A program made the position numbers and the translations under genes. From a virus, in the IMG/VR virus record IMGVR_UViG_3300048838_000528, positions 1 to 55,586 of that record: a DNA stretch of 55,586 bases. One strand, 5' to 3'. Below, one piece after another: positions 1 to 55,586 of the stretch (positions are counted from its first letter, which is position 1; every line of letters starts with the position of its first letter). The notes beneath the pieces were generated by a model. That model saw only the letters and a program-made list of their open reading frames with translations, made no database searches and had not been told where the DNA came from.

Positions 1-125
1 ATAAAGAAGTAAAACATATGTAAAACTGAATGACCTATAACACCGTAAAATGTATTAAGGGCTATTACATGACATTGTAAGGCGTTTTACTATAAAGCAT
101 GATAAAATACCCATGTAGACAATAA

Positions 126-191
126 AAAGGCTTTAAAACGGATATTTCAATGTGAAACCGTTTTCATATACAAAAAACATAAAAAGCCTTT
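126..191. repeat. Nested inverted repeat
   Basis: Outer arms AAAGGCTTT (126-134) and AAAGCCTTT (183-191) enclose inner arms AAAACGG (135-141) and CCGTTTT (158-164). The outer right arm abuts the -35 of the promoter at 189-217, so this could be an operator or part of an origin. No U-run follows, so it is not a convincing terminator. Confidence 0.6.
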
Positions 192-217
192 ACATATAAA
201 AAGCATTTTGATAAAAT
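189..217 (+). promoter_or_regulatory. Promoter, start of rightward arm
   Basis: TTTACA (189-194), a 17-bp spacer, then TAAAAT (212-217) preceded by TGA (extended -10). It is the first promoter-like site pointing rightward and would make a leader of about 240 nt before the gene at 461. It matches sigma-A consensus at 5 of 6 bases in each box. Confidence 0.6.
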
Positions 218-422
218 GAGGGTGTCTTAAAAAAATATGAGAGCGGGTCAAGTGGTCTTTGAAAACTAAATAGCGATATCTTACAAAGTAACGGCTTATC
301 AATGAATGGTTAAGCGTCACCATTAACATGACAATGGGGTCATGGTGGTTGATTGTTCATAATACCTATTGAAAGCAAGTACAAAGTAAGCATGACACTA
401 TTGCATGATGTAATGACTTAAT

Positions 423-440
423 AAGGGCGTAAACGTTCTT
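423..440 (+). promoter_or_regulatory. Hairpin before RBS
   Basis: AAGGGCGT (423-430) and ACGTTCTT (433-440) pair as RNA, using two G-U pairs. The hairpin lies directly before the RBS AAGGAGA (444-450) of the next gene. The same arrangement recurs before several early genes (975, 1177, 668), suggesting a role in message stability or processing. Confidence 0.45.
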
Positions 441-460
441 AAAAAGGAGAAAACAAAAAA

Positions 461-622
461 ATGAAAGAATTTTTTAATGTTTATTTTTTCAATGGTGAAG
501 AGTGGCTTTTTACATTTTGTTATCCAATCAATGATGACAAAACGCATTACAGCCTCGCTCGTGAATTGGAAAAAATACAAAACAACGGCTTTAAATTTAA
601 AATTGAATATGTCACAAAGTAA
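461..622 (+). CDS. Small early protein, 53 aa
   Basis: Not recognised. ATG with RBS AAGGAGA about 10 nt upstream. The product is mixed charge with an aromatic N-terminal half (FFNVYFFNGEEWLF) and a Lys-rich end, no membrane segment. It is the first gene of the rightward arm, behind the promoter at 189-217 and a short hairpin. Its stop codon is part of an 18-bp palindrome (621-638). Position and size fit an early host-takeover protein, but nothing in the sequence names a function. Confidence 0.7.
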   Translation: MKEFFNVYFFNGEEWLFTFCYPINDDKTHYSLARELEKIQNNGFKFKIEYVTK

Positions 623-638
623 AGGCTTTTAAGCCTTT
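621..638 (+). terminator. Hairpin, possible weak terminator
   Basis: AAAGGCTT and AAGCCTTT form an 8-bp palindrome with a TT centre, overlapping the stop codon of the gene at 461-622 and followed by only a short T stretch. It could slow or end transcription or act as an intergenic processing hairpin. It shares the AAAGGCTTT core with the inverted repeat at 126-191. Confidence 0.35.
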
Positions 639-655
639 ATTAAGTCATTACATCT

Positions 656-689
656 TAAGAGTGCATAACATTGTAAAATGTTGCACTTA
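656..689 (+). promoter_or_regulatory. Imperfect hairpin before an early gene
   Basis: GTGC (661-664) and AACATT (667-672) pair with AATGTT (677-682) and GCAC (683-686), with a two-base bulge and a 4-nt loop. It lies about 22 nt before the RBS of the gene at 724. Part of the recurring hairpin-then-RBS layout of the left arm. Confidence 0.4.
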
Positions 690-723
690 TGAAAGCATGA
701 GCAAAAAAACGGAGGCTTTAAAA

Positions 724-951
724 ATGAAAGTAACGGTTAAAAATTACTATTATAACGTACAAAATAATGTGAAAACGGTCGATGTGATTATAGATGTTAA
801 AAATGACGACTTGACGCAAATCGATGGTTATTTTTTCCTTAATGATAAAGACTATAAAAATAATATTTATATCGCTAAAGATATTTTAAGAAGTAAAAAC
901 ATGACGTATAAAAACTTTTTCACTTATACGATAGAAAAAACGGAAGTATAA
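724..951 (+). CDS. Small early protein, 75 aa
   Basis: Not recognised. I choose the ATG at 724 because GGAGG (711-715) lies 8 nt upstream; an open frame extends upstream to 661 but without an RBS. The product alternates hydrophobic and charged residues (VTVKNYYYNVQNNVKTVDVIIDVKN), suggesting a small beta-rich fold, and has no membrane segment. It follows a hairpin and sits among other small early genes. Confidence 0.7.
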   Translation: MKVTVKNYYYNVQNNVKTVDVIIDVKNDDLTQIDGYFFLNDKDYKNNIYIAKDILRSKNMTYKNFFTYTIEKTEV

Positions 952-974
952 AAAAAACGCTCATGCTTTGATAA

Positions 975-988
975 GTGCTAAAAAGCAC
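975..988 (+). promoter_or_regulatory. Hairpin before RBS
   Basis: GTGCT, a 4-nt A-rich loop, then AGCAC. It is followed within a few bases by the purine-rich RBS region of the gene at 1009. Same layout as at 423 and 1177. Confidence 0.4.
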
Positions 989-1008
989 GGAAAGAGAGAG
1001 ACAAAAAA

Positions 1009-1107
1009 ATGAAAGACTTAAAAACAATGAAACACGAAAAAATGATTATATTGATTTACAAGTTTTTTATATTGGTTTTAGTTTTTATGGTGTTATTTAT
1101 CGGTTAA
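1009..1107 (+). CDS. Small membrane protein, 32 aa
   Basis: Not recognised by family. The frame starting at ATG 1009 encodes a Lys-rich N-terminus (MKDLKTMKHEK) followed by one uninterrupted hydrophobic helix (MIILIYKFFILVLVFMVLF), so a single-pass membrane peptide is predicted. The RBS is a weak purine run (GGAAAGAGAGAG). A different frame over the same bases is longer but starts at a TTG without an RBS and reads as low-complexity, so I prefer this one. Possible roles include superinfection exclusion or host membrane modulation; that is guesswork. Confidence 0.55.
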   Translation: MKDLKTMKHEKMIILIYKFFILVLVFMVLFIG

Positions 1108-1176
1108 GCATTGATAAAGCGGTTACAAAGGCTCTATATACAACGAGGGTATATAAAAAAACCTTAACCGCTTCAA

Positions 1177-1193
1177 TGAGTGCTTAACACTCA
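1177..1193 (+). promoter_or_regulatory. Hairpin before RBS
   Basis: TGAGTG, loop CTTAA, CACTCA: a perfect 6-bp stem. An A-rich spacer and then AAAGGAGA, the RBS for the gene at 1220, follow. One of the clearest examples of the recurring hairpin-RBS arrangement. Confidence 0.45.
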
Positions 1194-1219
1194 AAAAAAT
1201 AAAAAAAGGAGATTTTGAA

Positions 1220-1639
1220 ATGAAAAAAATGTCACGTTTTGAAGTTTTAGAAACCGTTATAAACGGAATGAGTAGAAAAGTAAACAAAAAAGCATTAAAA
1301 AGGGCTTTAGATTTTCACAATGATAGAAAAAATTTAAACTATGCATTAAAACATTATTATGAGGATATTCATAGCATAAATAACGGTTTTAGATATTATG
1401 AATTTGTGAGTGTAAATGATTTTAATAACATTGATGAGTTTAAAACATTTTTAAAAGGTTATAATGTGAAATGGTATAAAACACCTTACAATTATAATAT
1501 GAATAATTTACAAGCAATCAAACAAAAAAACACGGGTTTTGTTATGGTTTATAGTAACGGCTACTATTCACACGGTAGTTATTTATTTGATGTAAACACG
1601 TTTATTGATGAAAACGACATCGAAGTTATGGAGGCGTAA
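1220..1639 (+). CDS. Early protein, 139 aa, unknown
   Basis: Not recognised. ATG with AGGAG about 9 nt upstream. The N-terminal 35 residues are basic (MKKMSRFEVLETVINGMSRKVNKK), and the C-terminal 60 are rich in Tyr and Asn (NGYYSHGSYLF). No membrane segment or cysteine motif. The stop codon lies inside a rho-independent terminator, so this gene ends the first transcription unit. Confidence 0.75.
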   Translation: MKKMSRFEVLETVINGMSRKVNKKALKRALDFHNDRKNLNYALKHYYEDIHSINNGFRYYEFVSVNDFNNIDEFKTFLKGYNVKWYKTPYNYNMNNLQAIKQKNTGFVMVYSNGYYSHGSYLFDVNTFIDENDIEVMEA

Positions 1640-1653
1640 AGCCTCTTTTTTTT
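1631..1653 (+). terminator. Rho-independent terminator
   Basis: GAGGC, loop GTAAA, GCCTC followed by eight T. The TAA stop of the gene at 1220 is in the loop. It ends the first early unit and separates it from the promoter at 1902. Confidence 0.7.
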
Positions 1654-1901
1654 GGTCTTTTTTTAGAGCCCTTGAAGTTTTTTCATCAAGTTTTCAAGCC
1701 TTACTTATTTATAATTTTTATAATTATAGTGCTTATAGTTTTCTTTATAGTTTTTATAAGATAGTTTTATATAGTAGTTTTTAAGGTAGTTTATATTTAT
1801 AGTTTATTTATAATTTTTCTAAATAGTTACGTATCATAAAGTTTTCAATTTGTCAAGTAGTTTATAGTTTTTAAGACAATTTCACATAGTTCATTTTTAA
1901 T
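1654..1901. repeat. AT-rich TAGTTTT repeat region
   Basis: No gene. This very AT-rich stretch carries at least eight loosely spaced copies of a TATAGTTTT or TAGTAGTTTT-like motif (for example near 1733, 1750, 1763, 1776, 1787, 1798, 1857). It lies directly upstream of the promoter at 1902. A similar cluster lies before the promoter at 5122. Candidate regulator-binding array, or an unwinding element or origin; neither is proven. Confidence 0.45.
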
Positions 1902-1930
1902 TTGACACGCTGAAAGTTTTTTGATAGAAT
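1902..1930 (+). promoter_or_regulatory. Promoter for gene at 1965
   Basis: TTGACA (1902-1907), 17-bp spacer, TAGAAT (1925-1930). The predicted start site is near 1937, giving a leader of about 28 nt. Confidence 0.7.
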
Positions 1931-1964
1931 TATGGCAGATGGTTTTTAATAGTGAGGTGTTAAG

Positions 1965-2339
1965 ATGTTTTCTATAAGTTTATTATATAATGATATAGTT
2001 AAGTTATATGTCAATAAAAATGATGCTATACATTTAAAAGAGCGGTCATCACGTATCAAGTTATATGACGATTACAAGTTATTAAGTGATAACTTCATAT
2101 CGTGCTTTAAAGTTGATAAAGACCACGTGAACGGTTTAGAATTACACGCTATCAATGAAAACGGTTTACTATATATTTACAATTTTAAAAGCCGTAAACT
2201 TATTACAATTTTACATGCACGCTCTGAACAATTAAAACGCTATTATAACGCTTTAGGTCTTCCAATACCTCAAAAGGTTTACAATATTATAAAAGAGGTA
2301 GAAAAGCGAAACAAGTTATATAGTTTGAATAATGTGTGA
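1965..2339 (+). CDS. Early protein, 124 aa, unknown
   Basis: Not recognised. ATG with GAGGTG (1952-1957) upstream and its own promoter at 1902-1930. The protein is basic and mixed alpha/beta; the last 40 residues read as a charged helix (RSEQLKRYYNALGLP then KEVEKRNKLYSL). No membrane segment. Being driven by a near-consensus promoter with a short leader suggests strong early expression. Confidence 0.75.
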   Translation: MFSISLLYNDIVKLYVNKNDAIHLKERSSRIKLYDDYKLLSDNFISCFKVDKDHVNGLELHAINENGLLYIYNFKSRKLITILHARSEQLKRYYNALGLPIPQKVYNIIKEVEKRNKLYSLNNV

Positions 2340-2364
2340 GAAAAAACATAATTACATTTTATGA

Positions 2365-2393
2365 TTGACAACCATTTTTAAAAGTGGTAAAAT
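2365..2393 (+). promoter_or_regulatory. Promoter for genes at 2429 and 2599
   Basis: TTGACA (2365-2370), 17-bp spacer, TAAAAT (2388-2393) with TGG just before the -10. Confidence 0.7.
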
Positions 2394-2428
2394 TAAAGTA
2401 GATAAAAAGAAAAAGGAGTATAAAAAAA

Positions 2429-2602
2429 ATGAAAAAAATGAAAGTGTATCACGCAAAAAGTTTTTATAATTTTACGATTGATGAAAAAGATGAAAAAATG
2501 TTCTTATATGCTTTTAATGTATCGTGTTACCCAGAACATTTAATACGCAACCTAAATTATTACAATATCAATTATATTTTAGAAGTGGAGGGCAAAAAAT
2601 GA
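2429..2602 (+). CDS. Small early protein, 57 aa
   Basis: Not recognised. ATG with AAAGGAGT upstream. The N-terminus is Lys-rich (MKKMKVYHAKSFYNF) and the rest is rich in Tyr and Asn. Its stop overlaps the start of the next gene (ATGA at 2599), so the pair is probably translationally coupled. Confidence 0.65.
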   Translation: MKKMKVYHAKSFYNFTIDEKDEKMFLYAFNVSCYPEHLIRNLNYYNINYILEVEGKK

Positions 2603-2877
2603 GCAAGGACGACCATTTTATTTTAGCGTTTTATGATGAGAAAAATAGACTTTTAGATTTTGAACGGTTAAAGTTGAAAACTGCCGAAAATAGTTATAAA
2701 AGTTTATTAAAGTTTATAAAAAAATATGGTATAAAAAATTATGAAAGAGGGTTCAATAGTGGTTTAGGAAAAGCAAAAAAATTGGTTGTAAGTTTTCAAG
2801 AATATGAGCCAGAAAAAGAGAAAATTATTTTTGAAAAAAGTTACCATGATTTTTTAGAAGATTTAAACAATATGTAA
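2599..2877 (+). CDS. Early protein, 92 aa, unknown
   Basis: Not recognised. I choose the ATG at 2599, which has GGAGGG (2587-2592) 6 nt upstream and overlaps the previous stop; an open frame upstream has no RBS. The product is charged and helical in its second half (KKLVVSFQEYEPEKEKIIFEKSY). Coupled with the 57-aa gene before it. Confidence 0.7.
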   Translation: MSKDDHFILAFYDEKNRLLDFERLKLKTAENSYKSLLKFIKKYGIKNYERGFNSGLGKAKKLVVSFQEYEPEKEKIIFEKSYHDFLEDLNNM

Positions 2878-2902
2878 TTTTTCACACAATTCAAAAAAAT
2901 GC

Positions 2903-2931
2903 TTGACTTACAGATTTTACAATGCTATAAT
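2903..2931 (+). promoter_or_regulatory. Promoter for genes at 2988 onward
   Basis: TTGACT (2903-2908), 17-bp spacer, perfect TATAAT (2926-2931) with extended TGC. Likely drives the run of genes from 2988 to about 4.98 kb, as no other clear promoter is seen until 5122. Confidence 0.75.
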
Positions 2932-2987
2932 TAAGGTAGTTAGAAAAGAGATGTTAAACTTTAAACATAGAAAAGGAAATGAAAAAA

Positions 2988-3236
2988 ATGAAAATACAAG
3001 AAAATAGTTTTTATTTAGGTAAGAAAATTATAGCGTGTGAAAACATCATCAATTTTTCAACAAACAAAATTGTAAGGGTCAGAACACGATATTGCGGTGT
3101 GATTGAAAAAATTGAAAATGACATAGTTTATATTTATGATAAAAGCAATCCTATAAACTATCAAAATTATTCTTTAAAATATAGTGATTTTTGCAAATGG
3201 GTTTTACAAGGTTTATACAAAATTAGAACAGTATAA
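2988..3236 (+). CDS. Early protein, 82 aa, unknown
   Basis: Not recognised. Two in-frame ATGs (2979 and 2988) are possible; the RBS AAAGGA (2972-2977) is only 2 nt from the first and about 10 nt from the second, so I choose 2988. The sequence reads as a small beta-barrel-like protein (strands around KIIACENII, VRVRTRYCGVIEKIENDIVYIYD). First gene behind the 2903 promoter. Confidence 0.7.
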   Translation: MKIQENSFYLGKKIIACENIINFSTNKIVRVRTRYCGVIEKIENDIVYIYDKSNPINYQNYSLKYSDFCKWVLQGLYKIRTV

Positions 3237-3262
3237 AAAATAAAAAAAGGGAGATTGAAAAA

Positions 3263-3613
3263 ATGCTTACAGTTAAGAAAGAATTAGATTTAAACGATTT
3301 TATGAGCGAGTATGAAAACATACTTCCTGAAGATTATGAAGCGTGTGAAATTATTTTTGAGGCTTTATGTGATATGATGTATGATGGTGCTGAAGATATG
3401 ACAATTAGAGATTACATTCGCTTTCAAATGCAAATTAGTACACAAAGTGAACTATTAAGCGATTACGACATTATTGATGAAGAAGAATTGAAAGACCTCG
3501 ACGAAGATGAAATAAATGAAAAAGTCGAAGACTATTTAAGTGAAAATACTTCATTGCTTGGAAGTTATGAAGATGACAACGGCGACACGGTTTATATTTA
3601 CGATGAGTTTTAA
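3263..3613 (+). CDS. Very acidic early protein, 116 aa
   Basis: Not recognised by family. By my count the sequence has 37 Asp or Glu against 6 Lys or Arg, a net charge near -31. The acidic residues are spread along the chain and densest at 67-90. Such a charge is typical of phage DNA-mimic proteins (for example T7 Ocr, which blocks type I restriction), and an early position fits that role. I see no sequence match to Ocr or ArdA, so the mimic role is inference. GGGAG RBS precedes the ATG. Confidence 0.8.
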   Translation: MLTVKKELDLNDFMSEYENILPEDYEACEIIFEALCDMMYDGAEDMTIRDYIRFQMQISTQSELLSDYDIIDEEELKDLDEDEINEKVEDYLSENTSLLGSYEDDNGDTVYIYDEF

Positions 3614-3637
3614 AAACAAGTTTTAAACCTTTAACAA

Positions 3638-3662
3638 GTGAGCCATAGTTTATATGGCTTAC
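3638..3662 (+). promoter_or_regulatory. 10-bp intergenic hairpin
   Basis: GTGAGCCATA (3638-3647) and TATGGCTTAC (3653-3662) pair over 10 positions (one G-U) around a 5-nt loop. No U-run follows, so it is more likely an mRNA processing or stabilising element than a terminator. A second small hairpin (668-type, AGGGC/GCTCT) follows at 3668-3682, just before the next RBS. Confidence 0.5.
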
Positions 3663-3667
3663 AATTA

Positions 3668-3682
3668 AGGGCTTAATGCTCT
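3668..3682 (+). promoter_or_regulatory. Hairpin before RBS
   Basis: AGGGC, loop TTAAT, GCTCT, using one G-U pair, then an A-rich spacer and the RBS AAAGGAAG of the gene at 3713. Same layout as at 423, 975 and 1177. Confidence 0.4.
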
Positions 3683-3712
3683 AAAAAATAAAAAGAAAAG
3701 GAAGTATTAAAA

Positions 3713-3949
3713 ATGATGATAGCACTATACAGCAAAAACAAGTTTGGAAAGTTTTATATTTGTGATTACAAAAGTAACATAGAGTTTACACATACAAACG
3801 CTTTACACCTTGCAACTGTTTTTGACACGATAACACAACGTGATGAGATTTACTACTTAAAAAATACCTTTGGTTTTAATTATAAAAGCGAAAAAGTCAC
3901 AAGTGAAAAAATTGAACAATCAAAAAACTTGAATAGAGTATATTTATAA
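3713..3949 (+). CDS. Small early protein, 78 aa
   Basis: Not recognised. Tandem ATGs at 3713 and 3716 are possible starts behind AAGGAAG. Mixed alpha/beta, no membrane segment or motif. It follows two hairpins in the intergenic space after the acidic protein. Confidence 0.7.
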   Translation: MMIALYSKNKFGKFYICDYKSNIEFTHTNALHLATVFDTITQRDEIYYLKNTFGFNYKSEKVTSEKIEQSKNLNRVYL

Positions 3950-3964
3950 TAGGAGGAAACAAAA

Positions 3965-4195
3965 ATGACAGACTTCACACTTTTTAATCAGACAGTTGCA
4001 AAGGTTTCACACGCTTTCAGATTTACGAAAAAACGTGATACCACATATTTACAGTTATTAGAAGCCTATGAAGTTTTAAGCGATTACGATTTTATACAGG
4101 CTTACAATTTACAAAAACGGCTCGAAAAAGGCTTACGTTTTAGAAGCGTATCACATTTACTCGATACAGTCAGAAACATACCAAAGTATTTATAG
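3965..4195 (+). CDS. Small basic protein, 76 aa
   Basis: Not recognised. A strong AGGAGG (3951-3956) precedes the ATG. The sequence is helical and basic, with an evenly spaced pattern (YLQLLEAYEVLSDYDFIQAYNLQKRLEKGLRFR) that could form a helical bundle or a nucleic-acid-binding helix pair. Confidence 0.75.
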   Translation: MTDFTLFNQTVAKVSHAFRFTKKRDTTYLQLLEAYEVLSDYDFIQAYNLQKRLEKGLRFRSVSHLLDTVRNIPKYL

Positions 4196-4207
4196 GAGGA
4201 AAAAAAG

Positions 4208-4531
4208 ATGAAAGTTTTTATGATTGAATTAGGTTTTTTCGATTTAAACGATGAAGAGAATTACACAAACGTAGTTGTTTACTTAAAAAAAGAAAAGGCA
4301 AAAAAAGATTTCTCTATCGCAAGGGAAAAACTTAACGAAAGAATGTATATCAAACTTTTTGAAAGAAAAGTTAATATTGAATTAAATGAAGCAGAAAAAA
4401 ACACCATTGAAAAATTCGGTTACAGTGAATTATTAGATGGAAACGGTTACGGAAGTTTTTATAACAAAAACGATAAAAAAGATAAACTTATAACTATGAC
4501 AATTATGCCCTATACAAGAATAAAGGTATAA
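4208..4531 (+). CDS. Early protein, 107 aa, unknown
   Basis: Not recognised. AGGAGGA just upstream of ATG 4208. The N-terminal part looks like alternating strands (KVFMIELGFFDL, TNVVVYLKKEK) followed by a Lys/Glu-rich helix. It lies 13 nt after the previous gene in the 2903-promoter unit. Confidence 0.75.
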   Translation: MKVFMIELGFFDLNDEENYTNVVVYLKKEKAKKDFSIAREKLNERMYIKLFERKVNIELNEAEKNTIEKFGYSELLDGNGYGSFYNKNDKKDKLITMTIMPYTRIKV

Positions 4532-4548
4532 GAAAAGAGGGAAAAGAG

Positions 4549-4719
4549 ATGAAAACAATTTTGGTTGATTGGTCTTTAAAAGTTGAAGGCTGGGAAAGTT
4601 TAAATGCTGGTGAACGTTGTGATATTTTAGAAGCAATTATTCAGCAATTGAATGACACAAATGTTATGGGAAGCAATTTTGATGGCTCAATTGGTTATGA
4701 TGTAGAGGAGTTATCATGA
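4549..4719 (+). CDS. Small paralogous protein A, 56 aa
   Basis: Function unknown. Reads MKTILVDWSLKVEGWESLN, then a helix with ERCDILEAIIQQL, and ends FDGSIGYDVEELS. The gene at 5188 encodes a close paralogue aligned over the whole length (MKTVGIDWELKITGWEDLN, QRCDVLEAIIRKL, FDGSIGYDVED). The RBS region is GAGGGAAAAGAG, and the stop overlaps the next start (ATGA at 4716). Confidence 0.75.
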   Translation: MKTILVDWSLKVEGWESLNAGERCDILEAIIQQLNDTNVMGSNFDGSIGYDVEELS

Positions 4720-4856
4720 CTTATAATTTATACTTAATTGAAAACGGTGTTAAAACGCTTATAACGAGCCTTAAAAACAAGCGTAAGGCTTTGGAGTTGG
4801 TTTCGATATTAGATTTTGATGAGGTGATTTTAAAATGCGAAAAAATATCAAGATAA
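4716..4856 (+). CDS. Small protein, 46 aa
   Basis: Not recognised. ATG overlaps the previous stop; GAGGAG lies just upstream within the end of the preceding gene. The product has an N-terminal strand, a Lys-rich middle (SLKNKRKALELVSILDFDEV) and a short basic tail. It overlaps the next gene by 22 nt. Confidence 0.6.
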   Translation: MTYNLYLIENGVKTLITSLKNKRKALELVSILDFDEVILKCEKISR

Positions 4857-4978
4857 ACGGCAAGGAAATAACACTAAAAATTCGTGAGCCTTTTGCACCG
4901 TTGCAAAAAGTGAAACCGAGTAAAAAAGTTTATAACAGAAAGAAAAATAAAAATAATGTTGAGCCTCAAAATGAATAG
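4835..4978 (+). CDS. Small basic protein, 47 aa
   Basis: Not recognised. ATG with GAGGTG (4821-4826) 8 nt upstream. Strongly basic (KKVYNRKKNKNNVEP near the end), so nucleic-acid or ribosome binding is possible. Last gene of the unit before the AT-rich gap and promoter at 5122. Confidence 0.65.
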   Translation: MRKNIKINGKEITLKIREPFAPLQKVKPSKKVYNRKKNKNNVEPQNE

Positions 4979-5121
4979 TTTATACTGTATGTCATACACT
5001 ATTGTGTCACATACAATACTATAAAATAAAAGTATATAGTTTTATTATATATTATATATAGGACATTTTGAAATAAAAATGTAGTAGTTTTTAATAGTAG
5101 TTTTAAAAACAAAAAAAAGTA
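4979..5121. other. AT-rich intergenic region with hairpin and TAGTTTT motifs
   Basis: No gene. A nested hairpin at 4987-5014 (outer GTATGT/ACATAC, inner ACAC/GTGT, 4-nt loop) follows the last stop codon and could end or stabilise the upstream message. The rest carries TAGTTTT-like motifs (near 5037, 5084 and 5096) resembling the cluster at 1654-1901, again upstream of a promoter. Confidence 0.5.
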
Positions 5122-5150
5122 TTGACAATAGTTTTATACCATGATAAAAT
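5122..5150 (+). promoter_or_regulatory. Promoter for genes at 5188 and 5356
   Basis: TTGACA (5122-5127), 17-bp spacer, TAAAAT (5145-5150) with extended TGA. Confidence 0.75.
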
Positions 5151-5187
5151 AAAAAAGAATAGGAAGAAAATAAGGAGGAATTAAAAA

Positions 5188-5352
5188 ATGAAAACAGTTG
5201 GAATTGATTGGGAATTAAAAATTACGGGTTGGGAAGATTTGAACGCTGGGCAACGTTGTGATGTTCTTGAAGCAATTATTAGAAAATTAAACTTTACAGA
5301 TGTTTTAAATGGCGATTTTGATGGTTCTATTGGTTATGATGTGGAGGATTAA
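5188..5352 (+). CDS. Small paralogous protein B, 54 aa
   Basis: Full-length paralogue of the protein at 4549 (same order of motifs: IDW, GWE, NAG.RCD.LEAII, FDGSIGYDVE). AAGGAGGAA lies before the ATG. The copy sits behind its own near-consensus promoter, separately from copy A, so the two may be expressed at different levels. No function is apparent from sequence. Confidence 0.8.
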   Translation: MKTVGIDWELKITGWEDLNAGQRCDVLEAIIRKLNFTDVLNGDFDGSIGYDVED

Positions 5353-5355
5353 AAA

Positions 5356-5844
5356 ATGACTAAAGATAAAAAACCTTTAGCAAGTTTGCATTGGCGTGTT
5401 TATGGCTATTTAAAAGATAATTGCATTGGCAAAGATAATTCAGTAAGCATGGTAGATTTAGCCTCATGGTATGGCATTAGCACACGCAAGGTTCGTGAAG
5501 TTATCAAAGACCTAACCGAAAGTGATACAATTTATACAGTGATTGCTACCACTTCAAAGGGCTATTATTTGCCCTCTAACGAACTTGAAATGGGCGAGGC
5601 TAACAAGATGTTGAAAAGCCGTATCAAAGGTGCTTTAACACGATATTTTGCTAACACGCCTAACGATAGAGATTGGCTATACAATTTAATTGCTGAACTT
5701 AAAAACGAGTACGACACACCACCACAAGCACAAATGGTTATCAAGTTTACAGGTCATGAACGTGATACCATAAACTACTTCGGCGAACGCAAAGACCAAA
5801 AGGCTTATGATAGTTTATTTGATTTTGTTGCACAAAAGAATTGA
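5356..5844 (+). CDS. Winged-helix DNA-binding protein, 162 aa
   Basis: Residues 12-75 have the spacing of a helix-turn-helix with a wing: LHWRVYGYLKDNC, then SVSMVDLASWYGISTRKVREVIKDLTE as the HTH pair, then a beta hairpin (IYTVIATTSKGYYLPS). The remaining 85 residues are helical and charged. This fits a phage transcription regulator. The next promoter's -35 overlaps this gene's stop codon, so autoregulation of the downstream operon is possible. It starts 3 nt after the previous gene, behind the promoter at 5122. Confidence 0.75.
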   Translation: MTKDKKPLASLHWRVYGYLKDNCIGKDNSVSMVDLASWYGISTRKVREVIKDLTESDTIYTVIATTSKGYYLPSNELEMGEANKMLKSRIKGALTRYFANTPNDRDWLYNLIAELKNEYDTPPQAQMVIKFTGHERDTINYFGERKDQKAYDSLFDFVAQKN

Positions 5845-5869
5845 CAAGTATAATTTTATATGATATAAT
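5841..5869 (+). promoter_or_regulatory. Strong promoter for the long early operon
   Basis: TTGACA (5841-5846), 17-bp spacer, TATAAT (5864-5869) with extended TGA: full consensus in both boxes. The -35 overlaps the stop codon of the winged-helix gene. No other clear rightward promoter is seen until 20304, so it may drive about 14 kb including the replication genes. Confidence 0.85.
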
Positions 5870-5913
5870 AGTTTTAGGTAAGATAAAAAACCAAAAATAA
5901 AAGGAGAAAAGCA

Positions 5914-6354
5914 ATGGAAAAGAAAGATTTAAGAAATGGAATGGTTGTAGAATATCGTCTTGGCGATTTAAGAATGATTTTAAGCAATTCACTTTTGGGC
6001 GTTGAAGGTTTTGAAAGGAATAAATTGTGCTTTTACAATGATGATTTAAAAGACAAAGACAACGAAACACTATTAGACATCGTGAAAGTTTACGATTTGA
6101 CAAGTGATGTTTTGAGTTTTAGTGATGCATTTGACAGGGAAAATTTAAAAATCATTTGGGAACGTAAAGAAACAAAGAAAGTTTTTAGAGCGTGGAAGTT
6201 TTTAGAACACGAATTAAAAGGGGTATCTAACGAAACTATTGTATCAAGTGTGAAAAGTTGGGTTAAAAAATGTGAAGGTCTTACTGAAAATGAAATGAAA
6301 AAATTACATTATATTTGTGATGAAAATTGGATGGTTGAGGAGGCATTGGTATGA
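5914..6354 (+). CDS. Early operon protein, 146 aa
   Basis: Not recognised. AAAGGAGAAAAGCA precedes the ATG. The first 90 residues read as a small beta-rich domain (RNGMVVEYRLGDLRMIL, DNETLLDIVKVYDL, ENLKIIWERK), a pattern also seen in small phage proteins near replication genes. The C-terminal 55 residues are helical. First gene of the 5841 operon. Confidence 0.75.
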   Translation: MEKKDLRNGMVVEYRLGDLRMILSNSLLGVEGFERNKLCFYNDDLKDKDNETLLDIVKVYDLTSDVLSFSDAFDRENLKIIWERKETKKVFRAWKFLEHELKGVSNETIVSSVKSWVKKCEGLTENEMKKLHYICDENWMVEEALV

Positions 6355-6617
6355 ACGGACAAGCATTTAAAATGAACCTCGACCAATTCAAAAATAAGTT
6401 AATTAGCAAGGGGTATAAGGAGTATCAAAGCGATGGTACTTATACAAGATTAAAAAATCGAAACAAGATGGTTACCATTCAAGATTTATATAACACACAT
6501 ATTTATTATGATATTGAACGCAAAACATATCGTATTGAACACGTGCAATTCAATGTAACCGACTTCGCCAAAGCATTAAAAAATATCGAGAAGTTTGAAA
6601 GGAAGATAGGAAGATGA
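6351..6617 (+). CDS. Small protein, 88 aa
   Basis: Not recognised. ATGA-type overlap with the previous gene. Basic, alpha/beta, containing a Lys/Arg-rich strand region (YTRLKNRNKMVTIQDL) and a helical end. Overlaps the next start by 4 nt. Confidence 0.7.
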   Translation: MNGQAFKMNLDQFKNKLISKGYKEYQSDGTYTRLKNRNKMVTIQDLYNTHIYYDIERKTYRIEHVQFNVTDFAKALKNIEKFERKIGR

Positions 6618-6907
6618 AATGTAACAAATGCGGTCAAGAAATAACAAACGTTATTGTTCATAGATTTACTTATGATGGTGCAGACACATATTCAAAAGAA
6701 CCTATTTTAGGTGGAGAAGAAGAAACTTGCTATTTTATTGATATTGATACACAGGCAACCATGTTTGACTTTGAAGATAGTTATGAAGAATTTATTGAAA
6801 CTATAAGTTGTCCTATATGTGATAAATATCCGTTTCAAGGGAGTATAACAATCTATAAGAGAGCGCATGTTGTATTTGGAATTAGTAATGTGGAGGAAAT
6901 AGAATGA
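6614..6907 (+). CDS. Zinc-ribbon protein, 97 aa
   Basis: CNKC at residues 3-6 and CPIC around 66-69 give the two knuckles of a zinc ribbon, spaced by about 60 residues. The insert is acidic (GGEEETCYFIDIDTQ). Role unknown; such proteins in phages often bind nucleic acid or RNA polymerase. Overlaps neighbours on both sides by ATGA junctions. Confidence 0.75.
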   Translation: MKCNKCGQEITNVIVHRFTYDGADTYSKEPILGGEEETCYFIDIDTQATMFDFEDSYEEFIETISCPICDKYPFQGSITIYKRAHVVFGISNVEEIE

Positions 6908-7011
6908 AAACATTTCCAAGTAAGACATCAATTTGGCTTTGTGTTTTGTTTTTCTTAATTGCATTAGGCATTGCATTTTATGTATCATTTTTTGTGGGGG
7001 TAAATTGGTGA
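6904..7011 (+). CDS. Single-pass membrane protein, 35 aa
   Basis: One hydrophobic helix (WLCVLFFLIALGIAFYVSFFVG) fills most of the protein. ATG overlaps the previous stop, with GGAGG (6892-6896) upstream. One of several 32-35 residue membrane peptides in this arm (also at 1009, 9109, 10571). Function unknown. Confidence 0.65.
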   Translation: MKTFPSKTSIWLCVLFFLIALGIAFYVSFFVGVNW

Positions 7012-7184
7012 TGAAACAATACTTTATCAATGATTTTGAAGTGAGTGAGAATACATATAAACAGTATTTAGACAAGGAATTTAAGCGTGTTGAAACCAAT
7101 TGCAAACGGCTTGACAGGGCGATTTACACGTGTCATAGCAAGATTATTTTGAATAATATTAAGTTTGAAGAAAGAGGGGTTTAA
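7011..7184 (+). CDS. Small basic protein, 57 aa
   Basis: Not recognised. ATG at 7011 shares its A with the previous stop codon and has GGGGGTAAAT upstream; an in-frame extension further upstream lacks an RBS. Helical, basic, with two cysteines (ETNCKRLDRAIYTCHSK). Confidence 0.65.
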   Translation: MKQYFINDFEVSENTYKQYLDKEFKRVETNCKRLDRAIYTCHSKIILNNIKFEERGV

Positions 7185-7191
7185 TGGCTTT

Positions 7192-7422
7192 ATGAAGGAA
7201 ACAAAACACTTTGTAGGATTTGAATATGATGACACTATTTTTGAAGATGAAACAGCACTTGACGAATATATTTGTGATAAAATCGGTGGCAATTATAATA
7301 ATATTGACCCTATGGATACCAATGAATTTGAATACGAATGGACTTACAATGTAAAAGAGGTTTGGGAACTTGATGACGTTGCAACACGTATCGTAAAAGA
7401 TTACATTGAAAAACATAAATAA
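7192..7422 (+). CDS. Acidic protein, 76 aa
   Basis: Not recognised. I choose ATG 7192, with AGAGGGG about 14 nt upstream; an in-frame TTG at 7165 is possible but has no RBS. The product is acidic and aromatic (FVGFEYDDTIFEDETALDE, EFEYEWTYNVKEVWELDD), again a candidate charge mimic on a small scale. Confidence 0.6.
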   Translation: MKETKHFVGFEYDDTIFEDETALDEYICDKIGGNYNNIDPMDTNEFEYEWTYNVKEVWELDDVATRIVKDYIEKHK

Positions 7423-7434
7423 GGAGATAGAAAA

Positions 7435-7644
7435 ATGAAGTATGAAGAATTATTACTCATGATTGAGGGATTACCTCATACTATGAAAGTGCCGTTAAGA
7501 CGAGCGATTAAATACGCCCAGAAGCAAGAGGAGTTCGTGGTATTACAAAGACGATGGATTGATACGGCTTATAGCCCAAATGAAAGGGCGATGATATGGA
7601 CTAAAATTGAAAAGAAAGAAAAAGAATTGGAGGAAATGAAATGA
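7435..7644 (+). CDS. Coiled-coil-like protein, 69 aa
   Basis: Not recognised. AAGGAGA lies before ATG. The C-terminal third is a Lys/Glu helix ending KEKELEEMK; the codons for this end also make the next gene's RBS (GGAGG). The last 28 nt are identical to the end of the gene at 20902, 13.5 kb away. Confidence 0.75.
   Translation: MKYEELLLMIEGLPHTMKVPLRRAIKYAQKQEEFVVLQRRWIDTAYSPNERAMIWTKIEKKEKELEEMK
7617..7644. repeat. 28-nt exact repeat, copy 1
   Basis: Identical to 21171-21198. It covers the last codons of one small gene, the RBS and the ATGA junction to the next. Shared junction sequence that could support module exchange by recombination. Confidence 0.8.
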
Positions 7645-7964
7645 CACCTAAAGAAGCGTTTAAAGATTTATTTTTAGATGTATGGAAGCGTGATGAAGAA
7701 ACAAACAAAAAGCAAAGTATAGTGTTAAATGCCCTCACCGAACTTGAAGAACTTAAGCGTTATCCAACGAGTGAGGAAGTGTGCGAGGCGTTGAGTGAGT
7801 ATTATCATTATGAAGTTGAATATTCAAAGCGAGATATGACATTTGAAAGTGAATTGTCTTGGTATGCGTGTTTTAAAGATGGTGTAATAGACTTTGGCGG
7901 AGATAAGTTACCCCCTCACCTCATCACACTCATCGGACGATTTTACGAGGGGGTAGGGAAATGA
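7641..7964 (+). CDS. MTPKEAFK-family protein 1, 107 aa
   Basis: Begins MTPKEAFKDLFLDVWKRD and has ALTELEELKRY near residue 33. The gene at 21446 starts the same way (MTPKEAFKKLYEKV) and has AFTELEVLKL at the matching place, so the N-terminal 45 residues are a shared module on different C-termini. Function unknown. Overlaps the previous stop (ATGA). Confidence 0.75.
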   Translation: MTPKEAFKDLFLDVWKRDEETNKKQSIVLNALTELEELKRYPTSEEVCEALSEYYHYEVEYSKRDMTFESELSWYACFKDGVIDFGGDKLPPHLITLIGRFYEGVGK

Positions 7965-8347
7965 ACACATGTAAATACTGTGGTAAGCCTTTAACACTAA
8001 CTCCAGAATATGACACGTGCATGGAATGTCAAGGACGTATTATGCGTGAAGCAACAATGCCTCGAGGTGTGTTTGCGACTAACTCGACACATCCACAAAT
8101 GATTACCCAAGACCTTGTTATTATGGGTTTAGAGGTTATCAAAAAGAACTCCACGAACAAAGTAGACATTGCTATCATCGATGACGCCATCGAACTTATC
8201 AAGCGTGGTGGTGAGGTTGAAAGGGATGTGAAGAGGTATTTTGAAACACGAAATAAATTGAAAACAATACTACCATCCGTCAAAGACATTACAGAGTTTT
8301 GGGAATTAGAGGAACGATTAGAGAAAGTAGGGAACGAAGATGTATAA
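7961..8347 (+). CDS. Zinc-finger protein, 128 aa
   Basis: CKYC (residues 4-7) and CMEC (20-23) form a compact N-terminal zinc finger. The rest is helical and charged (LVIMGLEVIKKNSTNK, AIIDDAIELIKRGGEVERDVKRYFETRN). Likely nucleic-acid or protein binding. GAGGGGGTAGGG precedes the ATG; overlaps the next gene by 8 nt. Confidence 0.75.
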   Translation: MNTCKYCGKPLTLTPEYDTCMECQGRIMREATMPRGVFATNSTHPQMITQDLVIMGLEVIKKNSTNKVDIAIIDDAIELIKRGGEVERDVKRYFETRNKLKTILPSVKDITEFWELEERLEKVGNEDV

Positions 8348-8504
8348 AATTGAAGTTAAATATTATGAAGAAGCAAGCGACTTAATACTAATACTGCTTA
8401 ATAACGGTTATAAAAATGTTTTCATAAACATCAAGGAAAATTACCCAAATAAAGATACGTATATTATTACCTATGATGAATATGAGGTAAACAAAGATGT
8501 ATAA
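8340..8504 (+). CDS. Small protein, 54 aa
   Basis: Not recognised. ATG inside the end of the previous gene, with GTAGGGAACGAAG upstream. Begins MYKIEVKYYEEAS, helical then beta. Stop overlaps the next ATG by 8 nt. Confidence 0.6.
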   Translation: MYKIEVKYYEEASDLILILLNNGYKNVFINIKENYPNKDTYIITYDEYEVNKDV

Positions 8505-8706
8505 GATAGGCGATAAGGTAAAGTATGTCGGTGTTAGACGATTTAATTTAGTTGGTTGTATTGGCACAGTAATGGCGACTAAAGAAGACAATGAATATGA
8601 TGATGATTATAAATTGAGAAGTGATGAAGTATTGGTAGACTTTGGATATGAAGATGACAACGAGTATGTGATTAGATTGAAGCAATTAAAAAAGGTGGTT
8701 GATTAG
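8497..8706 (+). CDS. MYKIGDKV protein 1, 69 aa (SH3-like)
   Basis: Begins MYKIGDKVKYVG and has IGTVMATKED and DEVLVDFGYED, a pattern of short strands typical of small SH3-like or KOW-like barrels. The next gene begins with the same block at both DNA and protein level, so the two are tandem duplicates at their N-termini. Function unknown; SH3-like folds in phages often bind protein or RNA. Confidence 0.75.
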   Translation: MYKIGDKVKYVGVRRFNLVGCIGTVMATKEDNEYDDDYKLRSDEVLVDFGYEDDNEYVIRLKQLKKVVD

Positions 8707-8707
8707 T

Positions 8708-9103
8708 ATGTATAAGATAGGCGATAAGGTGGAATATTGTGGTGAAGTTGTTGAAATCACACAAATATTTGATAGTGATGGTTGCATGGTATCAAATGGG
8801 ACTTTAGAAGCATACGCACATTTAAGTGATTTAGACAAACACAAATCAGCCCACGAGAAGTTAATCGAGATGGGGTGGGAAGAAAAGATACATGATACTG
8901 CTGTTAAGAGTGAAGTTGAGAGTGGCAGATACAAACAGTATGTAAAAGGTAGTGAAGTAATACTTATTGATGTTGAAGATAGAGAGTTCACCACATACAC
9001 GTTATATAACGGTGATAAAGGCGTTTCTGATGTGTCATGGGTTAGTCATGAACTCTCCCGTATCCTCACCGAGTACTTGGAGGAGTTAGAAGGGAAGGAG
9101 TAG
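8708..9103 (+). CDS. MYKIGDKV protein 2, 131 aa
   Basis: N-terminus (MYKIGDKVEYCGEVVEITQIFD) duplicates that of the upstream gene; the 23 bases from ATG onward match those at 8497. The C-terminal 90 residues are distinct and contain HEKLIEMGWEEK and EVILIDVEDREFTTY, a pattern seen in phage proteins that probably fold as a small alpha/beta domain. AAGGTGG lies 9 nt before ATG 8708. Confidence 0.75.
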   Translation: MYKIGDKVEYCGEVVEITQIFDSDGCMVSNGTLEAYAHLSDLDKHKSAHEKLIEMGWEEKIHDTAVKSEVESGRYKQYVKGSEVILIDVEDREFTTYTLYNGDKGVSDVSWVSHELSRILTEYLEELEGKE

Positions 9104-9108
9104 GAAAG

Positions 9109-9216
9109 ATGAAAAAAATATTAAGAATTATTTTAATTACATTATTTGCACCATTTATTTTTATCGCATATGTTTGGGTGAAAATTGATAATAAATTGGA
9201 TGGTAAACGACAATGA
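9109..9216 (+). CDS. Single-pass membrane protein, 35 aa
   Basis: A basic N-terminus (MKKILR) and one hydrophobic helix (IILITLFAPFIFIAYVWV), then a charged tail. Good RBS GGAAGGAG upstream and a stop that overlaps the next ATG. Function unknown. Confidence 0.65.
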   Translation: MKKILRIILITLFAPFIFIAYVWVKIDNKLDGKRQ

Positions 9217-9827
9217 CTAAATCACTTTTAATATCAATTCAACCACAATGGCTTCAAAAAATACTCAATGGTGATAAGACGTATGAGGTGCGTAAGGTAG
9301 TGCCTAAATGGGTGTTAGAGGCATTAGAACGTGGCGAAACTGTCGAGGCGTATTTATATTGCACGAAGGGGAAGCCGTATTTATATTACGGAGATTTAAC
9401 ACAACAATATGAAATTGACGACTATAAAAATAAGTGGGGTGATGAACTCAACGGCACAATCCCCGTCAAAGTGGTGATAGATGGGTATGAAATAATAGAC
9501 AACGAGCCATCATATAAAGATTGTTATGAAAGATATGCAAAACAATCGTGCATGACATTTGAAGAGTGGTATCAATATTTCACATGGTCTAAAACAGGCG
9601 GTGGTTACGCCCTCCACATCTCGAAGGTTGAGATATTTGATGAGGTGATGAAGTTGGGGGAGTTTTATAAGACTATTCACTATCCTAAAACAAGTGAATA
9701 TATGACACCTCATATTTGTGAATATAAAAATGTTATAAAAGCATATTGTGGAAATCAAGATGATTGCTTAAAATCATTTGAACTCAAACGCCCACCCCAA
9801 AACATGATGACCGTATGGGTGAAGTAA
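9213..9827 (+). CDS. ASCH-domain protein, 204 aa
   Basis: The N-terminus SLLISIQPQWLQKILNGDKTYEVRK is the typical start of phage ASCH-domain proteins (Lys/Arg-rich strand, helix, then the E-[VL]-R motif, here E25-V26-R27). The ASCH fold is related to PUA and YTH and is predicted to bind RNA or modified bases. The middle has a Trp-rich acidic insert (CMTFEEWYQYFTWSKTGGGYALHISKVEIF) whose ALHISKVEIF strand is the usual ASCH C-terminal strand. It lies immediately before a DNA methyltransferase, with no gap, suggesting a link to base modification; that link is inference. Confidence 0.85.
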   Translation: MTKSLLISIQPQWLQKILNGDKTYEVRKVVPKWVLEALERGETVEAYLYCTKGKPYLYYGDLTQQYEIDDYKNKWGDELNGTIPVKVVIDGYEIIDNEPSYKDCYERYAKQSCMTFEEWYQYFTWSKTGGGYALHISKVEIFDEVMKLGEFYKTIHYPKTSEYMTPHICEYKNVIKAYCGNQDDCLKSFELKRPPQNMMTVWVK

Positions 9828-10574
9828 ATGGAACTCAATAAGATATATCATGGTGATTCATATAAACTTATCAAAGAAATATCTGATAAAAGCGTGGATT
9901 GCATTTACACGGACGTTCCTTATCTTATGCAAAGTGGTGGCAAAGGCGGTGGTGCTTTTGGAGATAGAGTCCACAACTTAATTAGACGAGATATGGCAAA
10001 TATTATTGAGGGATTTGATTATTCTATTTTAGATGACTTCATAAGAGTGATGAAAAAAGTAAATATATTCATTTGGTGCAATAAAGGCCAATTAAAAGAA
10101 ATTATCAATTACTTCAAAGAATATTCAATGGAAATCATTGTATGGGCAAAAGATAATCCGACACCATTTACAAACAATGTATGGTTAAGTGATTTAGAAT
10201 ATTGTTTATATTTCAGAGAACAAGGCGTGAAGTTAAACGATGGGTATGAGTTGAAATCAAAGTGGTATCAAAGCCCTATTAACAAAAAAGACAAGGACTT
10301 ATACGACCATCCAACTATTAAGCCTTTAGAACTTGTAAAACGCCACATATTACATGCAACACAAGAAAACGATATTGTTTTAGATACATTTTTAGGCAGT
10401 GGCACAACCGCAGTAGCGTGTAAAGAAACATGGCGTAATTATATTGGTTTTGAAATGGATGATGAATATTTTAAAATTGCACAAGATAGAATTAACGGAA
10501 TAAGCCAAGTAGAACGTAGAGAAAAAGATAACGGAATACAAACTATATTCGATTTCATGGCAGGTGAGGAATGA
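9828..10574 (+). CDS. DNA N6-adenine or N4-cytosine methyltransferase, 248 aa
   Basis: Beta-class amino-methyltransferase layout: catalytic motif first (TDVPYL at 28-33), then HPTIKP (161-166) and the AdoMet-binding motif DTFLGSGTT (186-194). It would methylate a base in phage DNA, probably against host restriction. The catalytic motif is DVPY rather than the usual (D/N/S)PPY; DVPY and DIPY variants are known in phage enzymes, so I expect activity. The ATG follows the previous stop directly (coupled translation), and the stop overlaps the next small gene. No partner restriction enzyme is present, so it is a solitary methylase. Confidence 0.9.
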   Translation: MELNKIYHGDSYKLIKEISDKSVDCIYTDVPYLMQSGGKGGGAFGDRVHNLIRRDMANIIEGFDYSILDDFIRVMKKVNIFIWCNKGQLKEIINYFKEYSMEIIVWAKDNPTPFTNNVWLSDLEYCLYFREQGVKLNDGYELKSKWYQSPINKKDKDLYDHPTIKPLELVKRHILHATQENDIVLDTFLGSGTTAVACKETWRNYIGFEMDDEYFKIAQDRINGISQVERREKDNGIQTIFDFMAGEE

Positions 10575-10672
10575 CACGCCTCATCATCGTAGGCATTATC
10601 CTTATCGTATTAAGCCCACTTCTGATGTGGGGTATTGTGAAGTTAGTGATGAAAGAGAGGGAAAGGGAATGA
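10571..10672 (+). CDS. Single-pass membrane protein, 33 aa
   Basis: ATG overlaps the methyltransferase stop, with GGTGAGG upstream. One hydrophobic helix (LIIVGIILIVLSPLLMWGIV) and a charged tail (KERERE). Its stop overlaps the start of the YopX gene, so it is framed by coupling junctions on both sides. Function unknown. Confidence 0.6.
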   Translation: MTRLIIVGIILIVLSPLLMWGIVKLVMKERERE

Positions 10673-11142
10673 ATAGAGAAATAAAGTTCAGGGGTAAACC
10701 GTTAGAAGATGTTTATTTCGATAATATCGGCGTTCACATTTCAAAGGACGATTTCGTTTATGGCAATTTAATTGTTGATGGCGAACAAGCGTGGATAGTT
10801 AAAGGCGTAATCGAAAGCACAAACGATTACATCACACTTGAACAGTGGATACCTATTGACCCCAACACTATCGGTCAATTCACAGGACAATACGATAGAG
10901 TAGAAAAACCAATATTAGAAATATATAGTGGAGATATAGTTAAAAATATATTTACCAATGAAATATTTGTTATTTTATGGACCATAGAGGGTTATTACAG
11001 TTGCATACCTATTAATATTTACAATAGTGAAAAAAATATATCAAATTATATAGCGGAAATGAAACCGCACTTTACAAATGTATACGATTATTATAATACA
11101 ATGGAAATCATCGGCAACATCCACGATAAGGAGGACGTATGA
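10669..11142 (+). CDS. YopX-family protein, 157 aa
   Basis: Begins MNREIKFRGKPLED and contains WIPIDPNTIGQFTGQYDR and the EIYSGDIVKN block, all typical of YopX proteins found in many Bacillota phages. Their function is not established. I choose ATG 10669, with GAGGGAAAGGGA just upstream and overlap with the previous stop; an in-frame extension to 10564 lies inside the methyltransferase and is unlikely. Confidence 0.9.
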   Translation: MNREIKFRGKPLEDVYFDNIGVHISKDDFVYGNLIVDGEQAWIVKGVIESTNDYITLEQWIPIDPNTIGQFTGQYDRVEKPILEIYSGDIVKNIFTNEIFVILWTIEGYYSCIPINIYNSEKNISNYIAEMKPHFTNVYDYYNTMEIIGNIHDKEDV

Positions 11143-11684
11143 AAAAACTATTAGCATTACTCATGGCGGTTATCTTAACGCTTGCGTTGGTTGGGTGTGG
11201 GGATATACTATCTTATGAAAAAAATGATTACTACACCCAAGAAGAAGTAGATGAACTTATTCAAAACGCTATTGATGAACTTCAACAACAAAACACGGAT
11301 GTATTGAAAGCACTTAATGACCGTTACGTTCAAATGGAAATTGGTGATGATAACTTATACTTCCATTGCTATTTAGATGGTATGGTTAAGGCTTGTGAAA
11401 GTGTGAACTATCAAGACCAAATCGATGTGTTATATTCTACCATCGCTGTATTAGAAGATATCATCTTTGAGAACGAAAGACGATTGGATAGTATACCTTT
11501 AGATATTGAAATCATGTATGGCGAGTTCAATGGCGTGGACGATGACAATTATGTATTGGTAATGGTGGGTTCTGTGGAATACAAAACATTTCATATATCC
11601 GATGAAACTATTTATTGGGGCTCTGACATGGTTGTGATTAGAATAGGCGATGTTTACCTATCTTATGTCAATCGAGTTAGATAA
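11139..11684 (+). CDS. Lipoprotein, 181 aa
   Basis: A lipoprotein signal peptide (MKKLLALLMAVILTLALVGC) places the lipidated Cys at residue 20. The mature part starts with an acidic helical stretch (YYTQEEVDELIQNAIDELQQQ) and ends with a beta-rich domain (VLVMVGSVEYKTFHISDETI, MVVIRIGDVYLSYV). Displayed on the membrane surface, it may act in superinfection exclusion, as other phage lipoproteins do; that is inference. AAGGAGGACGT precedes ATG. Confidence 0.85.
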   Translation: MKKLLALLMAVILTLALVGCGDILSYEKNDYYTQEEVDELIQNAIDELQQQNTDVLKALNDRYVQMEIGDDNLYFHCYLDGMVKACESVNYQDQIDVLYSTIAVLEDIIFENERRLDSIPLDIEIMYGEFNGVDDDNYVLVMVGSVEYKTFHISDETIYWGSDMVVIRIGDVYLSYVNRVR

Positions 11685-11687
11685 ACT

Positions 11688-11834
11688 ATGAAAATAACAG
11701 TCGGCATAGATAAACATGGTCGTGATATCGTGATAGACAAACGCAAGCATAAATCCATCTTGCGGAGAATGAAGAAAGGTAATGCTATGGTTGAGTTTCA
11801 TAAATTGTACAGGAGGGATTGTATTGGCAAATAG
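11688..11834 (+). CDS. Small basic protein, 48 aa
   Basis: Not recognised. Strongly basic (DKRKHKSILRRMKKGN). The RBS is weak. It overlaps the TTG start of the replisome organizer by 11 nt, and the organizer's RBS lies inside it, so its translation could control the organizer. Confidence 0.5.
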   Translation: MKITVGIDKHGRDIVIDKRKHKSILRRMKKGNAMVEFHKLYRRDCIGK

Positions 11835-12651
11835 AAATATAGATACTGAAATGTGGAGTGACCCAAAATTCACAGATGATTTTACACCTGAAGATAAATA
11901 TTTTTGGTTGTTTTTACTCACTACAAGGTATGGAAATATTAGTGGATGTTTTGAGGTTACCTATAAACAAATAGCAAGGGAGATGGGATATAGCGATGAT
12001 AGCATAAAAAACCTTGTGTATCGTTTTTCAATACTTCATGGACTTATTACTCACGATGAAAAAACAAATGAAATACTCATTCACAATTGGTATAAGTACA
12101 ATTGGAATAAATCACCATTGGTTGAAAAAAATATCATGAAATTTATATCTCAAATCAAAAGTTCTTTATTACGAGAAATGGTTACTGAAATGTATGAAAA
12201 ATACAAAAATGGTAATACCGTATCAATAGGGTATCGATACCCTACTAATACTATACCTGATACTAATAACATATTAAATGATAAAGAGAAAGACTTAAAA
12301 GATTTAAAGAAAAGTATAATTGATTATACTAATAGTAAGTTGGGAACTAATTATAGGTATCAAACGAAAAACTTAAATGGGCACTTAAATGAAAGAATTA
12401 AAGAGGGTTACGCTTTCGATGATTTTAAATATGTAATTGATGTCAAATATGCCGAATGGCATGACGACCCAATAATGAGTAAATACCTTCGTTATGATAC
12501 GTTATTTGGAACAAAATTTGAGGTGTATAGAAATCAAACGACCTCAAAATCTCACCATCAAAAACCCAAAAACCTCACTAAAGAACAATTTGAGGAGTTG
12601 GAAGAAATCACAAGAAACAAAACGAGCAAGATGTTTGGAGGGATTAAATGA
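11824..12651 (+). CDS. Replisome organizer (replication initiation), 275 aa
   Basis: The N-terminal domain (residues 1-110) has the winged-helix pattern of phage replication initiators (TEMWSDPKFTDD, then GCFEVTYKQIAREMGYSDDSIKNLV). Residues about 163-237 match the conserved phage C-terminal domain TIGR02220 (IIDYTNSKLGTNYRY, LNERIKEGYAFDDFKYVID, EWHDDPIMSKYLRYDTLFG). It should bind the phage origin and recruit the helicase loader encoded next. I choose TTG 11824 because AGGAGGG (11811-11817) is 6 nt upstream; an in-frame ATG at 11782 has no RBS. Overlaps the loader by 4 nt. Confidence 0.9.
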   Translation: MANRNIDTEMWSDPKFTDDFTPEDKYFWLFLLTTRYGNISGCFEVTYKQIAREMGYSDDSIKNLVYRFSILHGLITHDEKTNEILIHNWYKYNWNKSPLVEKNIMKFISQIKSSLLREMVTEMYEKYKNGNTVSIGYRYPTNTIPDTNNILNDKEKDLKDLKKSIIDYTNSKLGTNYRYQTKNLNGHLNERIKEGYAFDDFKYVIDVKYAEWHDDPIMSKYLRYDTLFGTKFEVYRNQTTSKSHHQKPKNLTKEQFEELEEITRNKTSKMFGGIK

Positions 12652-13175
12652 CCTCAATAGATGGTTTTATAGATATTTTAATGTGGGTGAACGCATTTTA
12701 CACGAACTTTAATTTTAAGTTAAAGAATGAGAAAGGCGAGCCATCAACACAATTTCACGTGTGGTATGAAATATTATCACCGTTTGATGAAGATATTTTG
12801 ATGAGTGCTATCAAATCGTTTTGTAAGGAAAGCGTCTACCCACCAAGTAGCCCTGCACAAATCTTGGAATATATCAAAACGAAATTGGTATCCGTGAATG
12901 AAAATGGTGAATTGGTATTTGAGCGTGTAATTGCCAACGTAAGAAAGTTTAGATACGATTTGGAACTTGCTACCAAGAATGAAAACAAAGTGGTACAGGA
13001 CACCGTTAAAGAACTCACAAGCGATTTTAAAGCATGGTATAGTGATAGCGACCAACTTCCGTTCTTAAAACGTAATTTTATTAAGCAATACGAAAAGAAC
13101 TTGACGAACTCGGTATCACACCAAGTGTCGCAAGGCAGATTAGAAACACAAAACATTAAATTATTAGGAGAATAA
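12648..13175 (+). CDS. Helicase loader, G39P-like, 175 aa
   Basis: Size, position after the organizer and the sequence pattern (FHVWYEILSPFDEDILMSAIKSFCKESVYPPSSPAQILEYI) fit the phage helicase loader/inhibitor family (G39P of SPP1). These proteins deliver the replicative helicase to the origin. No DnaB-type helicase is encoded in the window, so it would load the host helicase. Residues 90-150 are a charged helical region. Start ATG overlaps the organizer's stop. Confidence 0.75.
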   Translation: MTSIDGFIDILMWVNAFYTNFNFKLKNEKGEPSTQFHVWYEILSPFDEDILMSAIKSFCKESVYPPSSPAQILEYIKTKLVSVNENGELVFERVIANVRKFRYDLELATKNENKVVQDTVKELTSDFKAWYSDSDQLPFLKRNFIKQYEKNLTNSVSHQVSQGRLETQNIKLLGE

Positions 13176-13176
13176 T

Positions 13177-13407
13177 ATGGAACAATTAAAAATTGAATTA
13201 ACTTTTTGCTATAATGATGGCAAGCCATCGAAAAATTTAGAAATTAGTTTATGGCACGGTCATAAACCGTTTGCTTTTAGTGATGATAAAACATTACAAA
13301 AAATTATGGTTCATGGGAAGTCTTTTTATACACAAGAAGAATATGACGCATTTTATAAAGGGATTACGGTTGTTAGAGATAAGATTGTTTCATTTGTAAA
13401 CTTGTAA
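13177..13407 (+). CDS. Small protein, 76 aa
   Basis: Not recognised. TTAGGAGAATA precedes ATG; starts 1 nt after the loader. Beta-rich N-terminus (KIELTFCYNDG, LEISLWHGHKPFAF). Position in the replication block suggests an accessory role. Confidence 0.7.
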   Translation: MEQLKIELTFCYNDGKPSKNLEISLWHGHKPFAFSDDKTLQKIMVHGKSFYTQEEYDAFYKGITVVRDKIVSFVNL

Positions 13408-13417
13408 GGAGAATAAG

Positions 13418-13738
13418 ATGAAATTACAACTAAATGAATACGATTTGACGACATTAGAAGAATTATATGATAAAATAAAAATAGGGTTAGGAAACAAGAT
13501 TGCCGAATGTAGAGAAATTGCAGGTTTTCCAAAACGAAGTTACTACGATAGTGCGAAGTCAGCAAACATTTTATTTAATACCGAGAGTGGCAAGAACTTT
13601 CCAAATTTGGATACACTGAATTATTATATGGAACTTTATCAAGTGAATGAACGAACTAAATCGCAACTGTTAGATTTGCATTCACAGGGGAAACAAGTTA
13701 AAAGAGAAATTATAAGAAAGAAGAGAGGGTGGAAGTAA
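13418..13738 (+). CDS. Helical protein, 106 aa
   Basis: Not recognised. AAGGAGAATAAG precedes ATG. Helical, with a possible HTH-like middle (EIAGFPKRSYYDSAKSANI) and a very basic end (KREIIRKKRGWK), so DNA binding is possible. Confidence 0.7.
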   Translation: MKLQLNEYDLTTLEELYDKIKIGLGNKIAECREIAGFPKRSYYDSAKSANILFNTESGKNFPNLDTLNYYMELYQVNERTKSQLLDLHSQGKQVKREIIRKKRGWK

Positions 13739-13739
13739 A

Positions 13740-14051
13740 ATGAAAGAATTAGAAGTAATACAAAAAAACAAGTTTTATCCTTTAGAATTAGAAAAGTTGG
13801 ATGAAGTTATTAACACAATGAAAAAACAAGATTGCATTATTCAAGTTGGAAGTGGAAATGAACAGGATGGTGGAACCGATAAGTTCACACTACACATTTA
13901 TTGGTGTGAATATGGTTACAGGTTATTGTTTTACACACCAAATGAAAAAGATAGACAAAAAACATTAAAAACAAAAAAAGGTGCGTTAAATAGAATTAAA
14001 AAGTACATTGAAAACGGTGACATTTCACCTACATATTTTTATTTTGGATAA
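13740..14051 (+). CDS. Protein, 103 aa, unknown
   Basis: Not recognised. Alpha/beta protein with a strand pair (CIIQVGSGN, FTLHIYWCEYGYRLLFYTP) and a Lys-rich helix near the end. Starts 1 nt after the previous stop, directly before SSB; a replication-block accessory by position only. Confidence 0.7.
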   Translation: MKELEVIQKNKFYPLELEKLDEVINTMKKQDCIIQVGSGNEQDGGTDKFTLHIYWCEYGYRLLFYTPNEKDRQKTLKTKKGALNRIKKYIENGDISPTYFYFG

Positions 14052-14068
14052 GAAAAGGAGATTATAAA

Positions 14069-14482
14069 ATGAACCGTATTTTTATGATTGGAAGATTAGT
14101 GCGTGATATTGAAATCAAATCATTGCAAGGCGACAAAAAGGTTGGAAACTTTACGTTAGCCGTAAATCGTGATAGCAACCGTGAACGTGTGGATTTTATT
14201 TCGTGTACGGCTTGGAATAAAACAGCCGAAGTAATTGCAAAATATACAAGTAAAGGTAGTCAAGTATTGGTTGAGGGTGAATTAAACATTGACAAAGTAA
14301 ACGACCAATGGTATACCAAAGTTACTGTTAATAGAGTGGAATTACTTGGCAAGAGTAGCGAACAAAGTAGCGAAGCACAAACTTCAAAACCCTACGAAAC
14401 GCCCGTTCAAGAAGAAGCAAAATTTGAAGATTTTGAAACCGAAACGGAAGATTTTAAGGTAGAAGAAGATACTCCGTTTTAA
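14069..14482 (+). CDS. ssb: Single-stranded DNA-binding protein, 137 aa
   Basis: Residues 1-105 are a classical OB-fold SSB (MNRIFMIGRLVRDIEIK, FTLAVNRDSNRERVDFISCTAWNKTAEVIAKYTSKGSQVLVEGEL). A Gln/Glu-rich linker leads to an acidic tip ending EEDTPF, close to the DDIPF tip through which SSBs recruit partner proteins. It coats ssDNA at the fork and during RecT-type recombination. AAAAGGAGA precedes ATG. Confidence 0.95.
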   Translation: MNRIFMIGRLVRDIEIKSLQGDKKVGNFTLAVNRDSNRERVDFISCTAWNKTAEVIAKYTSKGSQVLVEGELNIDKVNDQWYTKVTVNRVELLGKSSEQSSEAQTSKPYETPVQEEAKFEDFETETEDFKVEEDTPF

Positions 14483-14498
14483 GAAAAGAGGTAATTAA

Positions 14499-15635
14499 AT
14501 GACAAATTTAATAGTAAAAGCGTCTTTATTAGAGGAAGGTTTGATTGACGATGTTAAAAAAATGATTGACGAAAACAAAACATTATTTAGCGATGAAACC
14601 GTTGTTTTAATGGCTGACGCACACAAAGGAAAAGATGTCCCAGTTGGTTTCACAATGACTTTAAGCAAAAATATTGTTCCACCAACATTTGTTTCTTCTG
14701 ATATTGGTTGTGGTATGACTTCTTATTTATTAAACGATATAGTCATATCAAATAAAGATTTAAAAACATTTTCAATGATAGCAAAAGATATCATTCGTGT
14801 TAATAAAAGACTTGACGCAGGAAGCCTTACCGATTATGGGACATTAGGAAACGGGAATCACTTTGTTGAAATTGGAACTAACGGCAAAGACACTCTTATA
14901 ACTGTTCATAGTGGTAGCCGTTCAATCGGTGGAATGGTGTTTAAAAAACATTATGAGGAAGCAAAACAACAATTTCAACAAAAATATCATTCAGTATCAA
15001 AGGAAGAATTAGAATTGATAGAACCAAAGAAAAGACAAGAATATATTAAAAACAAGAAAAAAGAACTTATCATTGAGCCTATACCATATCTTGACTTAAA
15101 TATTTATGGTCTTGAATTATATAAAAAAGAATTAAATGAAACCATAGAAGCAGCAAGAATAAACAGAGAAAAAATATTAAGAGATGTTTATACTACGCTA
15201 TGTTCAATAAATAAAGATTATGTAACAGTAAGGACATTGATTAACACAATACATAATTATGTGGAGTTCTTAGAAGATGGAACAATGATTTTAAGAAAAG
15301 GTTCGATAAATGCTAAAGAGGGTTTAGAAGTTGTTATACCAATTAACATGAAAGATGGTATCATACTCGGAATTTCGTCAAATACTGAAAATGTAAACTT
15401 TTCATTACCTCATGGTGCTGGACGTGTGCTAAGTAGAACAAGAGCATTTGCAGAACTTGATTTAGAAACATTCAAAAAAGATATGGAAGGTATTATATCG
15501 CCGACCGTTAATCAAAATACATTAGATGAAGCACCAAGAGCATATAAAAGAATTGAAACAATACTTAATGATATAACACCATTCTTATCAAAATATGATG
15601 TATTTAAACCCATTTTTAATTTTAAAGGTGAATAG
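14499..15635 (+). CDS. rtcB: RtcB-type RNA ligase, 378 aa
   Basis: The metal and guanylylation residues of RtcB are in place: D68 and C71 in SSDIGCGM, H121 in GNGNHFVEI, H137 in VHSGSR, H252 in NTIHNYVEF and H305 in PHGAGR. RtcB joins 2',3'-cyclic phosphate (or 3'-phosphate) to 5'-OH RNA ends with GTP and Mn2+. In a phage it could repair tRNA or rRNA cut by host nucleases used as antiviral defence. At 378 residues it is shorter than the usual 400-480, close to the short RtcB2 type. No archease partner is visible. AAAGAGGTAA precedes ATG. Confidence 0.95.
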   Translation: MTNLIVKASLLEEGLIDDVKKMIDENKTLFSDETVVLMADAHKGKDVPVGFTMTLSKNIVPPTFVSSDIGCGMTSYLLNDIVISNKDLKTFSMIAKDIIRVNKRLDAGSLTDYGTLGNGNHFVEIGTNGKDTLITVHSGSRSIGGMVFKKHYEEAKQQFQQKYHSVSKEELELIEPKKRQEYIKNKKKELIIEPIPYLDLNIYGLELYKKELNETIEAARINREKILRDVYTTLCSINKDYVTVRTLINTIHNYVEFLEDGTMILRKGSINAKEGLEVVIPINMKDGIILGISSNTENVNFSLPHGAGRVLSRTRAFAELDLETFKKDMEGIISPTVNQNTLDEAPRAYKRIETILNDITPFLSKYDVFKPIFNFKGE

Positions 15636-15643
15636 GAGGAAAC

Positions 15644-17686
15644 ATGAACTTATTTGAAGTAAGCGTTCAAGAAAGCAATAAAGTTTTGCTTAAAGAGTTT
15701 ACAATTGAAAATTATCGGTGTATCAAAAGTGATACAATCAAGGTTGATAGCGAACGTGGAATTGTGTTTACAGGTGATAGCGGTGTTGGTAAAACCACAC
15801 GTATTGAAGCGTTGCTTTGGCTTTTGACAGGAAAATTATTTGACAATAGCACAAACGGTTTGGCTACTTATATCATGCCTAAAGACGCAACGGAAGAAAC
15901 TATTTTGTTGGTTAGTTCAACATTTAGTGTTGGGATGGAAACCTTTATTCTTGAAAAGAAAATGAAGGATGGCGAAACATTTTATTATGTAAATGGTGTA
16001 AAGAAAACCGTGATAAAAGATTACAACCGTGCCATTCAAATCATTTTTGGATTAGAAGAAGCAACAAGACGCATTGAAAATGAAACTAAATTGCTTCAAA
16101 AAGTAGATTTGCTTATGTTAATTTCCGTTTTAGATTTTTTCCCAACATTGGATAATAAAACTTTACGTGAATTGGTTTTACTTGTTGGTGGAAATGTTGA
16201 TGTTAAAACACTTGAAATGAGTGCCGATTTGCGTGCCGTTTTAACAAAATATGGTTTTGATTTAGATGTTGCAAAAAAAGAAATCAAACTTAAACTTAAA
16301 GGTGATAGAACGGTTACGGGATTGGAAAAGCAAATTGAAAATATCCAAAACGAATTGAAAACACACCGAGAAACTTTAGGAAGAATTGGCTCGTTAGAAA
16401 ATATTGAAAGTGCTAAAAACGAAATCCAAACAATTCGTAAACGTCTTGCTGAAATTGAAATCGAGTTTACTAAAGGTGAACAAGAATTGTCAAAGGAATT
16501 TGATGATAAAATTGCTGATAAAGAACGTGAACTTCGTGAATATGCCAATGAAAAACGTAGTGAAATTACGGACGAATTAAAGGGCATTGAAAATGAAATT
16601 TCAAAACTCCGTGAAGAATATGCAAACCTTTCAAATGAAGTCAAAACACGTGAACTTAAAATTGAAACTTTACACCAAACAGTAGCGTTTAAAGAAAGCA
16701 CGATAAATGGCATGAAAGAACGTGGTAAAACTTTGGTAGAGCAAAAGAAACTTATCAAAGCACAAAATGAAATCACGTGTCCTAAATGTAATCATGTGTT
16801 TACGGTAGAACACGACCATTCAGACATCACCGAAATTGATACTAAATTACGTGAATTGAAAAACGATATCCAAGTGTTAGAAAAAGATATTAAAGACCTA
16901 ACACAAGAAGAAATTGATGTTAAAAAAGAGATGGAAGATTGGACTTTTAAACGTGATGAAATCAAACAGCAAGGTGTTACGCTGAATGAAACTTACGAAC
17001 AACGCCGTACAAGCGTGATAGAAGCCCGTAGCAACGTTTTTGAGGATGAACATGAACTACGTATCATCCAAGAACTAAACACGCTTAAAAACGCTAAAAA
17101 CAATGTGTCTTTGGAATTGTCTGTTAAGAATGTAAAACTTAAAACCGAACGTGAAAATTTGCAAACGAGAGAAGTTGAACTTTTAGGGTTAGTTGGTAGT
17201 GAAAAAATGTATCAAAGCACGCTTGAAAAAATTGAAGAATTAGAAGCAAAACAAATTGCGACACAAAAACTTAAAAACGCTTTCGACCAACTTGCAATCG
17301 AAATAAAGATTTTAGAAGAAGAATATTTGAAACAGTTAGACCGAAAAATCCTTAATGCGTTTGGCGAAAACATCCGTTTCAAAATGTTTGAAACCAATGC
17401 TTCTAATGATAACTTAACACCCGTTTGTGAAATGTATGTTAAAGATAGTTTTGGTAGATGGGTAAACGCAATAAATGGTATCAATACAGGTCATAGCGTT
17501 CCGAGATTGGTTGAATTCATCGTTTGTGTAAAACGTGCATTAAATATCCGAGATGGAGTGCTATTGATTGACTTTTTTGAAAGTATCGGTAGTGAACCTT
17601 TAGAAGAATTACTGACTTACGGTCAGCAAATCATTGCAACACAAGTGGTTAGAAATCAAAACGAATTAGGAAAAGAGGACTTATGA
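15644..17686 (+). CDS. SbcC/Rad50-like ATPase with zinc hook, 680 aa
   Basis: Walker A GDSGVGKT at 44-51, a coiled coil from about 225 to 560, a zinc-hook CPKC at 379-382 in the middle, and a C-terminal lobe with a Walker B-like VLLIDFFESIG near 638-649 and an H-loop-like IIATQV end. This is the SbcC/Rad50 layout, shorter than cellular SbcC (about 1000) but normal for phages. With the phosphoesterase at 18074 it should form an SbcCD-like nuclease for processing DNA ends or hairpins. The Walker B reads DFFE rather than DEP. TAGGAGGAAAC precedes ATG. Confidence 0.9.
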   Translation: MNLFEVSVQESNKVLLKEFTIENYRCIKSDTIKVDSERGIVFTGDSGVGKTTRIEALLWLLTGKLFDNSTNGLATYIMPKDATEETILLVSSTFSVGMETFILEKKMKDGETFYYVNGVKKTVIKDYNRAIQIIFGLEEATRRIENETKLLQKVDLLMLISVLDFFPTLDNKTLRELVLLVGGNVDVKTLEMSADLRAVLTKYGFDLDVAKKEIKLKLKGDRTVTGLEKQIENIQNELKTHRETLGRIGSLENIESAKNEIQTIRKRLAEIEIEFTKGEQELSKEFDDKIADKERELREYANEKRSEITDELKGIENEISKLREEYANLSNEVKTRELKIETLHQTVAFKESTINGMKERGKTLVEQKKLIKAQNEITCPKCNHVFTVEHDHSDITEIDTKLRELKNDIQVLEKDIKDLTQEEIDVKKEMEDWTFKRDEIKQQGVTLNETYEQRRTSVIEARSNVFEDEHELRIIQELNTLKNAKNNVSLELSVKNVKLKTERENLQTREVELLGLVGSEKMYQSTLEKIEELEAKQIATQKLKNAFDQLAIEIKILEEEYLKQLDRKILNAFGENIRFKMFETNASNDNLTPVCEMYVKDSFGRWVNAINGINTGHSVPRLVEFIVCVKRALNIRDGVLLIDFFESIGSEPLEELLTYGQQIIATQVVRNQNELGKEDL

Positions 17687-18090
17687 AACTAAACACAAAC
17701 TATTTCTACTTTTTCAATGAAAACGATAGGGAAAAAGCAAGAATGGAAAACATTTTGGCAAAACTAAACATTCACTATATGCCAATTAAGGTTGTTCCAA
17801 GCAAAGTGGATGAGAAATTTGTAGAACTTATGCTTGAATTTTGCGAAAACGGGTTTGACGACCTAATTAAAAATCCAAAAAAGGTGGATTTTGGCGTGGG
17901 AGATATTTATGATTTAAAATATAGTGAACTTGTTACCTTAATAACTGAAAACCCTGAAAAATATTTAAAACCTGCATGGTTTTTGGGAAACAGTGGTGGC
18001 AACGGAGTTTTAACAAGCAAGGGGATTGAGGACGAATTTACGGTTTATCTAAAATACAGTGAGAGGGAAATGAGTGAAATATATGGTTAA
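17683..18090 (+). CDS. Spx/ArsC-fold protein lacking the CXXC, 135 aa
   Basis: The sequence follows Spx over its length: a KAR helix at 18-20, KVVPSKVDEKFVELMLEFCENGFDDLI, and the typical ELVTLITENPEKYLKPAWFLGN (compare Spx DLYRLINEHPGLLRRPII). Spx binds the RNA polymerase alpha C-terminal domain; the glycine essential for that (G52 in B. subtilis) has a counterpart at G57. The CXXC positions are replaced by E13 and R16, so any activity is not redox-gated. Likely role: redirecting host transcription; this is inference from fold. It sits between the SbcC- and SbcD-like genes, overlapping both. Confidence 0.8.
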   Translation: MKLNTNYFYFFNENDREKARMENILAKLNIHYMPIKVVPSKVDEKFVELMLEFCENGFDDLIKNPKKVDFGVGDIYDLKYSELVTLITENPEKYLKPAWFLGNSGGNGVLTSKGIEDEFTVYLKYSEREMSEIYG

Positions 18091-18913
18091 TGAAATGAAG
18101 TTTAAACACGTAGAGGGTATTAAGATTATTCAACACGTATTACCGCACACATTAGAACAAATTGAGATTATCCCGATTGGCGACGTTCACATTGGTGATA
18201 GTGAGGCTGATATTAAGGCGTTACAAAACGTAGTAAATTATGTTTTAGATAAACCAAATCGTTATGTAATCCTAAATGGTGATTTAATGAACACGGCACT
18301 TAAAACATCCGTTAGTGATGTTTATGGTGAATTATTAAGCCCTATGGAACAAGTCCAATTTGTTAAGAATATCTTAATGCCCATTAAAGATAGGGTTCTT
18401 GCACTCGGACAGGGAAACCATGAAATGCGGACTTACCTATCGGCAGGCATTGACATTACTTATATGCTCGCTTTGGAAATGGGTATTCAAGATAGATATT
18501 GTCAAAACTCATTTGTGGTTTATCTAAAAGTGGGGGAAAGCCAAACGTCAAGACCTTCAAAAATCAAACAACAAGTCTATACAATTTTTGTTCAACATGG
18601 TCGTGGTGGCGGTCGCAAAATGGGGGCTAAAGTCAATCGCTTGGTGGATATGGACGATATTATTTGCAACGCTGACCTATATATCATGGGACACGTACAC
18701 ACACCTGTCAATCTTCCACAATCAACTTTCGTAAGCGATGAACAAAACATGACGATTTCAAGACATACGGGTTATTACATGATACACAATGCCTTCTTGG
18801 ACTTTGGCGGTTACGGTTTGACCTATGGTTTTAGACCAACATCAAAATCTTTTAGCAAGGCTATTTTATACACTAAAGGTAGAAAAGAAATCGAATTAAG
18901 TGTGAGGGGTTAA
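18074..18913 (+). CDS. SbcD-like metallophosphoesterase, 279 aa
   Basis: Calcineurin-like phosphoesterase motifs in order: GDVHIGD (36-42), NGDLMN (68-73), GNHE (114-117), QHG (174-176) and GHVH (206-209). Two-metal nuclease, expected to work with the SbcC-like ATPase two genes upstream as an SbcD/Mre11-like subunit. It lacks the long C-terminal part of cellular SbcD. I choose GTG 18074, with GAGAGGG (18060-18066) 7 nt upstream; ATG 18083 is an alternative. It overlaps the Spx-like gene by 17 nt. Confidence 0.9.
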   Translation: MKYMVNEMKFKHVEGIKIIQHVLPHTLEQIEIIPIGDVHIGDSEADIKALQNVVNYVLDKPNRYVILNGDLMNTALKTSVSDVYGELLSPMEQVQFVKNILMPIKDRVLALGQGNHEMRTYLSAGIDITYMLALEMGIQDRYCQNSFVVYLKVGESQTSRPSKIKQQVYTIFVQHGRGGGRKMGAKVNRLVDMDDIICNADLYIMGHVHTPVNLPQSTFVSDEQNMTISRHTGYYMIHNAFLDFGGYGLTYGFRPTSKSFSKAILYTKGRKEIELSVRG

Positions 18914-18916
18914 AAT

Positions 18917-19327
18917 ATGGGAATGTATACACAATTATTTTTAGACATTTCTTTAAAAAAAGATATACAAAAAAATGTTATTGATACACTTAAATATATG
19001 GTTTATGGAAATGATGAAATTGATGATAATTTTTGGAAAGAACCTTACAGCAGGTTAAATTGGTGTTTTAATTCATCGTCTTATTATTTTAATAACTCGT
19101 CCTTTTCTGAATTTCGTTTTGACAGTATAGGAGGAAATTATAGATTAGTTGTTTTGTGTGATTTTAAAAATTACAACAATGAAATAGATACATTTTTAGA
19201 ATGGGTGTTTCCTTATATAGATGACGATGGAAATATGCTTGGTTATTGGAGATATGAGGAAGAAAAAGAACCTGTTATTATTTATGGGGATTATTTTAAA
19301 AAAGTGAAGGAGAAAACAAATGGGTAA
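18917..19327 (+). CDS. MGMYT-family phage protein, 136 aa
   Basis: Begins MGMYTQLFLDISLKKDIQKNVIDTLKYM, a start that I recognise from small conserved phage proteins of unknown function. The middle is aromatic and Asn/Ser-rich; the end has YIDDDGNMLGYWRYEEEKEPVIIY. No catalytic motif is apparent. GAGGGGTTAAAAT precedes ATG. Confidence 0.75.
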   Translation: MGMYTQLFLDISLKKDIQKNVIDTLKYMVYGNDEIDDNFWKEPYSRLNWCFNSSSYYFNNSSFSEFRFDSIGGNYRLVVLCDFKNYNNEIDTFLEWVFPYIDDDGNMLGYWRYEEEKEPVIIYGDYFKKVKEKTNG

Positions 19328-20300
19328 AATAGACATTATCATTCCGACTTATAAGGCAAGAGAAACGATTTTTCAAGCCTTATCAAGTATTGCAATCCAA
19401 TCGGTAGCCAAAAACATTCACGTCCACCTTGTGGTGGATTGTGATGGCTATAAATATAATGATTTATACCACCGTTTTGTGGGAGAATTTGGTGATTTCA
19501 CGATTTATTATTTAGATAAAAATGGTGGTCCCGCCGTAGCAAGACAATATGGAACTGACAAATCGACTTCGCCTTACATCATGTTTTTAGACGCCGACGA
19601 TACATTTAGTGGTGCGTTTGCGATTGAAAGTTTGCTGTCAATTATGGAACACGAACCCAAATTTGTCTTGGTTTCAAGCGTGTTTTATGAGAAAAGACAA
19701 AACCTATCGTTTGTAGAACATCAAAATGACATGACGTGGGTTCACGGTAAAATGTATCGCAGGGATTTTCTTAATAAGTACGGCATTCGTTTTAACACAA
19801 CACGTGCAAATGAAGATGTAGGATTTAACACCCAAATTAAATTATTAGAAAATGAAAATGAAAGAATACATTTCGCTAAAACTTTGACTTACTATTGGCA
19901 TTGGAACGAAACGGGTATCACCCGTGTAAATAATTTTGAATACACTTACGACCAGTCCTATACAGGTTGGGTAGATAATCAAATTGACGCCATCCAACAC
20001 GCATTAAAATGGTTACCAAAAGACAATGAATTTTTGGTAGGTCACTCCATAGAAACACTTACAAACATTTATATTTATCTTTTAAGAATTAGATATAATA
20101 GACCTGAACTTGAACCAAGAGCGTGGGATTACGCAAGAAAATATTATGAAGAAGTGATTGGAAATATCGACACAAGTAACCTATTACCAAAAGATTTTGA
20201 TGAAATTGTAAGCGTAACAATTGAAAGTCAAATCATGTTACTTCGTGGGCATATTATTGATATGACGTTTGACAAGTTTATGGAAATATTGGTAGCATAA
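19320..20300 (+). CDS. Family-2 glycosyltransferase, 326 aa
   Basis: GT-A fold: KIDIIIPTYKARETIFQALSS nucleotide-binding strand-helix at 3-23, the DXD motif in FLDADD (89-94), NGGPAVARQ (68-76), and RANEDVGF with the likely catalytic base E165 or D166. Residues 230-326 are a helical C-terminal part. It transfers a sugar from a nucleotide sugar; the acceptor is not clear. No hydroxymethylase is present, so DNA glucosylation is not obviously supported; surface or virion protein glycosylation is as likely. AAGGAGA precedes ATG. Last gene before the 20304 promoter. Confidence 0.9.
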   Translation: MGKIDIIIPTYKARETIFQALSSIAIQSVAKNIHVHLVVDCDGYKYNDLYHRFVGEFGDFTIYYLDKNGGPAVARQYGTDKSTSPYIMFLDADDTFSGAFAIESLLSIMEHEPKFVLVSSVFYEKRQNLSFVEHQNDMTWVHGKMYRRDFLNKYGIRFNTTRANEDVGFNTQIKLLENENERIHFAKTLTYYWHWNETGITRVNNFEYTYDQSYTGWVDNQIDAIQHALKWLPKDNEFLVGHSIETLTNIYIYLLRIRYNRPELEPRAWDYARKYYEEVIGNIDTSNLLPKDFDEIVSVTIESQIMLLRGHIIDMTFDKFMEILVA

Positions 20301-20303
20301 AAC

Positions 20304-20332
20304 TTGACATTACTACAAAAATATGGTATAAT
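20304..20332 (+). promoter_or_regulatory. Strong promoter for the sigma-like gene and recombination operon
   Basis: TTGACA (20304-20309), 17-bp spacer, TATAAT (20327-20332) with extended TGG: full consensus. It restarts transcription immediately after the glycosyltransferase stop and could drive the 11 kb to the terminator at 31396. Confidence 0.85.
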
Positions 20333-20359
20333 TAAAAATAGTAAGGTGGTGATTGCATT

Positions 20360-20905
20360 GTGATGACAGAAAAAGAAATTGAAATGAAATTAGAGGAATA
20401 CAAAGGACTTTTAATTTCAACTGCGAAAAGATACTACCTAAACGAAATGACTTTTGATGATATTTACCAAGAACTTTGCATGGAGTTTGTGAAAGCATTG
20501 AAAAAACACGATGAAAATGGAAATGCGAACCTTAAAACGCTTTTCATAACTTATGCTAAAAATTGGTTCAAAGTGAAAATCAAATCACAAAATTACCAAA
20601 AACGTGGCGTACCATTGCGAATTGATGATGAAAATATTGAGAACACCGATTTGTATTCGTTTACCATGTCAAAAGACTATACACCCGATGAAATCGAATA
20701 TCAAGAGAGATTGGTGGAAGATATACGGTTTTTTCTTGACGAGCACAAATGGGGCAATATATTTTTGGAAGTTGAAGAAAATGGCAAGACCTTGCGAGAA
20801 ATCGCAATAGAAAAGGGCATTTCATTCCAAGCAATAGGAAGACAGTATTTAAAAGTCAAAGAAGAATTATTAAATTATTTACGGGAAAGAGGTTACGATT
20901 TATGA
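20360..20905 (+). CDS. Small sigma-70-like factor, 181 aa
   Basis: Residues 12-75 resemble sigma region 2 (YKGLLISTAKRYYLNEMTFDDIYQELCMEFVKALKKHD, then KTLFITYAKNWFKVKIKSQ), and 125-175 resemble region 4 with an HTH (ENGKTLREIAIEKGISFQAIGRQYLKVKEELLNYL). Likely a middle or late gene activator working on host RNA polymerase. Start is GTG 20360 or ATG 20363, behind AAGGTGGTGA. It has its own consensus promoter. Overlaps the next gene by ATGA. Confidence 0.8.
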   Translation: MMTEKEIEMKLEEYKGLLISTAKRYYLNEMTFDDIYQELCMEFVKALKKHDENGNANLKTLFITYAKNWFKVKIKSQNYQKRGVPLRIDDENIENTDLYSFTMSKDYTPDEIEYQERLVEDIRFFLDEHKWGNIFLEVEENGKTLREIAIEKGISFQAIGRQYLKVKEELLNYLRERGYDL

Positions 20906-21198
20906 ATTATGAAGAAATAATTAAAAACGTAAAACAATTAAGCAATTTAGCAGAATGGTACGAAAGCGATGTCATTAGCGATGGATACGAAGAGGCTAAA
21001 AAGCATAGAGAAGACATGACACGGCGTGTTATTAAGTTTATTGAGAAAGAGCATGAGTTGTTGGGGTTGTATCAAAAAGCATCACATTATCAAATAGGTC
21101 ATAATTTAGGCTGTTTATCTGTCGATGATAAAAAAAAATGGATTGAAATTGAAAAACAAGTTGATGATTTAGAAAAAGAATTGGAGGAAATGAAATGA
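20902..21198 (+). CDS. Helical protein, 98 aa
   Basis: Not recognised. Almost entirely helical and charged, ending DDLEKELEEMK; the last 28 nt are identical to the end of the gene at 7435. The final codons supply the RBS (GGAGG) for the next gene. AGAGGTTACGA precedes its own ATG, which overlaps the sigma-like stop. Confidence 0.75.
   Translation: MNYEEIIKNVKQLSNLAEWYESDVISDGYEEAKKHREDMTRRVIKFIEKEHELLGLYQKASHYQIGHNLGCLSVDDKKKWIEIEKQVDDLEKELEEMK
21171..21198. repeat. 28-nt exact repeat, copy 2
   Basis: Identical to 7617-7644, again at the end of a small helical gene with the RBS and start of the following gene. Confidence 0.8.
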
Positions 21199-21449
21199 TT
21201 ACACATGAAGAAGTAAAACAAGAATTAAAAGAACAAACCGATTATACATTTATAAAATTGCCAAAAACTTATCAATACTTAAATCAACAAGAAAAGAAAG
21301 ACAAGTTGCTTGAGTTGTATCGTAAAGCAAAACAGCAAGTTTTAGATTATGTAGATACTCCAAACAAAACTCCCAAAGTATTACATTTATTGTTAGATAT
21401 TCATGAAACATTAGACGAGATTGAAGCACTTGAGGAGGAACTGAAATGA
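21195..21449 (+). CDS. Coiled-coil-like protein, 84 aa
   Basis: Not recognised. Lys/Glu/Gln-rich helices (EVKQELKEQ, YLNQQEKKDKLLELYRKAKQQVLDYV, ETLDEIEALEEELK). GGAGG is within the preceding gene's end. Overlaps neighbours by ATGA junctions. Confidence 0.7.
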   Translation: MITHEEVKQELKEQTDYTFIKLPKTYQYLNQQEKKDKLLELYRKAKQQVLDYVDTPNKTPKVLHLLLDIHETLDEIEALEEELK

Positions 21450-21760
21450 CACCTAAAGAAGCCTTTAAAAAATTATATGAAAAAGTTGGTAACCAATATA
21501 TACCTTTGGGTTTTGTAGGAAAACCAAAAGGAACACGAGACGAACTATGTTTGAAAGTCGATAACGCCTTCACCGAACTTGAAGTACTTAAACTACAGAA
21601 AGAAAAACTTATCAAAACTATTAAAAGTTTGATAAGCAAGACCGAAGCGTGGGAAGAAAAAGAAAATAAAACTGATTTTGAAAAGGGTATAGCAAGGGGT
21701 TATTCAACCATGTTGGACCAATTGTTGGTTGGTATTTGTTTTAATGAGGAGGAAAAATAA
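21446..21760 (+). CDS. MTPKEAFK-family protein 2, 104 aa
   Basis: Shares its N-terminal module with the gene at 7641 (MTPKEAFKKLYEKV, AFTELEVLKLQKEKL). The start region is also nearly identical at DNA level. The C-terminal half is a charged helix and EKGIARGYSTMLDQLLVGICF. Function unknown; the shared module probably binds a common partner. Confidence 0.75.
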   Translation: MTPKEAFKKLYEKVGNQYIPLGFVGKPKGTRDELCLKVDNAFTELEVLKLQKEKLIKTIKSLISKTEAWEEKENKTDFEKGIARGYSTMLDQLLVGICFNEEEK

Positions 21761-22045
21761 ATGATTATTAAATTACCAAACGAGAACTTTTATGTGGATT
21801 TTGACAAGGATGGAAATTACACGCTATATGAAACTAAAACTACGCAAAGTGGGAAAAACGCAGGGACAAAATACGATACGCCTATTGGCTATTACAACAC
21901 GCTATCTTCTGCCGTAAAGCGTTACATTTCAAGACAACTTGGCGAAAGTGAAGATACCATTACGATTGAACAATTTTTAAAAATATATGAAAGATTAGTG
22001 AACGAAGTAACACAATATCTTATGCCGAAAGAGGTGAATGTGTAA
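21761..22045 (+). CDS. Conserved-looking phage protein, 94 aa
   Basis: N-terminal strands (IIKLPNENFYVDFDKDGNYTLYETK), then YDTPIGYYNTLSSAVKRYISRQLGES and a helical EQFLKIYERLVNEV. The layout resembles small proteins often found next to recT in Bacillota phages, but I cannot name the family. GAGGAGG precedes ATG; ends at the first base of the RecT-like start codon. Confidence 0.75.
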   Translation: MIIKLPNENFYVDFDKDGNYTLYETKTTQSGKNAGTKYDTPIGYYNTLSSAVKRYISRQLGESEDTITIEQFLKIYERLVNEVTQYLMPKEVNV

Positions 22046-23199
22046 TGTCAAATGATTTGCAAATGACAAAACAAAAAACAAGGTTAGAGGTTGCAAACGG
22101 AATTATTGCCGTTATTGAAAAGTTTAGTGAAGCACGGGCTTTAGAACTCGACAACTACCAAAAGACTTGTGGTGTAAACGCATTAAACTTTGTTGCAAAC
22201 ACTTTGGTAGATGATATTTCAGTGGATTTAAGCCGTGAGAACGTAATTAGTGTGGTTCAAAACCTTATGTTTTTAAGATTAAATGTAGCAAACGGCGAAG
22301 TTGCCCTAATTACACGTAATAGCAAAAAGGGTAAAATTCTTGAAATGCAAGTCATGGGAACAGGTTATGACGCACTTTTAAGAAACTTTGGGTTAAATAT
22401 CAATAAAGTTCACAATGCATGGCTAATTCGTGAAAATGACACGTATGTCCCAAGCGAATACGTTGGATTAAAACGCACTGAACCAATTTGGAAACTTGGT
22501 GGCAAGGACAAAAAAGAACGTGGTAGACTAATCAAGGTTGTTTACCCGATTGAACTCGAAGATGGAACTGTTGAATATTTAGAGGGCGAACGTGAAGATG
22601 TTAAGATTTCTCTAATTGCACAGGCTAAACAAAATATGATGAGAGCCAAAGATAAAAAAGAAGCCGAAAACATTTTAAGACAAATGGAAGAACTCGATTT
22701 AGATGAATTGCTTGGCAATCCCGAATGGCGTGATAAAGAAGTTGTAACAAAAGTTTATGATAATGGAAAATTTGTTGATGGGGCTACAAAGATTTTTAAT
22801 GACACTTATACGGGTTTCTCACGTGAAAATATGATTGAACGCAAAATGCGTAACCATGCGATTAGAAAGTATCCAAAAAATCTTGATAATGTTTATGTTC
22901 GTGAAGCATACGAAAGCACTTATGAAGAAGAAAGATACAACAAACCCATGAACGATAATATTTTAGAACATACACAAGGTGCTTTGGAAACCGAAACACA
23001 AGAAAAAGCAAATAGTATCGTGGTAGAAGAATTAGAAAAAGAAGTAGTTGAACCTGTTATTATTCAAGAAACAAAATCAACCGAAAATGATAGAAAAGTT
23101 GAAAATCAACCAAAAACGGTTGAACCAATCACGGTGGAAGCAGAACCTGTTTCGACCATAGACGAAATTGACAAAGATTTAGATGACTATTTCGAGTAA
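22045..23199 (+). CDS. RecT-like single-strand annealing protein, 384 aa
   Basis: The order of blocks fits RecT: an N-terminal helical region, NVISVVQNLMFLRLNVANGEVALITRNSKKGKILEMQVMGTGYDALLRNFG (the conserved strand core), PIWKLGG, a charged helix (SLIAQAKQNMMRAKDKKEAENIL) and MIERKMRNHAIRKYP. The last 80 residues are an acidic tail. It anneals ssDNA for recombination. Context supports the call: an MBL-fold protein and a PD-(D/E)XK nuclease follow, and both are common RecT partners. GAGGTGAAT precedes ATG. Confidence 0.8.
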   Translation: MSNDLQMTKQKTRLEVANGIIAVIEKFSEARALELDNYQKTCGVNALNFVANTLVDDISVDLSRENVISVVQNLMFLRLNVANGEVALITRNSKKGKILEMQVMGTGYDALLRNFGLNINKVHNAWLIRENDTYVPSEYVGLKRTEPIWKLGGKDKKERGRLIKVVYPIELEDGTVEYLEGEREDVKISLIAQAKQNMMRAKDKKEAENILRQMEELDLDELLGNPEWRDKEVVTKVYDNGKFVDGATKIFNDTYTGFSRENMIERKMRNHAIRKYPKNLDNVYVREAYESTYEEERYNKPMNDNILEHTQGALETETQEKANSIVVEELEKEVVEPVIIQETKSTENDRKVENQPKTVEPITVEAEPVSTIDEIDKDLDDYFE

Positions 23200-24046
23200 A
23201 ATCGGTAGGCTTGTTAATTTGGGCAGTAGTTCAAAAGGCAATTCGTTTTATATTGAATTGCTGTCTAATGCAACTAACAAGCCATTACGCATACTGTTGG
23301 AGGTTGGTTTTGATTTCAATGAACTTTTAAAACGCATGGTAAAAAACGGTATCAAAATAAACGATATTGATTTGGTATTGGTATCCCATAAACACACCGA
23401 CCACAGTGCTTCTATGGTGGAGTTTGTAAAACGGGGAGTACCTGTTTACGCACCAAAACAAGCGTTTGAACATCACGGCATTTTTTACCAAGATGAATAC
23501 CTTTTAGAAGAATATAAGTGGAAGAAAATTGGTTTTGGTACACATATTATGGCTTTACCTTTAGAGCATTTTGATAAAGGTGAAAAAGTAGAAACATTTG
23601 GTTTTATATTAAATGTTGATAATGAAATGAATATGCTTTTCGCAACCGATACAAAATACATCCCACAAGATTTATCAAAGTTTAATTTTGATGTGATTTT
23701 TATTGAGGCAAACTATTTGGAAGATACCGTAAAATACGCATTGTTAGACGCTGAAAAAAGCAAGGACGCAAACAATATTTCACGATACGCACGCCTTGTG
23801 GATAGCCATATGAGTTTAGAAAACATGGTGCGAACTTTAGATGGAAGTATTAGAGAGGGTGCAAAGCCTTTTAATTTAAGTAAAACACAACTCATATTTT
23901 TAATTCATTTATCAAGTAATAGAAAAACAAATGAAACTTATTACAAAGAGTTTACACGAAATTATTTAGAGCGAACTAAAAGCAAGACAAGAAAAAACGA
24001 CAACTTAAAAATAGTTGTATGTAAAAGAGAGGGTTGTTTTTTATAA
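23183..24046 (+). CDS. Metallo-beta-lactamase-fold hydrolase, 287 aa
   Basis: Motif HxHxDH is present as H69, H71, D73, H74 (SHKHTDHS), with H129 and D156 (FATDTKY) completing two metal sites. The N-terminus VNLGSSSKGNSFYI is like that of YycJ/WalJ-type MBL proteins, which include 5' exonucleases. MBL proteins directly after recT are common in Bacillota phages and probably process DNA ends. It starts 17 nt inside the RecT gene. Confidence 0.85.
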   Translation: MTISSKIGRLVNLGSSSKGNSFYIELLSNATNKPLRILLEVGFDFNELLKRMVKNGIKINDIDLVLVSHKHTDHSASMVEFVKRGVPVYAPKQAFEHHGIFYQDEYLLEEYKWKKIGFGTHIMALPLEHFDKGEKVETFGFILNVDNEMNMLFATDTKYIPQDLSKFNFDVIFIEANYLEDTVKYALLDAEKSKDANNISRYARLVDSHMSLENMVRTLDGSIREGAKPFNLSKTQLIFLIHLSSNRKTNETYYKEFTRNYLERTKSKTRKNDNLKIVVCKREGCFL

Positions 24047-24288
24047 TGAAAAACAATGCTATATTGCCTATTGAAAAAGAAAAAACTGTTACGGTTGAAA
24101 TTATATTTTCGTTCCCAAACGAAATGGAACATGAAGAAGTTGAAGGAATTGTAAAAGAAGGAGTAAAAACAATTTCTATGAATACTGATTTTTTTAAAAA
24201 CTTCAAAGAATACCACATAAATTACGATTATATGCTACCTGATTTTGATGGGTGCGTTTCATTTGAAGATAATTATTTTGAAGATTGA
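24046..24288 (+). CDS. Small acidic protein, 80 aa
   Basis: Not recognised. ATG shares its first base with the MBL stop; AGAGAGGG lies about 11 nt upstream. Ferredoxin-like strand pattern (KTVTVEIIFSFPNEMEHEEVEGIVKEGVKTI) and an acidic end. In the recombination block by position. Confidence 0.7.
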   Translation: MKNNAILPIEKEKTVTVEIIFSFPNEMEHEEVEGIVKEGVKTISMNTDFFKNFKEYHINYDYMLPDFDGCVSFEDNYFED

Positions 24289-24521
24289 TGGACTTAACAA
24301 AAAACGCATACGAAGAATGGTTTTATCTTAATGGAAATGTGGTTAGCGAAAAGAAATTTATGAATAGTTTTGATAGGAATACTTTGAACTATAAAACTTC
24401 CACACAATTCAAACTTGCAAAACGTATTTTGAGTGGTGAAAATGTTAAGATAAAACAAAATGTTTACCATTACGAAGAAAGGAATGTGGTGACAGGTGAA
24501 ATTAAAGAGCAGAAATATTAA
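24288..24521 (+). CDS. Small protein, 77 aa
   Basis: Not recognised. I choose ATG 24288, overlapping the previous stop (TGATG); a TTG one codon earlier is possible. Basic and aromatic. Its last 26 nt overlap the start of the nuclease gene. Confidence 0.65.
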   Translation: MDLTKNAYEEWFYLNGNVVSEKKFMNSFDRNTLNYKTSTQFKLAKRILSGENVKIKQNVYHYEERNVVTGEIKEQKY

Positions 24522-25338
24522 ACGTATACACATTATTGGGCAAAACGGAAATGAACCATCCAAAGTGATGTTTGAAATATTTGAACCACTTAAAAAGAAA
24601 AAGATAACTTCAACTTGGTTTCCTAATCTTTACGGTGCTTCTGATTTCAATAAAAAGGGTGACGAAGTATTAAAATTTTACAACTTTTTAGAAGGTGACG
24701 CCTTTAATAATTTTTATTCACTTCGTGGTTTTATTGCAGAACGTATCATTCAGGATAGCATAAAGAAAAAAGGCTATCCATATAGAATATTCAAAGATAC
24801 TTTTGACATCTTTTTATACACGAAAGAGGGAGATAACAAACTTTATAAGTACTTTGGTGGGCTTCCTGACTTGATTTACGAAAAAGATGGCTCTGAAAGA
24901 TTATTAGAAGTCAAGTCAAAAGAACTTGTTAAGAAAAATTATGTTGAAAGCAACCCACCTCAAACGGAAATTATGCAGGGGAAAATGTTAGCGTTGCTTC
25001 GTGGCTTGGATAGGGTTTCCATGACTTACGTTTTGTTTGGTGAAAAGGCTGAACGAAGCATGTATTTAGCAATGAACTCGCCGTTTGATTTGCAAGTAAG
25101 TGTCAAAAAGTTTGATGAAATCATGCCGGTTCTAAAATACAAAGAAGATTACGAAATTGTTGTGAAAGACTACACTGTAAACAAAAACGAACTTTTAGAA
25201 CAAATGAAAACGGCTTACAAATACGCCGATGGGTTTAGACAAACGCTTACGCTTAATTTAGACGATTTAAGCGAAGAAGTAAGAAAGCAAATCTTTGAAT
25301 TAGAAATGGAATTAGAGGAGGACTTCAAGAAAAAATGA
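24496..25338 (+). CDS. PD-(D/E)XK nuclease (YqaJ/Cas4-like), 280 aa
   Basis: Catalytic core: E82 in RGFIAERIIQD, then GLPDLI with D125, and LLEVKSK with E138 and K140. A Gln follows in TEIMQGKML. This is the nuclease pattern of YqaJ- and Cas4-like phage exonucleases, which resect ends for RecT. I choose GTG 24496, as the open frame begins there and GAAAGGA lies upstream. C-terminal 60 residues are acidic and helical. Fits RecT-MBL-nuclease context. Confidence 0.85.
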   Translation: MKLKSRNIKRIHIIGQNGNEPSKVMFEIFEPLKKKKITSTWFPNLYGASDFNKKGDEVLKFYNFLEGDAFNNFYSLRGFIAERIIQDSIKKKGYPYRIFKDTFDIFLYTKEGDNKLYKYFGGLPDLIYEKDGSERLLEVKSKELVKKNYVESNPPQTEIMQGKMLALLRGLDRVSMTYVLFGEKAERSMYLAMNSPFDLQVSVKKFDEIMPVLKYKEDYEIVVKDYTVNKNELLEQMKTAYKYADGFRQTLTLNLDDLSEEVRKQIFELEMELEEDFKKK

Positions 25339-25541
25339 CACTAAAAACATTCTTAAAAACAAAGGATAAAAAAGTTAAGGTACAGGTTCATTTGCAATTA
25401 TCAAGCGACCCAACTATCGAGGAATACTCGGTAAGTGACGTAAAAGATAGTATAATTGGCAGGGCACACTTATTTGATGTTGTAAATTGGACCGTTCAAT
25501 TTGACAATTATGAACCTTTAGTGGTGGTGACTGTAAAATGA
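25335..25541 (+). CDS. Small protein, 68 aa
   Basis: Not recognised. ATGA overlap with the nuclease; GAGGAG lies upstream inside it. Alternating strands (KVKVQVHLQLSS, WTVQFDNYEPLVVVTVK) suggest a small beta fold. Overlaps the next gene by 4 nt. Confidence 0.7.
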   Translation: MTLKTFLKTKDKKVKVQVHLQLSSDPTIEEYSVSDVKDSIIGRAHLFDVVNWTVQFDNYEPLVVVTVK

Positions 25542-25936
25542 CGTTAAAAAAGAAGTTAGAAGAATATCAAAAGGTTAAAAGACAAATCGAAGAACTCTAT
25601 CGTAAAAAGATGGCAATTGAAAAAACCATTATAGACGAAATGGAACAAATTGACCCACAAACTTATCAACGTAAAAATGAAATTGATTTAGATGACGCAT
25701 ATTCCTTGCTATTGATTTACGAAAACAATATTGACCCCAATTTAGTGCGTGAACATTATCCAACAATTTTCAATTATGGGCAACGGTTATATTTTGATTA
25801 CAAACAAGCCATGAGTTCTTTAGAAAGTGCAAAAGACTTTTGGTCGCTTATGAAAATTTGCAGGGTAAAAACGCCAAAACTGAAAGTGGTGAAAAAGAAT
25901 GGAAAAGGAACTTCAAGAAGAAATACGCAAGTATAA
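25538..25936 (+). CDS. Helical basic protein, 132 aa
   Basis: Not recognised. An N-terminal coiled-coil-like helix (LKKKLEEYQKVKRQIEELYRKK) and a very basic C-terminal tail (KTPKLKVVKKNGKGTSRRN). It overlaps the following gene by 38 nt, a larger overlap than most here. Confidence 0.7.
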   Translation: MTLKKKLEEYQKVKRQIEELYRKKMAIEKTIIDEMEQIDPQTYQRKNEIDLDDAYSLLLIYENNIDPNLVREHYPTIFNYGQRLYFDYKQAMSSLESAKDFWSLMKICRVKTPKLKVVKKNGKGTSRRNTQV

Positions 25937-26282
25937 AATGTTACAAGAAGATAGGTTCAAGAAACTAAACATTTATGACAATTATATTCAACTTTCTAAA
26001 CATAAAATACTTGATTTAATGAAGGTTCTAAAACTCGAAGAATATCAAGGCGTTAAAAGAATATTGAAACCTGAAACAAAAAATCTTACAATAGAAGAAA
26101 TCATGTTGCAATTTACCGATGTGGAAATTGTTAAATTATTAGTGTGCAACTTGGACTTGAAAAAAACGGTTGATAATGTTATGATTAGAAAAGGTTATTC
26201 ACGGGCGATGGCAGAAGCAATTGTTCGCAATATCAAACAAATGTATGAATATCAAATAGAAGAATTGGAGATAAAAAAATAA
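25899..26282 (+). CDS. Helical protein, 127 aa, possible HTH
   Basis: Not recognised. N-terminal charged helix, then YQGVKRILKPETKNLTIEEIMLQFTDVEIVKLLVCNLD and TVDNVMIRKGYSRAMAEAIVRNIKQMYEY, which could be a helix-turn-helix. A role as a small late regulator is possible but unproven. AAAAAGAATGG RBS region inside the previous gene. Confidence 0.7.
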   Translation: MEKELQEEIRKYKMLQEDRFKKLNIYDNYIQLSKHKILDLMKVLKLEEYQGVKRILKPETKNLTIEEIMLQFTDVEIVKLLVCNLDLKKTVDNVMIRKGYSRAMAEAIVRNIKQMYEYQIEELEIKK

Positions 26283-26494
26283 TGGCAAAATTAGTTATCA
26301 AGTTTAATGTAACAATGGAATACGATGGCAATAAAATACAAGATAGTGAAAACGCTTTTAAAGAGGCAACAACATTACTTGAAGATAAAAAAGAATTAGA
26401 AAACATTAAAAATGAAATTATTGACGATTTGATGGATGATGAAGATTATACAACTATTAAAATTAAAAACTTCAAATGGGAAGTGATTGAATGA
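26282..26494 (+). CDS. Small acidic protein, 70 aa
   Basis: Not recognised. TAATG junction with the previous gene; TTGGAGAT lies upstream. Strand (KLVIKFNVTMEYDG), helix (ENAFKEATTLLEDKKELENIKNEIID) and a final strand. Acidic overall. Confidence 0.7.
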   Translation: MAKLVIKFNVTMEYDGNKIQDSENAFKEATTLLEDKKELENIKNEIIDDLMDDEDYTTIKIKNFKWEVIE

Positions 26495-26748
26495 ACGCAT
26501 ATGAAATGCCATTTGAAACCTATATGCACACAAAAAGTCTAATGTATTTCAAAGTGGTGGTTTTCAACTGTCATGGGGAATACGTAGACGAGTTTGACAA
26601 TTACGAAGAAAAGAATTACAAAGTCGAATTGGTTAGAAAGTATGCAAATTATATGGTAACGGAAGAACAAGTGACATTCAAAAAAGTTAAAGGATATGCC
26701 ATTTCAACAACCATTATTCACATACAGGAGTTGGGGTATGAAAATTGA
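26491..26748 (+). CDS. Small protein, 85 aa
   Basis: Not recognised. ATGA overlap with the previous gene. Aromatic N-terminus (AYEMPFETYMHTKSLMYFKVVVFNCHGEYVDEFDNYEEKNYKV is split here by function unknown) and beta-rich middle. Overlaps the next gene by 11 nt. Confidence 0.65.
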   Translation: MNAYEMPFETYMHTKSLMYFKVVVFNCHGEYVDEFDNYEEKNYKVELVRKYANYMVTEEQVTFKKVKGYAISTTIIHIQELGYEN

Positions 26749-26956
26749 TTTTGATTTTGTTGATGTGAAAATTGGAAAAGATTATTTAGACTTTACATGG
26801 GCTTGTGAATTTGGTTTTGGGCATTTGATAACCGATTGGGATTTTAATATTTTAGACAATGAATGTATGGACGATGATTTTTGCAACCAAGTAATAGAAG
26901 AAGGAAGAAAAAATATGTTAAATTATTTTGGAGGTGATTTGCCATTAGATATTTAG
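26738..26956 (+). CDS. Acidic protein, 72 aa
   Basis: Not recognised. I choose ATG 26738, with AGGAGTTGGGGT upstream; an in-frame extension lacks an RBS. Acidic and Phe/Trp-rich (FDFVDVKIGKDYLDFTWACEFGFG, DNECMDDDFCNQVIEEG). Its 3' end carries the GGAGGTGA that serves the next gene. Confidence 0.65.
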   Translation: MKIDFDFVDVKIGKDYLDFTWACEFGFGHLITDWDFNILDNECMDDDFCNQVIEEGRKNMLNYFGGDLPLDI

Positions 26957-27405
26957 CGATTAGCAAAGCACCAAATTACTTTGCATATGCCGTTTTCAAT
27001 GAACAAAAATTAGAAGAATACGGTTTGGAAACGCTAAAGGAATTTGATGATGTTTTAAGATTGAAAGAAGTGTTTAATCTTATGAATGAAATTATCATTT
27101 CCACACAAACGAGTGTTGTGGTAACTCATTCACTTGAAATTGAAAAAATATTAAAGAAAGATTTGGAACGGATTACCGAGTTCAAGGCAATGATAAAATT
27201 GGCTACCATCCAAACCCACCGTTTATATTTGGAAGCAAAAACAACAGGTTGGGAAAAGAAGATTTTGGGGCGTGTTACAAAAGCACAAAAACTAAAACTT
27301 ATTCGTGATGGATACGAAATTGAATTAGATGGTGTATTTGCAGGCGATTTGGCTGACGCTATCATTCTTGGGGAAGCCGTTGCACACAAGAGGATTTATG
27401 TATGA
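26944..27405 (+). CDS. RuvC/RNase H-fold protein with ATT start, 153 aa
   Basis: The frame is open from 26938 and has no ATG, GTG or TTG before residue 28, but GGAGGTGA (26930-26937) lies 6 nt before ATT 26944. From there it reads RYLAISKAPNYFAYAVFNEQKLEEYG, the first hairpin of the RNase H fold, and it ends FAGDLADAIILGEA with the D135/D138 pattern of RuvC-like Holliday junction resolvases. The usual first catalytic Asp is Ser7, so activity is uncertain. A resolvase fits the recombination block. Alternatively a degenerate, structural homologue. Confidence 0.75.
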   Translation: MRYLAISKAPNYFAYAVFNEQKLEEYGLETLKEFDDVLRLKEVFNLMNEIIISTQTSVVVTHSLEIEKILKKDLERITEFKAMIKLATIQTHRLYLEAKTTGWEKKILGRVTKAQKLKLIRDGYEIELDGVFAGDLADAIILGEAVAHKRIYV

Positions 27406-27797
27406 AACGTTACCGAACATTTATTTTTGATAATGACGAATTGCTTTACGTTCTTATTACAAAACAATACGATGGTGAAATTGTAAAGGATTTTGATTTG
27501 TATTATATGGGAAATCAAAAAGAGTGCATTTTAGACGTTTTAAGACGTTTTGGTTCAAAGTCGATTAACTATTCAAGTTTAATAGAAAACTTCGTTACAA
27601 CCGATTGTCATGCGTCTAATAACGTGTTACGATATTCACGCAACCTTTTAGATACCAAAAGTCTTAACATTACAAGATTTAGAGATAAAACACTACATTT
27701 CTTGGTATCTCAATTTGAAAGTGATTGGGGGGTAGTAAATTGGAATGGCTTTAGAAGAAAAGAAAACAAAAACGCCAAGAAAAAACCGAGCGATTAA
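27402..27797 (+). CDS. Protein, 131 aa, unknown
   Basis: Not recognised. ATGA overlap with the RuvC-like gene. Mixed fold with strands at the start (RYRTFIFDNDELLYVLITKQYDG) and a basic end (RRKENKNAKKKPSD). Overlaps the next gene by 53 nt. Confidence 0.7.
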   Translation: MKRYRTFIFDNDELLYVLITKQYDGEIVKDFDLYYMGNQKECILDVLRRFGSKSINYSSLIENFVTTDCHASNNVLRYSRNLLDTKSLNITRFRDKTLHFLVSQFESDWGVVNWNGFRRKENKNAKKKPSD

Positions 27798-28158
27798 AAT
27801 TGTGGATGGCGTTTGGGGTGAAGAAATTTCAATTTATATTCAAGATTATGAAAACCCAGAAATTAAAATTACGTATTTAAGAAAAGAAAATGATATTTAT
27901 GAAAATGTTGTGAAAACTTTCATAAGAAAAGATGTAGAAGATTTAAAAATCAAGGGTTTTGTGGATTGGTTTTGGGTTGAGATGGCTATGCAAAGTGTAA
28001 GCAAAGTAAATGAAATATACCAAGTCGTACAGGGTTTGCTACACCCAAGTTTAGACCATATATTTTATGTCAAAAATTACACCAAACGTGAACTTCGACT
28101 AAACCCACTTTTTCAAGTCAAATTACCACACCCAAATTATAAGGAGTATAAAAAATGA
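27745..28158 (+). CDS. Protein, 137 aa, unknown
   Basis: Not recognised. GGGGGGTAGTAAATTGG lies before ATG 27745. The N-terminus is basic and Thr/Pro/Lys-rich (EEKKTKTPRKNRAIK), followed by a mixed domain with DWFWVEMAMQSVSKVNEIYQVV. It overlaps the previous gene by 53 nt and the next by 4 nt. Confidence 0.7.
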   Translation: MALEEKKTKTPRKNRAIKIVDGVWGEEISIYIQDYENPEIKITYLRKENDIYENVVKTFIRKDVEDLKIKGFVDWFWVEMAMQSVSKVNEIYQVVQGLLHPSLDHIFYVKNYTKRELRLNPLFQVKLPHPNYKEYKK

Positions 28159-28997
28159 AGTTTATCATAGGAGAAAAAGTTGATTTTTATTTTGAAGATG
28201 AAGTTTTATGTGATGGTGAAATAATTAGCCTCGAATATAAAATGTCAGGAACATATTATCACATATCGCATAAAAATTATTGCTATTTTATAAGTGAAAA
28301 TGCTATTTTCAAAAGGGAAACAAAAAGGGAATATGATTTTAGAGGTTTAAATTCGAGTGACGTTTACCAACGCATACACGGAATTTCAATGTATGGGAAC
28401 AACAAAGTTATTTTAGAACAAAACCAAATAACCACAGAAATAATAACATTGGCAAATGCAAGGGGAGTTGGAATTGAAGTTAAAAAACCAATAGAAATAC
28501 AAACGGTGACAAATGGTGACTTTATTAGTGACGTTTGGGATTGGAGTTTTCCGGAACTTTGGATTGACGCAAAAAAACAAAAACCTTACGTTACTTACGG
28601 GGCAAACGGTGACTTTAGTAGTGACATTTGGACTTGGTCTTTTGCGGAAGAGATAGACAAAATTATTAAAGATTTAAAGGAGGCAAAAAAAACGGATATG
28701 CTATTATTTCCCAATTATGAGTTTGCGTTAAAAGATGATGTTAAAAACAAATTAAAAGAAATTAAATCGCCATATTATTCCAATTTACCCGACACCGTTT
28801 ATTTTAATGACAAAAAGAAAGCAACAACTTTAATGTATAATCAAAAGGCAACCGTAGTAAAGTGTGGTAAGGGTGATAAATATTCAAGACGCATTGGTTT
28901 CTTGGAGGCTTATTTCCAATCAACGTGTGGGCTATCCAAAACTCAAGCCAAAAAGTATTTAGAAAACATTGTGAAAGATAAAGAGGAAAAGAAATAA
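28155..28997 (+). CDS. Repeat-containing phage protein, 280 aa
   Basis: Three parts can be seen. Residues 1-60 look like a small barrel (IGEKVDFYFEDEVLCDGEIISLEYK). Residues 120-132 and 151-163 are a tandem repeat (NGDFISDVWDWSF and NGDFSSDIWTWSF). Residues 205-275 match a short module common in Bacillota phages (TVYFNDKKKATTLMYNQKATVVKC, then GFLEAYFQ and KKYLENIV). No enzymatic motif is visible, and I do not know the function. AAGGAGTATAAAAA precedes ATG. Confidence 0.75.
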   Translation: MKFIIGEKVDFYFEDEVLCDGEIISLEYKMSGTYYHISHKNYCYFISENAIFKRETKREYDFRGLNSSDVYQRIHGISMYGNNKVILEQNQITTEIITLANARGVGIEVKKPIEIQTVTNGDFISDVWDWSFPELWIDAKKQKPYVTYGANGDFSSDIWTWSFAEEIDKIIKDLKEAKKTDMLLFPNYEFALKDDVKNKLKEIKSPYYSNLPDTVYFNDKKKATTLMYNQKATVVKCGKGDKYSRRIGFLEAYFQSTCGLSKTQAKKYLENIVKDKEEKK

Positions 28998-29230
28998 TGG
29001 CTAAACCTATTTTTGTTATTAAAGTAGATAGAGAAGTTTTGTTAATTTCATCTAAAATGGAAGAATTTAGAAAAGTTTTTGATAGCATATGCAAATCCAT
29101 TGGTGACGAATATCATATACTTGCTATGACTAAAGAATATGATGTTTCCGTATTAAATGGTGAATTATTTGAAGTTCGTGAGGAACAATGGGAACATATT
29201 TTAAAAATAATAAAAGGAGAAAGTGAGTAA
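28997..29230 (+). CDS. Small protein, 77 aa
   Basis: Not recognised. TAATG junction with the previous gene, GAGGAAA upstream. Strand-helix-strand pattern (KPIFVIKVDREVLLISSKMEEFRKVFDSICKSI), acidic end. Confidence 0.7.
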   Translation: MAKPIFVIKVDREVLLISSKMEEFRKVFDSICKSIGDEYHILAMTKEYDVSVLNGELFEVREEQWEHILKIIKGESE

Positions 29231-29499
29231 TGCAAATATTTTTATTTATTGTTTTGCTGTTTGCTGTTGGTTTAATGCGTTCTTTGCCTAAAGTTATTAC
29301 AAAATGGGGTAAAGAAGATAACGATGTTAGCACTATAATTTTAGCACTTATTTTATCAATTGGTTTCCAATTCGTATTACCATTTGTCTTAAATTGGTAT
29401 TTAAACTTTTTATTTAATTTTGTTTTAAATTATTGGGTTGCGTTTGGTTTATTGTTTGTTGTTTCAGTATTTGTGGAACATATTGACGTTAATGAATAG
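29230..29499 (+). CDS. Membrane protein, 89 aa
   Basis: Three hydrophobic segments: residues 2-18, 34-52 and 58-84, the last two rich in Leu, Phe, Val and Trp. A small multi-pass membrane protein of the size of a holin, but it is on the early (+) arm, away from the late genes. A role in membrane modification or exclusion is as likely as lysis. AAAAGGAGAAAGTGAGTA precedes ATG. Confidence 0.75.
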   Translation: MQIFLFIVLLFAVGLMRSLPKVITKWGKEDNDVSTIILALILSIGFQFVLPFVLNWYLNFLFNFVLNYWVAFGLLFVVSVFVEHIDVNE

Positions 29500-29509
29500 G
29501 AGAAATTAA

Positions 29510-30040
29510 ATGAACTTTGAAGAAAAATTAGGATTATTAGAACGTGGATTAAAACGCAGGGTAGAAAACTATCCAAAATATGTTGAGAGTGGTAAGGTAC
29601 AGCAAGAAAAAGTACAAAAGTTTGTGGACGAATTTAATAGAATTATTGAAGTTTACAAAAATGATTACAAAGTTAGAAAGCAACTTCAAAATGATAAGTC
29701 CTTAATTGCGATGGCGGGTAGCAAATCAAAACTTAAAAAGTTGTTGGAAAATGAAGTTGAGTTTGTAAAAATGGTAGAAACAGGGCGTGATGAATATCTT
29801 AAAAACTACGGTCAAGAAATCTTTAGAATACAAATGATGTTAGACGAAGCAAAAGAGGGATTACCTGACGCTGAATATTTATTAAAACTTATTGCTCACA
29901 ATAATTACGATGAAAAAATGTTAGATAGTTTTATGAACTTATTCTTGCTACCCGTTCTAACCGATTGGAAACAGTATGAAGAAGATTTAAAAAAACAAGA
30001 ACAAGAAAACATACAAGATAACATACAAGATAGCGAGTGA
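29510..30040 (+). CDS. Helical protein, 176 aa
   Basis: Not recognised. Almost all helical with long charged segments (EEKLGLLERGLKRRVENYPKYV, KVQKFVDEFNRIIEVYKND), so coiled-coil interactions are likely. The C-terminus ends with a short duplication (ENIQDNIQDSE). AGGAGAAATTAA precedes ATG. Confidence 0.75.
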   Translation: MNFEEKLGLLERGLKRRVENYPKYVESGKVQQEKVQKFVDEFNRIIEVYKNDYKVRKQLQNDKSLIAMAGSKSKLKKLLENEVEFVKMVETGRDEYLKNYGQEIFRIQMMLDEAKEGLPDAEYLLKLIAHNNYDEKMLDSFMNLFLLPVLTDWKQYEEDLKKQEQENIQDNIQDSE

Positions 30041-30045
30041 TAAAA

Positions 30046-30390
30046 ATGAGAAAGAAAATATTTATAGTACTTTTATTCTTACTTTTATTTGCAATGTTTG
30101 GTTGCACTGAAAAACAAGAAGAAGATAAACACGAAAACGAATACGTTCGTGTGGATAGATTGGAATATATTGACAACGAAAAAATACCCGTTGTGGATTT
30201 GGAACACATTTACGAATTTTTAGACCCAATTGTGATGGTTAAAAATGAAAATAGTTATTACTTTTATTTTGAAGTTGAAACCTATCCATTCTATCGTTTA
30301 GTAAATAATGAAAAAATATATCCCTATTACGTGAATGAAATCTCTTATATTAAGGTGTCTGACATTACAAATATCAAAGTTGGTGATTAG
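30046..30390 (+). CDS. Lipoprotein, 114 aa
   Basis: Signal peptide with lipobox (MRKKIFIVLLFLLLFAMFGC), lipidated Cys at residue 20, then a charged linker (TEKQEEDKHENE) and a small beta-rich domain (YYFYFEVETYPFYRL). Start ATG 30046; GTG 30037, which overlaps the previous stop, is an alternative. The second lipoprotein of this arm (the first is at 11139). Superinfection exclusion is a plausible but unproven role. Confidence 0.8.
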   Translation: MRKKIFIVLLFLLLFAMFGCTEKQEEDKHENEYVRVDRLEYIDNEKIPVVDLEHIYEFLDPIVMVKNENSYYFYFEVETYPFYRLVNNEKIYPYYVNEISYIKVSDITNIKVGD

Positions 30391-31410
30391 ATGAACGAAA
30401 ATGAAAAATACATTGATGAGGTATTTGGCAAGGTAGAGAAAAAGGATATGCAAATACCCGAAAAAGATGGTAAAGAAGCAAGTGGTCTTTTATGGGAAAT
30501 CATTTTAACTGTTTTGTTTGCCTTAATGACTTTGTTTATTCTTGGTATTTACGAACTGTTTTCAAGCGGTTGGGATTGGTCCATCTATCAAAGTTCTGAC
30601 TTTTGGATTAGATACGGATTACTTCAAGGTGCTTCTTGGTTTGCAAGAATATGGATTTATGTTATCCGTGTAAAACATCACGAAAGAACCGATAAGGCTT
30701 ACTTATCACTTGAAGAAGATTTGCAAGAATTTGTAAATGCTGATTTTGAAACACCTTTTATTGAAACGGACGCAAACGCTGACGATTTTGAACGGAAAAA
30801 ACGCTCGTGGATTAACAAGCAAAAGTTAAAACTCATTAAGTTTGCTAACAAATATCAAATAACTAATATCTTGCCATCCGTAAAAAAGGTAAACGAATTG
30901 GAATTTGATATGCACGGTTTTCAATTAAAGAGCGATAAAAAAATGTCACAACGCACCGAAAAGCGTGTGAATAGAAAAATCACAAACATTTTAAAAACAA
31001 TACGAAATGATTGGTGTGAACAAAACCTTGAAGCCGTAAAAGTAAGATACAACAAGGTTTCAAGAACTATCTTAACAAGTGGTTACGTTTCAAATAGAAG
31101 TGGTGATGGTTCACCCGATTACAAAAAGAATAGTGCAAAAACATTTATAAATAGCACCGTGCCTGCTTTCTTATTTGTAAGTGCTTTCATGTTTCTTATC
31201 GTACCACTAACGGGCGATATGGATAATTCGGCTGACGCTTGGTTTAAGTTCCTAACAAACTTCATGCTTGTTTTGGGCAGTGGTGCTATGATGTGGTACA
31301 ACTCACCCGAACTGTTTAGACAAACTTCTCGTAAGGCAATGTCAGAGCGTGTTGGTACATTAAATAACTACGCAAAGAAACGTGGTATAAAAATTAAAAA
31401 GGACAAATAA
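30391..31410 (+). CDS. Membrane protein, 339 aa, last gene of rightward arm
   Basis: Two hydrophobic segments near the N-terminus (about 33-52 and 70-90), a long charged cytoplasmic-type region (95-250), and two more hydrophobic segments near 254-275 and 285-302. Family not recognised. The central region has Lys/Arg-rich helices (KSDKKMSQRTEKRVNRKITNIL). Starts directly after the lipoprotein stop. Its TAA lies in the loop of the shared bidirectional terminator. Possible partner of the lipoprotein. Confidence 0.75.
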   Translation: MNENEKYIDEVFGKVEKKDMQIPEKDGKEASGLLWEIILTVLFALMTLFILGIYELFSSGWDWSIYQSSDFWIRYGLLQGASWFARIWIYVIRVKHHERTDKAYLSLEEDLQEFVNADFETPFIETDANADDFERKKRSWINKQKLKLIKFANKYQITNILPSVKKVNELEFDMHGFQLKSDKKMSQRTEKRVNRKITNILKTIRNDWCEQNLEAVKVRYNKVSRTILTSGYVSNRSGDGSPDYKKNSAKTFINSTVPAFLFVSAFMFLIVPLTGDMDNSADAWFKFLTNFMLVLGSGAMMWYNSPELFRQTSRKAMSERVGTLNNYAKKRGIKIKKDK

Positions 31411-31424
31411 ATGTCCTTTTTTTT
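31396..31424. terminator. Bidirectional terminator between the convergent arms
   Basis: AAAAAGGACA (31396-31405), loop, TGTCCTTTTT (31412-31421) followed by more T: GGACA/TGTCC stem with a T-run on the + strand and, read from the other side, a U-run on the - strand. The stop codons of the two arms are only 12 nt apart and lie within or beside this hairpin, so one element ends both arms. Confidence 0.85.
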
Positions 31425-31950
31425 ATGTGTTTAATTTTGCTTCAACTTTAGCCAAGTCATTTTGAATGTTACGCTTTTTAAGTTCTTCTTGCATGGCTTT
31501 CTTCAAAGCAAGAACTTCATCGTAAGGTTTATAGAATGGCAAAGATACAAGCGTAGAACCTGCAATAATCATAAAAAGTAAAACAAATGCTTCAACAAAA
31601 AAGTTTGTTAGAACAACTACAATAGATAAAATAGCCATCGTGATTGCCAACTTTGAACGTTGATAGGTGATACCGAAACTTGCGTCGGCTTCTTTCATGG
31701 CGTCTTTTATCTTATCCCTAAAAATAAGAAACGCACCGAATAGACCAACCACACCCCAACCCGTTAAAGCGTATCCTGCGTCACGAAATGTAAACAAATC
31801 GTATCGAACCGAAAGGTATGCAAAAGGTAATCCTGCTTGGACTAAAACCCCCGTTAGCCCTAACATTTTCGGTGTACCCGTAATTTTAACTTTTGTTTTC
31901 TTTTTGTTTAATTTGATATAATCGGCAGGCTCTCTTTTGAGTTTAGCCAT
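31423..31950 (-). CDS. Membrane protein, 175 aa, last gene of leftward arm
   Basis: Four hydrophobic segments at about 26-48, 60-78, 100-118 and 120-138, with a charged N-terminus (MAKLKREPADYIKLNKKKTKVK) and a charged helical C-terminus (EVLALKKAMQEELKKRNIQNDL). Family not recognised. It is at the end of the virion operon, where lysis proteins usually lie, so a holin-like role is possible. Strong AGGAGGTG before ATG. No endolysin follows. Confidence 0.75.
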   Translation of the reverse strand: MAKLKREPADYIKLNKKKTKVKITGTPKMLGLTGVLVQAGLPFAYLSVRYDLFTFRDAGYALTGWGVVGLFGAFLIFRDKIKDAMKEADASFGITYQRSKLAITMAILSIVVVLTNFFVEAFVLLFMIIAGSTLVSLPFYKPYDEVLALKKAMQEELKKRNIQNDLAKVEAKLNT

Positions 31951-31954
31951 ACGA

Positions 31955-32449
31955 CTACACCTCCTGTATTTTGTCTTTTAATGCGTCTTGTGATTGTGTA
32001 GAAATTTGTTGTTTTGCAACGTCATTTTGAATAGATAATCCTAAAATGGAAATTGCCTCTTGTGAAACAGTCGTAGCCTTTTTAGCAAAATCAAACATGG
32101 CTTGCTTTTGGTTTAACGGAACGTTAGCAACAGCAAGTGCTGAAATTGCCATGTCTTGCCAAAATTGTTTTTCTTTTATTTCACCTTGTAACTGTGTTTG
32201 CAACGGCTTGATAACATTTGCAACCATTTCGTTTTTGAAAGAAGTAAACTCAACACCAATTTCCTTTTTAACATCCGTAAATGTCTTGTGTGCTACCGTA
32301 GTGAAGTTCAAAAGTCTATCAACACGTTTAGCACCCAATCTTGAACCAACAAAAGTGTTCCATGCAACCACACCAAGTGTACCTAAACTAACACCAAATT
32401 GTGCAATTAAAGCGTAGCCTTCTTGCAATTCTTGTATTAACCAATCCAT
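31955..32449 (-). CDS. One-pass membrane, coiled-coil protein, 164 aa
   Basis: An N-terminal hydrophobic segment (ALIAQFGVSLGTLGVVAWNTFVG, residues 13-35) followed by a long helical domain (DVKKEIGVEFTSFKNEMVANVIKPLQTQLQGEIKEK) and an Ala/Gln-rich end. The type and position suit a phage lysis or membrane-anchored virion protein. GGAAAGGTGAAATT precedes ATG. It overlaps the previous gene by 13 nt. Confidence 0.7.
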   Translation of the reverse strand: MDWLIQELQEGYALIAQFGVSLGTLGVVAWNTFVGSRLGAKRVDRLLNFTTVAHKTFTDVKKEIGVEFTSFKNEMVANVIKPLQTQLQGEIKEKQFWQDMAISALAVANVPLNQKQAMFDFAKKATTVSQEAISILGLSIQNDVAKQQISTQSQDALKDKIQEV

Positions 32450-32718
32450 AATTTCACCTTTCCTTCTAATTCATTTATTTTTTCAAGCATTTCAGCATTA
32501 ACTAATTTTAACTTTTCAATGCGTTCATCTTGTTTTAAAACCTTGTCTACCAAATCGCCAATAGTCATATCAATTTTTTTAATGTAAACCCTTTCAATAG
32601 GATGAAATTCCTTTACACCTTTTACAACTGAATATATTTGCCCATCAGGTAATTTCTTTTTTTCTTGAACGGTTTTAGCGTCCTTTAACATATCTTTGTC
32701 TACCACGATATCACTCAC
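32437..32718 (-). CDS. Coiled-coil protein, 93 aa
   Basis: GTG start at 32718, overlapping the preceding small membrane gene. Residues 55-90 form a coiled coil (DLVDKVLKQDERIEKLKLVNAEMLEKINELEGKVKLW). Similar small coiled-coil proteins follow tail-fibre genes in Bacillota phages. Function not established. Confidence 0.7.
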   Translation of the reverse strand: MSDIVVDKDMLKDAKTVQEKKKLPDGQIYSVVKGVKEFHPIERVYIKKIDMTIGDLVDKVLKQDERIEKLKLVNAEMLEKINELEGKVKLWIG

Positions 32719-32815
32719 CTTTCTCTTTTTTGTTTTTATTATCTAATTCACCGTACGCCTTGAATGTTACTGCAAGACTAATGAAAACGATAAAAGCAAG
32801 GAGGGAAGTTGCCAT
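32711..32815 (-). CDS. Single-pass membrane protein, 34 aa
   Basis: MATSLLAFIVFISLAVTFKAYG forms one hydrophobic helix followed by a Lys-rich tail (ELDNKNKKEKGE). It starts 1 nt after the preceding stop. The size suggests a small holin- or pinholin-type peptide or an unrelated membrane peptide; not proven. Confidence 0.6.
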   Translation of the reverse strand: MATSLLAFIVFISLAVTFKAYGELDNKNKKEKGE

Positions 32816-32816
32816 A

Positions 32817-32933
32817 TTAGGCAACCCCCAACGCTTGTTTAACTTTGTCTTGAAACTCAACGGGTACTTCTTCTAATGCCATTTTACCTTTTTTTATTAA
32901 AAGTACATATGTTTTGATTGTTAAGTTTTCCAT
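32817..32933 (-). CDS. CD1375/XkdX-like small protein, 38 aa
   Basis: Reads MENLTIKTYVLLIKKGKMALEE then VPVEFQDKVKQALGVA. The pattern Y-hh-hIK-GKM-hE-VP-hhh-V is that of the short CD1375 or XkdX-type proteins found right after tail-fibre genes in many Bacillota phages. The function is unknown, probably in tail assembly. Starts 1 nt after the tail-fibre stop. Confidence 0.75.
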   Translation of the reverse strand: MENLTIKTYVLLIKKGKMALEEVPVEFQDKVKQALGVA

Positions 32934-32934
32934 C

Positions 32935-35900
32935 TTACACCGCCACCTTATCTACGGTAATCACACCGCTTGCTATCGTAAATATAATTTTATACACCGT
33001 ACCCGTCACACTGTCCGTGATAATTCTATCATCGTCATAATATGTGATGGTCGTTGTACCCTTGATGTACGTGCCTTGATAGATGTAGTTGAAATACACC
33101 CTATCGCCTGCCGTAAGTCCCGTATGCGTAAACGATAAGCCATCGCCTGCCACCGTGCTATCAGCCACATCTAACTGTGTCTGCGTGCCATCGTCAGCAA
33201 TTTTAACGATTTCTACGAGTTCACTGATGGGGTTAGTCACCGTGATGTTAGTCGTGTAAATGTCAGCGTCCTCCACCATGTCATCGATGTATAAAGTCAT
33301 GTTGGGTGAGCCCATGAGGAAGTTATCCACGTCTATTTCAGTTTCAATGGGGGTTGCGAGTTGATAAAGTATTTTAGTGCCTGCGAGTGCGGCTTGTGCT
33401 TCGGCTAAATCAGCGTATGTGCTTTTTGAAACAATCAAATACATATTAGTTGTGTCAGTAGCAAAATTATTTACATTTGTTAATGAACCAGTGAAAGATG
33501 GATTTATTTCTAAATTAAAATTATCTACAACATATTGTAAGTCTATACCTGCAGTTGACGCTTTTGCACCATTGTAATTGCTTAATGGAATAATTACTAA
33601 ATCTGTGTCAGCACCAGCAGTAAATAAACTACTCATATCCCCACTCACCAACGTATATTCTTGCACCCTTTTCACATGATAGAACTTGCCGTTTCGATAT
33701 TCGATGGTGTCTTTCACACCGTTAGGTACTCTATTCAAATTAGCGTTTGCTTGTAAGTATAACTCGCTATCTACATATGCCTCGTATGTGGTTGCGGTTG
33801 CGTTGGCTTCAACCATAAAATTCCATCCATCAACATCACTTAATGATATGACGTCATCATCACTTCTCTTTAATACTGCAACGGCATATAAATCTTTCGT
33901 GGGTGTAAATGAAGCAACGTTCCACCCTGTTGTTGTGTAAAATGTTGTATCATCAATATTTTCAACATAAGCAAATGAAAAATCTATGGTGGTATTGCTA
34001 CGGCTGTATGTATAAGTTACACCTTGCTTAACAGGTATCCGTTGGTTGGTTGATAATCTAACACTTAGAACACTACCATCCCAATCGCCTAAACGCCATT
34101 CTTCTCTTGATAAGTTCTTCCCAACCGCTCTCAATCTCTTATTGCCACTCACTGACTGTATATTGTCGTTTGGTAGTTCGCCACTCGTAACCCATGCGTC
34201 CATTTGCGTTTTAATGTTAGCGTCACTCATGAGGTCAAATGTGGTATTGAATAGGGGGGAGTATTGCTTGTTGGCGATTAGGGTTGAGATGTTGAAAGTG
34301 TAAATATAATCAACATCAATTTGTGTCCAATCACTCGATCGATTATCTTGAACGGTCGCATATTTGGTTGCTCCTTGTGTTAAAACACCTGTTATATGTT
34401 CATATTCTCCTGAGCCACTATGATACCCAACAGCTGAAGTTCCATCACCAACTACAATCTCATTTGTTCCACTTGTTACTTTAACTTTAAAATCCCAATA
34501 ATATTTATCTCCTTCTATGAGCGCACTACTATCTTCAATAAGGCGACCACTTGTAGCATTAGCAGTAAATGAATAAATGCCACCACTTACACTGCCTGTT
34601 GCGGTAATTAAACTCCACCCCGTCGTACCATCTTCAAAATCCCCATTCGTGACTAACTGTGGTGCGTCCAATATCATGCCTTCAACCTCAACACTTAACG
34701 GTGCGTTTGCCACGTCGCTATCGAAATGTATGATTGATGTGCCGTCCTCTTCGGCTGTGTCGCCTGACGTCTTGCGTAGGCTTTCCTCGATACGCTTGAT
34801 GGATAGGTCTTGACGGACGTCGCTTTCTTCGAGGGTGTCGATACGTGTTTCGTGGTCTGATAGCGTGTCGGCGTTTGCTTTAACCTGCGTATCCAACAAC
34901 TCGATATCTTGCTTGACATCATCGCTTGCGTCTAAATAATTTGTACCACTGTGTGATACGGGTACATCTTCGGCGTTCATCACGACATTATCATCCAACG
35001 TGTAACCGTTGACCGTAATCGTCTTATCCACCTTACCCGCCAACACCGTGACTAAATCTACGCCCTCTGGGTAGTTCTCAAATATCGCCAAGATTTCAGC
35101 AATCGTATTGACAACATCATCAGCGTCGCTGTCAAATAGTGCAACGAGCGTGTCTAAATCAACTTTATCTTGTGCTGACATCAAGCCTGCTAATGACTGT
35201 GTTGCGTTGCCGATAAACGACTTCATCTCCACTAACGTTAAGATATTTGATGTGGTATTGTCATAGAATGTAAGCGTGATAAGATTTGTTCCTGTACGAG
35301 CAATGCTCTTAATCATGTTAGCGTTCTCTAATGCTGTCGTTCTACCTCTATGCGTATCAGCGTTAACAATCGTTTCATAGGTTGCTGGAACTGTTGTGTC
35401 TTTGAATGTTTCAAGACCTGAAATGCTTAACTCAATAGGGTCAAGTCTATCATCAACTAACTTGGTTGTAGGGTATTTAACGTTATCAGGTGTACCCCAT
35501 GCTGTTACTTTATTTGACTTGTCCTCTTTATTGGTTTGTAAATCTAAGATGTCTTGTTCAATATCGTCAATCATACCAACAATTTCATCAACTGCTGTTT
35601 TTAAGGTTGTTGCAACCAAACCACTAATTGTTGGGTCGTAAGTGATGTCTTGTGAACCGTCAATAATGGATTGAATATCACATTCGGTTGTCCCAACTCT
35701 TTGCAATAAAGTTCCTTGACTATCGGCAAATTCAATATATTCGTTTCCATCCCAAATGTATTCTAAACCAATGTAAGCACTATCATCCACCGTTGTGCCA
35801 TCTTGAATAATATAAAATGTGCCACAAACGGGGGTAAATGCCAAACCACCATCGGTTAAGGATAACCAATCACTTGCTAACGGTGTTCCATCAATTATAT

Positions 35901-36657
35901 AGGCGTTTTCAACTTGCTTTTCACCTATAAGTGCTTGATTTGTTAAAGCAATATCGTTCACATCAGCAATGTATGCTAAAATATAACGGATATACTCTTC
36001 TGTGATTGAAACTGTGTGGGTTGGTCTTGGCAAGTTGCCTTTTTGTATTTGCATACCAACAATATTATATTGTTTGGTATCAACCATATTCACTTGAACC
36101 GTTGGTTCGTCAATCAAAGTCCATGTGTACGTTTCAAGTTCGCCATCGTAGATGATTGAATAAAAACCAAAACCGTTTAAACCTTCCGTTGTGTAAACAT
36201 ACGCTACCGAGTTCAAATCATAAAGTGTTTCGGTTGCAGGATGGTCGGTTTTTAAATTGGTGTACGTTGCAAATGCACCTAACAATCCATCGCCTGCGGT
36301 TTGAACAACCGTTGCTTGAACGCCTAATACCGAAGTACCGTTAGCGTTCCATTGCAAAACTTGTGGTGGAACTAAAAGTGAATATTTAGCAAACGTTCTT
36401 GCCAAAGCCTCACCTGTAATAACTTTTTGAACCGTACCACCGTAAAGCGTTGGAAAAAATACCGACGTTGGGTAACCTTTCCCATCGGCTTTAAAATTAA
36501 CCATGACAACGTTTGTTGAAACGCCATCTTCTAAATAAACATCTAATCGGTTTACGTTAGACGCAGGGTGAAAATTAGCCAAACCGTATGGGTCGTATTG
36601 CGTCCCATTTGTAGTGAAAAATACTTCACCGTAAGTCTGTCTTAAAGGGTCTGCCAT
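32935..36657 (-). CDS. Tail fibre / receptor-binding protein, 1240 aa
   Basis: The longest beta-rich virion protein besides the 1269-aa one. Residues 1-330 start MADPLRQTYGEVFFTTNGTQYDPYGL and have a tail-associated layout. A helical region (about 350-640) contains repeated coiled-coil stretches (ADTLSDHETRIDTLEE). Residues about 672-770 (LVTNGDFEDGTTGWSL) look like a carbohydrate-binding beta-sandwich. The C-terminal part has ILYQLATPIETEID, common near phage fibre ends. It should bind the host surface. A locally GC-richer segment (about 34730-34900) suggests recombination. It has its own promoter and a possible attenuator upstream. Confidence 0.85.
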   Translation of the reverse strand: MADPLRQTYGEVFFTTNGTQYDPYGLANFHPASNVNRLDVYLEDGVSTNVVMVNFKADGKGYPTSVFFPTLYGGTVQKVITGEALARTFAKYSLLVPPQVLQWNANGTSVLGVQATVVQTAGDGLLGAFATYTNLKTDHPATETLYDLNSVAYVYTTEGLNGFGFYSIIYDGELETYTWTLIDEPTVQVNMVDTKQYNIVGMQIQKGNLPRPTHTVSITEEYIRYILAYIADVNDIALTNQALIGEKQVENAYIIDGTPLASDWLSLTDGGLAFTPVCGTFYIIQDGTTVDDSAYIGLEYIWDGNEYIEFADSQGTLLQRVGTTECDIQSIIDGSQDITYDPTISGLVATTLKTAVDEIVGMIDDIEQDILDLQTNKEDKSNKVTAWGTPDNVKYPTTKLVDDRLDPIELSISGLETFKDTTVPATYETIVNADTHRGRTTALENANMIKSIARTGTNLITLTFYDNTTSNILTLVEMKSFIGNATQSLAGLMSAQDKVDLDTLVALFDSDADDVVNTIAEILAIFENYPEGVDLVTVLAGKVDKTITVNGYTLDDNVVMNAEDVPVSHSGTNYLDASDDVKQDIELLDTQVKANADTLSDHETRIDTLEESDVRQDLSIKRIEESLRKTSGDTAEEDGTSIIHFDSDVANAPLSVEVEGMILDAPQLVTNGDFEDGTTGWSLITATGSVSGGIYSFTANATSGRLIEDSSALIEGDKYYWDFKVKVTSGTNEIVVGDGTSAVGYHSGSGEYEHITGVLTQGATKYATVQDNRSSDWTQIDVDYIYTFNISTLIANKQYSPLFNTTFDLMSDANIKTQMDAWVTSGELPNDNIQSVSGNKRLRAVGKNLSREEWRLGDWDGSVLSVRLSTNQRIPVKQGVTYTYSRSNTTIDFSFAYVENIDDTTFYTTTGWNVASFTPTKDLYAVAVLKRSDDDVISLSDVDGWNFMVEANATATTYEAYVDSELYLQANANLNRVPNGVKDTIEYRNGKFYHVKRVQEYTLVSGDMSSLFTAGADTDLVIIPLSNYNGAKASTAGIDLQYVVDNFNLEINPSFTGSLTNVNNFATDTTNMYLIVSKSTYADLAEAQAALAGTKILYQLATPIETEIDVDNFLMGSPNMTLYIDDMVEDADIYTTNITVTNPISELVEIVKIADDGTQTQLDVADSTVAGDGLSFTHTGLTAGDRVYFNYIYQGTYIKGTTTITYYDDDRIITDSVTGTVYKIIFTIASGVITVDKVAV

Positions 36658-36689
36658 TTTACATCACTTTCCTTTCTATTCTTTTAAAT

Positions 36690-36720
36690 AAAAAATCGGC
36701 TACATTAAAATAACCGATTT
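36690..36720 (-). terminator. Intrinsic terminator or attenuator before the tail fibre
   Basis: On the - strand AAATCGGTTA (36720-36711), an 8-nt loop, TAGCCGATTT (36702-36693), then more T: a 10-bp stem with one G-U. It lies 33 nt before the tail-fibre ATG. An eight-codon frame with an RBS (36731-36705) overlaps its left arm, so it could act as an attenuator. Confidence 0.55.
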
Positions 36721-36731
36721 AATTGTAACAT
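36705..36731 (-). CDS. Possible leader peptide, 8 aa
   Basis: ATG 36731, then MLQLNRLF and TAA inside the terminator loop. AAGGA lies 5 nt upstream, a short but usable spacing. A ribosome on this frame would cover the 5' arm of the hairpin. It is short enough to arise by chance; confidence is low. Confidence 0.3.
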   Translation of the reverse strand: MLQLNRLF

Positions 36732-36769
36732 TTTGTCCTTTTTAATTGTGATATAATAAAACTACTTGG

Positions 36770-36797
36770 TAGGGTGAGGCTTTGCAACCTCACCCTA
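36770..36797 (-). promoter_or_regulatory. 10-bp perfect hairpin at start of tail-fibre leader
   Basis: TAGGGTGAGG (36770-36779) and CCTCACCCTA (36788-36797) with an 8-nt loop. It begins at the predicted start point of the promoter at 36803-36831, so the leader RNA would open with a stable 5' hairpin, a known way to protect messages from decay. Confidence 0.55.
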
Positions 36798-36802
36798 TTA
36801 GT

Positions 36803-36831
36803 ATTATAAAACTTTTTAAAACGTTTATCAA
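36803..36831 (-). promoter_or_regulatory. Promoter for tail-fibre gene
   Basis: On the - strand TTGATA (36831-36826), 17-bp spacer, TATAAT (36808-36803). The -35 overlaps the stop of the 57-aa gene. It gives the tail-fibre gene its own transcription, with a 140-nt leader. Confidence 0.7.
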
Positions 36832-37001
36832 TTAGAAACTTCTTGACTTAATTTCAATTCGATTTCTTCGTCAGTCAAACCTCTTGCCTTTAATACCTTG
36901 CGTTTGTTTGCGTCATTCATGGCTTTTTTAAGTTTTCTAATTTCATCCATTTCCATGTTTAACTCAACCTTAACGCCTTCAATTTTCGTGTTTTCTTTCA
37001 T
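36828..37001 (-). CDS. Small helical protein, 57 aa
   Basis: Not recognised. Strong AGGAGG (37005-37010) 3-4 nt before the ATG region. Charged helices (ELNMEMDEIRKLKKAMNDANKRKVLKARG, then LTDEEIELKLSQEV). Lies between virion genes, so a small tail or assembly protein. Confidence 0.7.
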   Translation of the reverse strand: MKENTKIEGVKVELNMEMDEIRKLKKAMNDANKRKVLKARGLTDEEIELKLSQEVSN

Positions 37002-37010
37002 ATTATCCTC

Positions 37011-37391
37011 CTACGCAAAATTAAATGTTTCACTCGAAATGTAATAACTACCATCCGAAGTAGTATAACTGCCACTCACTGTAAAATATGCAATAACATT
37101 ACCCGTTGCCGAGTTTTCATAAGCAATACAAGAAAGTGTCGTGCCACTTGGAATGGCAAACATAATTGGTGTGCTTGAAGCACTGTTAGCCGATGTCAAT
37201 ATGCCACCTGAAGCCGTAGCCCATGACATTGTAACATATCTCGCCCCACTTGAAGTATACCCTGCATAATTTGCAGAGTAACCTGAAATTGCTGTGTCTA
37301 TAGTTGGCGTTGTTTTAAGTAAATATACTCTATCCAAATCGCCACCTAATAGGTTTAACATTCTATTCTTTGCTGAACTTGATAGTGCCAT
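37011..37391 (-). CDS. Small virion protein, 126 aa
   Basis: Ser/Thr/Ala/Tyr-rich beta protein (SGYSANYAGYTSSGARYVTMSWATAS, IPSGTTLSCIAYENSATGNVIAYFTVSGSY). It resembles the neighbouring 106-aa protein in size and pattern (S/T-rich strands with an IPSGTT or VPSGKT turn), suggesting a duplicated small tail or baseplate domain. TTGGAGGGATAAATT precedes ATG. Confidence 0.75.
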   Translation of the reverse strand: MALSSSAKNRMLNLLGGDLDRVYLLKTTPTIDTAISGYSANYAGYTSSGARYVTMSWATASGGILTSANSASSTPIMFAIPSGTTLSCIAYENSATGNVIAYFTVSGSYTTSDGSYYISSETFNFA

Positions 37392-37394
37392 AAT

Positions 37395-37715
37395 TTATCC
37401 CTCCAATGTCTTTCTAAATAGGTTGATGGTATACGTCCCATTTGATGTAAAGGTTTCATTTGTAACCTCTGCTGTTTCAAAAACATCAGATAATGTACCA
37501 TTATAAAGTGTGATATAGTCTACTGTTTTTCCTGATGGTACAGCAAACACCACGTTTTCAACTTCTGTTGAACCACCTGAAGCCTGACTAAAATAAACGG
37601 TTTCACTGTCTATCAATGTGTCTGCACTATCATATAGCCTCATGACAGTAGCCCCACCACTTCGATAAAATTCTAAATCTAACATTTTGTTAAATTCAAC
37701 ATTACTAATCGCCAT
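37395..37715 (-). CDS. Small virion protein, 106 aa
   Basis: Beta-rich (SETVYFSQASGGSTEVENVVFAVPSGKTVDYITLYNGT). The VPSGKTVDYITLYN block is like the IPSGTTLSCIAYEN block of the next gene, so the two may be paralogues. Probably a tail or baseplate component. AAAAAGGAGAATAAAATT precedes ATG. Confidence 0.75.
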   Translation of the reverse strand: MAISNVEFNKMLDLEFYRSGGATVMRLYDSADTLIDSETVYFSQASGGSTEVENVVFAVPSGKTVDYITLYNGTLSDVFETAEVTNETFTSNGTYTINLFRKTLEG

Positions 37716-37737
37716 AATTTTATTCTCCTTTTTGCAT

Positions 37738-40700
37738 TTATTCTACTTTATAGTAGTAATATACTGGGCTACATATATAGCCACTATTTCTCGTCACTCT
37801 AACAATCGTACCCAATCCGTAGTCATTTGCTGAATAGTTTGCTTTAAGCCATGATAGGATGGTTGTAAATGTTGCGCATGTCGTACCACTCGATGTATAA
37901 ACTAAATCGTATGAGTAACCTGTTTCTAATGTGTACTTCCATTCAAGCGTGTCATATGTTGTTGTTTCGTCGATGTATCTCACGTTTGTATTGTTGTTGA
38001 TGTTGCCAATGTTGGTTGTATGGGCTACGGTTTCTAAATCAATAATGCTTTCCCAATAATCATCCCCATACTCAAACGTTTCGGTTTCCGTAATTACTCT
38101 CGAGCCTGATATTCTATTTATATTGCCTATCGTGGTTAAGTGATTGATGGTTTCCGTGTCTATCACATCTTGCCAGTAGTCATCACCGTATTCAAAGTAT
38201 TCACTTTCTGTTATAACTCTTTCTTGTGGTGCTAAAACATTAATATTACCAACTTGCGTTGTATGTTCAATTGTTTGTGGGTCTATAATGCTTTCCCAGA
38301 AGTCATCGCCATACAAGAAATCTTGTGTTTCTATAATATGTCTAATTTGTGGTGATAGGGTATTCATGTTTCCAACTTGCGTTGTATGTTCCAAAGTATC
38401 CGTTTCTATGAAAATTCTAACTTGGTCGTAAATAATACTTCGATTACCGATTGTTGTTTGGTTTGGATAGAAGTGCAATCTCGTTGCATTAAACCCATTA
38501 TAATCTTGATTACAAGCCATGTAAAGGTTTCCTAAACTGTCACCAATAGCCCAAGATGTAAGAAATGATGTATTTATGGTTGAACTAAATCTAAATTGCC
38601 CATTTAAATATGAAGCATTTACACCATTTTCAATTTTAATAGGCGTCCCATATCCTGTTTTTACTTTATAAATACTGAACTTATCATATTGCGTACCGTT
38701 TGTATAGGGATAAAACCACATTTCCGTTCCAACGACTTCATCAAATTCCGTTTCGGGATTATTAACCAAAAAGTTATTAGTGAAAAATGATATGCCTAAA
38801 ACATATTCTTTATAATCAAATGGCATGACACTTGTTTGAATAGCAACTTTTATACTTTGCGATTTATCTTTCTTGCCAAACATAAGTGGATTGTAACTTG
38901 TATGCGTTGTAACTACGCTACCACTTCTATGTGTTACAAAATTACCAATTTCAAACTCATTTTGGTCGTGTATTCTTGTTAGTGGATAATTTTGTAGCCT
39001 TTCTGTTTCACTATAATTATCATCGTGTAATAAATCATCAATAAGAAATCTTGTTGCAAAAGCAAACCATAACTTCGTAAACTCACCATTTAAATCCGTG
39101 TATCTAACTGCTTTATTATAATAAAGTGTTGATGAACCAGTTTCTGCTTGAACAGCGTCACCTGCTACTTGGTTTCCACTAAAACCAAATACAAATGAAA
39201 ATCCATGTTTCCCACCAAACGAACGAACGGGATTTAAAATAAAATATTTGTAGTCGTAATCGTCAAGATAAACTTTTTCAAAACCATCCGTTTTAATGTA
39301 AGCCGTTGTAACCTTTGTTTTACCACCTGTAACCGTATCATTCCAATCATTCATCAAAGTACCAAAAATCAATTTCAATGCGTTATCTGTAATCATCGTT
39401 GTTTCTTCTACAAATGAAATGTTTGGTTTTGTAATAAAAATATTTTCGTTAAATATTTCTTGTCTTTCAAAAACTTGATTTGATGATGGAATTTCTTGCC
39501 AACGGTATTCTTGGTCTACTTTAGTCCATAAACTCAAACGGTTATGGTCTTTAGTTGCTACATAACTCGCCTTAACAAACTCGTTATGAAACTCAAACTT
39601 TTCTTCTACAATTATGTAATCGTTTTCATCTTTCATCCCCCACCTTAATAAATTGGAATAATCCTCATATATTTTTTGGAATTGAATAGATGGAACGCCT
39701 GCACGTTGTGTATCGCCATGTGCTCTCAAACTTGCAAATGATATATTCATCGCCTTATCGTTTTGGTTTAGGCGTCCTTCACTGTAATATAAACTATTTG
39801 ATATGTTTTCACGGTATGTCTGAAATGGAAAACTCTCAAATGTAATATATTTTAATTGAAATTGCAAATCTCTAAACTCGGCTTGCGTTGGCATATCATA
39901 AGATATATTATAACCCGAATAAACAACGGTATCTTCGCCTAAAATTGTATATCTTGGCGTTATGCCATGCCGTGTAATATATTCATTCAATGCTTCATAA
40001 ATTGTACCATACACAAGATTTGTTTGTGTAACTTCACCTTGCACTGCACTCAAATCTATGAACTTTGTGCCTTGTTGCCAATAAAGATTTGAAACGGCAT
40101 TTTCACGTAGCCCAACATTTTCATCAAACATTCTTGCGTACTCAATTGTTGGGAAATTAACCGTTTTTAATTTTAATAACCATTCTTCACGGTTTATAAA
40201 TCTTGGTGTTAAATCTAATACAAAATCATTTATTTCTTCGGGGTCTGTATCGCCAAGTGGTATTGCACGTTCTATTACTATGCTATCTATAAAAGCGTAA
40301 AATGATGTTGGCATATACATTTCTGCTTCAAGTTGTAATCCAAAATCAGTATCCAAAATCTGAACTTTAGCAGAACGAACTGTTTTGTAAAGATTTTCGG
40401 CAGGTGATGTAACCGTTTCTTCTTCAAAAGAAGTTGGTAATACACGTTCACCCCAAACAATACCTTGATTGAATAGGTTTACTGCTTCTTGGCTTGAACC
40501 ATAAGCAATTAAATCTTCTAAATCAAAACTTCCTGTTATCTTATTATATTCATCCATAGAAAGCATATCAATATCTTCACTGTTGTAATAAAATCTGCTG
40601 ATAGCATTTACGTATGAAAATATCGTATTTAAAATTTGTCTCATGGTTGCCTTTTGCAAAAACATTTGAGGCATTTCCACACTTGCTAAATAATCTTCTA

Positions 40701-41547
40701 TTTCGGTGTCAATATTAAATAATCTCGTATCATCATGGTATATTTTGCTTTCAAAAGGTTTGCTATCACGAATAATATTGATTGCGTCTAAAACGCTTAA
40801 ACCACTTCTTGCAATCGCCGTTACATAAAATCTTTTATCTATTGTATCACCCAAAGTGACGTGATTAAAATAAATGTCGATTGTATGTTCTCCAATATCA
40901 TCAAAATCAAACGTGTAATCGCCTGACGTTAAATTGTGTGCCGTTTCACTATCAACTTGAATGTAAACATCTCGTTCTGAAAAATAAGATAGATTAGTGC
41001 CTGCACTTGATGTGACTTGTATGCACTTTCCAACTTGACTAATCGTAATTGTTTCGCCTGTGTAATATTGTGTTCTTATATCCACATAAGGCATAAAGTA
41101 TTCCAAGTCGATTGAATAATCTGTGGATGGTGCAGTATGTGTACTTACAAGATTGTAATTATTCATAACCCTAAATGGTGCAGGATTATTATTCTTTAAT
41201 GGTTTAGTATAAGTAAACGTGTGGTAAAGGTAACTATCGTACTTGCCCGAATATTCCATGACACGTAAATTGTGTTTCCATTCGCCATACTTTGAACCTT
41301 CTTCAACTTCATCACTTAAAATAATATAGGTTGCTTCCACTTGATTTCCTGCGTAATCTTCACTTAATATTTCAAGTAAACCACGCATTGGATACTCATA
41401 ATTTCTTATCGTAAATGGGAGGTGTAAGCCTGCTTCGTCTAAAGGTTCTTCAAACTTACCGATAGCACTCGCACCGATTGAAACGTTTTCGAGTTCTACG
41501 CCATTCAACATAAACTTATTCTTAAAATATTTTCTATATGTTGGCAT
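37738..41547 (-). CDS. Large tail protein with C-terminal repeats, 1269 aa
   Basis: Beta-rich throughout, with an N-terminal tail-type region (MPTYRKYFKNKFMLNGVELENVSIG, RNYEYPMRGLLEILSEDYAGNQVEATYI) that resembles phage baseplate or tail proteins. Residues about 1050-1200 form four tandem repeats of roughly 40 residues around HTTxxGNxN and YGDDxWxxII. The last 70 residues differ (YSYDLVYTSSGTTCATFTTILSWLKANYSANDYGLG is split from the repeats). Likely a tail tip or appendage. AAAGGAGATAGCACA precedes ATG. No tape-measure features. Confidence 0.8.
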   Translation of the reverse strand: MPTYRKYFKNKFMLNGVELENVSIGASAIGKFEEPLDEAGLHLPFTIRNYEYPMRGLLEILSEDYAGNQVEATYIILSDEVEEGSKYGEWKHNLRVMEYSGKYDSYLYHTFTYTKPLKNNNPAPFRVMNNYNLVSTHTAPSTDYSIDLEYFMPYVDIRTQYYTGETITISQVGKCIQVTSSAGTNLSYFSERDVYIQVDSETAHNLTSGDYTFDFDDIGEHTIDIYFNHVTLGDTIDKRFYVTAIARSGLSVLDAINIIRDSKPFESKIYHDDTRLFNIDTEIEDYLASVEMPQMFLQKATMRQILNTIFSYVNAISRFYYNSEDIDMLSMDEYNKITGSFDLEDLIAYGSSQEAVNLFNQGIVWGERVLPTSFEEETVTSPAENLYKTVRSAKVQILDTDFGLQLEAEMYMPTSFYAFIDSIVIERAIPLGDTDPEEINDFVLDLTPRFINREEWLLKLKTVNFPTIEYARMFDENVGLRENAVSNLYWQQGTKFIDLSAVQGEVTQTNLVYGTIYEALNEYITRHGITPRYTILGEDTVVYSGYNISYDMPTQAEFRDLQFQLKYITFESFPFQTYRENISNSLYYSEGRLNQNDKAMNISFASLRAHGDTQRAGVPSIQFQKIYEDYSNLLRWGMKDENDYIIVEEKFEFHNEFVKASYVATKDHNRLSLWTKVDQEYRWQEIPSSNQVFERQEIFNENIFITKPNISFVEETTMITDNALKLIFGTLMNDWNDTVTGGKTKVTTAYIKTDGFEKVYLDDYDYKYFILNPVRSFGGKHGFSFVFGFSGNQVAGDAVQAETGSSTLYYNKAVRYTDLNGEFTKLWFAFATRFLIDDLLHDDNYSETERLQNYPLTRIHDQNEFEIGNFVTHRSGSVVTTHTSYNPLMFGKKDKSQSIKVAIQTSVMPFDYKEYVLGISFFTNNFLVNNPETEFDEVVGTEMWFYPYTNGTQYDKFSIYKVKTGYGTPIKIENGVNASYLNGQFRFSSTINTSFLTSWAIGDSLGNLYMACNQDYNGFNATRLHFYPNQTTIGNRSIIYDQVRIFIETDTLEHTTQVGNMNTLSPQIRHIIETQDFLYGDDFWESIIDPQTIEHTTQVGNINVLAPQERVITESEYFEYGDDYWQDVIDTETINHLTTIGNINRISGSRVITETETFEYGDDYWESIIDLETVAHTTNIGNINNNTNVRYIDETTTYDTLEWKYTLETGYSYDLVYTSSGTTCATFTTILSWLKANYSANDYGLGTIVRVTRNSGYICSPVYYYYKVE
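37948..38400 (-). repeat. Tandem repeats in the 1269-aa tail protein
   Basis: Three full and one partial repeat of 39-41 codons: EHTTQVGNMN, EHTTQVGNIN, NHLTTIGNIN, AHTTNIGNIN, each followed (except the last) by RxIxExxxFxYGDDxWxxII. The repeats are diverged at DNA level, so they are old or under diversifying selection. Confidence 0.75.
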
Positions 41548-41572
41548 TGTGCTATCTCCTTTTCTTCAATTT

Positions 41573-42052
41573 CTAACGCTTTACCCCATATTGATTTCCA
41601 ACAATAGCCTTGCCTGTCAATTCACGGTAATATTGGTTTTGTTCATTTTGTCTATTGGTAATCTTTTGTTGAAGAAAACCATAGGCGTAAACATCATCCA
41701 CAAAGTATCTTACAGGGTTTAAAATATAATTTTTTGTTCTTTTAATATTACCTGTTGTTAAAATATCACCCGTAGAGGCTTGCCGTATATCAAGGTACAT
41801 ATCCAAAGCCTTGTTTGCAAGTGTTACGCCTGCAAATGCAACAGCACCTGCAAAACCCATACGTTTAAGACTTCCTGAACCGTATGAATTAGCATTAAAA
41901 GCCTGTGGAACTTTTGAAACCACTTTAGATAACTTAAACTTTGAGGTATTGTTTTGTCTTATTTGCTGTACGCTTCTTTTAGCAGATGTTTTTAAATTGC
42001 TTTGCCCACCACTACCATTTAGGTTAATATTAATATTATGATTGGTTGCCAT
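41573..42052 (-). CDS. Small tail protein, 159 aa
   Basis: Asn/Gly/Ser-rich N-terminus (NHNININLNGSGGQ), a basic stretch (KTSAKRSVQQIRQNNTSKFKLSKVVSKV), a short hydrophobic helix (MGFAGAVAFAGVTLANKALDMYL, 65-87) and a C-terminal part rich in Gln and Tyr. The position after the 353-aa gene and before the large tail protein is where a tape measure would lie, but it is far too short. AGGTGGAATAG precedes ATG. Confidence 0.7.
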   Translation of the reverse strand: MATNHNININLNGSGGQSNLKTSAKRSVQQIRQNNTSKFKLSKVVSKVPQAFNANSYGSGSLKRMGFAGAVAFAGVTLANKALDMYLDIRQASTGDILTTGNIKRTKNYILNPVRYFVDDVYAYGFLQQKITNRQNEQNQYYRELTGKAIVGNQYGVKR

Positions 42053-42061
42053 CTATTCCAC

Positions 42062-43123
42062 CTACTTTGCAGACACGCTAAAGCCAACCGAGAATACAAT
42101 AGGTTCACCATATACTATCTCACTTGGTGACGCTTCGCCTATTACAAGGCGAATATTCGATTTTTGCATATCTGAAACGTATTGGTAATCACCGTTTGCG
42201 TCCAACTCTTTAAACTTCATATTTAGTACGTAAATATGTGGTTTATCTAAAACTTCAAAAGTTTCTTTGAATAATTTTCTAATAATAGGTTTTGTGCTGT
42301 CAAACAAAAAAGTGAATACAACTGCAAAACCCCTTGACTTTACATAATTATGAACTTGCTTATACTTTTCGTTTGTTGTTGAAAATGAACGTAACGTTTG
42401 AAAACTTTCCAAATCTTGTGTCGTACCAAAATCTGCAATTAGTGGAATAACGTCTTCAAAATCTTCACTTGTTAAAGTTATTTCTGCGTCGCTTTCATCA
42501 TATTCAACCCGTGCAAATTCCCATTCAAATTGATTGCCAAGTTCTACGTTTTTTGAAACAGTAAGTGTTGTGGTTAGAGAATACTCCATGTATCTTCTAC
42601 CCATGATTTCATTTATATCACCAAATACAATACTGTCAGCCGTAGTGGCTATTCTTAAATGGTCTGTAATTCTTGAACCACTTTCATTTGTTAAATCTAT
42701 TTCACTGATTTCTAAAGTATCTAAATTACCAATTAAATTATCACGGACTTCTTCTATTGCAAGCCGAATGATTTCACTTATTGGGTTGTCTACAAATACC
42801 AAGAAAGATAAAGTAATATCATAAGAAACCAATTGAACATTTGGAAGTGGCGTGTATTCACCACTTGAAATGCCACCACTCATTACAACAAAGTTCTTTT
42901 TGTCATTTTGATAGGTTTCTTCATTGAAAACATAACTCTCATCAAAATGTCCGTTTTCGTTTGCATTTTGTGGTGCGTAAATATATAAGTGCACTTGGTC
43001 TGCGTCATCAGCATACGGTTCGTAAGCACCCATCTTAAATGGTATTCCAAAACTGTTATCATTAAACTTATCTGCTAAATACTTCAATAAGTCCGTTTGT
43101 TTAATATTTGTCAAAGTGCTCAC
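42062..43123 (-). CDS. Tail protein, 353 aa (possible tube or terminator)
   Basis: Beta-rich protein with repeated strand patterns (VQLVSYDITLSFLVFVDNPISEIIRLAIEEV, RRYMEYSLTTTLTVSKNVELGNQ, EIVYGEPIVFSVGFSVSAK). The order after a gp10-like protein suits a tail-completion or tube protein. GTG start 43123 directly follows the upstream stop; a downstream TTG is an alternative. Family not recognised. Confidence 0.7.
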   Translation of the reverse strand: MSTLTNIKQTDLLKYLADKFNDNSFGIPFKMGAYEPYADDADQVHLYIYAPQNANENGHFDESYVFNEETYQNDKKNFVVMSGGISSGEYTPLPNVQLVSYDITLSFLVFVDNPISEIIRLAIEEVRDNLIGNLDTLEISEIDLTNESGSRITDHLRIATTADSIVFGDINEIMGRRYMEYSLTTTLTVSKNVELGNQFEWEFARVEYDESDAEITLTSEDFEDVIPLIADFGTTQDLESFQTLRSFSTTNEKYKQVHNYVKSRGFAVVFTFLFDSTKPIIRKLFKETFEVLDKPHIYVLNMKFKELDANGDYQYVSDMQKSNIRLVIGEASPSEIVYGEPIVFSVGFSVSAK

Positions 43124-43735
43124 CTACTTTCTTAATGCTAATGCCATCAAACTATTTCTTTCTTCGTAATTTGGGGTATCCATATACCACATATTTGACT
43201 TTTGATTTAACTTCTTGTTATATAAATATCTTGAACCTTGTTGTTTACCTTGCATTTTGGCTTGATTACTTCCAACAACACCACGATAGCGTATTTGAGA
43301 TAATTTTCTTCTGTCATCAGCCGTGATTTGTTTGTCACTCCAACCTAATGATTGCATGATTTTACGTTCATAAAACATAGGTCCTTGTTTGCTGATTGAT
43401 AAAGTTGCAGAAGGAGGATTTGTAAGAAAACCTGTTTTACCTGTTTTGAAATAGGTAATCAATTCTTGTATCATATTACCAACAGTCAAATTTGAAATAA
43501 AACCTTTATGTTTTTTAACAGGTCCCATACCTTCTTCAAGATAATGCAAATAAATTGCATTTAATGCGTTGTAAATAAATTGTTTTCTCGTTGGACTATT
43601 TTTGCTCATTGTAATTGCACGTCTCAAATTACCCGTATCATACGGTGCGTATGCAATCGCAATGTGCCATAGCCAATTTCCAAGTTCGGGTGTCATGGAC
43701 GTTACCTTGCCATTTGTATTGATGTTAAAATCCAT
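43124..43735 (-). CDS. HK97 gp10-like head-tail joining protein, 203 aa
   Basis: Contains APYDTGNLRRAITM (residues 30-43), the P-x-DTG-x-LR pattern of the HK97 gp10-like family of head-tail connector and tail proteins. The C-terminal half is basic (RRKLSQIRYRGVVGSNQAKMQGKQQG). GAGGGGTTGTGATGGT precedes ATG. Confidence 0.75.
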   Translation of the reverse strand: MDFNINTNGKVTSMTPELGNWLWHIAIAYAPYDTGNLRRAITMSKNSPTRKQFIYNALNAIYLHYLEEGMGPVKKHKGFISNLTVGNMIQELITYFKTGKTGFLTNPPSATLSISKQGPMFYERKIMQSLGWSDKQITADDRRKLSQIRYRGVVGSNQAKMQGKQQGSRYLYNKKLNQKSNMWYMDTPNYEERNSLMALALRK

Positions 43736-43751
43736 ACCATCACAACCCCTC

Positions 43752-44267
43752 TTAAATAACGGCTAATAATTTAGGTGCAAATCTTTCAAAACCTTTTGGT
43801 GTATTCATTGCCAAAAACTTGTTAGGCGTAGTACCCGATGTAATAATTGTAAGAACTTTCAAAATAATATATTCACGGTCGCCAACCATAATTTTGCCAC
43901 CTGCTTTAAAATCAACATGCGTAGCACTTGTTTCAATACGCCATTTTTGTGATTGACCTAACTGTCTATCCAAATACTCAAATACTTGGAAGTCTAAACC
44001 ACCTTTAGTGTAAACATCAGACTTACCATCACGAAAGTAAAACACCGTTCCCGTGTCTTCATACATTGTCAAACGGTTTCCATCACTATCTTGAAAATTG
44101 TCTACAAAATCGGTTTGAACTTTTGCTTTTAACTGTGCAAGGTTCATTTCTTGATATTTTGGAAACTTTGCTTTTAAATCTAATTCTTGTTTAGGTGCAA
44201 AATATCTACCCTTAAATCCTTGAAGCATAATGGATTGTCCTTGATTAACCCATGTAATGTTAGGCAT
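43752..44267 (-). CDS. Head-tail connector, 171 aa
   Basis: Beta-rich, with TGTVFYFRDGKSDVYTKGGLDFQVFEYLDRQ and VGDREYIILKVLTIITSGTTPNK, as in stopper or head-closure proteins. I choose ATG 44267, which overlaps the previous stop (TAATG) with GGGAGTGAG upstream. By position between the adaptor-like and gp10-like genes, a head completion protein. Confidence 0.7.
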   Translation of the reverse strand: MPNITWVNQGQSIMLQGFKGRYFAPKQELDLKAKFPKYQEMNLAQLKAKVQTDFVDNFQDSDGNRLTMYEDTGTVFYFRDGKSDVYTKGGLDFQVFEYLDRQLGQSQKWRIETSATHVDFKAGGKIMVGDREYIILKVLTIITSGTTPNKFLAMNTPKGFERFAPKLLAVI

Positions 44268-44770
44268 TACCACTCACTCCCTGCCGTACTTGCAACCACA
44301 TCAAAATCGTATTTGAAGTAACGTGTTTGCAAACCATTATTTTTCATAATTTCATTTGCAATGGGTGATAAAAACTGTTCGGGTTCTATGCGTAAGGTTT
44401 TCATTTCATGCAAGTTAATACCCGTTTGGTATGCTGTCATGAAACCACCACCACTATGGTTATAGTGAACCGTATCCATAATAAGTGATTTTAGGGCTTT
44501 ACGGGCTTTTGCCGAGTGTGATAAGTAATAAGCCATACGTTCTCTATATTTTTCGTCCTTAAAGGAATAAATACGTGTGTAGATAACGTTAGAAATCAAC
44601 TTTAAATAAAACTCTGCATTCTCTGGTGTCTGCCAAAGTTCAATCAAATCAATACCTGTCAATCCAAGTGAAGCGTCTAACTTCATGTAGTATTGGCGTG
44701 TTTCGTAATCGTATGCTAAAACTTCATCATCATAAGGTGCTGATAAAAAGTCTGTTGTTGGGATAGCCAT
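44267..44770 (-). CDS. Head-tail connector, 167 aa
   Basis: Helical (LTGIDLIELWQTPENAEFYLKLISNVIYTRIYSFKDEKYRERMAYYLS is all helix), ending IANEIMKNNGLQTRYFKYDFDVVASTAGSEW. I choose ATG 44770, at a TAATG junction with GGGGGTG upstream. Size and fold type fit a phage head-tail adaptor or neck protein. Confidence 0.7.
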   Translation of the reverse strand: MAIPTTDFLSAPYDDEVLAYDYETRQYYMKLDASLGLTGIDLIELWQTPENAEFYLKLISNVIYTRIYSFKDEKYRERMAYYLSHSAKARKALKSLIMDTVHYNHSGGGFMTAYQTGINLHEMKTLRIEPEQFLSPIANEIMKNNGLQTRYFKYDFDVVASTAGSEW

Positions 44771-45321
44771 TATAAACACCCCCATATATTCATTTGCCCA
44801 TAGGGTTTCCATAAGAACCAAAATATTTTTCCATATTTGGTTGTTTTAAAATCTTCAAAAACTTGACCGCCAACTTCCATTTCAAACTTATGGTCTTTAT
44901 CTTTTTCATAAGCGTTCATGGATACACGGTTTGCTTCATCTTTTAATAAGTCAATATTCAATTCTAAATAATGTGCAATATAAAGTGAAATCATTTGTTT
45001 CCAAATATCTTCCTGCCCAACCAAAGTCCATCTAACACGCAACTTGGCTAAAATGGTAAGTGCATAGAAAAGTGGGTACAACGAACTATCCGTACCCTCA
45101 TTCAAATATTCTGCAAATGCTTTCCCCCATACCAAGAAATCGTCTAAATCGTAATCTGGTTCATCTTCCAAATCATCTTCATAGGTTGGAAATAAAGGTG
45201 ATACGATTTCCACAGCGAGTGTGTTCATGTAGCCAAATGGGTTGAATAGGTCTAAATACAATTCGTTTGTCGATTGGCTATACGATACGTATGGGTTGTC
45301 TTGTAAAGGTATAAACGACAT
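44770..45321 (-). CDS. Neck or connector protein, 183 aa
   Basis: Begins MSFIPLQDNPYVSYSQSTNELYLDLFNPFGYM and is helical through the middle (VRWTLVGQEDIWKQMISLYIAHYLELNIDLLKDEANRVSMNAYEKD is one helical region). This pattern is typical of adaptor proteins after the major capsid gene. I choose ATG 45321, with AGAGGTG 7 nt upstream. A promoter-like site and hairpin lie in the gap upstream. Confidence 0.7.
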   Translation of the reverse strand: MSFIPLQDNPYVSYSQSTNELYLDLFNPFGYMNTLAVEIVSPLFPTYEDDLEDEPDYDLDDFLVWGKAFAEYLNEGTDSSLYPLFYALTILAKLRVRWTLVGQEDIWKQMISLYIAHYLELNIDLLKDEANRVSMNAYEKDKDHKFEMEVGGQVFEDFKTTKYGKIFWFLWKPYGQMNIWGCL

Positions 45322-45361
45322 AATATGCACCTCTTTCTAAAAGTAACTCCTGTTATAAATA

Positions 45362-45390
45362 TAATATATACATATTGATACTTATATCAA
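45362..45390 (-). promoter_or_regulatory. Possible internal promoter with palindrome
   Basis: A perfect inverted repeat TTGATA-CTTA-TATCAA (45375-45390) lies in the gap between capsid and connector genes. One arm doubles as a -35 (TTGATA) with TATATT 16 bp away on the - strand. The same -35 hexamer is used by the tail-fibre promoter. Candidate operator/promoter for connector and tail genes; moderate support only. Confidence 0.4.
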
Positions 45391-45393
45391 GAG

Positions 45394-45411
45394 GAGTGGC
45401 AAAAGCCACTC
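45394..45411 (-). terminator. Hairpin after the capsid extension
   Basis: GAGTGGC, AAAA, GCCACTC: a perfect 7-bp stem, 8 nt after the stop of the Ig-like frame. No U-run follows, so it is a weak terminator or a processing/stabilising hairpin that limits transcription between the abundant capsid message and the connector genes. Confidence 0.5.
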
Positions 45412-45418
45412 GTTCTTG

Positions 45419-45748
45419 TTATTCTGCGGTTTCAACCGTAATTGCAAATGTATCGTTACTTGCAGGGCTAAATGATGTTAATGCACCACCGTTTGGTAGG
45501 TAGTACTTGATTTCAGCCGTTACAACTAATGAACCTGCACCGACACCCGTTACAGTAGCACCCGTGTTAGAGGTTGCTGATAACGTTCCTAAATCCTCGT
45601 CGTTTACACTCCATACAACAACAGCGTCATTGTAATCGAAGTCATAAGCAGTTGGGTCAAGGGTAAGTGTCAAATCAAGTGTCGCCCCAACATCAACAGT
45701 GATAGCGTCCCCATCACTGCTGATTGTAAGTGACGTTGGGGCTACTAC
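45419..45748 (-). CDS. Ig-like (Big_2) extension of capsid, -1 frame
   Basis: A Big_2 immunoglobulin-like domain, read from the overlap with the capsid stop: VVAPTSLTISSDGDAITVD, then VGATLDLTLTLDPTAYDF, VVWSVNDEDLGTLSAT and GATVTGVGAGSLVVTAEI. There is no start codon or RBS that would include its conserved beginning; the first TTG (45673) is 25 residues inside the domain. The frame joins the capsid frame through a -1 slip at GGGG just before the capsid TAG. The extension adds 109 residues (about 513 in total). Ig-like domains added to capsid or tail proteins by frameshift are known in other phages; they probably decorate the capsid for surface binding. Confidence 0.8.
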   Translation of the reverse strand, partial: VVAPTSLTISSDGDAITVDVGATLDLTLTLDPTAYDFDYNDAVVVWSVNDEDLGTLSATSNTGATVTGVGAGSLVVTAEIKYYLPNGGALTSFSPASNDTFAITVETAE

Positions 45749-45753
45749 CCCGC
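45684..45753 (-). promoter_or_regulatory. Candidate -1 ribosomal frameshift signal
   Basis: Slip site GCG GGG TAG: the Gly tRNA on GGG (45750-45748) can re-pair with GGG one base back (45751-45749), avoiding the TAG. After a 5-nt spacer (45747-45743), a 12-bp stem follows: GCCCCAACGTCA (45742-45731) with TGATGTTGGGGC (45695-45684), one G-U. A 7-bp inner hairpin (CAGTGAT/ATCACTG, 45719-45713 and 45703-45697) sits in its loop. Spacer and stem match known -1 signals; the slip sequence is not a classical heptamer. Confidence 0.7.
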
Positions 45754-46959
45754 TTTGTTATCCAGATAGTAAATACTTTCTGGATAGATGATTGCAAGAG
45801 GACCTGCAAACGCAACATAAACCTTACGGTAACCATCTTCGGTTGGTGAATAAGCCATAGCACCACCTGTTAAAGCCATCGTAATAGGCATTTTAATAAC
45901 TTTTTCATCTCTGCGATAGAATACAATACGACCTGTTGAATTCGCACCACTTGCTTCAATTGGGAAGCCATAAGTTGCTTCGGCATTTGCTTGTAAATAT
46001 GGTAATTCAACAAATTCGATTTCAACTTGTAAACGTGATTTGATTTCTCTTTGGATATATTGCATAATTGAAGTCGCAATACCCGCACCACTTGCGTCAC
46101 CAACAGCACCAATAACTGCAGGTTTAGCAAGTAAAGTCCATACATCTGGTCCTAAAAGAGCCATATTTGGATAGAAGTCACGGTTATAACGTACATTACG
46201 TTTCATCGCTTCAATAATTGTTAGAATGGTTGTGGTCCATTCAGACACATCGTGTGCAGACCATTGTTCAGCCGATAACGCTGAATAACCAATGCCTGAA
46301 CCTGTGGTTGGAATATTTAATAATCCGGGAAAGAAATTAGTTGTTGAAGTTGTAATATCGGCAATACCAACGTTACCTTCAAAAGCCATATATTCGATTT
46401 CTCTCCAATATGAAGTACGGAGTGCGTCTTCGTGTCTTTCAAGAATATCAAAGTTAATGGTTTGAGCCTTCATTAAATCTACGTTACCAAGTAAGATACC
46501 TAACTTGATTGCGTAAATAGGAACAACTTTCTTTTCAGAAGCAACGCTAACTAATGGAACTTCGTTAGTATTACCACCCGCAAGACGTCCTTCACCAAGA
46601 CCAATGTTAGAACGGAAGAAAGCAAAACTTTCTACTGCACCACCACCGTAACGGATAGGAACTAATTCTTGTGCCCAATACTTGTTTAATGGTAGGTTTA
46701 CCGTTAAATCAAGAATTTGGAAAGCGTCAATTGGAAATTGACTTGCTTCACTGTCAGCAAAGAACTTGCTGTCATGGAAGAACTGTGTATTCTTTTGGTA
46801 ATCTTTAATTAAAGTTGATTGATTGCGAGCCATTTTTTCTTTGGCTTCTTCCATTTCAATAAACGCTTGGCGTAAGGATTTGTTTTGACCTTTTGCAATA
46901 GCGTCTACATCTCTAAAATCTACATATTTATTATCAATAAATCTTTGTCTCATCTTCAT
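45745..46959 (-). CDS. Major capsid protein, 404 aa (DUF2184-like)
   Basis: Size, position after protease and cement proteins, and sequence pattern fit HK97-fold major capsid proteins of the DUF2184 type: helical N-terminus (SLRQAFIEMEEAKEKMARNQ), VNLPLNKYWAQELVPIRYGGGAVESFAFFRS, IKLGILLGNVDLMKAQTINFDILERHEDALRTSYWREIEYMAFEG, NMALLGPDVWTLL and the end YRKVYVAFAGPLAIIYPESIYYLDNKAG. AGAGAGGTAG precedes ATG. A fraction is probably extended by the -1 frameshift at its stop codon to carry an Ig-like domain. Confidence 0.9.
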   Translation of the reverse strand: MKMRQRFIDNKYVDFRDVDAIAKGQNKSLRQAFIEMEEAKEKMARNQSTLIKDYQKNTQFFHDSKFFADSEASQFPIDAFQILDLTVNLPLNKYWAQELVPIRYGGGAVESFAFFRSNIGLGEGRLAGGNTNEVPLVSVASEKKVVPIYAIKLGILLGNVDLMKAQTINFDILERHEDALRTSYWREIEYMAFEGNVGIADITTSTTNFFPGLLNIPTTGSGIGYSALSAEQWSAHDVSEWTTTILTIIEAMKRNVRYNRDFYPNMALLGPDVWTLLAKPAVIGAVGDASGAGIATSIMQYIQREIKSRLQVEIEFVELPYLQANAEATYGFPIEASGANSTGRIVFYRRDEKVIKMPITMALTGGAMAYSPTEDGYRKVYVAFAGPLAIIYPESIYYLDNKAG

Positions 46960-46968
46960 CTACCTCTC

Positions 46969-47541
46969 TTAACCTGCGTACTGAACTTCAACAGCATATA
47001 CAACATTAGTAGTTGTAGTATCTTGAAGTGGTGCAAATTTTGTTCCTGCAAAGGACCAACTTGTAGCAGTAATACATTCGGAATTGACGTTAGTTGTATA
47101 AGCCAAACCTGCAACTGTATTATCGGAAGCACCTGTACCAACATAAACTGCACCACCAACGGCTGGAGAAGTTGCACCATTACCAAGAATAGCAACAATC
47201 TTACCCTTTTGTCCGGGAGTACCAACAAATAATGATAATGCAACGTGTTCTTTTGGACCAACTACCATGCCATCAGAAGTCCCTGCACCAACTACATCAC
47301 GAACAACTACTGCTAATTCAGACGCTGTCGTGCTTGCACTTACAGGAAGTACTTCGTATGCGTAAGTATCGCCTGCATTTACTTCTACAAATTCACCGAA
47401 TTCTGCGGTGTCAGTTCTTGCACTGTCCCAAAAGCCTGCTCTAATATATCTTGGACCAAAAGCCTTTGACATATGACCGGGCAAGTAACCCTTTTGTTTT
47501 AACACACGTGGAAGTCCACTTGAATAATTAAATTTTGACAT
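46969..47541 (-). CDS. Capsid cement/decoration protein, 190 aa
   Basis: Gly/Ala/Val/Thr-rich beta protein (VASELAV-type strands, GKIVAILGNGATSPAVGGAVYVGTGASDNTVAG). It begins SKFNYSSGLPRVLKQKGYLPGHMSKAFGPRYIRAG and lies between protease and major capsid genes, as do the structural cement (gp24-like) proteins associated with DUF2184 capsids. It should bind and stabilise the mature capsid. AAAGGTAAATAACAT precedes ATG. Confidence 0.75.
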   Translation of the reverse strand: MSKFNYSSGLPRVLKQKGYLPGHMSKAFGPRYIRAGFWDSARTDTAEFGEFVEVNAGDTYAYEVLPVSASTTASELAVVVRDVVGAGTSDGMVVGPKEHVALSLFVGTPGQKGKIVAILGNGATSPAVGGAVYVGTGASDNTVAGLAYTTNVNSECITATSWSFAGTKFAPLQDTTTTNVVYAVEVQYAG

Positions 47542-47544
47542 ATG

Positions 47545-48687
47545 TTATTTACCTTTCCCTTCAAACATTTCGTATACGTCCATGTAAGTCATGCTTGCAT
47601 ATTTCTTTGCAGTTTCACGATTATCCATTGAACGATATAATTTTTTAAAATATGTTTCTTCATCTCGTGAATAAGTCTTTAAAGTCTTTGGCTTTTGTTC
47701 TCCGCCTTCGTCATTAAATTCTTTATTGCCTGCTGTGCCAACTGATTTTTCAATAGCACTATCTTTAATTTCTACAACATCTAATGCAGGAAGTTCTACT
47801 TGAAGTGCTTCTTTGCATTCTACGTTGAGTGCTTCGTAAGCCTTGTCACGAAATTCTGACTTTGGCATTACATTGATTTCTTTCCAATCTTTCATAAAAT
47901 CAATAAATGTTTTCATTTCTTTCTCAACCTCTTTCTTATCCTTCACTGACTTTTCGTCAGAAATAGCCTGCTCACTATTACCATCCGAAACCCATTTATA
48001 CCAACGCTTCGTTACAACCGTTTCAATCGTAATTCTTTCGTGATTGTCATTGTCATATTCTTCGTTCATTGTTGTAAATGTTTCCGTTCTATAAAAGTCT
48101 TTGCTATCATTTAATTCTTTAGGTTCATCACCAACCGTCTTTTCATCTACGATACGTGCATTTTTAGCACGACCTTCTCCAACGATTGCTAAATGGTTAA
48201 TAACGATTTCGGTTTGTTTTAACTTGCCGTCTTCATCCTTTACCAATCTCGCTGTATAGCCCAAAGATAAATCTTTTAATTCTCCCGCTTCTACTGCTTG
48301 GATTGCTTTTTCATCTTGGATTACGATAACGCCTACAATATTATCGCCATCTTGCCAAACTTCATCTATAAAACCAACAACGTAATCTTTGAAGTTTTTT
48401 GAATTAACCAACTCATCAGGGTGGTTTAGCGTTACGGGTTTTCCCTTAATACTATTCATACTATCTTCATCAAATACATCTTTTGCTTCACGTTTGACAT
48501 AGACGACTTTTTGGTCGGTAATACCTACTTCCCAACCGTTGTAAGCCTGTTCACCAACGTGCCCTAAAATTGCGTTCTTGCAATATAAGTAACCCGTATC
48601 GGGTTCTTTTTCTATATTATCGGACAACTTCACTCGTTGATAAAACGTACCCTTACCATCAATAAATACTTTCAATAATTCGTCCAT
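47545..48687 (-). CDS. Prohead protease, DUF2213-like, 380 aa
   Basis: Residues 1-185 match the layout of DUF2213 proteins: KNAILGHVGEQAYNGWEVGI, then GKPVTLNHPDELVNSKNFKDYVVGFIDEV (candidate catalytic His in NHP), LSLGYTARLV (candidate Ser) and INHLAIVGEGRAKNARI. The rest is acidic, helical and likely acts as an internal scaffold, ending with YRSMDNRETAKKYASMTYMDVYEMFEG. It should cleave scaffold and capsid during maturation. GAGGTGAGTGA precedes ATG. Confidence 0.85.
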   Translation of the reverse strand: MDELLKVFIDGKGTFYQRVKLSDNIEKEPDTGYLYCKNAILGHVGEQAYNGWEVGITDQKVVYVKREAKDVFDEDSMNSIKGKPVTLNHPDELVNSKNFKDYVVGFIDEVWQDGDNIVGVIVIQDEKAIQAVEAGELKDLSLGYTARLVKDEDGKLKQTEIVINHLAIVGEGRAKNARIVDEKTVGDEPKELNDSKDFYRTETFTTMNEEYDNDNHERITIETVVTKRWYKWVSDGNSEQAISDEKSVKDKKEVEKEMKTFIDFMKDWKEINVMPKSEFRDKAYEALNVECKEALQVELPALDVVEIKDSAIEKSVGTAGNKEFNDEGGEQKPKTLKTYSRDEETYFKKLYRSMDNRETAKKYASMTYMDVYEMFEGKGK

Positions 48688-48704
48688 TCACTCACCTCAT
48701 ATCT

Positions 48705-50411
48705 TTAAACCTTGCCCATCGGTACTTTGACAGTCGGTTTCTTCGTTTTGTCGGTGTCTCCGCCTTCCTTACTTCCTTTGTGTGCACTTTCGACTTTATG
48801 CGATAGGTTAGTTCCACCTTCGCCCTGACCCTGTAAGTGGTTTAATGCCGTTGCTAACTCAATATCTACTGCCATCTTGTTAAGTGGGTCTCCACCTTGT
48901 GCTTTAGACTTCACATATTCACGATATTTTTCAGTGATTTCATTAAACATATCACTTACATTATCCTGTGAAGCAACAAGCATGTGTTGGATACTTTCAA
49001 CATCAGCCACATTGTTTTGATACAATACATCTAACATCTCAACAACCATCTTTAACATTTCGGCTTTTTCTTTATCGGTTGTCATTTCCAAAGATTTGAA
49101 TTTAAAACCAAAGTCTTTGATATTCTTATTAAACCGATTTTTGTAGATAAGTGGTATCAACTTGTTATACCATCCACGAATTTTACCTTCCTGTATTTCC
49201 TTAATCTTTGGTAAGTGTCTATTAGCGTCGTCTTCACTCTCCACATTAAAGAGTTCGCTCGTAGGTGCTTCCAAAGTTCCTGCAAGATTTCTTTGGTAAT
49301 GCGATAAGATTTCAGGTATTTGTTGGAAGTCGGCTGTCTTGTAATCAAAGACTTCGCTTTCTTTATCACCAAGAACTATCATATTTCCTGATGACGCACC
49401 AAAATTGATACCCTTAATCCTTGCTGTCACAAACTCTGCAAAACGTTCGCCTTGCAAACTTATTTGTGGCAAGTTCTTAATATTTAAAACGGGTATATTA
49501 GAACGCTGTGCTAACTTATTAACCTGTGCAAGCATACTTTCATATCTTGCAAAGTCACTATATGCACGTTCTAACAAAGTAGGTCCAAAAAACATTTCAA
49601 TACGTTTTTCTACCCACGTTAATTCGATTGAACTGTAAAGCAACAATCTTGAACGGTGAACTTTGAAGTATTTGTTTTTCGCTTCCATATCACCGCTTAA
49701 ATTTACCAAGAAGTATAGGGGTTGCCCAATTTCATCAGCACTGTAAATGCCATATTCTTCTCCAACTTTTGTAACCAAATTACTTGACAAATCGGGTTGA
49801 ATTTGGTATAATCGAGATAGCGGCTTCACACCTTTAAAACTGCCCTTTGACATTTTACTAACAATTAAGGGTTTCTTATAATCTTCTTCGGTTTCTGTAT
49901 CGTCACAAACAATTAAGCCTGCCGAACCACCGTAATAATCACCCCATTTAATAATGGAATGTAACGGTGCAAACAGCGAATTCAAATCCCTTTTAACTAC
50001 TGAAAGTTCTTCGGTTTTTTTATCTATCGAATTTAGGTCTACACCATTTAAGAGTGCACGTGTTGCTTTCCAACTTGACGCTTTGTCAAAATATGGAACA
50101 TCACGCATTATGCTATCTAACTTGTTAATTTGCCAAGATAAGCCTCTATTTTGGCTTAAACCCAAACCGTTAAAAGATAGGTCATAAGTTCCTGCGCCTG
50201 TCGCTTGGTATGGATTGTTTACTGCGTCAAAAAATGATTTCGATTTGATAGCCTTTTCTCTATTTTCATCTACCTGTGCACGTTCTTCATCTGATAAAAA
50301 CGCATAGGCTAACGCTTGGCTAACAAGTTCGGCTCTATCATAATTTCCACTTGAATGTAAGAACGGAGTTGTCTGTTTCAATCCATCGGCTTCTGTCTTC
50401 TGAAAATCCAA
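48705..50411 (-). CDS. Portal protein, DUF1073-like, 568 aa
   Basis: Blocks typical of DUF1073 portal proteins: DGLKQTTPFLHSSGNYDRAELVSQALAYAF at the N-terminus, WGDYYGGSAGLIVCDD, FKVHRSRLLLYSSIEL, FFGPTLLERAYSDFARYESMLAQV, FGASSGNMIVLGDKESEVFDYKTADF and GTLEAPTSELFNVESEDDANRHL. It forms the ring at the capsid vertex. I choose TTG 50411: GGAGGAG (50427-50421) is 9 nt upstream and the conserved part begins just after. The open frame extends to ATG 50540, which would add 43 residues overlapping the terminase by 203 nt; with TTG the overlap is 74 nt. Confidence 0.85.
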   Translation of the reverse strand: MDFQKTEADGLKQTTPFLHSSGNYDRAELVSQALAYAFLSDEERAQVDENREKAIKSKSFFDAVNNPYQATGAGTYDLSFNGLGLSQNRGLSWQINKLDSIMRDVPYFDKASSWKATRALLNGVDLNSIDKKTEELSVVKRDLNSLFAPLHSIIKWGDYYGGSAGLIVCDDTETEEDYKKPLIVSKMSKGSFKGVKPLSRLYQIQPDLSSNLVTKVGEEYGIYSADEIGQPLYFLVNLSGDMEAKNKYFKVHRSRLLLYSSIELTWVEKRIEMFFGPTLLERAYSDFARYESMLAQVNKLAQRSNIPVLNIKNLPQISLQGERFAEFVTARIKGINFGASSGNMIVLGDKESEVFDYKTADFQQIPEILSHYQRNLAGTLEAPTSELFNVESEDDANRHLPKIKEIQEGKIRGWYNKLIPLIYKNRFNKNIKDFGFKFKSLEMTTDKEKAEMLKMVVEMLDVLYQNNVADVESIQHMLVASQDNVSDMFNEITEKYREYVKSKAQGGDPLNKMAVDIELATALNHLQGQGEGGTNLSHKVESAHKGSKEGGDTDKTKKPTVKVPMGKV

Positions 50412-52398
50412 AAACAGCGTCTCCTCCGATTTGATTGAGTTCTTGTTGTGCTTTTGCGAGTGTTCTATCCAAGTTCCATTCGCTTTTTTTCTCTGTACCA
50501 TTTCCAAGTATGCTTTGGAGGGCATTGATTTCTTCCCCATCTATTTCACCGCCTTCATTTAACCAATATTCTGTACCACCTAATGCCGTATTTACAATGT
50601 AACGTAACACATCTAAAACGTCATCATTTATCTTTTTAATCTTAATTTTACCCGTGTCTTCATTATATTCAAATTCGTTACTTTCAATCTGATTGATTAA
50701 GTTCATACATTCGGGGTGAATTAAAATCTTGCCAATATCAAAACCATATTTAAGCAAATCAACCCCCATAATATCTTTTTGTTGATTGAGATTTGCCGTT
50801 GTCTTTTCTTTACTTCTAACCTGTAAACTTGAATTGTTGGCAGGCGTAACATAAATACCTTTCATTGTGAAATGATTGATTGTAGCCACGTGTGATGGGT
50901 CAATAATTACCATATCGTATTTACGGTTCTTACGACTTCTAACCATCGTCCAAAACTCACGTTCAATATCCTCAATTGTTGCGTCTTGGTTTTTATAGTC
51001 AATTAGGCGTTCTTGTAAAACAAACACTGTACCCGTTCTAAAATCGATTTCACAATCTAAAAGTCCTGTTTCGTGATTAAACCCAACGTCTATCCCAAGC
51101 ACACGCATGGTTTGTGTTGAATTATCAAAACTTGAAATATCAATATCTTCTAATACGTTTTTATAACTAAATTCTTTATAAACAGCCTTTTCTGCAGTCT
51201 TGCGAATGCCCATTGTTTTTTGCAAATACAAAGCCGAACCCTTTTTAAATTCTTTTTTGTATTCGTTTCTTTGCATTTCAGTTAGACCTAAATTGTCATC
51301 TACTGTAAAATGATAGTAATTATAATCATATGCATTCAAAACGTTATTTGGGTTTTTTCCACCCCTGTCAAAATGAACTATCTTACGCATACTGCGTCCG
51401 TATAACACGTGTTCCTTATTTAATTTAGGGTAAAACTTTTCAATCGGAATATTTGCAATCATTTTATCGTAATGAAAACTGATGTCACGCAAACCCAAGT
51501 AAAGTGAACTTCTATCTTCTTGCTTTAAATACTTTGGACTTGGCACCGATTTCATCTCGCAAAAACGTGCCGTAAAGTCTTTCATATCCTTATCGGCTTC
51601 TATAAGTATTTCTTTTTCAATTTTTTCAAAATCCAATTTGTAACGGTCACGTATGTATTCCATCAACTGCAAATCTTCTTCATCCATTAACTTATCTTTT
51701 TCAAAGTTAGTATAAAATGGATGTGCCTGTCCTTTAGGATTGGCTGTCATAATCAAAACGTGATTATGTGATGAAACCATACGCTGTCTTGCTTGGTTAA
51801 TACCATCTATATGTTGCGTCAAGGCTTCGTTTACATAAGTTGAACCAATGGTAAAACCTTGATACTTTTCGCCATCATTCTTTTTATCGTTACCATAAAA
51901 CAATATCTCTTTTTCAACACCGTACATGTCTTTAAACTTATAAATACCACGCTGTGCACCACTATCACTGTTTCTGACAAACACACCATTTGGTATGGTG
52001 TAATACAAACCAAAACCGCCACTATGCAAAATAGTAAGTAGGGCATGTTCTAATGACTTTCCAAGTGCTAAATGTGTCTTGTGAGGCGTGTGCATTAAAT
52101 ATAAGGTCCACGCAAGCAAGGCAAATACGTCCTTACCACCACGTGCACCACCTTCTAAAAAGTAAATGTAACCCTCACCCTTTAACATCTTTTCGGTAAG
52201 TTCACGTGCTTTAGGCTGAATGGGAAACATCATTTCGTCTACCGAACCATCGCTATAACTTGGTCTTGGTCTAATACTTTCATTTAATTCTTCGCCCTCT
52301 TTAAGTGAAAGCAATCTATCCACTATACTACGGTGGTTGTCATCCACACTGTCTTTATAAATCTTTTGTAATTCTTTGTCAAGGTTTAAATTACTCAT
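50338..52398 (-). CDS. terL: Terminase large subunit, 686 aa
   Basis: ATPase domain with Walker A GGARGGKD (residues 83-90), Walker B region STYVNEA (near 186-192) and TANPKG (coupling motif). The nuclease domain starts with GIDVGF (D437), then VIIDPSH and DDVLDVLRY as the other acidic metal ligands. It packages DNA into proheads. I choose ATG 52398, with GAGGAAG 6 nt upstream and overlap with the small-subunit stop; it is one of several possible Met codons. At 686 residues it is longer than most (450-600), mainly through insertions between the two domains. Confidence 0.92.
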   Translation of the reverse strand: MSNLNLDKELQKIYKDSVDDNHRSIVDRLLSLKEGEELNESIRPRPSYSDGSVDEMMFPIQPKARELTEKMLKGEGYIYFLEGGARGGKDVFALLAWTLYLMHTPHKTHLALGKSLEHALLTILHSGGFGLYYTIPNGVFVRNSDSGAQRGIYKFKDMYGVEKEILFYGNDKKNDGEKYQGFTIGSTYVNEALTQHIDGINQARQRMVSSHNHVLIMTANPKGQAHPFYTNFEKDKLMDEEDLQLMEYIRDRYKLDFEKIEKEILIEADKDMKDFTARFCEMKSVPSPKYLKQEDRSSLYLGLRDISFHYDKMIANIPIEKFYPKLNKEHVLYGRSMRKIVHFDRGGKNPNNVLNAYDYNYYHFTVDDNLGLTEMQRNEYKKEFKKGSALYLQKTMGIRKTAEKAVYKEFSYKNVLEDIDISSFDNSTQTMRVLGIDVGFNHETGLLDCEIDFRTGTVFVLQERLIDYKNQDATIEDIEREFWTMVRSRKNRKYDMVIIDPSHVATINHFTMKGIYVTPANNSSLQVRSKEKTTANLNQQKDIMGVDLLKYGFDIGKILIHPECMNLINQIESNEFEYNEDTGKIKIKKINDDVLDVLRYIVNTALGGTEYWLNEGGEIDGEEINALQSILGNGTEKKSEWNLDRTLAKAQQELNQIGGDAVFGFSEDRSRWIETDNSVLTFKWKL

Positions 52399-53107
52399 TT
52401 TCATCTTCCTCAACATATTTTGCAAAATCTGCGCCTGCAATGCCTAAACTTTTAGCCATGTGTTGCCCAAATTCCTTGCCACCACCCTTTAACCAAACAT
52501 CCATGCCTTGCATAACAACGTTTTTATCCATGCCCATAACCTTAATGGCTTGTGCTCTTGATTTTAAACGGTAATTATCATCTGGATGAAACAAAGCGTC
52601 ATCTACAATAGCGTCTTTTAACATATCTTCTTTCTTTCGACCACCAAGCATAAGTTGCTTATAAATATCAACAACTTGATTTAATTGATATTCATTCCAA
52701 TAACTAATCGCTTTAGATTTCAAAAGTGTATATTCTTTTTTCTTGTCATGTGAAACCATTGTACGATAACCGCTTTCGTTGCCATCTTTATCATAAACGG
52801 GAAATTTTGAAAATATATCTTCAACCCATGAAGCGTCATCCAAACTTGCAATATAACTTTCCACAATGTTATTAAATGTTTTATTACCCGTTTCCTTATT
52901 GATAAAGTCTTTATCATTGTAAAAAGATAACACCGTTTGTGCTTGAATAGGCAATTCCATGATTTCTTTTGGTATCATGAGTGAATTACCTGCAAGTGCT
53001 ATCTCGTTTTCATATTCTTCCAATTTATTTTCCTTCAACGCCTCAAAGTACGTTGTTTCACTAAATTCATTCAAGGGTTCTACGTCACGTGTTTTATCAA
53101 CTTTCAT
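52391..53107 (-). CDS. Probable terminase small subunit, 238 aa
   Basis: First gene of the virion operon, directly before terL and overlapping it by 8 nt. Helical and acidic, with SLDDASWVEDIFSKFP, YWNEYQLNQVVDIYKQLMLGGRKKEDM and SRAQAIKVMGMDKNVV. A DNA-binding role is inferred from position; no HTH is obvious. I choose ATG 53107, with GGGGGAG 5 nt upstream, over GTG 53113. The promoter at 53135-53163 is just upstream. Confidence 0.7.
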   Translation of the reverse strand: MKVDKTRDVEPLNEFSETTYFEALKENKLEEYENEIALAGNSLMIPKEIMELPIQAQTVLSFYNDKDFINKETGNKTFNNIVESYIASLDDASWVEDIFSKFPVYDKDGNESGYRTMVSHDKKKEYTLLKSKAISYWNEYQLNQVVDIYKQLMLGGRKKEDMLKDAIVDDALFHPDDNYRLKSRAQAIKVMGMDKNVVMQGMDVWLKGGGKEFGQHMAKSLGIAGADFAKYVEEDENE

Positions 53108-53134
53108 AGTCACTCCCCCTTAATCTTTATTTTA

Positions 53135-53163
53135 ATTGTACCATAATAATATTCGTTTGTCAA
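53135..53163 (-). promoter_or_regulatory. Promoter of the virion (late) operon
   Basis: On the - strand TTGACA (53163-53158), 17-bp spacer, TACAAT (53140-53135) with extended TGG. Upstream of the -35 are two TTGCAA palindromes (53172-53177, 53182-53187), 10 bp apart. The 18 bases covering the -35 and upstream edge match those of the promoter at 54001-54029. Confidence 0.85.
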
Positions 53164-53171
53164 GTATTATG

Positions 53172-53187
53172 TTGCAAACGCTTGCAA
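53172..53187. promoter_or_regulatory. Paired TTGCAA palindromes, possible activator site
   Basis: TTGCAA at 53172-53177 and 53182-53187, each self-complementary, one helical turn apart and ending 9 bp upstream of the late -35. This is a usual place for an activator. The phage's sigma-like, winged-helix or Spx-like protein could be the partner. Confidence 0.4.
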
Positions 53188-53275
53188 AATTTTCAGAAAA
53201 GTAATGAAAAACATCAAAAAACGTGTTCATTTGCATTATAAAGCAAAGTTTAGCATTTGTAAACTTGTAAAGTAT

Positions 53276-53297
53276 AAAAAAAGCACCTTATGGGTGC
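53276..53297 (-). terminator. Terminator of the small RNA unit
   Basis: On the - strand GCACC (53297-53293), 5-nt loop, GGTGC (53287-53283), then seven T (53282-53276). It ends the RNA started at 53510-53538 before the late promoter. Confidence 0.8.
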
Positions 53298-53343
53298 AGA
53301 GTATCGATTATTCAATTATAATCGGGAGAGATTGTATGTAAAA

Positions 53344-53369
53344 TGCGACTTTAGGAGGTATTAGTCGCA
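53344..53369 (-). promoter_or_regulatory. Hairpin with anti-Shine-Dalgarno loop
   Basis: On the - strand TGCGACT/AGTCGCA arms form a 7-bp stem around a 12-nt loop AATACCTCCTAA. The loop presents ACCUCCU, which would pair with AGGAGGU ribosome binding sites. Part of the small RNA at 53276-53505. Confidence 0.6.
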
Positions 53370-53386
53370 AATTACTGAAATTTATC

Positions 53387-53422
53387 GGTGGTTTTTTTGA
53401 GTTGTTTACCACCAAAAACAAC
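53387..53422 (-). promoter_or_regulatory. H-type pseudoknot
   Basis: Stem 1 of 7 bp (53422-53416 with 53407-53401), stem 2 of 5-6 bp (53413-53408 with 53392-53387), and an A-rich third loop of 8-9 nt. These proportions, with A-rich loop 3 opposite stem 1, are those of classical H-type pseudoknots. Part of the small RNA. Confidence 0.6.
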
Positions 53423-53509
53423 ATAATCCCACTTAACGTCCATTATCTCGGATTGGTTTATGGGGTCACAACCTAAACGGTTGGGATAAGTATTTTATAC
53501 TACACCTAT

Positions 53510-53538
53510 ATCATAGCATATTAAAATAAAGTTGTCAA
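53510..53538 (-). promoter_or_regulatory. Promoter of the small RNA
   Basis: On the - strand TTGACA (53538-53533), 17-bp spacer, TATGAT (53515-53510) with extended TGC. Its upstream edge resembles those of the other leftward promoters. Confidence 0.75.
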
Positions 53539-53585
53539 GTAATATGTATTTGCACCATATAATTGCCTATTACAACATTAAGTGT

Positions 53586-53618
53586 AAAAAAAATGGGGTG
53601 GTCGCAACCAAGCCCCAT
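53586..53618 (-). terminator. Strong rho-independent terminator
   Basis: On the - strand ATGGGG (53618-53613), bulge, TGGT, TGCG loop, ACCA, CCCCAT (53598-53593), then eight T. It ends the gene at 53653-53901 and isolates the small RNA unit. Confidence 0.85.
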
Positions 53619-53652
53619 CGTCCCCAAACCTCAAAAGTAATTGAGGAACATT

Positions 53653-53901
53653 TTAAAGTATAACCCACCAATGTGGATTGACCTTACGATAATGAGAGCC
53701 ATCGGATAAAATACCATCAAAATGTCTTAAACGTTTATTGTTGTGTTTTTTCATGAACGTTAGCATACCGTTTGGCTTTCCTTGAACCCTAACATACCTG
53801 CCATCTTTAAAATAGACCCCACTTGGATAATAATAAGAACCCAACTCACGGTTTAATCTTCTTAATCTCTTTTGCTCAATTTGTTTCTTGTTATATCTCA
53901 T
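53653..53901 (-). CDS. Small basic protein, 82 aa
   Basis: Strongly basic (RYNKKQIEQKRLRRLNRELGSYYY, KPNGMLTFMKKHNNKRLRHFD). I choose ATG 53901, with GAGGTG 6 nt upstream, over the in-frame GTG at 53910. DNA- or RNA-binding is likely from charge. The middle (YPSGVYFKDGRYVRVQG) looks like a beta hairpin. It has its own promoter (54001-54029) and terminator. Confidence 0.7.
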   Translation of the reverse strand: MRYNKKQIEQKRLRRLNRELGSYYYPSGVYFKDGRYVRVQGKPNGMLTFMKKHNNKRLRHFDGILSDGSHYRKVNPHWWVIL

Positions 53902-53951
53902 ATCATCCACCTCATGTCTTTTGTTTAAGGTTTAATACTAAAACATTTTTT

Positions 53952-53979
53952 AAAAAGAAAAAAAAGGAAAAAAAGAAAA
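53952..53979. repeat. 28-nt polypurine tract
   Basis: An uninterrupted run of A and G on the + strand (T and C on the transcribed - strand RNA as U and C), between the promoter at 54001 and the gene at 53901. In the RNA it is a U-rich pyrimidine tract in the leader, which could slow RNA polymerase or bind a regulator. Confidence 0.6.
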
Positions 53980-54000
53980 CTAACAAAGAACGGTATCTAT

Positions 54001-54029
54001 ATAGTAGCACATCCAAAACACCTTGTCAA
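54001..54029 (-). promoter_or_regulatory. Promoter for gene at 53901
   Basis: On the - strand TTGACA (54029-54024), 17-bp spacer, TACTAT (54006-54001) with extended TGC. The -35 and its upstream flank share 18 identical bases with the late promoter at 53135-53163. Confidence 0.65.
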
Positions 54030-54086
54030 GTATTATGTTGTAAAAAGTTGAATGATAATACAAAAAAACTTGTTATAGCATTCAAA

Positions 54087-54407
54087 CTAAAGTAAAAGTT
54101 TACTTTTATTTGAAACGTATCGTACCGGTATCGGTTCATTTTGAAACGATTGCTTACCACTCATCGGGTGGTCTATCATAGCGTCCTTATCCATAAATAT
54201 TAAATTGCCACACGTCAGACACGTATGCCCGTAAAATGGGAACTCCCCAATCTTAACCTCTTGCTCATATCTAAAATGTGTCGAACCACACTCACTACAT
54301 CTAACACCATCATATAAAACATTGACACGTTTTGAAACACTATTGTTTCTTTTTGCAACGTAAACATCATTCTTGCTGTTCCGTAAACTTTTTTGTAAAC
54401 CAAACAT
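54087..54407 (-). CDS. Zinc-ribbon protein, 106 aa
   Basis: CSEC (residues 37-40) and CLTC (61-64) make a zinc ribbon with a spacing of about 20 residues. The N-terminal part is basic (QKSLRNSKNDVYVAKRNN). I choose ATG 54407, with GAGG 8 nt upstream, over GTG 54416. First-wave leftward gene cluster near the control region; probably nucleic-acid binding. Confidence 0.75.
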   Translation of the reverse strand: MFGLQKSLRNSKNDVYVAKRNNSVSKRVNVLYDGVRCSECGSTHFRYEQEVKIGEFPFYGHTCLTCGNLIFMDKDAMIDHPMSGKQSFQNEPIPVRYVSNKSKLLL

Positions 54408-54469
54408 TTTAATCACCTCTTAATTAAATTTAGCCCATCTTGCGACAGGCTATGGTAGTGGAATTATTT

Positions 54470-54739
54470 TTAGTAGTTCAATCTAATCGTATAGCAACGA
54501 TTGTCTTTAAGCGTAATATTAGGTGCTGTAAAAATAAACACAATTTCAATTGCATGGTCTATAAGGTCGATACATAATTGTTTAACATCAACCGTTCTAA
54601 TATCCTCAATCTTTTTTGACATAAAATCAACCATATTCTCAACCTCATTCTCAAGTTGCTTTTCGTCAACCTTATCAAACGTCACATCTAAATCAAAGTT
54701 TTCTAACTTTTCTAATGCTTTTGCTAAAATATCATACAT
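54470..54739 (-). CDS. Helical acidic protein, 89 aa
   Basis: Not recognised. Mostly helical and acidic (LAKALEKLENFDLDVTFDKVDEKQLENEVENMVDFMSKKIEDI). I choose ATG 54739, with AGGA 9 nt upstream; ATG 54745 is only 3 nt from it. Any start further upstream would precede the predicted transcript start. It is the first gene leftward from the right-end control region. Confidence 0.7.
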   Translation of the reverse strand: MYDILAKALEKLENFDLDVTFDKVDEKQLENEVENMVDFMSKKIEDIRTVDVKQLCIDLIDHAIEIVFIFTAPNITLKDNRCYTIRLNY

Positions 54740-54782
54740 TTCCATTTTTCCTTTTTTTCTCCATTCCCCCACTACCAACTTT

Positions 54783-54811
54783 ATTATACCACACATAACA
54801 CAACTTGTCAA
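54783..54811 (-). promoter_or_regulatory. First leftward promoter
   Basis: On the - strand TTGACA (54811-54806), 17-bp spacer, TATAAT (54788-54783) with extended TGG: full consensus. It starts leftward transcription from the right-end control region. Confidence 0.85.
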
Positions 54812-55230
54812 GCCATACGGTTTAGCACCACATCATGTTATCAAAGGCAATTAAATGGTGCAAAATCAAACTCATTATATTTATGGCAAATGCGAATAAA
54901 ATAAAAAATATGCAATTGCCGTCATCACATACAAACCATATCGTGCCATTTTAGCCCGTTTAAGACCGTTTTATTTTCAATGCGAATATTTTATCACGAA
55001 ATACATCAAAACATGTTACAAGACCTATTACGTGCCTTAAAACGCATATCAACATTCCACAACAAAACAAACCTTGTGTGTGCGTGTGTGTATGTGCGGT
55101 TTGTTTTTCCCTGCCCACTCCCTATGCAGAAAACAACATCAACCCTACGGGGGGGATGCTTTAGTATAGTAAAGCGTTACACTATTAAACCATTACAACG
55201 TTATCATATCAACGTATTATCTGAATACAT

Positions 55231-55287
55231 TCTACTATCGGTAGAATTACACTATTTATAATATATATAAAGTCTACTATTGGTAGA
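55231..55287. repeat. Two copies of a 15-bp palindrome, 42 bp apart
   Basis: TCTACTATCGGTAGA (55231-55245) and TCTACTATTGGTAGA (55273-55287), each with TCTAC/GTAGA arms. The distance is four helical turns. A TATAAT-like site (55293-55298) lies just after the second copy. Strong candidates for operator sites of a phage regulator. Confidence 0.65.
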
Positions 55288-55357
55288 TACGATATAATAG
55301 CACTCTACCTGAACGACTGCCAAGCACTCACGATGTAAGACTGCTAAAATGAAAGTC

Positions 55358-55388
55358 TTTCATGTAACTATCATGATGTTTCATGTAA
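55358..55388. repeat. Direct repeats TTTCATGTAA, 21 bp apart
   Basis: TTTCATGTAA at 55358-55367 and 55379-55388, spaced by two helical turns, just before TATAAT (55391-55396). Candidate activator sites or short iterons. Confidence 0.55.
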
Positions 55389-55438
55389 AATATAATATAT
55401 ATAAATAAACACTACCATTGTATACTATGTAATATATA

Positions 55439-55471
55439 GCATGCGTAAAACATGCTTAAAATCGGTTTTAA
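55439..55471. repeat. Adjacent inverted repeats
   Basis: GCATG and CATGC with a 7-nt centre (55439-55455), followed directly by TTAAAA-TCGG-TTTTAA (55456-55471). Both could form hairpins or bind dimeric proteins. Confidence 0.5.
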
Positions 55472-55586
55472 AGCGTTTTTAATCTTCCATGATAATTATT
55501 ATGCACTATGTAATAAAAATAGCATACACGAGAAATCAATATATATACTAAACATATGTAATAATAATTATGTAAATACTTACTAT

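Follow-up and report, generated by a model that had tools for sequence, protein, structure and literature searches.

The 3' end of the major capsid gene of an uncultivated phage raises the question of how an overlapping reading frame, which codes for an Ig-like domain and has no start codon of its own covering its beginning, could be expressed. The phage is represented by the IMG/VR virus record IMGVR_UViG_3300048838_000528, which is linked to no cellular genome and whose 55,586 nucleotides were analysed as a whole (hereafter the window). A first, sequence-only reading of this DNA had proposed that a -1 frameshift adds the Ig-like domain to the capsid protein, a proposal that the arrangement of the frames, the Ig homology, the RNA stem and the capsid stop support. 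The features discussed below are collected in Table 1.

Table 1. Features at the end of the capsid gene, with window coordinates.
Feature	Position	Strand	Details or basis
Major capsid protein ORF	45745..46959	(-)	404 aa, stop TAG; second TAG at 45742-45744
-1 frame extension, Big_2-type Ig-like domain	45419..45748	(-)	109 codons + stop; predicted fusion 404+109=513 aa
Proposed slip site G_GGG	45748..45751	(-)	full re-pairing of a single Gly tRNA one base back
Alternative slip site C_AAA	45754..45757	(-)	Lys tRNA keeps two of three pairs; analogy with C_AAG
Spacer UAGUA, 5 nt, slip site to stem, holding the 0-frame stop	45743..45747	(-)	sequence
Stimulatory stem (predicted)	45684..45742	(-)	MFE, nulls, pair probabilities
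Stem outer arms, 12 bp	45731-45742 / 45684-45695	(-)	pair probabilities
Stem inner arms, 10 bp	45711-45720 / 45696-45705	(-)	pair probabilities
Stem bulge, one-sided, 10 nt	45721-45730	(-)	minimum-energy fold
5' hairpin, possible modulator	45759..45786	(-)	-12.3 kcal/mol; ends 7 nt before GGGG
Hairpin (45394-45411) and promoter-like site (45390-45361)	45361..45411	(-)	between Ig stop and next gene

The capsid gene, its natural end and the overlapping Ig-like frame

The head genes of the phage lie on the minus strand in the order terminase, portal, DUF2213-type protease, 190-aa protein, major capsid protein and DUF4054-like protein, and are followed on the same strand by more head and tail genes. 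The ORF to which the Ig-like domain would be added is a virion structural protein by its matches to Pfam Major_capside (E=3.4e-16, residues 124-400 of 404) and to the PHROG 264 major head protein (E=5.4e-22); its AlphaFold model is of too low a quality to be used (pLDDT 30). Elsewhere among these genes, the terminase gene runs about 203-206 nt into the beginning of the portal gene in a different frame (50338-50540 on the minus strand of the window, 5169-5374 in the relative, L004); throughout this stretch both proteins are recognisably conserved between window and relative, and the dual-coding overlap is unusually long. A 106-aa protein (37395-37715, minus strand), adjoining a protein of 1269 aa, has a weak match to PKD, another Ig-like fold (E=0.079).

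At its 3' end the capsid frame reads GAT AAC AAA GCG GGG TAG TAG, and thus closes on GCG GGG TAG as first described, with a second TAG directly after. A single close relative was found, IMGVR 3300010293_000321 (hereafter L002), with a capsid protein 78% identical to that of the window and a portal protein 77% identical. Its capsid protein ends DNKSA-stop, at the same position as the DNKAG-stop of the window, and no Ig frame follows the gene. Because the relative stops alike without an Ig-like frame, TAG can be taken as the natural capsid end and the Ig-like frame as a module acquired or lost. Distant DUF2184 capsids of Vibrio phages give a weak alignment that reaches residue 403 and ends there. 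Searches with the capsid, terminase and portal proteins returned one IMG/VR contig only, with no match among genome contigs or plasmids; relatives of the Ig-like frame or of the slip site were found neither in viral contigs or phages nor by exact pattern.

On the evidence of these sequences, the Ig module occupies the interval from the capsid stop to the promoter-like site ahead of the next gene, and was either gained here or lost in the relative. A similar hairpin and promoter-like stretch, TTGATATAAGTAT, also occur after the capsid stop of L002 (positions 5213-5270), and the hairpin with the conserved TTGATATAAGTAT suggests that the head and tail genes downstream have an additional transcription start here.

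A TAA at 45758-45760 bounds the -1 frame, which stays open from 45757 down to its own stop (45419-45421). It thus opens 6-9 nt before the GGG codon, in the register and at about the distance (9 nt) first reported. Its translation, which begins VVAPTSLTISSDGDAITVDVGATLDLTLTLDP..., matches Pfam Big_2 (PF02368) with E=9.1e-5 and 22.8 bits, a score that equals the gathering score exactly, in agreement with the Big_2-type assignment of the sequence-only reading. No ATG, GTG or TTG occurs in the Ig-like frame upstream of a TTG at 45673; a start at this codon would drop the first Ig strands and bring the Big_2 match under the cut-off, so that the conserved beginning does lack a start of its own, as had been claimed. 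The Ig-like ORF therefore lies in another frame, overlaps the capsid ORF and has no covering start.

Codon usage also points to translation of this frame. Scored by the codon usage of the phage, the Ig-like frame obtains +56 bits and fits across its whole length, while among the other five frames over the region one obtains +7 bits with three internal stops and the rest are negative with at least nine stops. When the stem-coded start is omitted, the Big_2 score falls from 22.8 to 15.8-16.7 bits, a loss of 6-7 bits. Moreover, an HMM built solely from frameshift-encoded phage Ig domains (those of the A2 head and tail proteins, T3 10B, and the A118 and A500 tail proteins) ranks the Ig-like ORF first among 472 six-frame stop-to-stop ORFs (E=3.4e-5), and its alignment starts at the stem-encoded strand PTSLTIS. 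From the drop in the Big_2 score and the start of this alignment it follows that the stem region itself is translated as part of the Ig-like domain. An AlphaFold model of the Ig-like frame alone, made without an alignment, has too low a confidence for the fold to be judged from it (pLDDT 51).

The proposed slip site and the RNA structures around it

In the stretch where a slip is permitted, the candidate 0-frame slip codons are AAC, AAA, GCG and GGG, and no X_XXZ_ZZN heptamer is present. According to the sequence and the pairing rules, GGG is the sole codon whose tRNA re-pairs fully one base back, whereas AAA moving to CAA keeps two pairs and GCG moving to AGC keeps none. The capsid gene has 30 Gly codons, of which 24 are GGT and one is GGG, the latter being the proposed slip codon. 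G_GGG conforms to the Z_ZZN tetramer formula only, and it is at this level that it counts as slippery. Taken together, the sequence makes G_GGG the likeliest slip site, at a position deduced from the re-pairing. The weakest point of this choice is that G_GGG, combined with an IS3 pseudoknot in E. coli, was not frameshift-prone and gave a signal ascribed to initiation, in a construct without an adjoining stop codon and with another stem and host than those of this phage (PMC4066793).

A 12-bp stem five nucleotides after the GGGG, with an inner hairpin of 7 bp, had been described from the sequence alone. The outer stem and its distance stand, whereas the inner helix has 10 bp in the minimum-energy fold, 7 being the number of its Watson-Crick pairs; on the 3' side it stacks directly on the outer stem. 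The minimum free energy is -35.7 kcal/mol over 75 nt counted from the first stem base. A 91-nt fold reaches -40.9 kcal/mol, against -22.4 +/- 3.0 kcal/mol for shuffled sequences (dinucleotide z -6.1), and the three most stable of 22,206 windows of 75 nt, taken from both strands of the 55.6-kb record, all lie at the stem. Three codon-level nulls, preserving in turn the protein, codon pool and codon set, gave no sequence as stable (0/3,000 each; z -4.5 to -5.4). The structure is thus more stable than chance, and its spacer falls within the 4-10 nt at which stimulators act in bacterial frameshifting (PMC4066793). No Rfam family matches the stem, and the one weak match elsewhere in the record scores 18.8 bits, below the gathering score of 60.

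Upstream of the slip site no Shine-Dalgarno-like stimulator, an optional element, is seen where one would normally lie, and the region has a 5' hairpin instead. None of 5000 synonymous recodings is equally stable, and the hairpin uses the sole CTG codon of the capsid gene. The relative L002 also folds at this place (-8.8 kcal/mol) with different pairs and, because it does so without an Ig-like frame, the hairpin is not specific to the Ig module and may or may not belong to the frameshift signal. A duplex on the 5' side can dampen -1 frameshifting (PMC6321510), a point counted against the frameshift reading.

Probable frameshifting and its alternatives

The reading in best agreement with the sequence is a programmed -1 frameshift that would give rise to a 513-residue minor capsid form with an Ig-like domain, and we consider it probable. 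It is the best supported because the frame scores as coding, its product resembles Ig domains known to be added in this way, the stem is strong and lies at a suitable distance, the capsid stop is conserved and no start codon is available. The same frameshift could also occur on C_AAA, two codons before GGG, where Lys-tRNA would move from AAA to CAA; the junction would then read K-S-G-V-V (Ser) and not, as after a slip on G_GGG, K-A-G-V-V (Ala). In E. coli, C_AAG followed by a pseudoknot gave 0.93%, ascribed to the shifty Lys-tRNA (PMC4066793), and C_AAA, which lies within the permitted stretch, is therefore a real alternative. Still, we think it unlikely: the slip would cost one of the three pairs, the stem lies 11 nt off and so outside the 4-10 nt rule, and neither the sole GGG codon nor the G4 run is accounted for. 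The need for any recoding would disappear if the true run were G5 and a sequencing or assembly error had split one continuous 513-residue ORF, a reading that one extra G would satisfy and to which in-frame phage Ig extensions lend a precedent (PMC5009743). Against it, the TAG stands at the natural end of the capsid family, G4 is a short run, and an in-frame fusion gives no reason for the strongest RNA stem of the record to lie exactly 5 nt on, all of which makes such an error quite improbable.

Slightly less credit still is given to an Ig-like domain made as a separate protein, by reinitiation or from an internal start, or left as an unexpressed remnant, with the stem serving some other role. 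The GGGG run can serve as a Shine-Dalgarno-like sequence (PMC4066793) and TTG 45673 is a possible start, but no start lies at a proper distance past the GGGG, that TTG loses the first strands, codon usage fits the whole frame, and the stem is ruled out as a typical terminator by the lack of a U tract on the minus strand. Bypassing of the kind known from T4 gene 60 is hardly credible here, even if the likeness is evident: a Gly take-off codon adjoins UAG, hairpins flank it on both sides, the gene 60 hairpin blocks RF1 (PMC7282821), and the Ig-like frame offers matching GGG codons for landing at 45712-45710 or 45688-45686, with part or all of the stem skipped. In contrast to gene 60, the region to be skipped codes for the conserved first Ig strands, whose omission has the cost in bits given above, so that the gap would not be non-coding, and a one-base slip is already enough.

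Three other routes were rejected. Stop readthrough would continue in a 0 frame that has TAG TAG and no Ig downstream; a recoded stop, with TAG read as sense in frame 0, never reaches the Ig-like frame; and four Gs make a short run for transcriptional slippage.

If the programmed -1 frameshift takes place, the late mRNA would yield two capsid proteins. The majority of ribosomes would stop at TAG, giving the 404-residue form, while a minority would pause as they run into the stem, Gly-tRNA being paired with GGG. The tRNA would then shift one base back, from GGG to the overlapping GGG, in translocation or with UAG in the A site, and reading would go on as GTA GTA GCC..., appending the 109-residue Ig-like domain. 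The 5-nt spacer fits a stem that reaches the ribosome with GGG in the A site; the slip may also come one step later, when GGG has moved to the P site and UAG occupies the A site. Frameshift stem-loops hinder the binding of tRNA to the A site, and the gene 60 hairpin blocks RF1 (PMC7282821). A '-1 shifty stop' can be tentatively envisaged, although we give it somewhat less than an even chance: with UAG in the A site and the release factor held off by the stem, the P-site peptidyl-tRNA-Gly would slip back on G_GGG. The 513-residue form would occupy a minority of shell positions and expose the Ig-like domain at the head, where it would presumably bind host or environmental glycans weakly; both display and binding are suggested by analogy with accounts of other phage Ig domains. 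We infer the frameshifting itself, the slip codon, its efficiency, the incorporation into the virion and the role of the product.

Known systems and the significance of the site

The statement that frameshifting adds Ig-like domains to structural proteins in other phages is confirmed by the literature and by the A2 and T3 records (PMC5009743). Ig extensions arise in this way on several structural proteins, with capsids extended by -1 in T3 and A2 and coat genes of Listeria phages shifted by -1 or +1, and the direction is probably a matter of the chance landing of Ig modules (PMC5009743). The major head protein of Lactobacillus phage A2 is among the closest known systems, with a -1 shift at the 3' end of the capsid gene and an Ig-like extension of about 85 residues, although no sequence match between its capsid and that of the window was found. 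According to the sequence records, from which both slip sites were taken, A2 uses the heptamer C_CCA_AAA followed by GCG TAA, one codon ahead of the stop, whereas the window has a single-tRNA site that touches the stop; counted from the same position, the stem energy is -38.3 kcal/mol in the window and -20.6 in A2. Gene 10B of T3 likewise combines a -1 shift at the end of the capsid gene with an Ig-like domain, whose strand A, PTGVTLSQ, resembles APTSLTIS of the window, but its heptamer is C_CCA_AAG, followed by GTG TCG GAG TAA, three codons ahead of the stop.

Slips of one tRNA beside a stop are known from the +1 'shifty stops' of SPP1 gp17.1*, PhiC0139 MTP-TpeX and the PSA and A118 tail proteins, which differ in moving +1 on Pro codons (CCC.UAA, CCC.UAG, CCC.UGA), while in the window the shift would be -1, at a Gly codon followed by a strong stem. 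The Z_ZZN tetramer sites of the IS1 and IS3 families share the one-tRNA -1 slip and the downstream structure, but the natural tetramers among them are mainly A- and U-rich, and G_GGG was not frameshift-prone in E. coli. The site of the window would join the -1 direction and stem of A2 and T3 to the layout of the +1 shifty stops, in which one tRNA slips beside a stop. The suggestion that the slip site is unusual and may be of a new type was correct in part: there is no heptamer, and no precedent for a -1 slip on G_GGG adjoining a stop was found in the literature examined, whereas the product is known, as are stop-adjacent one-tRNA +1 slips and tetramer -1 sites. To our knowledge, a '-1 shifty stop' would be without precedent as a means of extending a capsid protein by an Ig-like domain.

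The product and its logic have been known for decades from T3 gp10B and the A2 major head protein, and what appears new, as judged from one genome, is the slip site. The locus would bring another capsid family (Major_capside/DUF2184-like) among those to which an Ig module is added by -1 recoding, in a phage without a close sequenced isolate, and it fits a history in which Ig modules land repeatedly beside structural genes and recoding is then selected. If the slip does occur on G_GGG beside the stop, it would reveal a class of -1 sites missed by heptamer-based gene finders, and the '-1 shifty stop' would mirror the +1 shifty stops found in phage tail genes.
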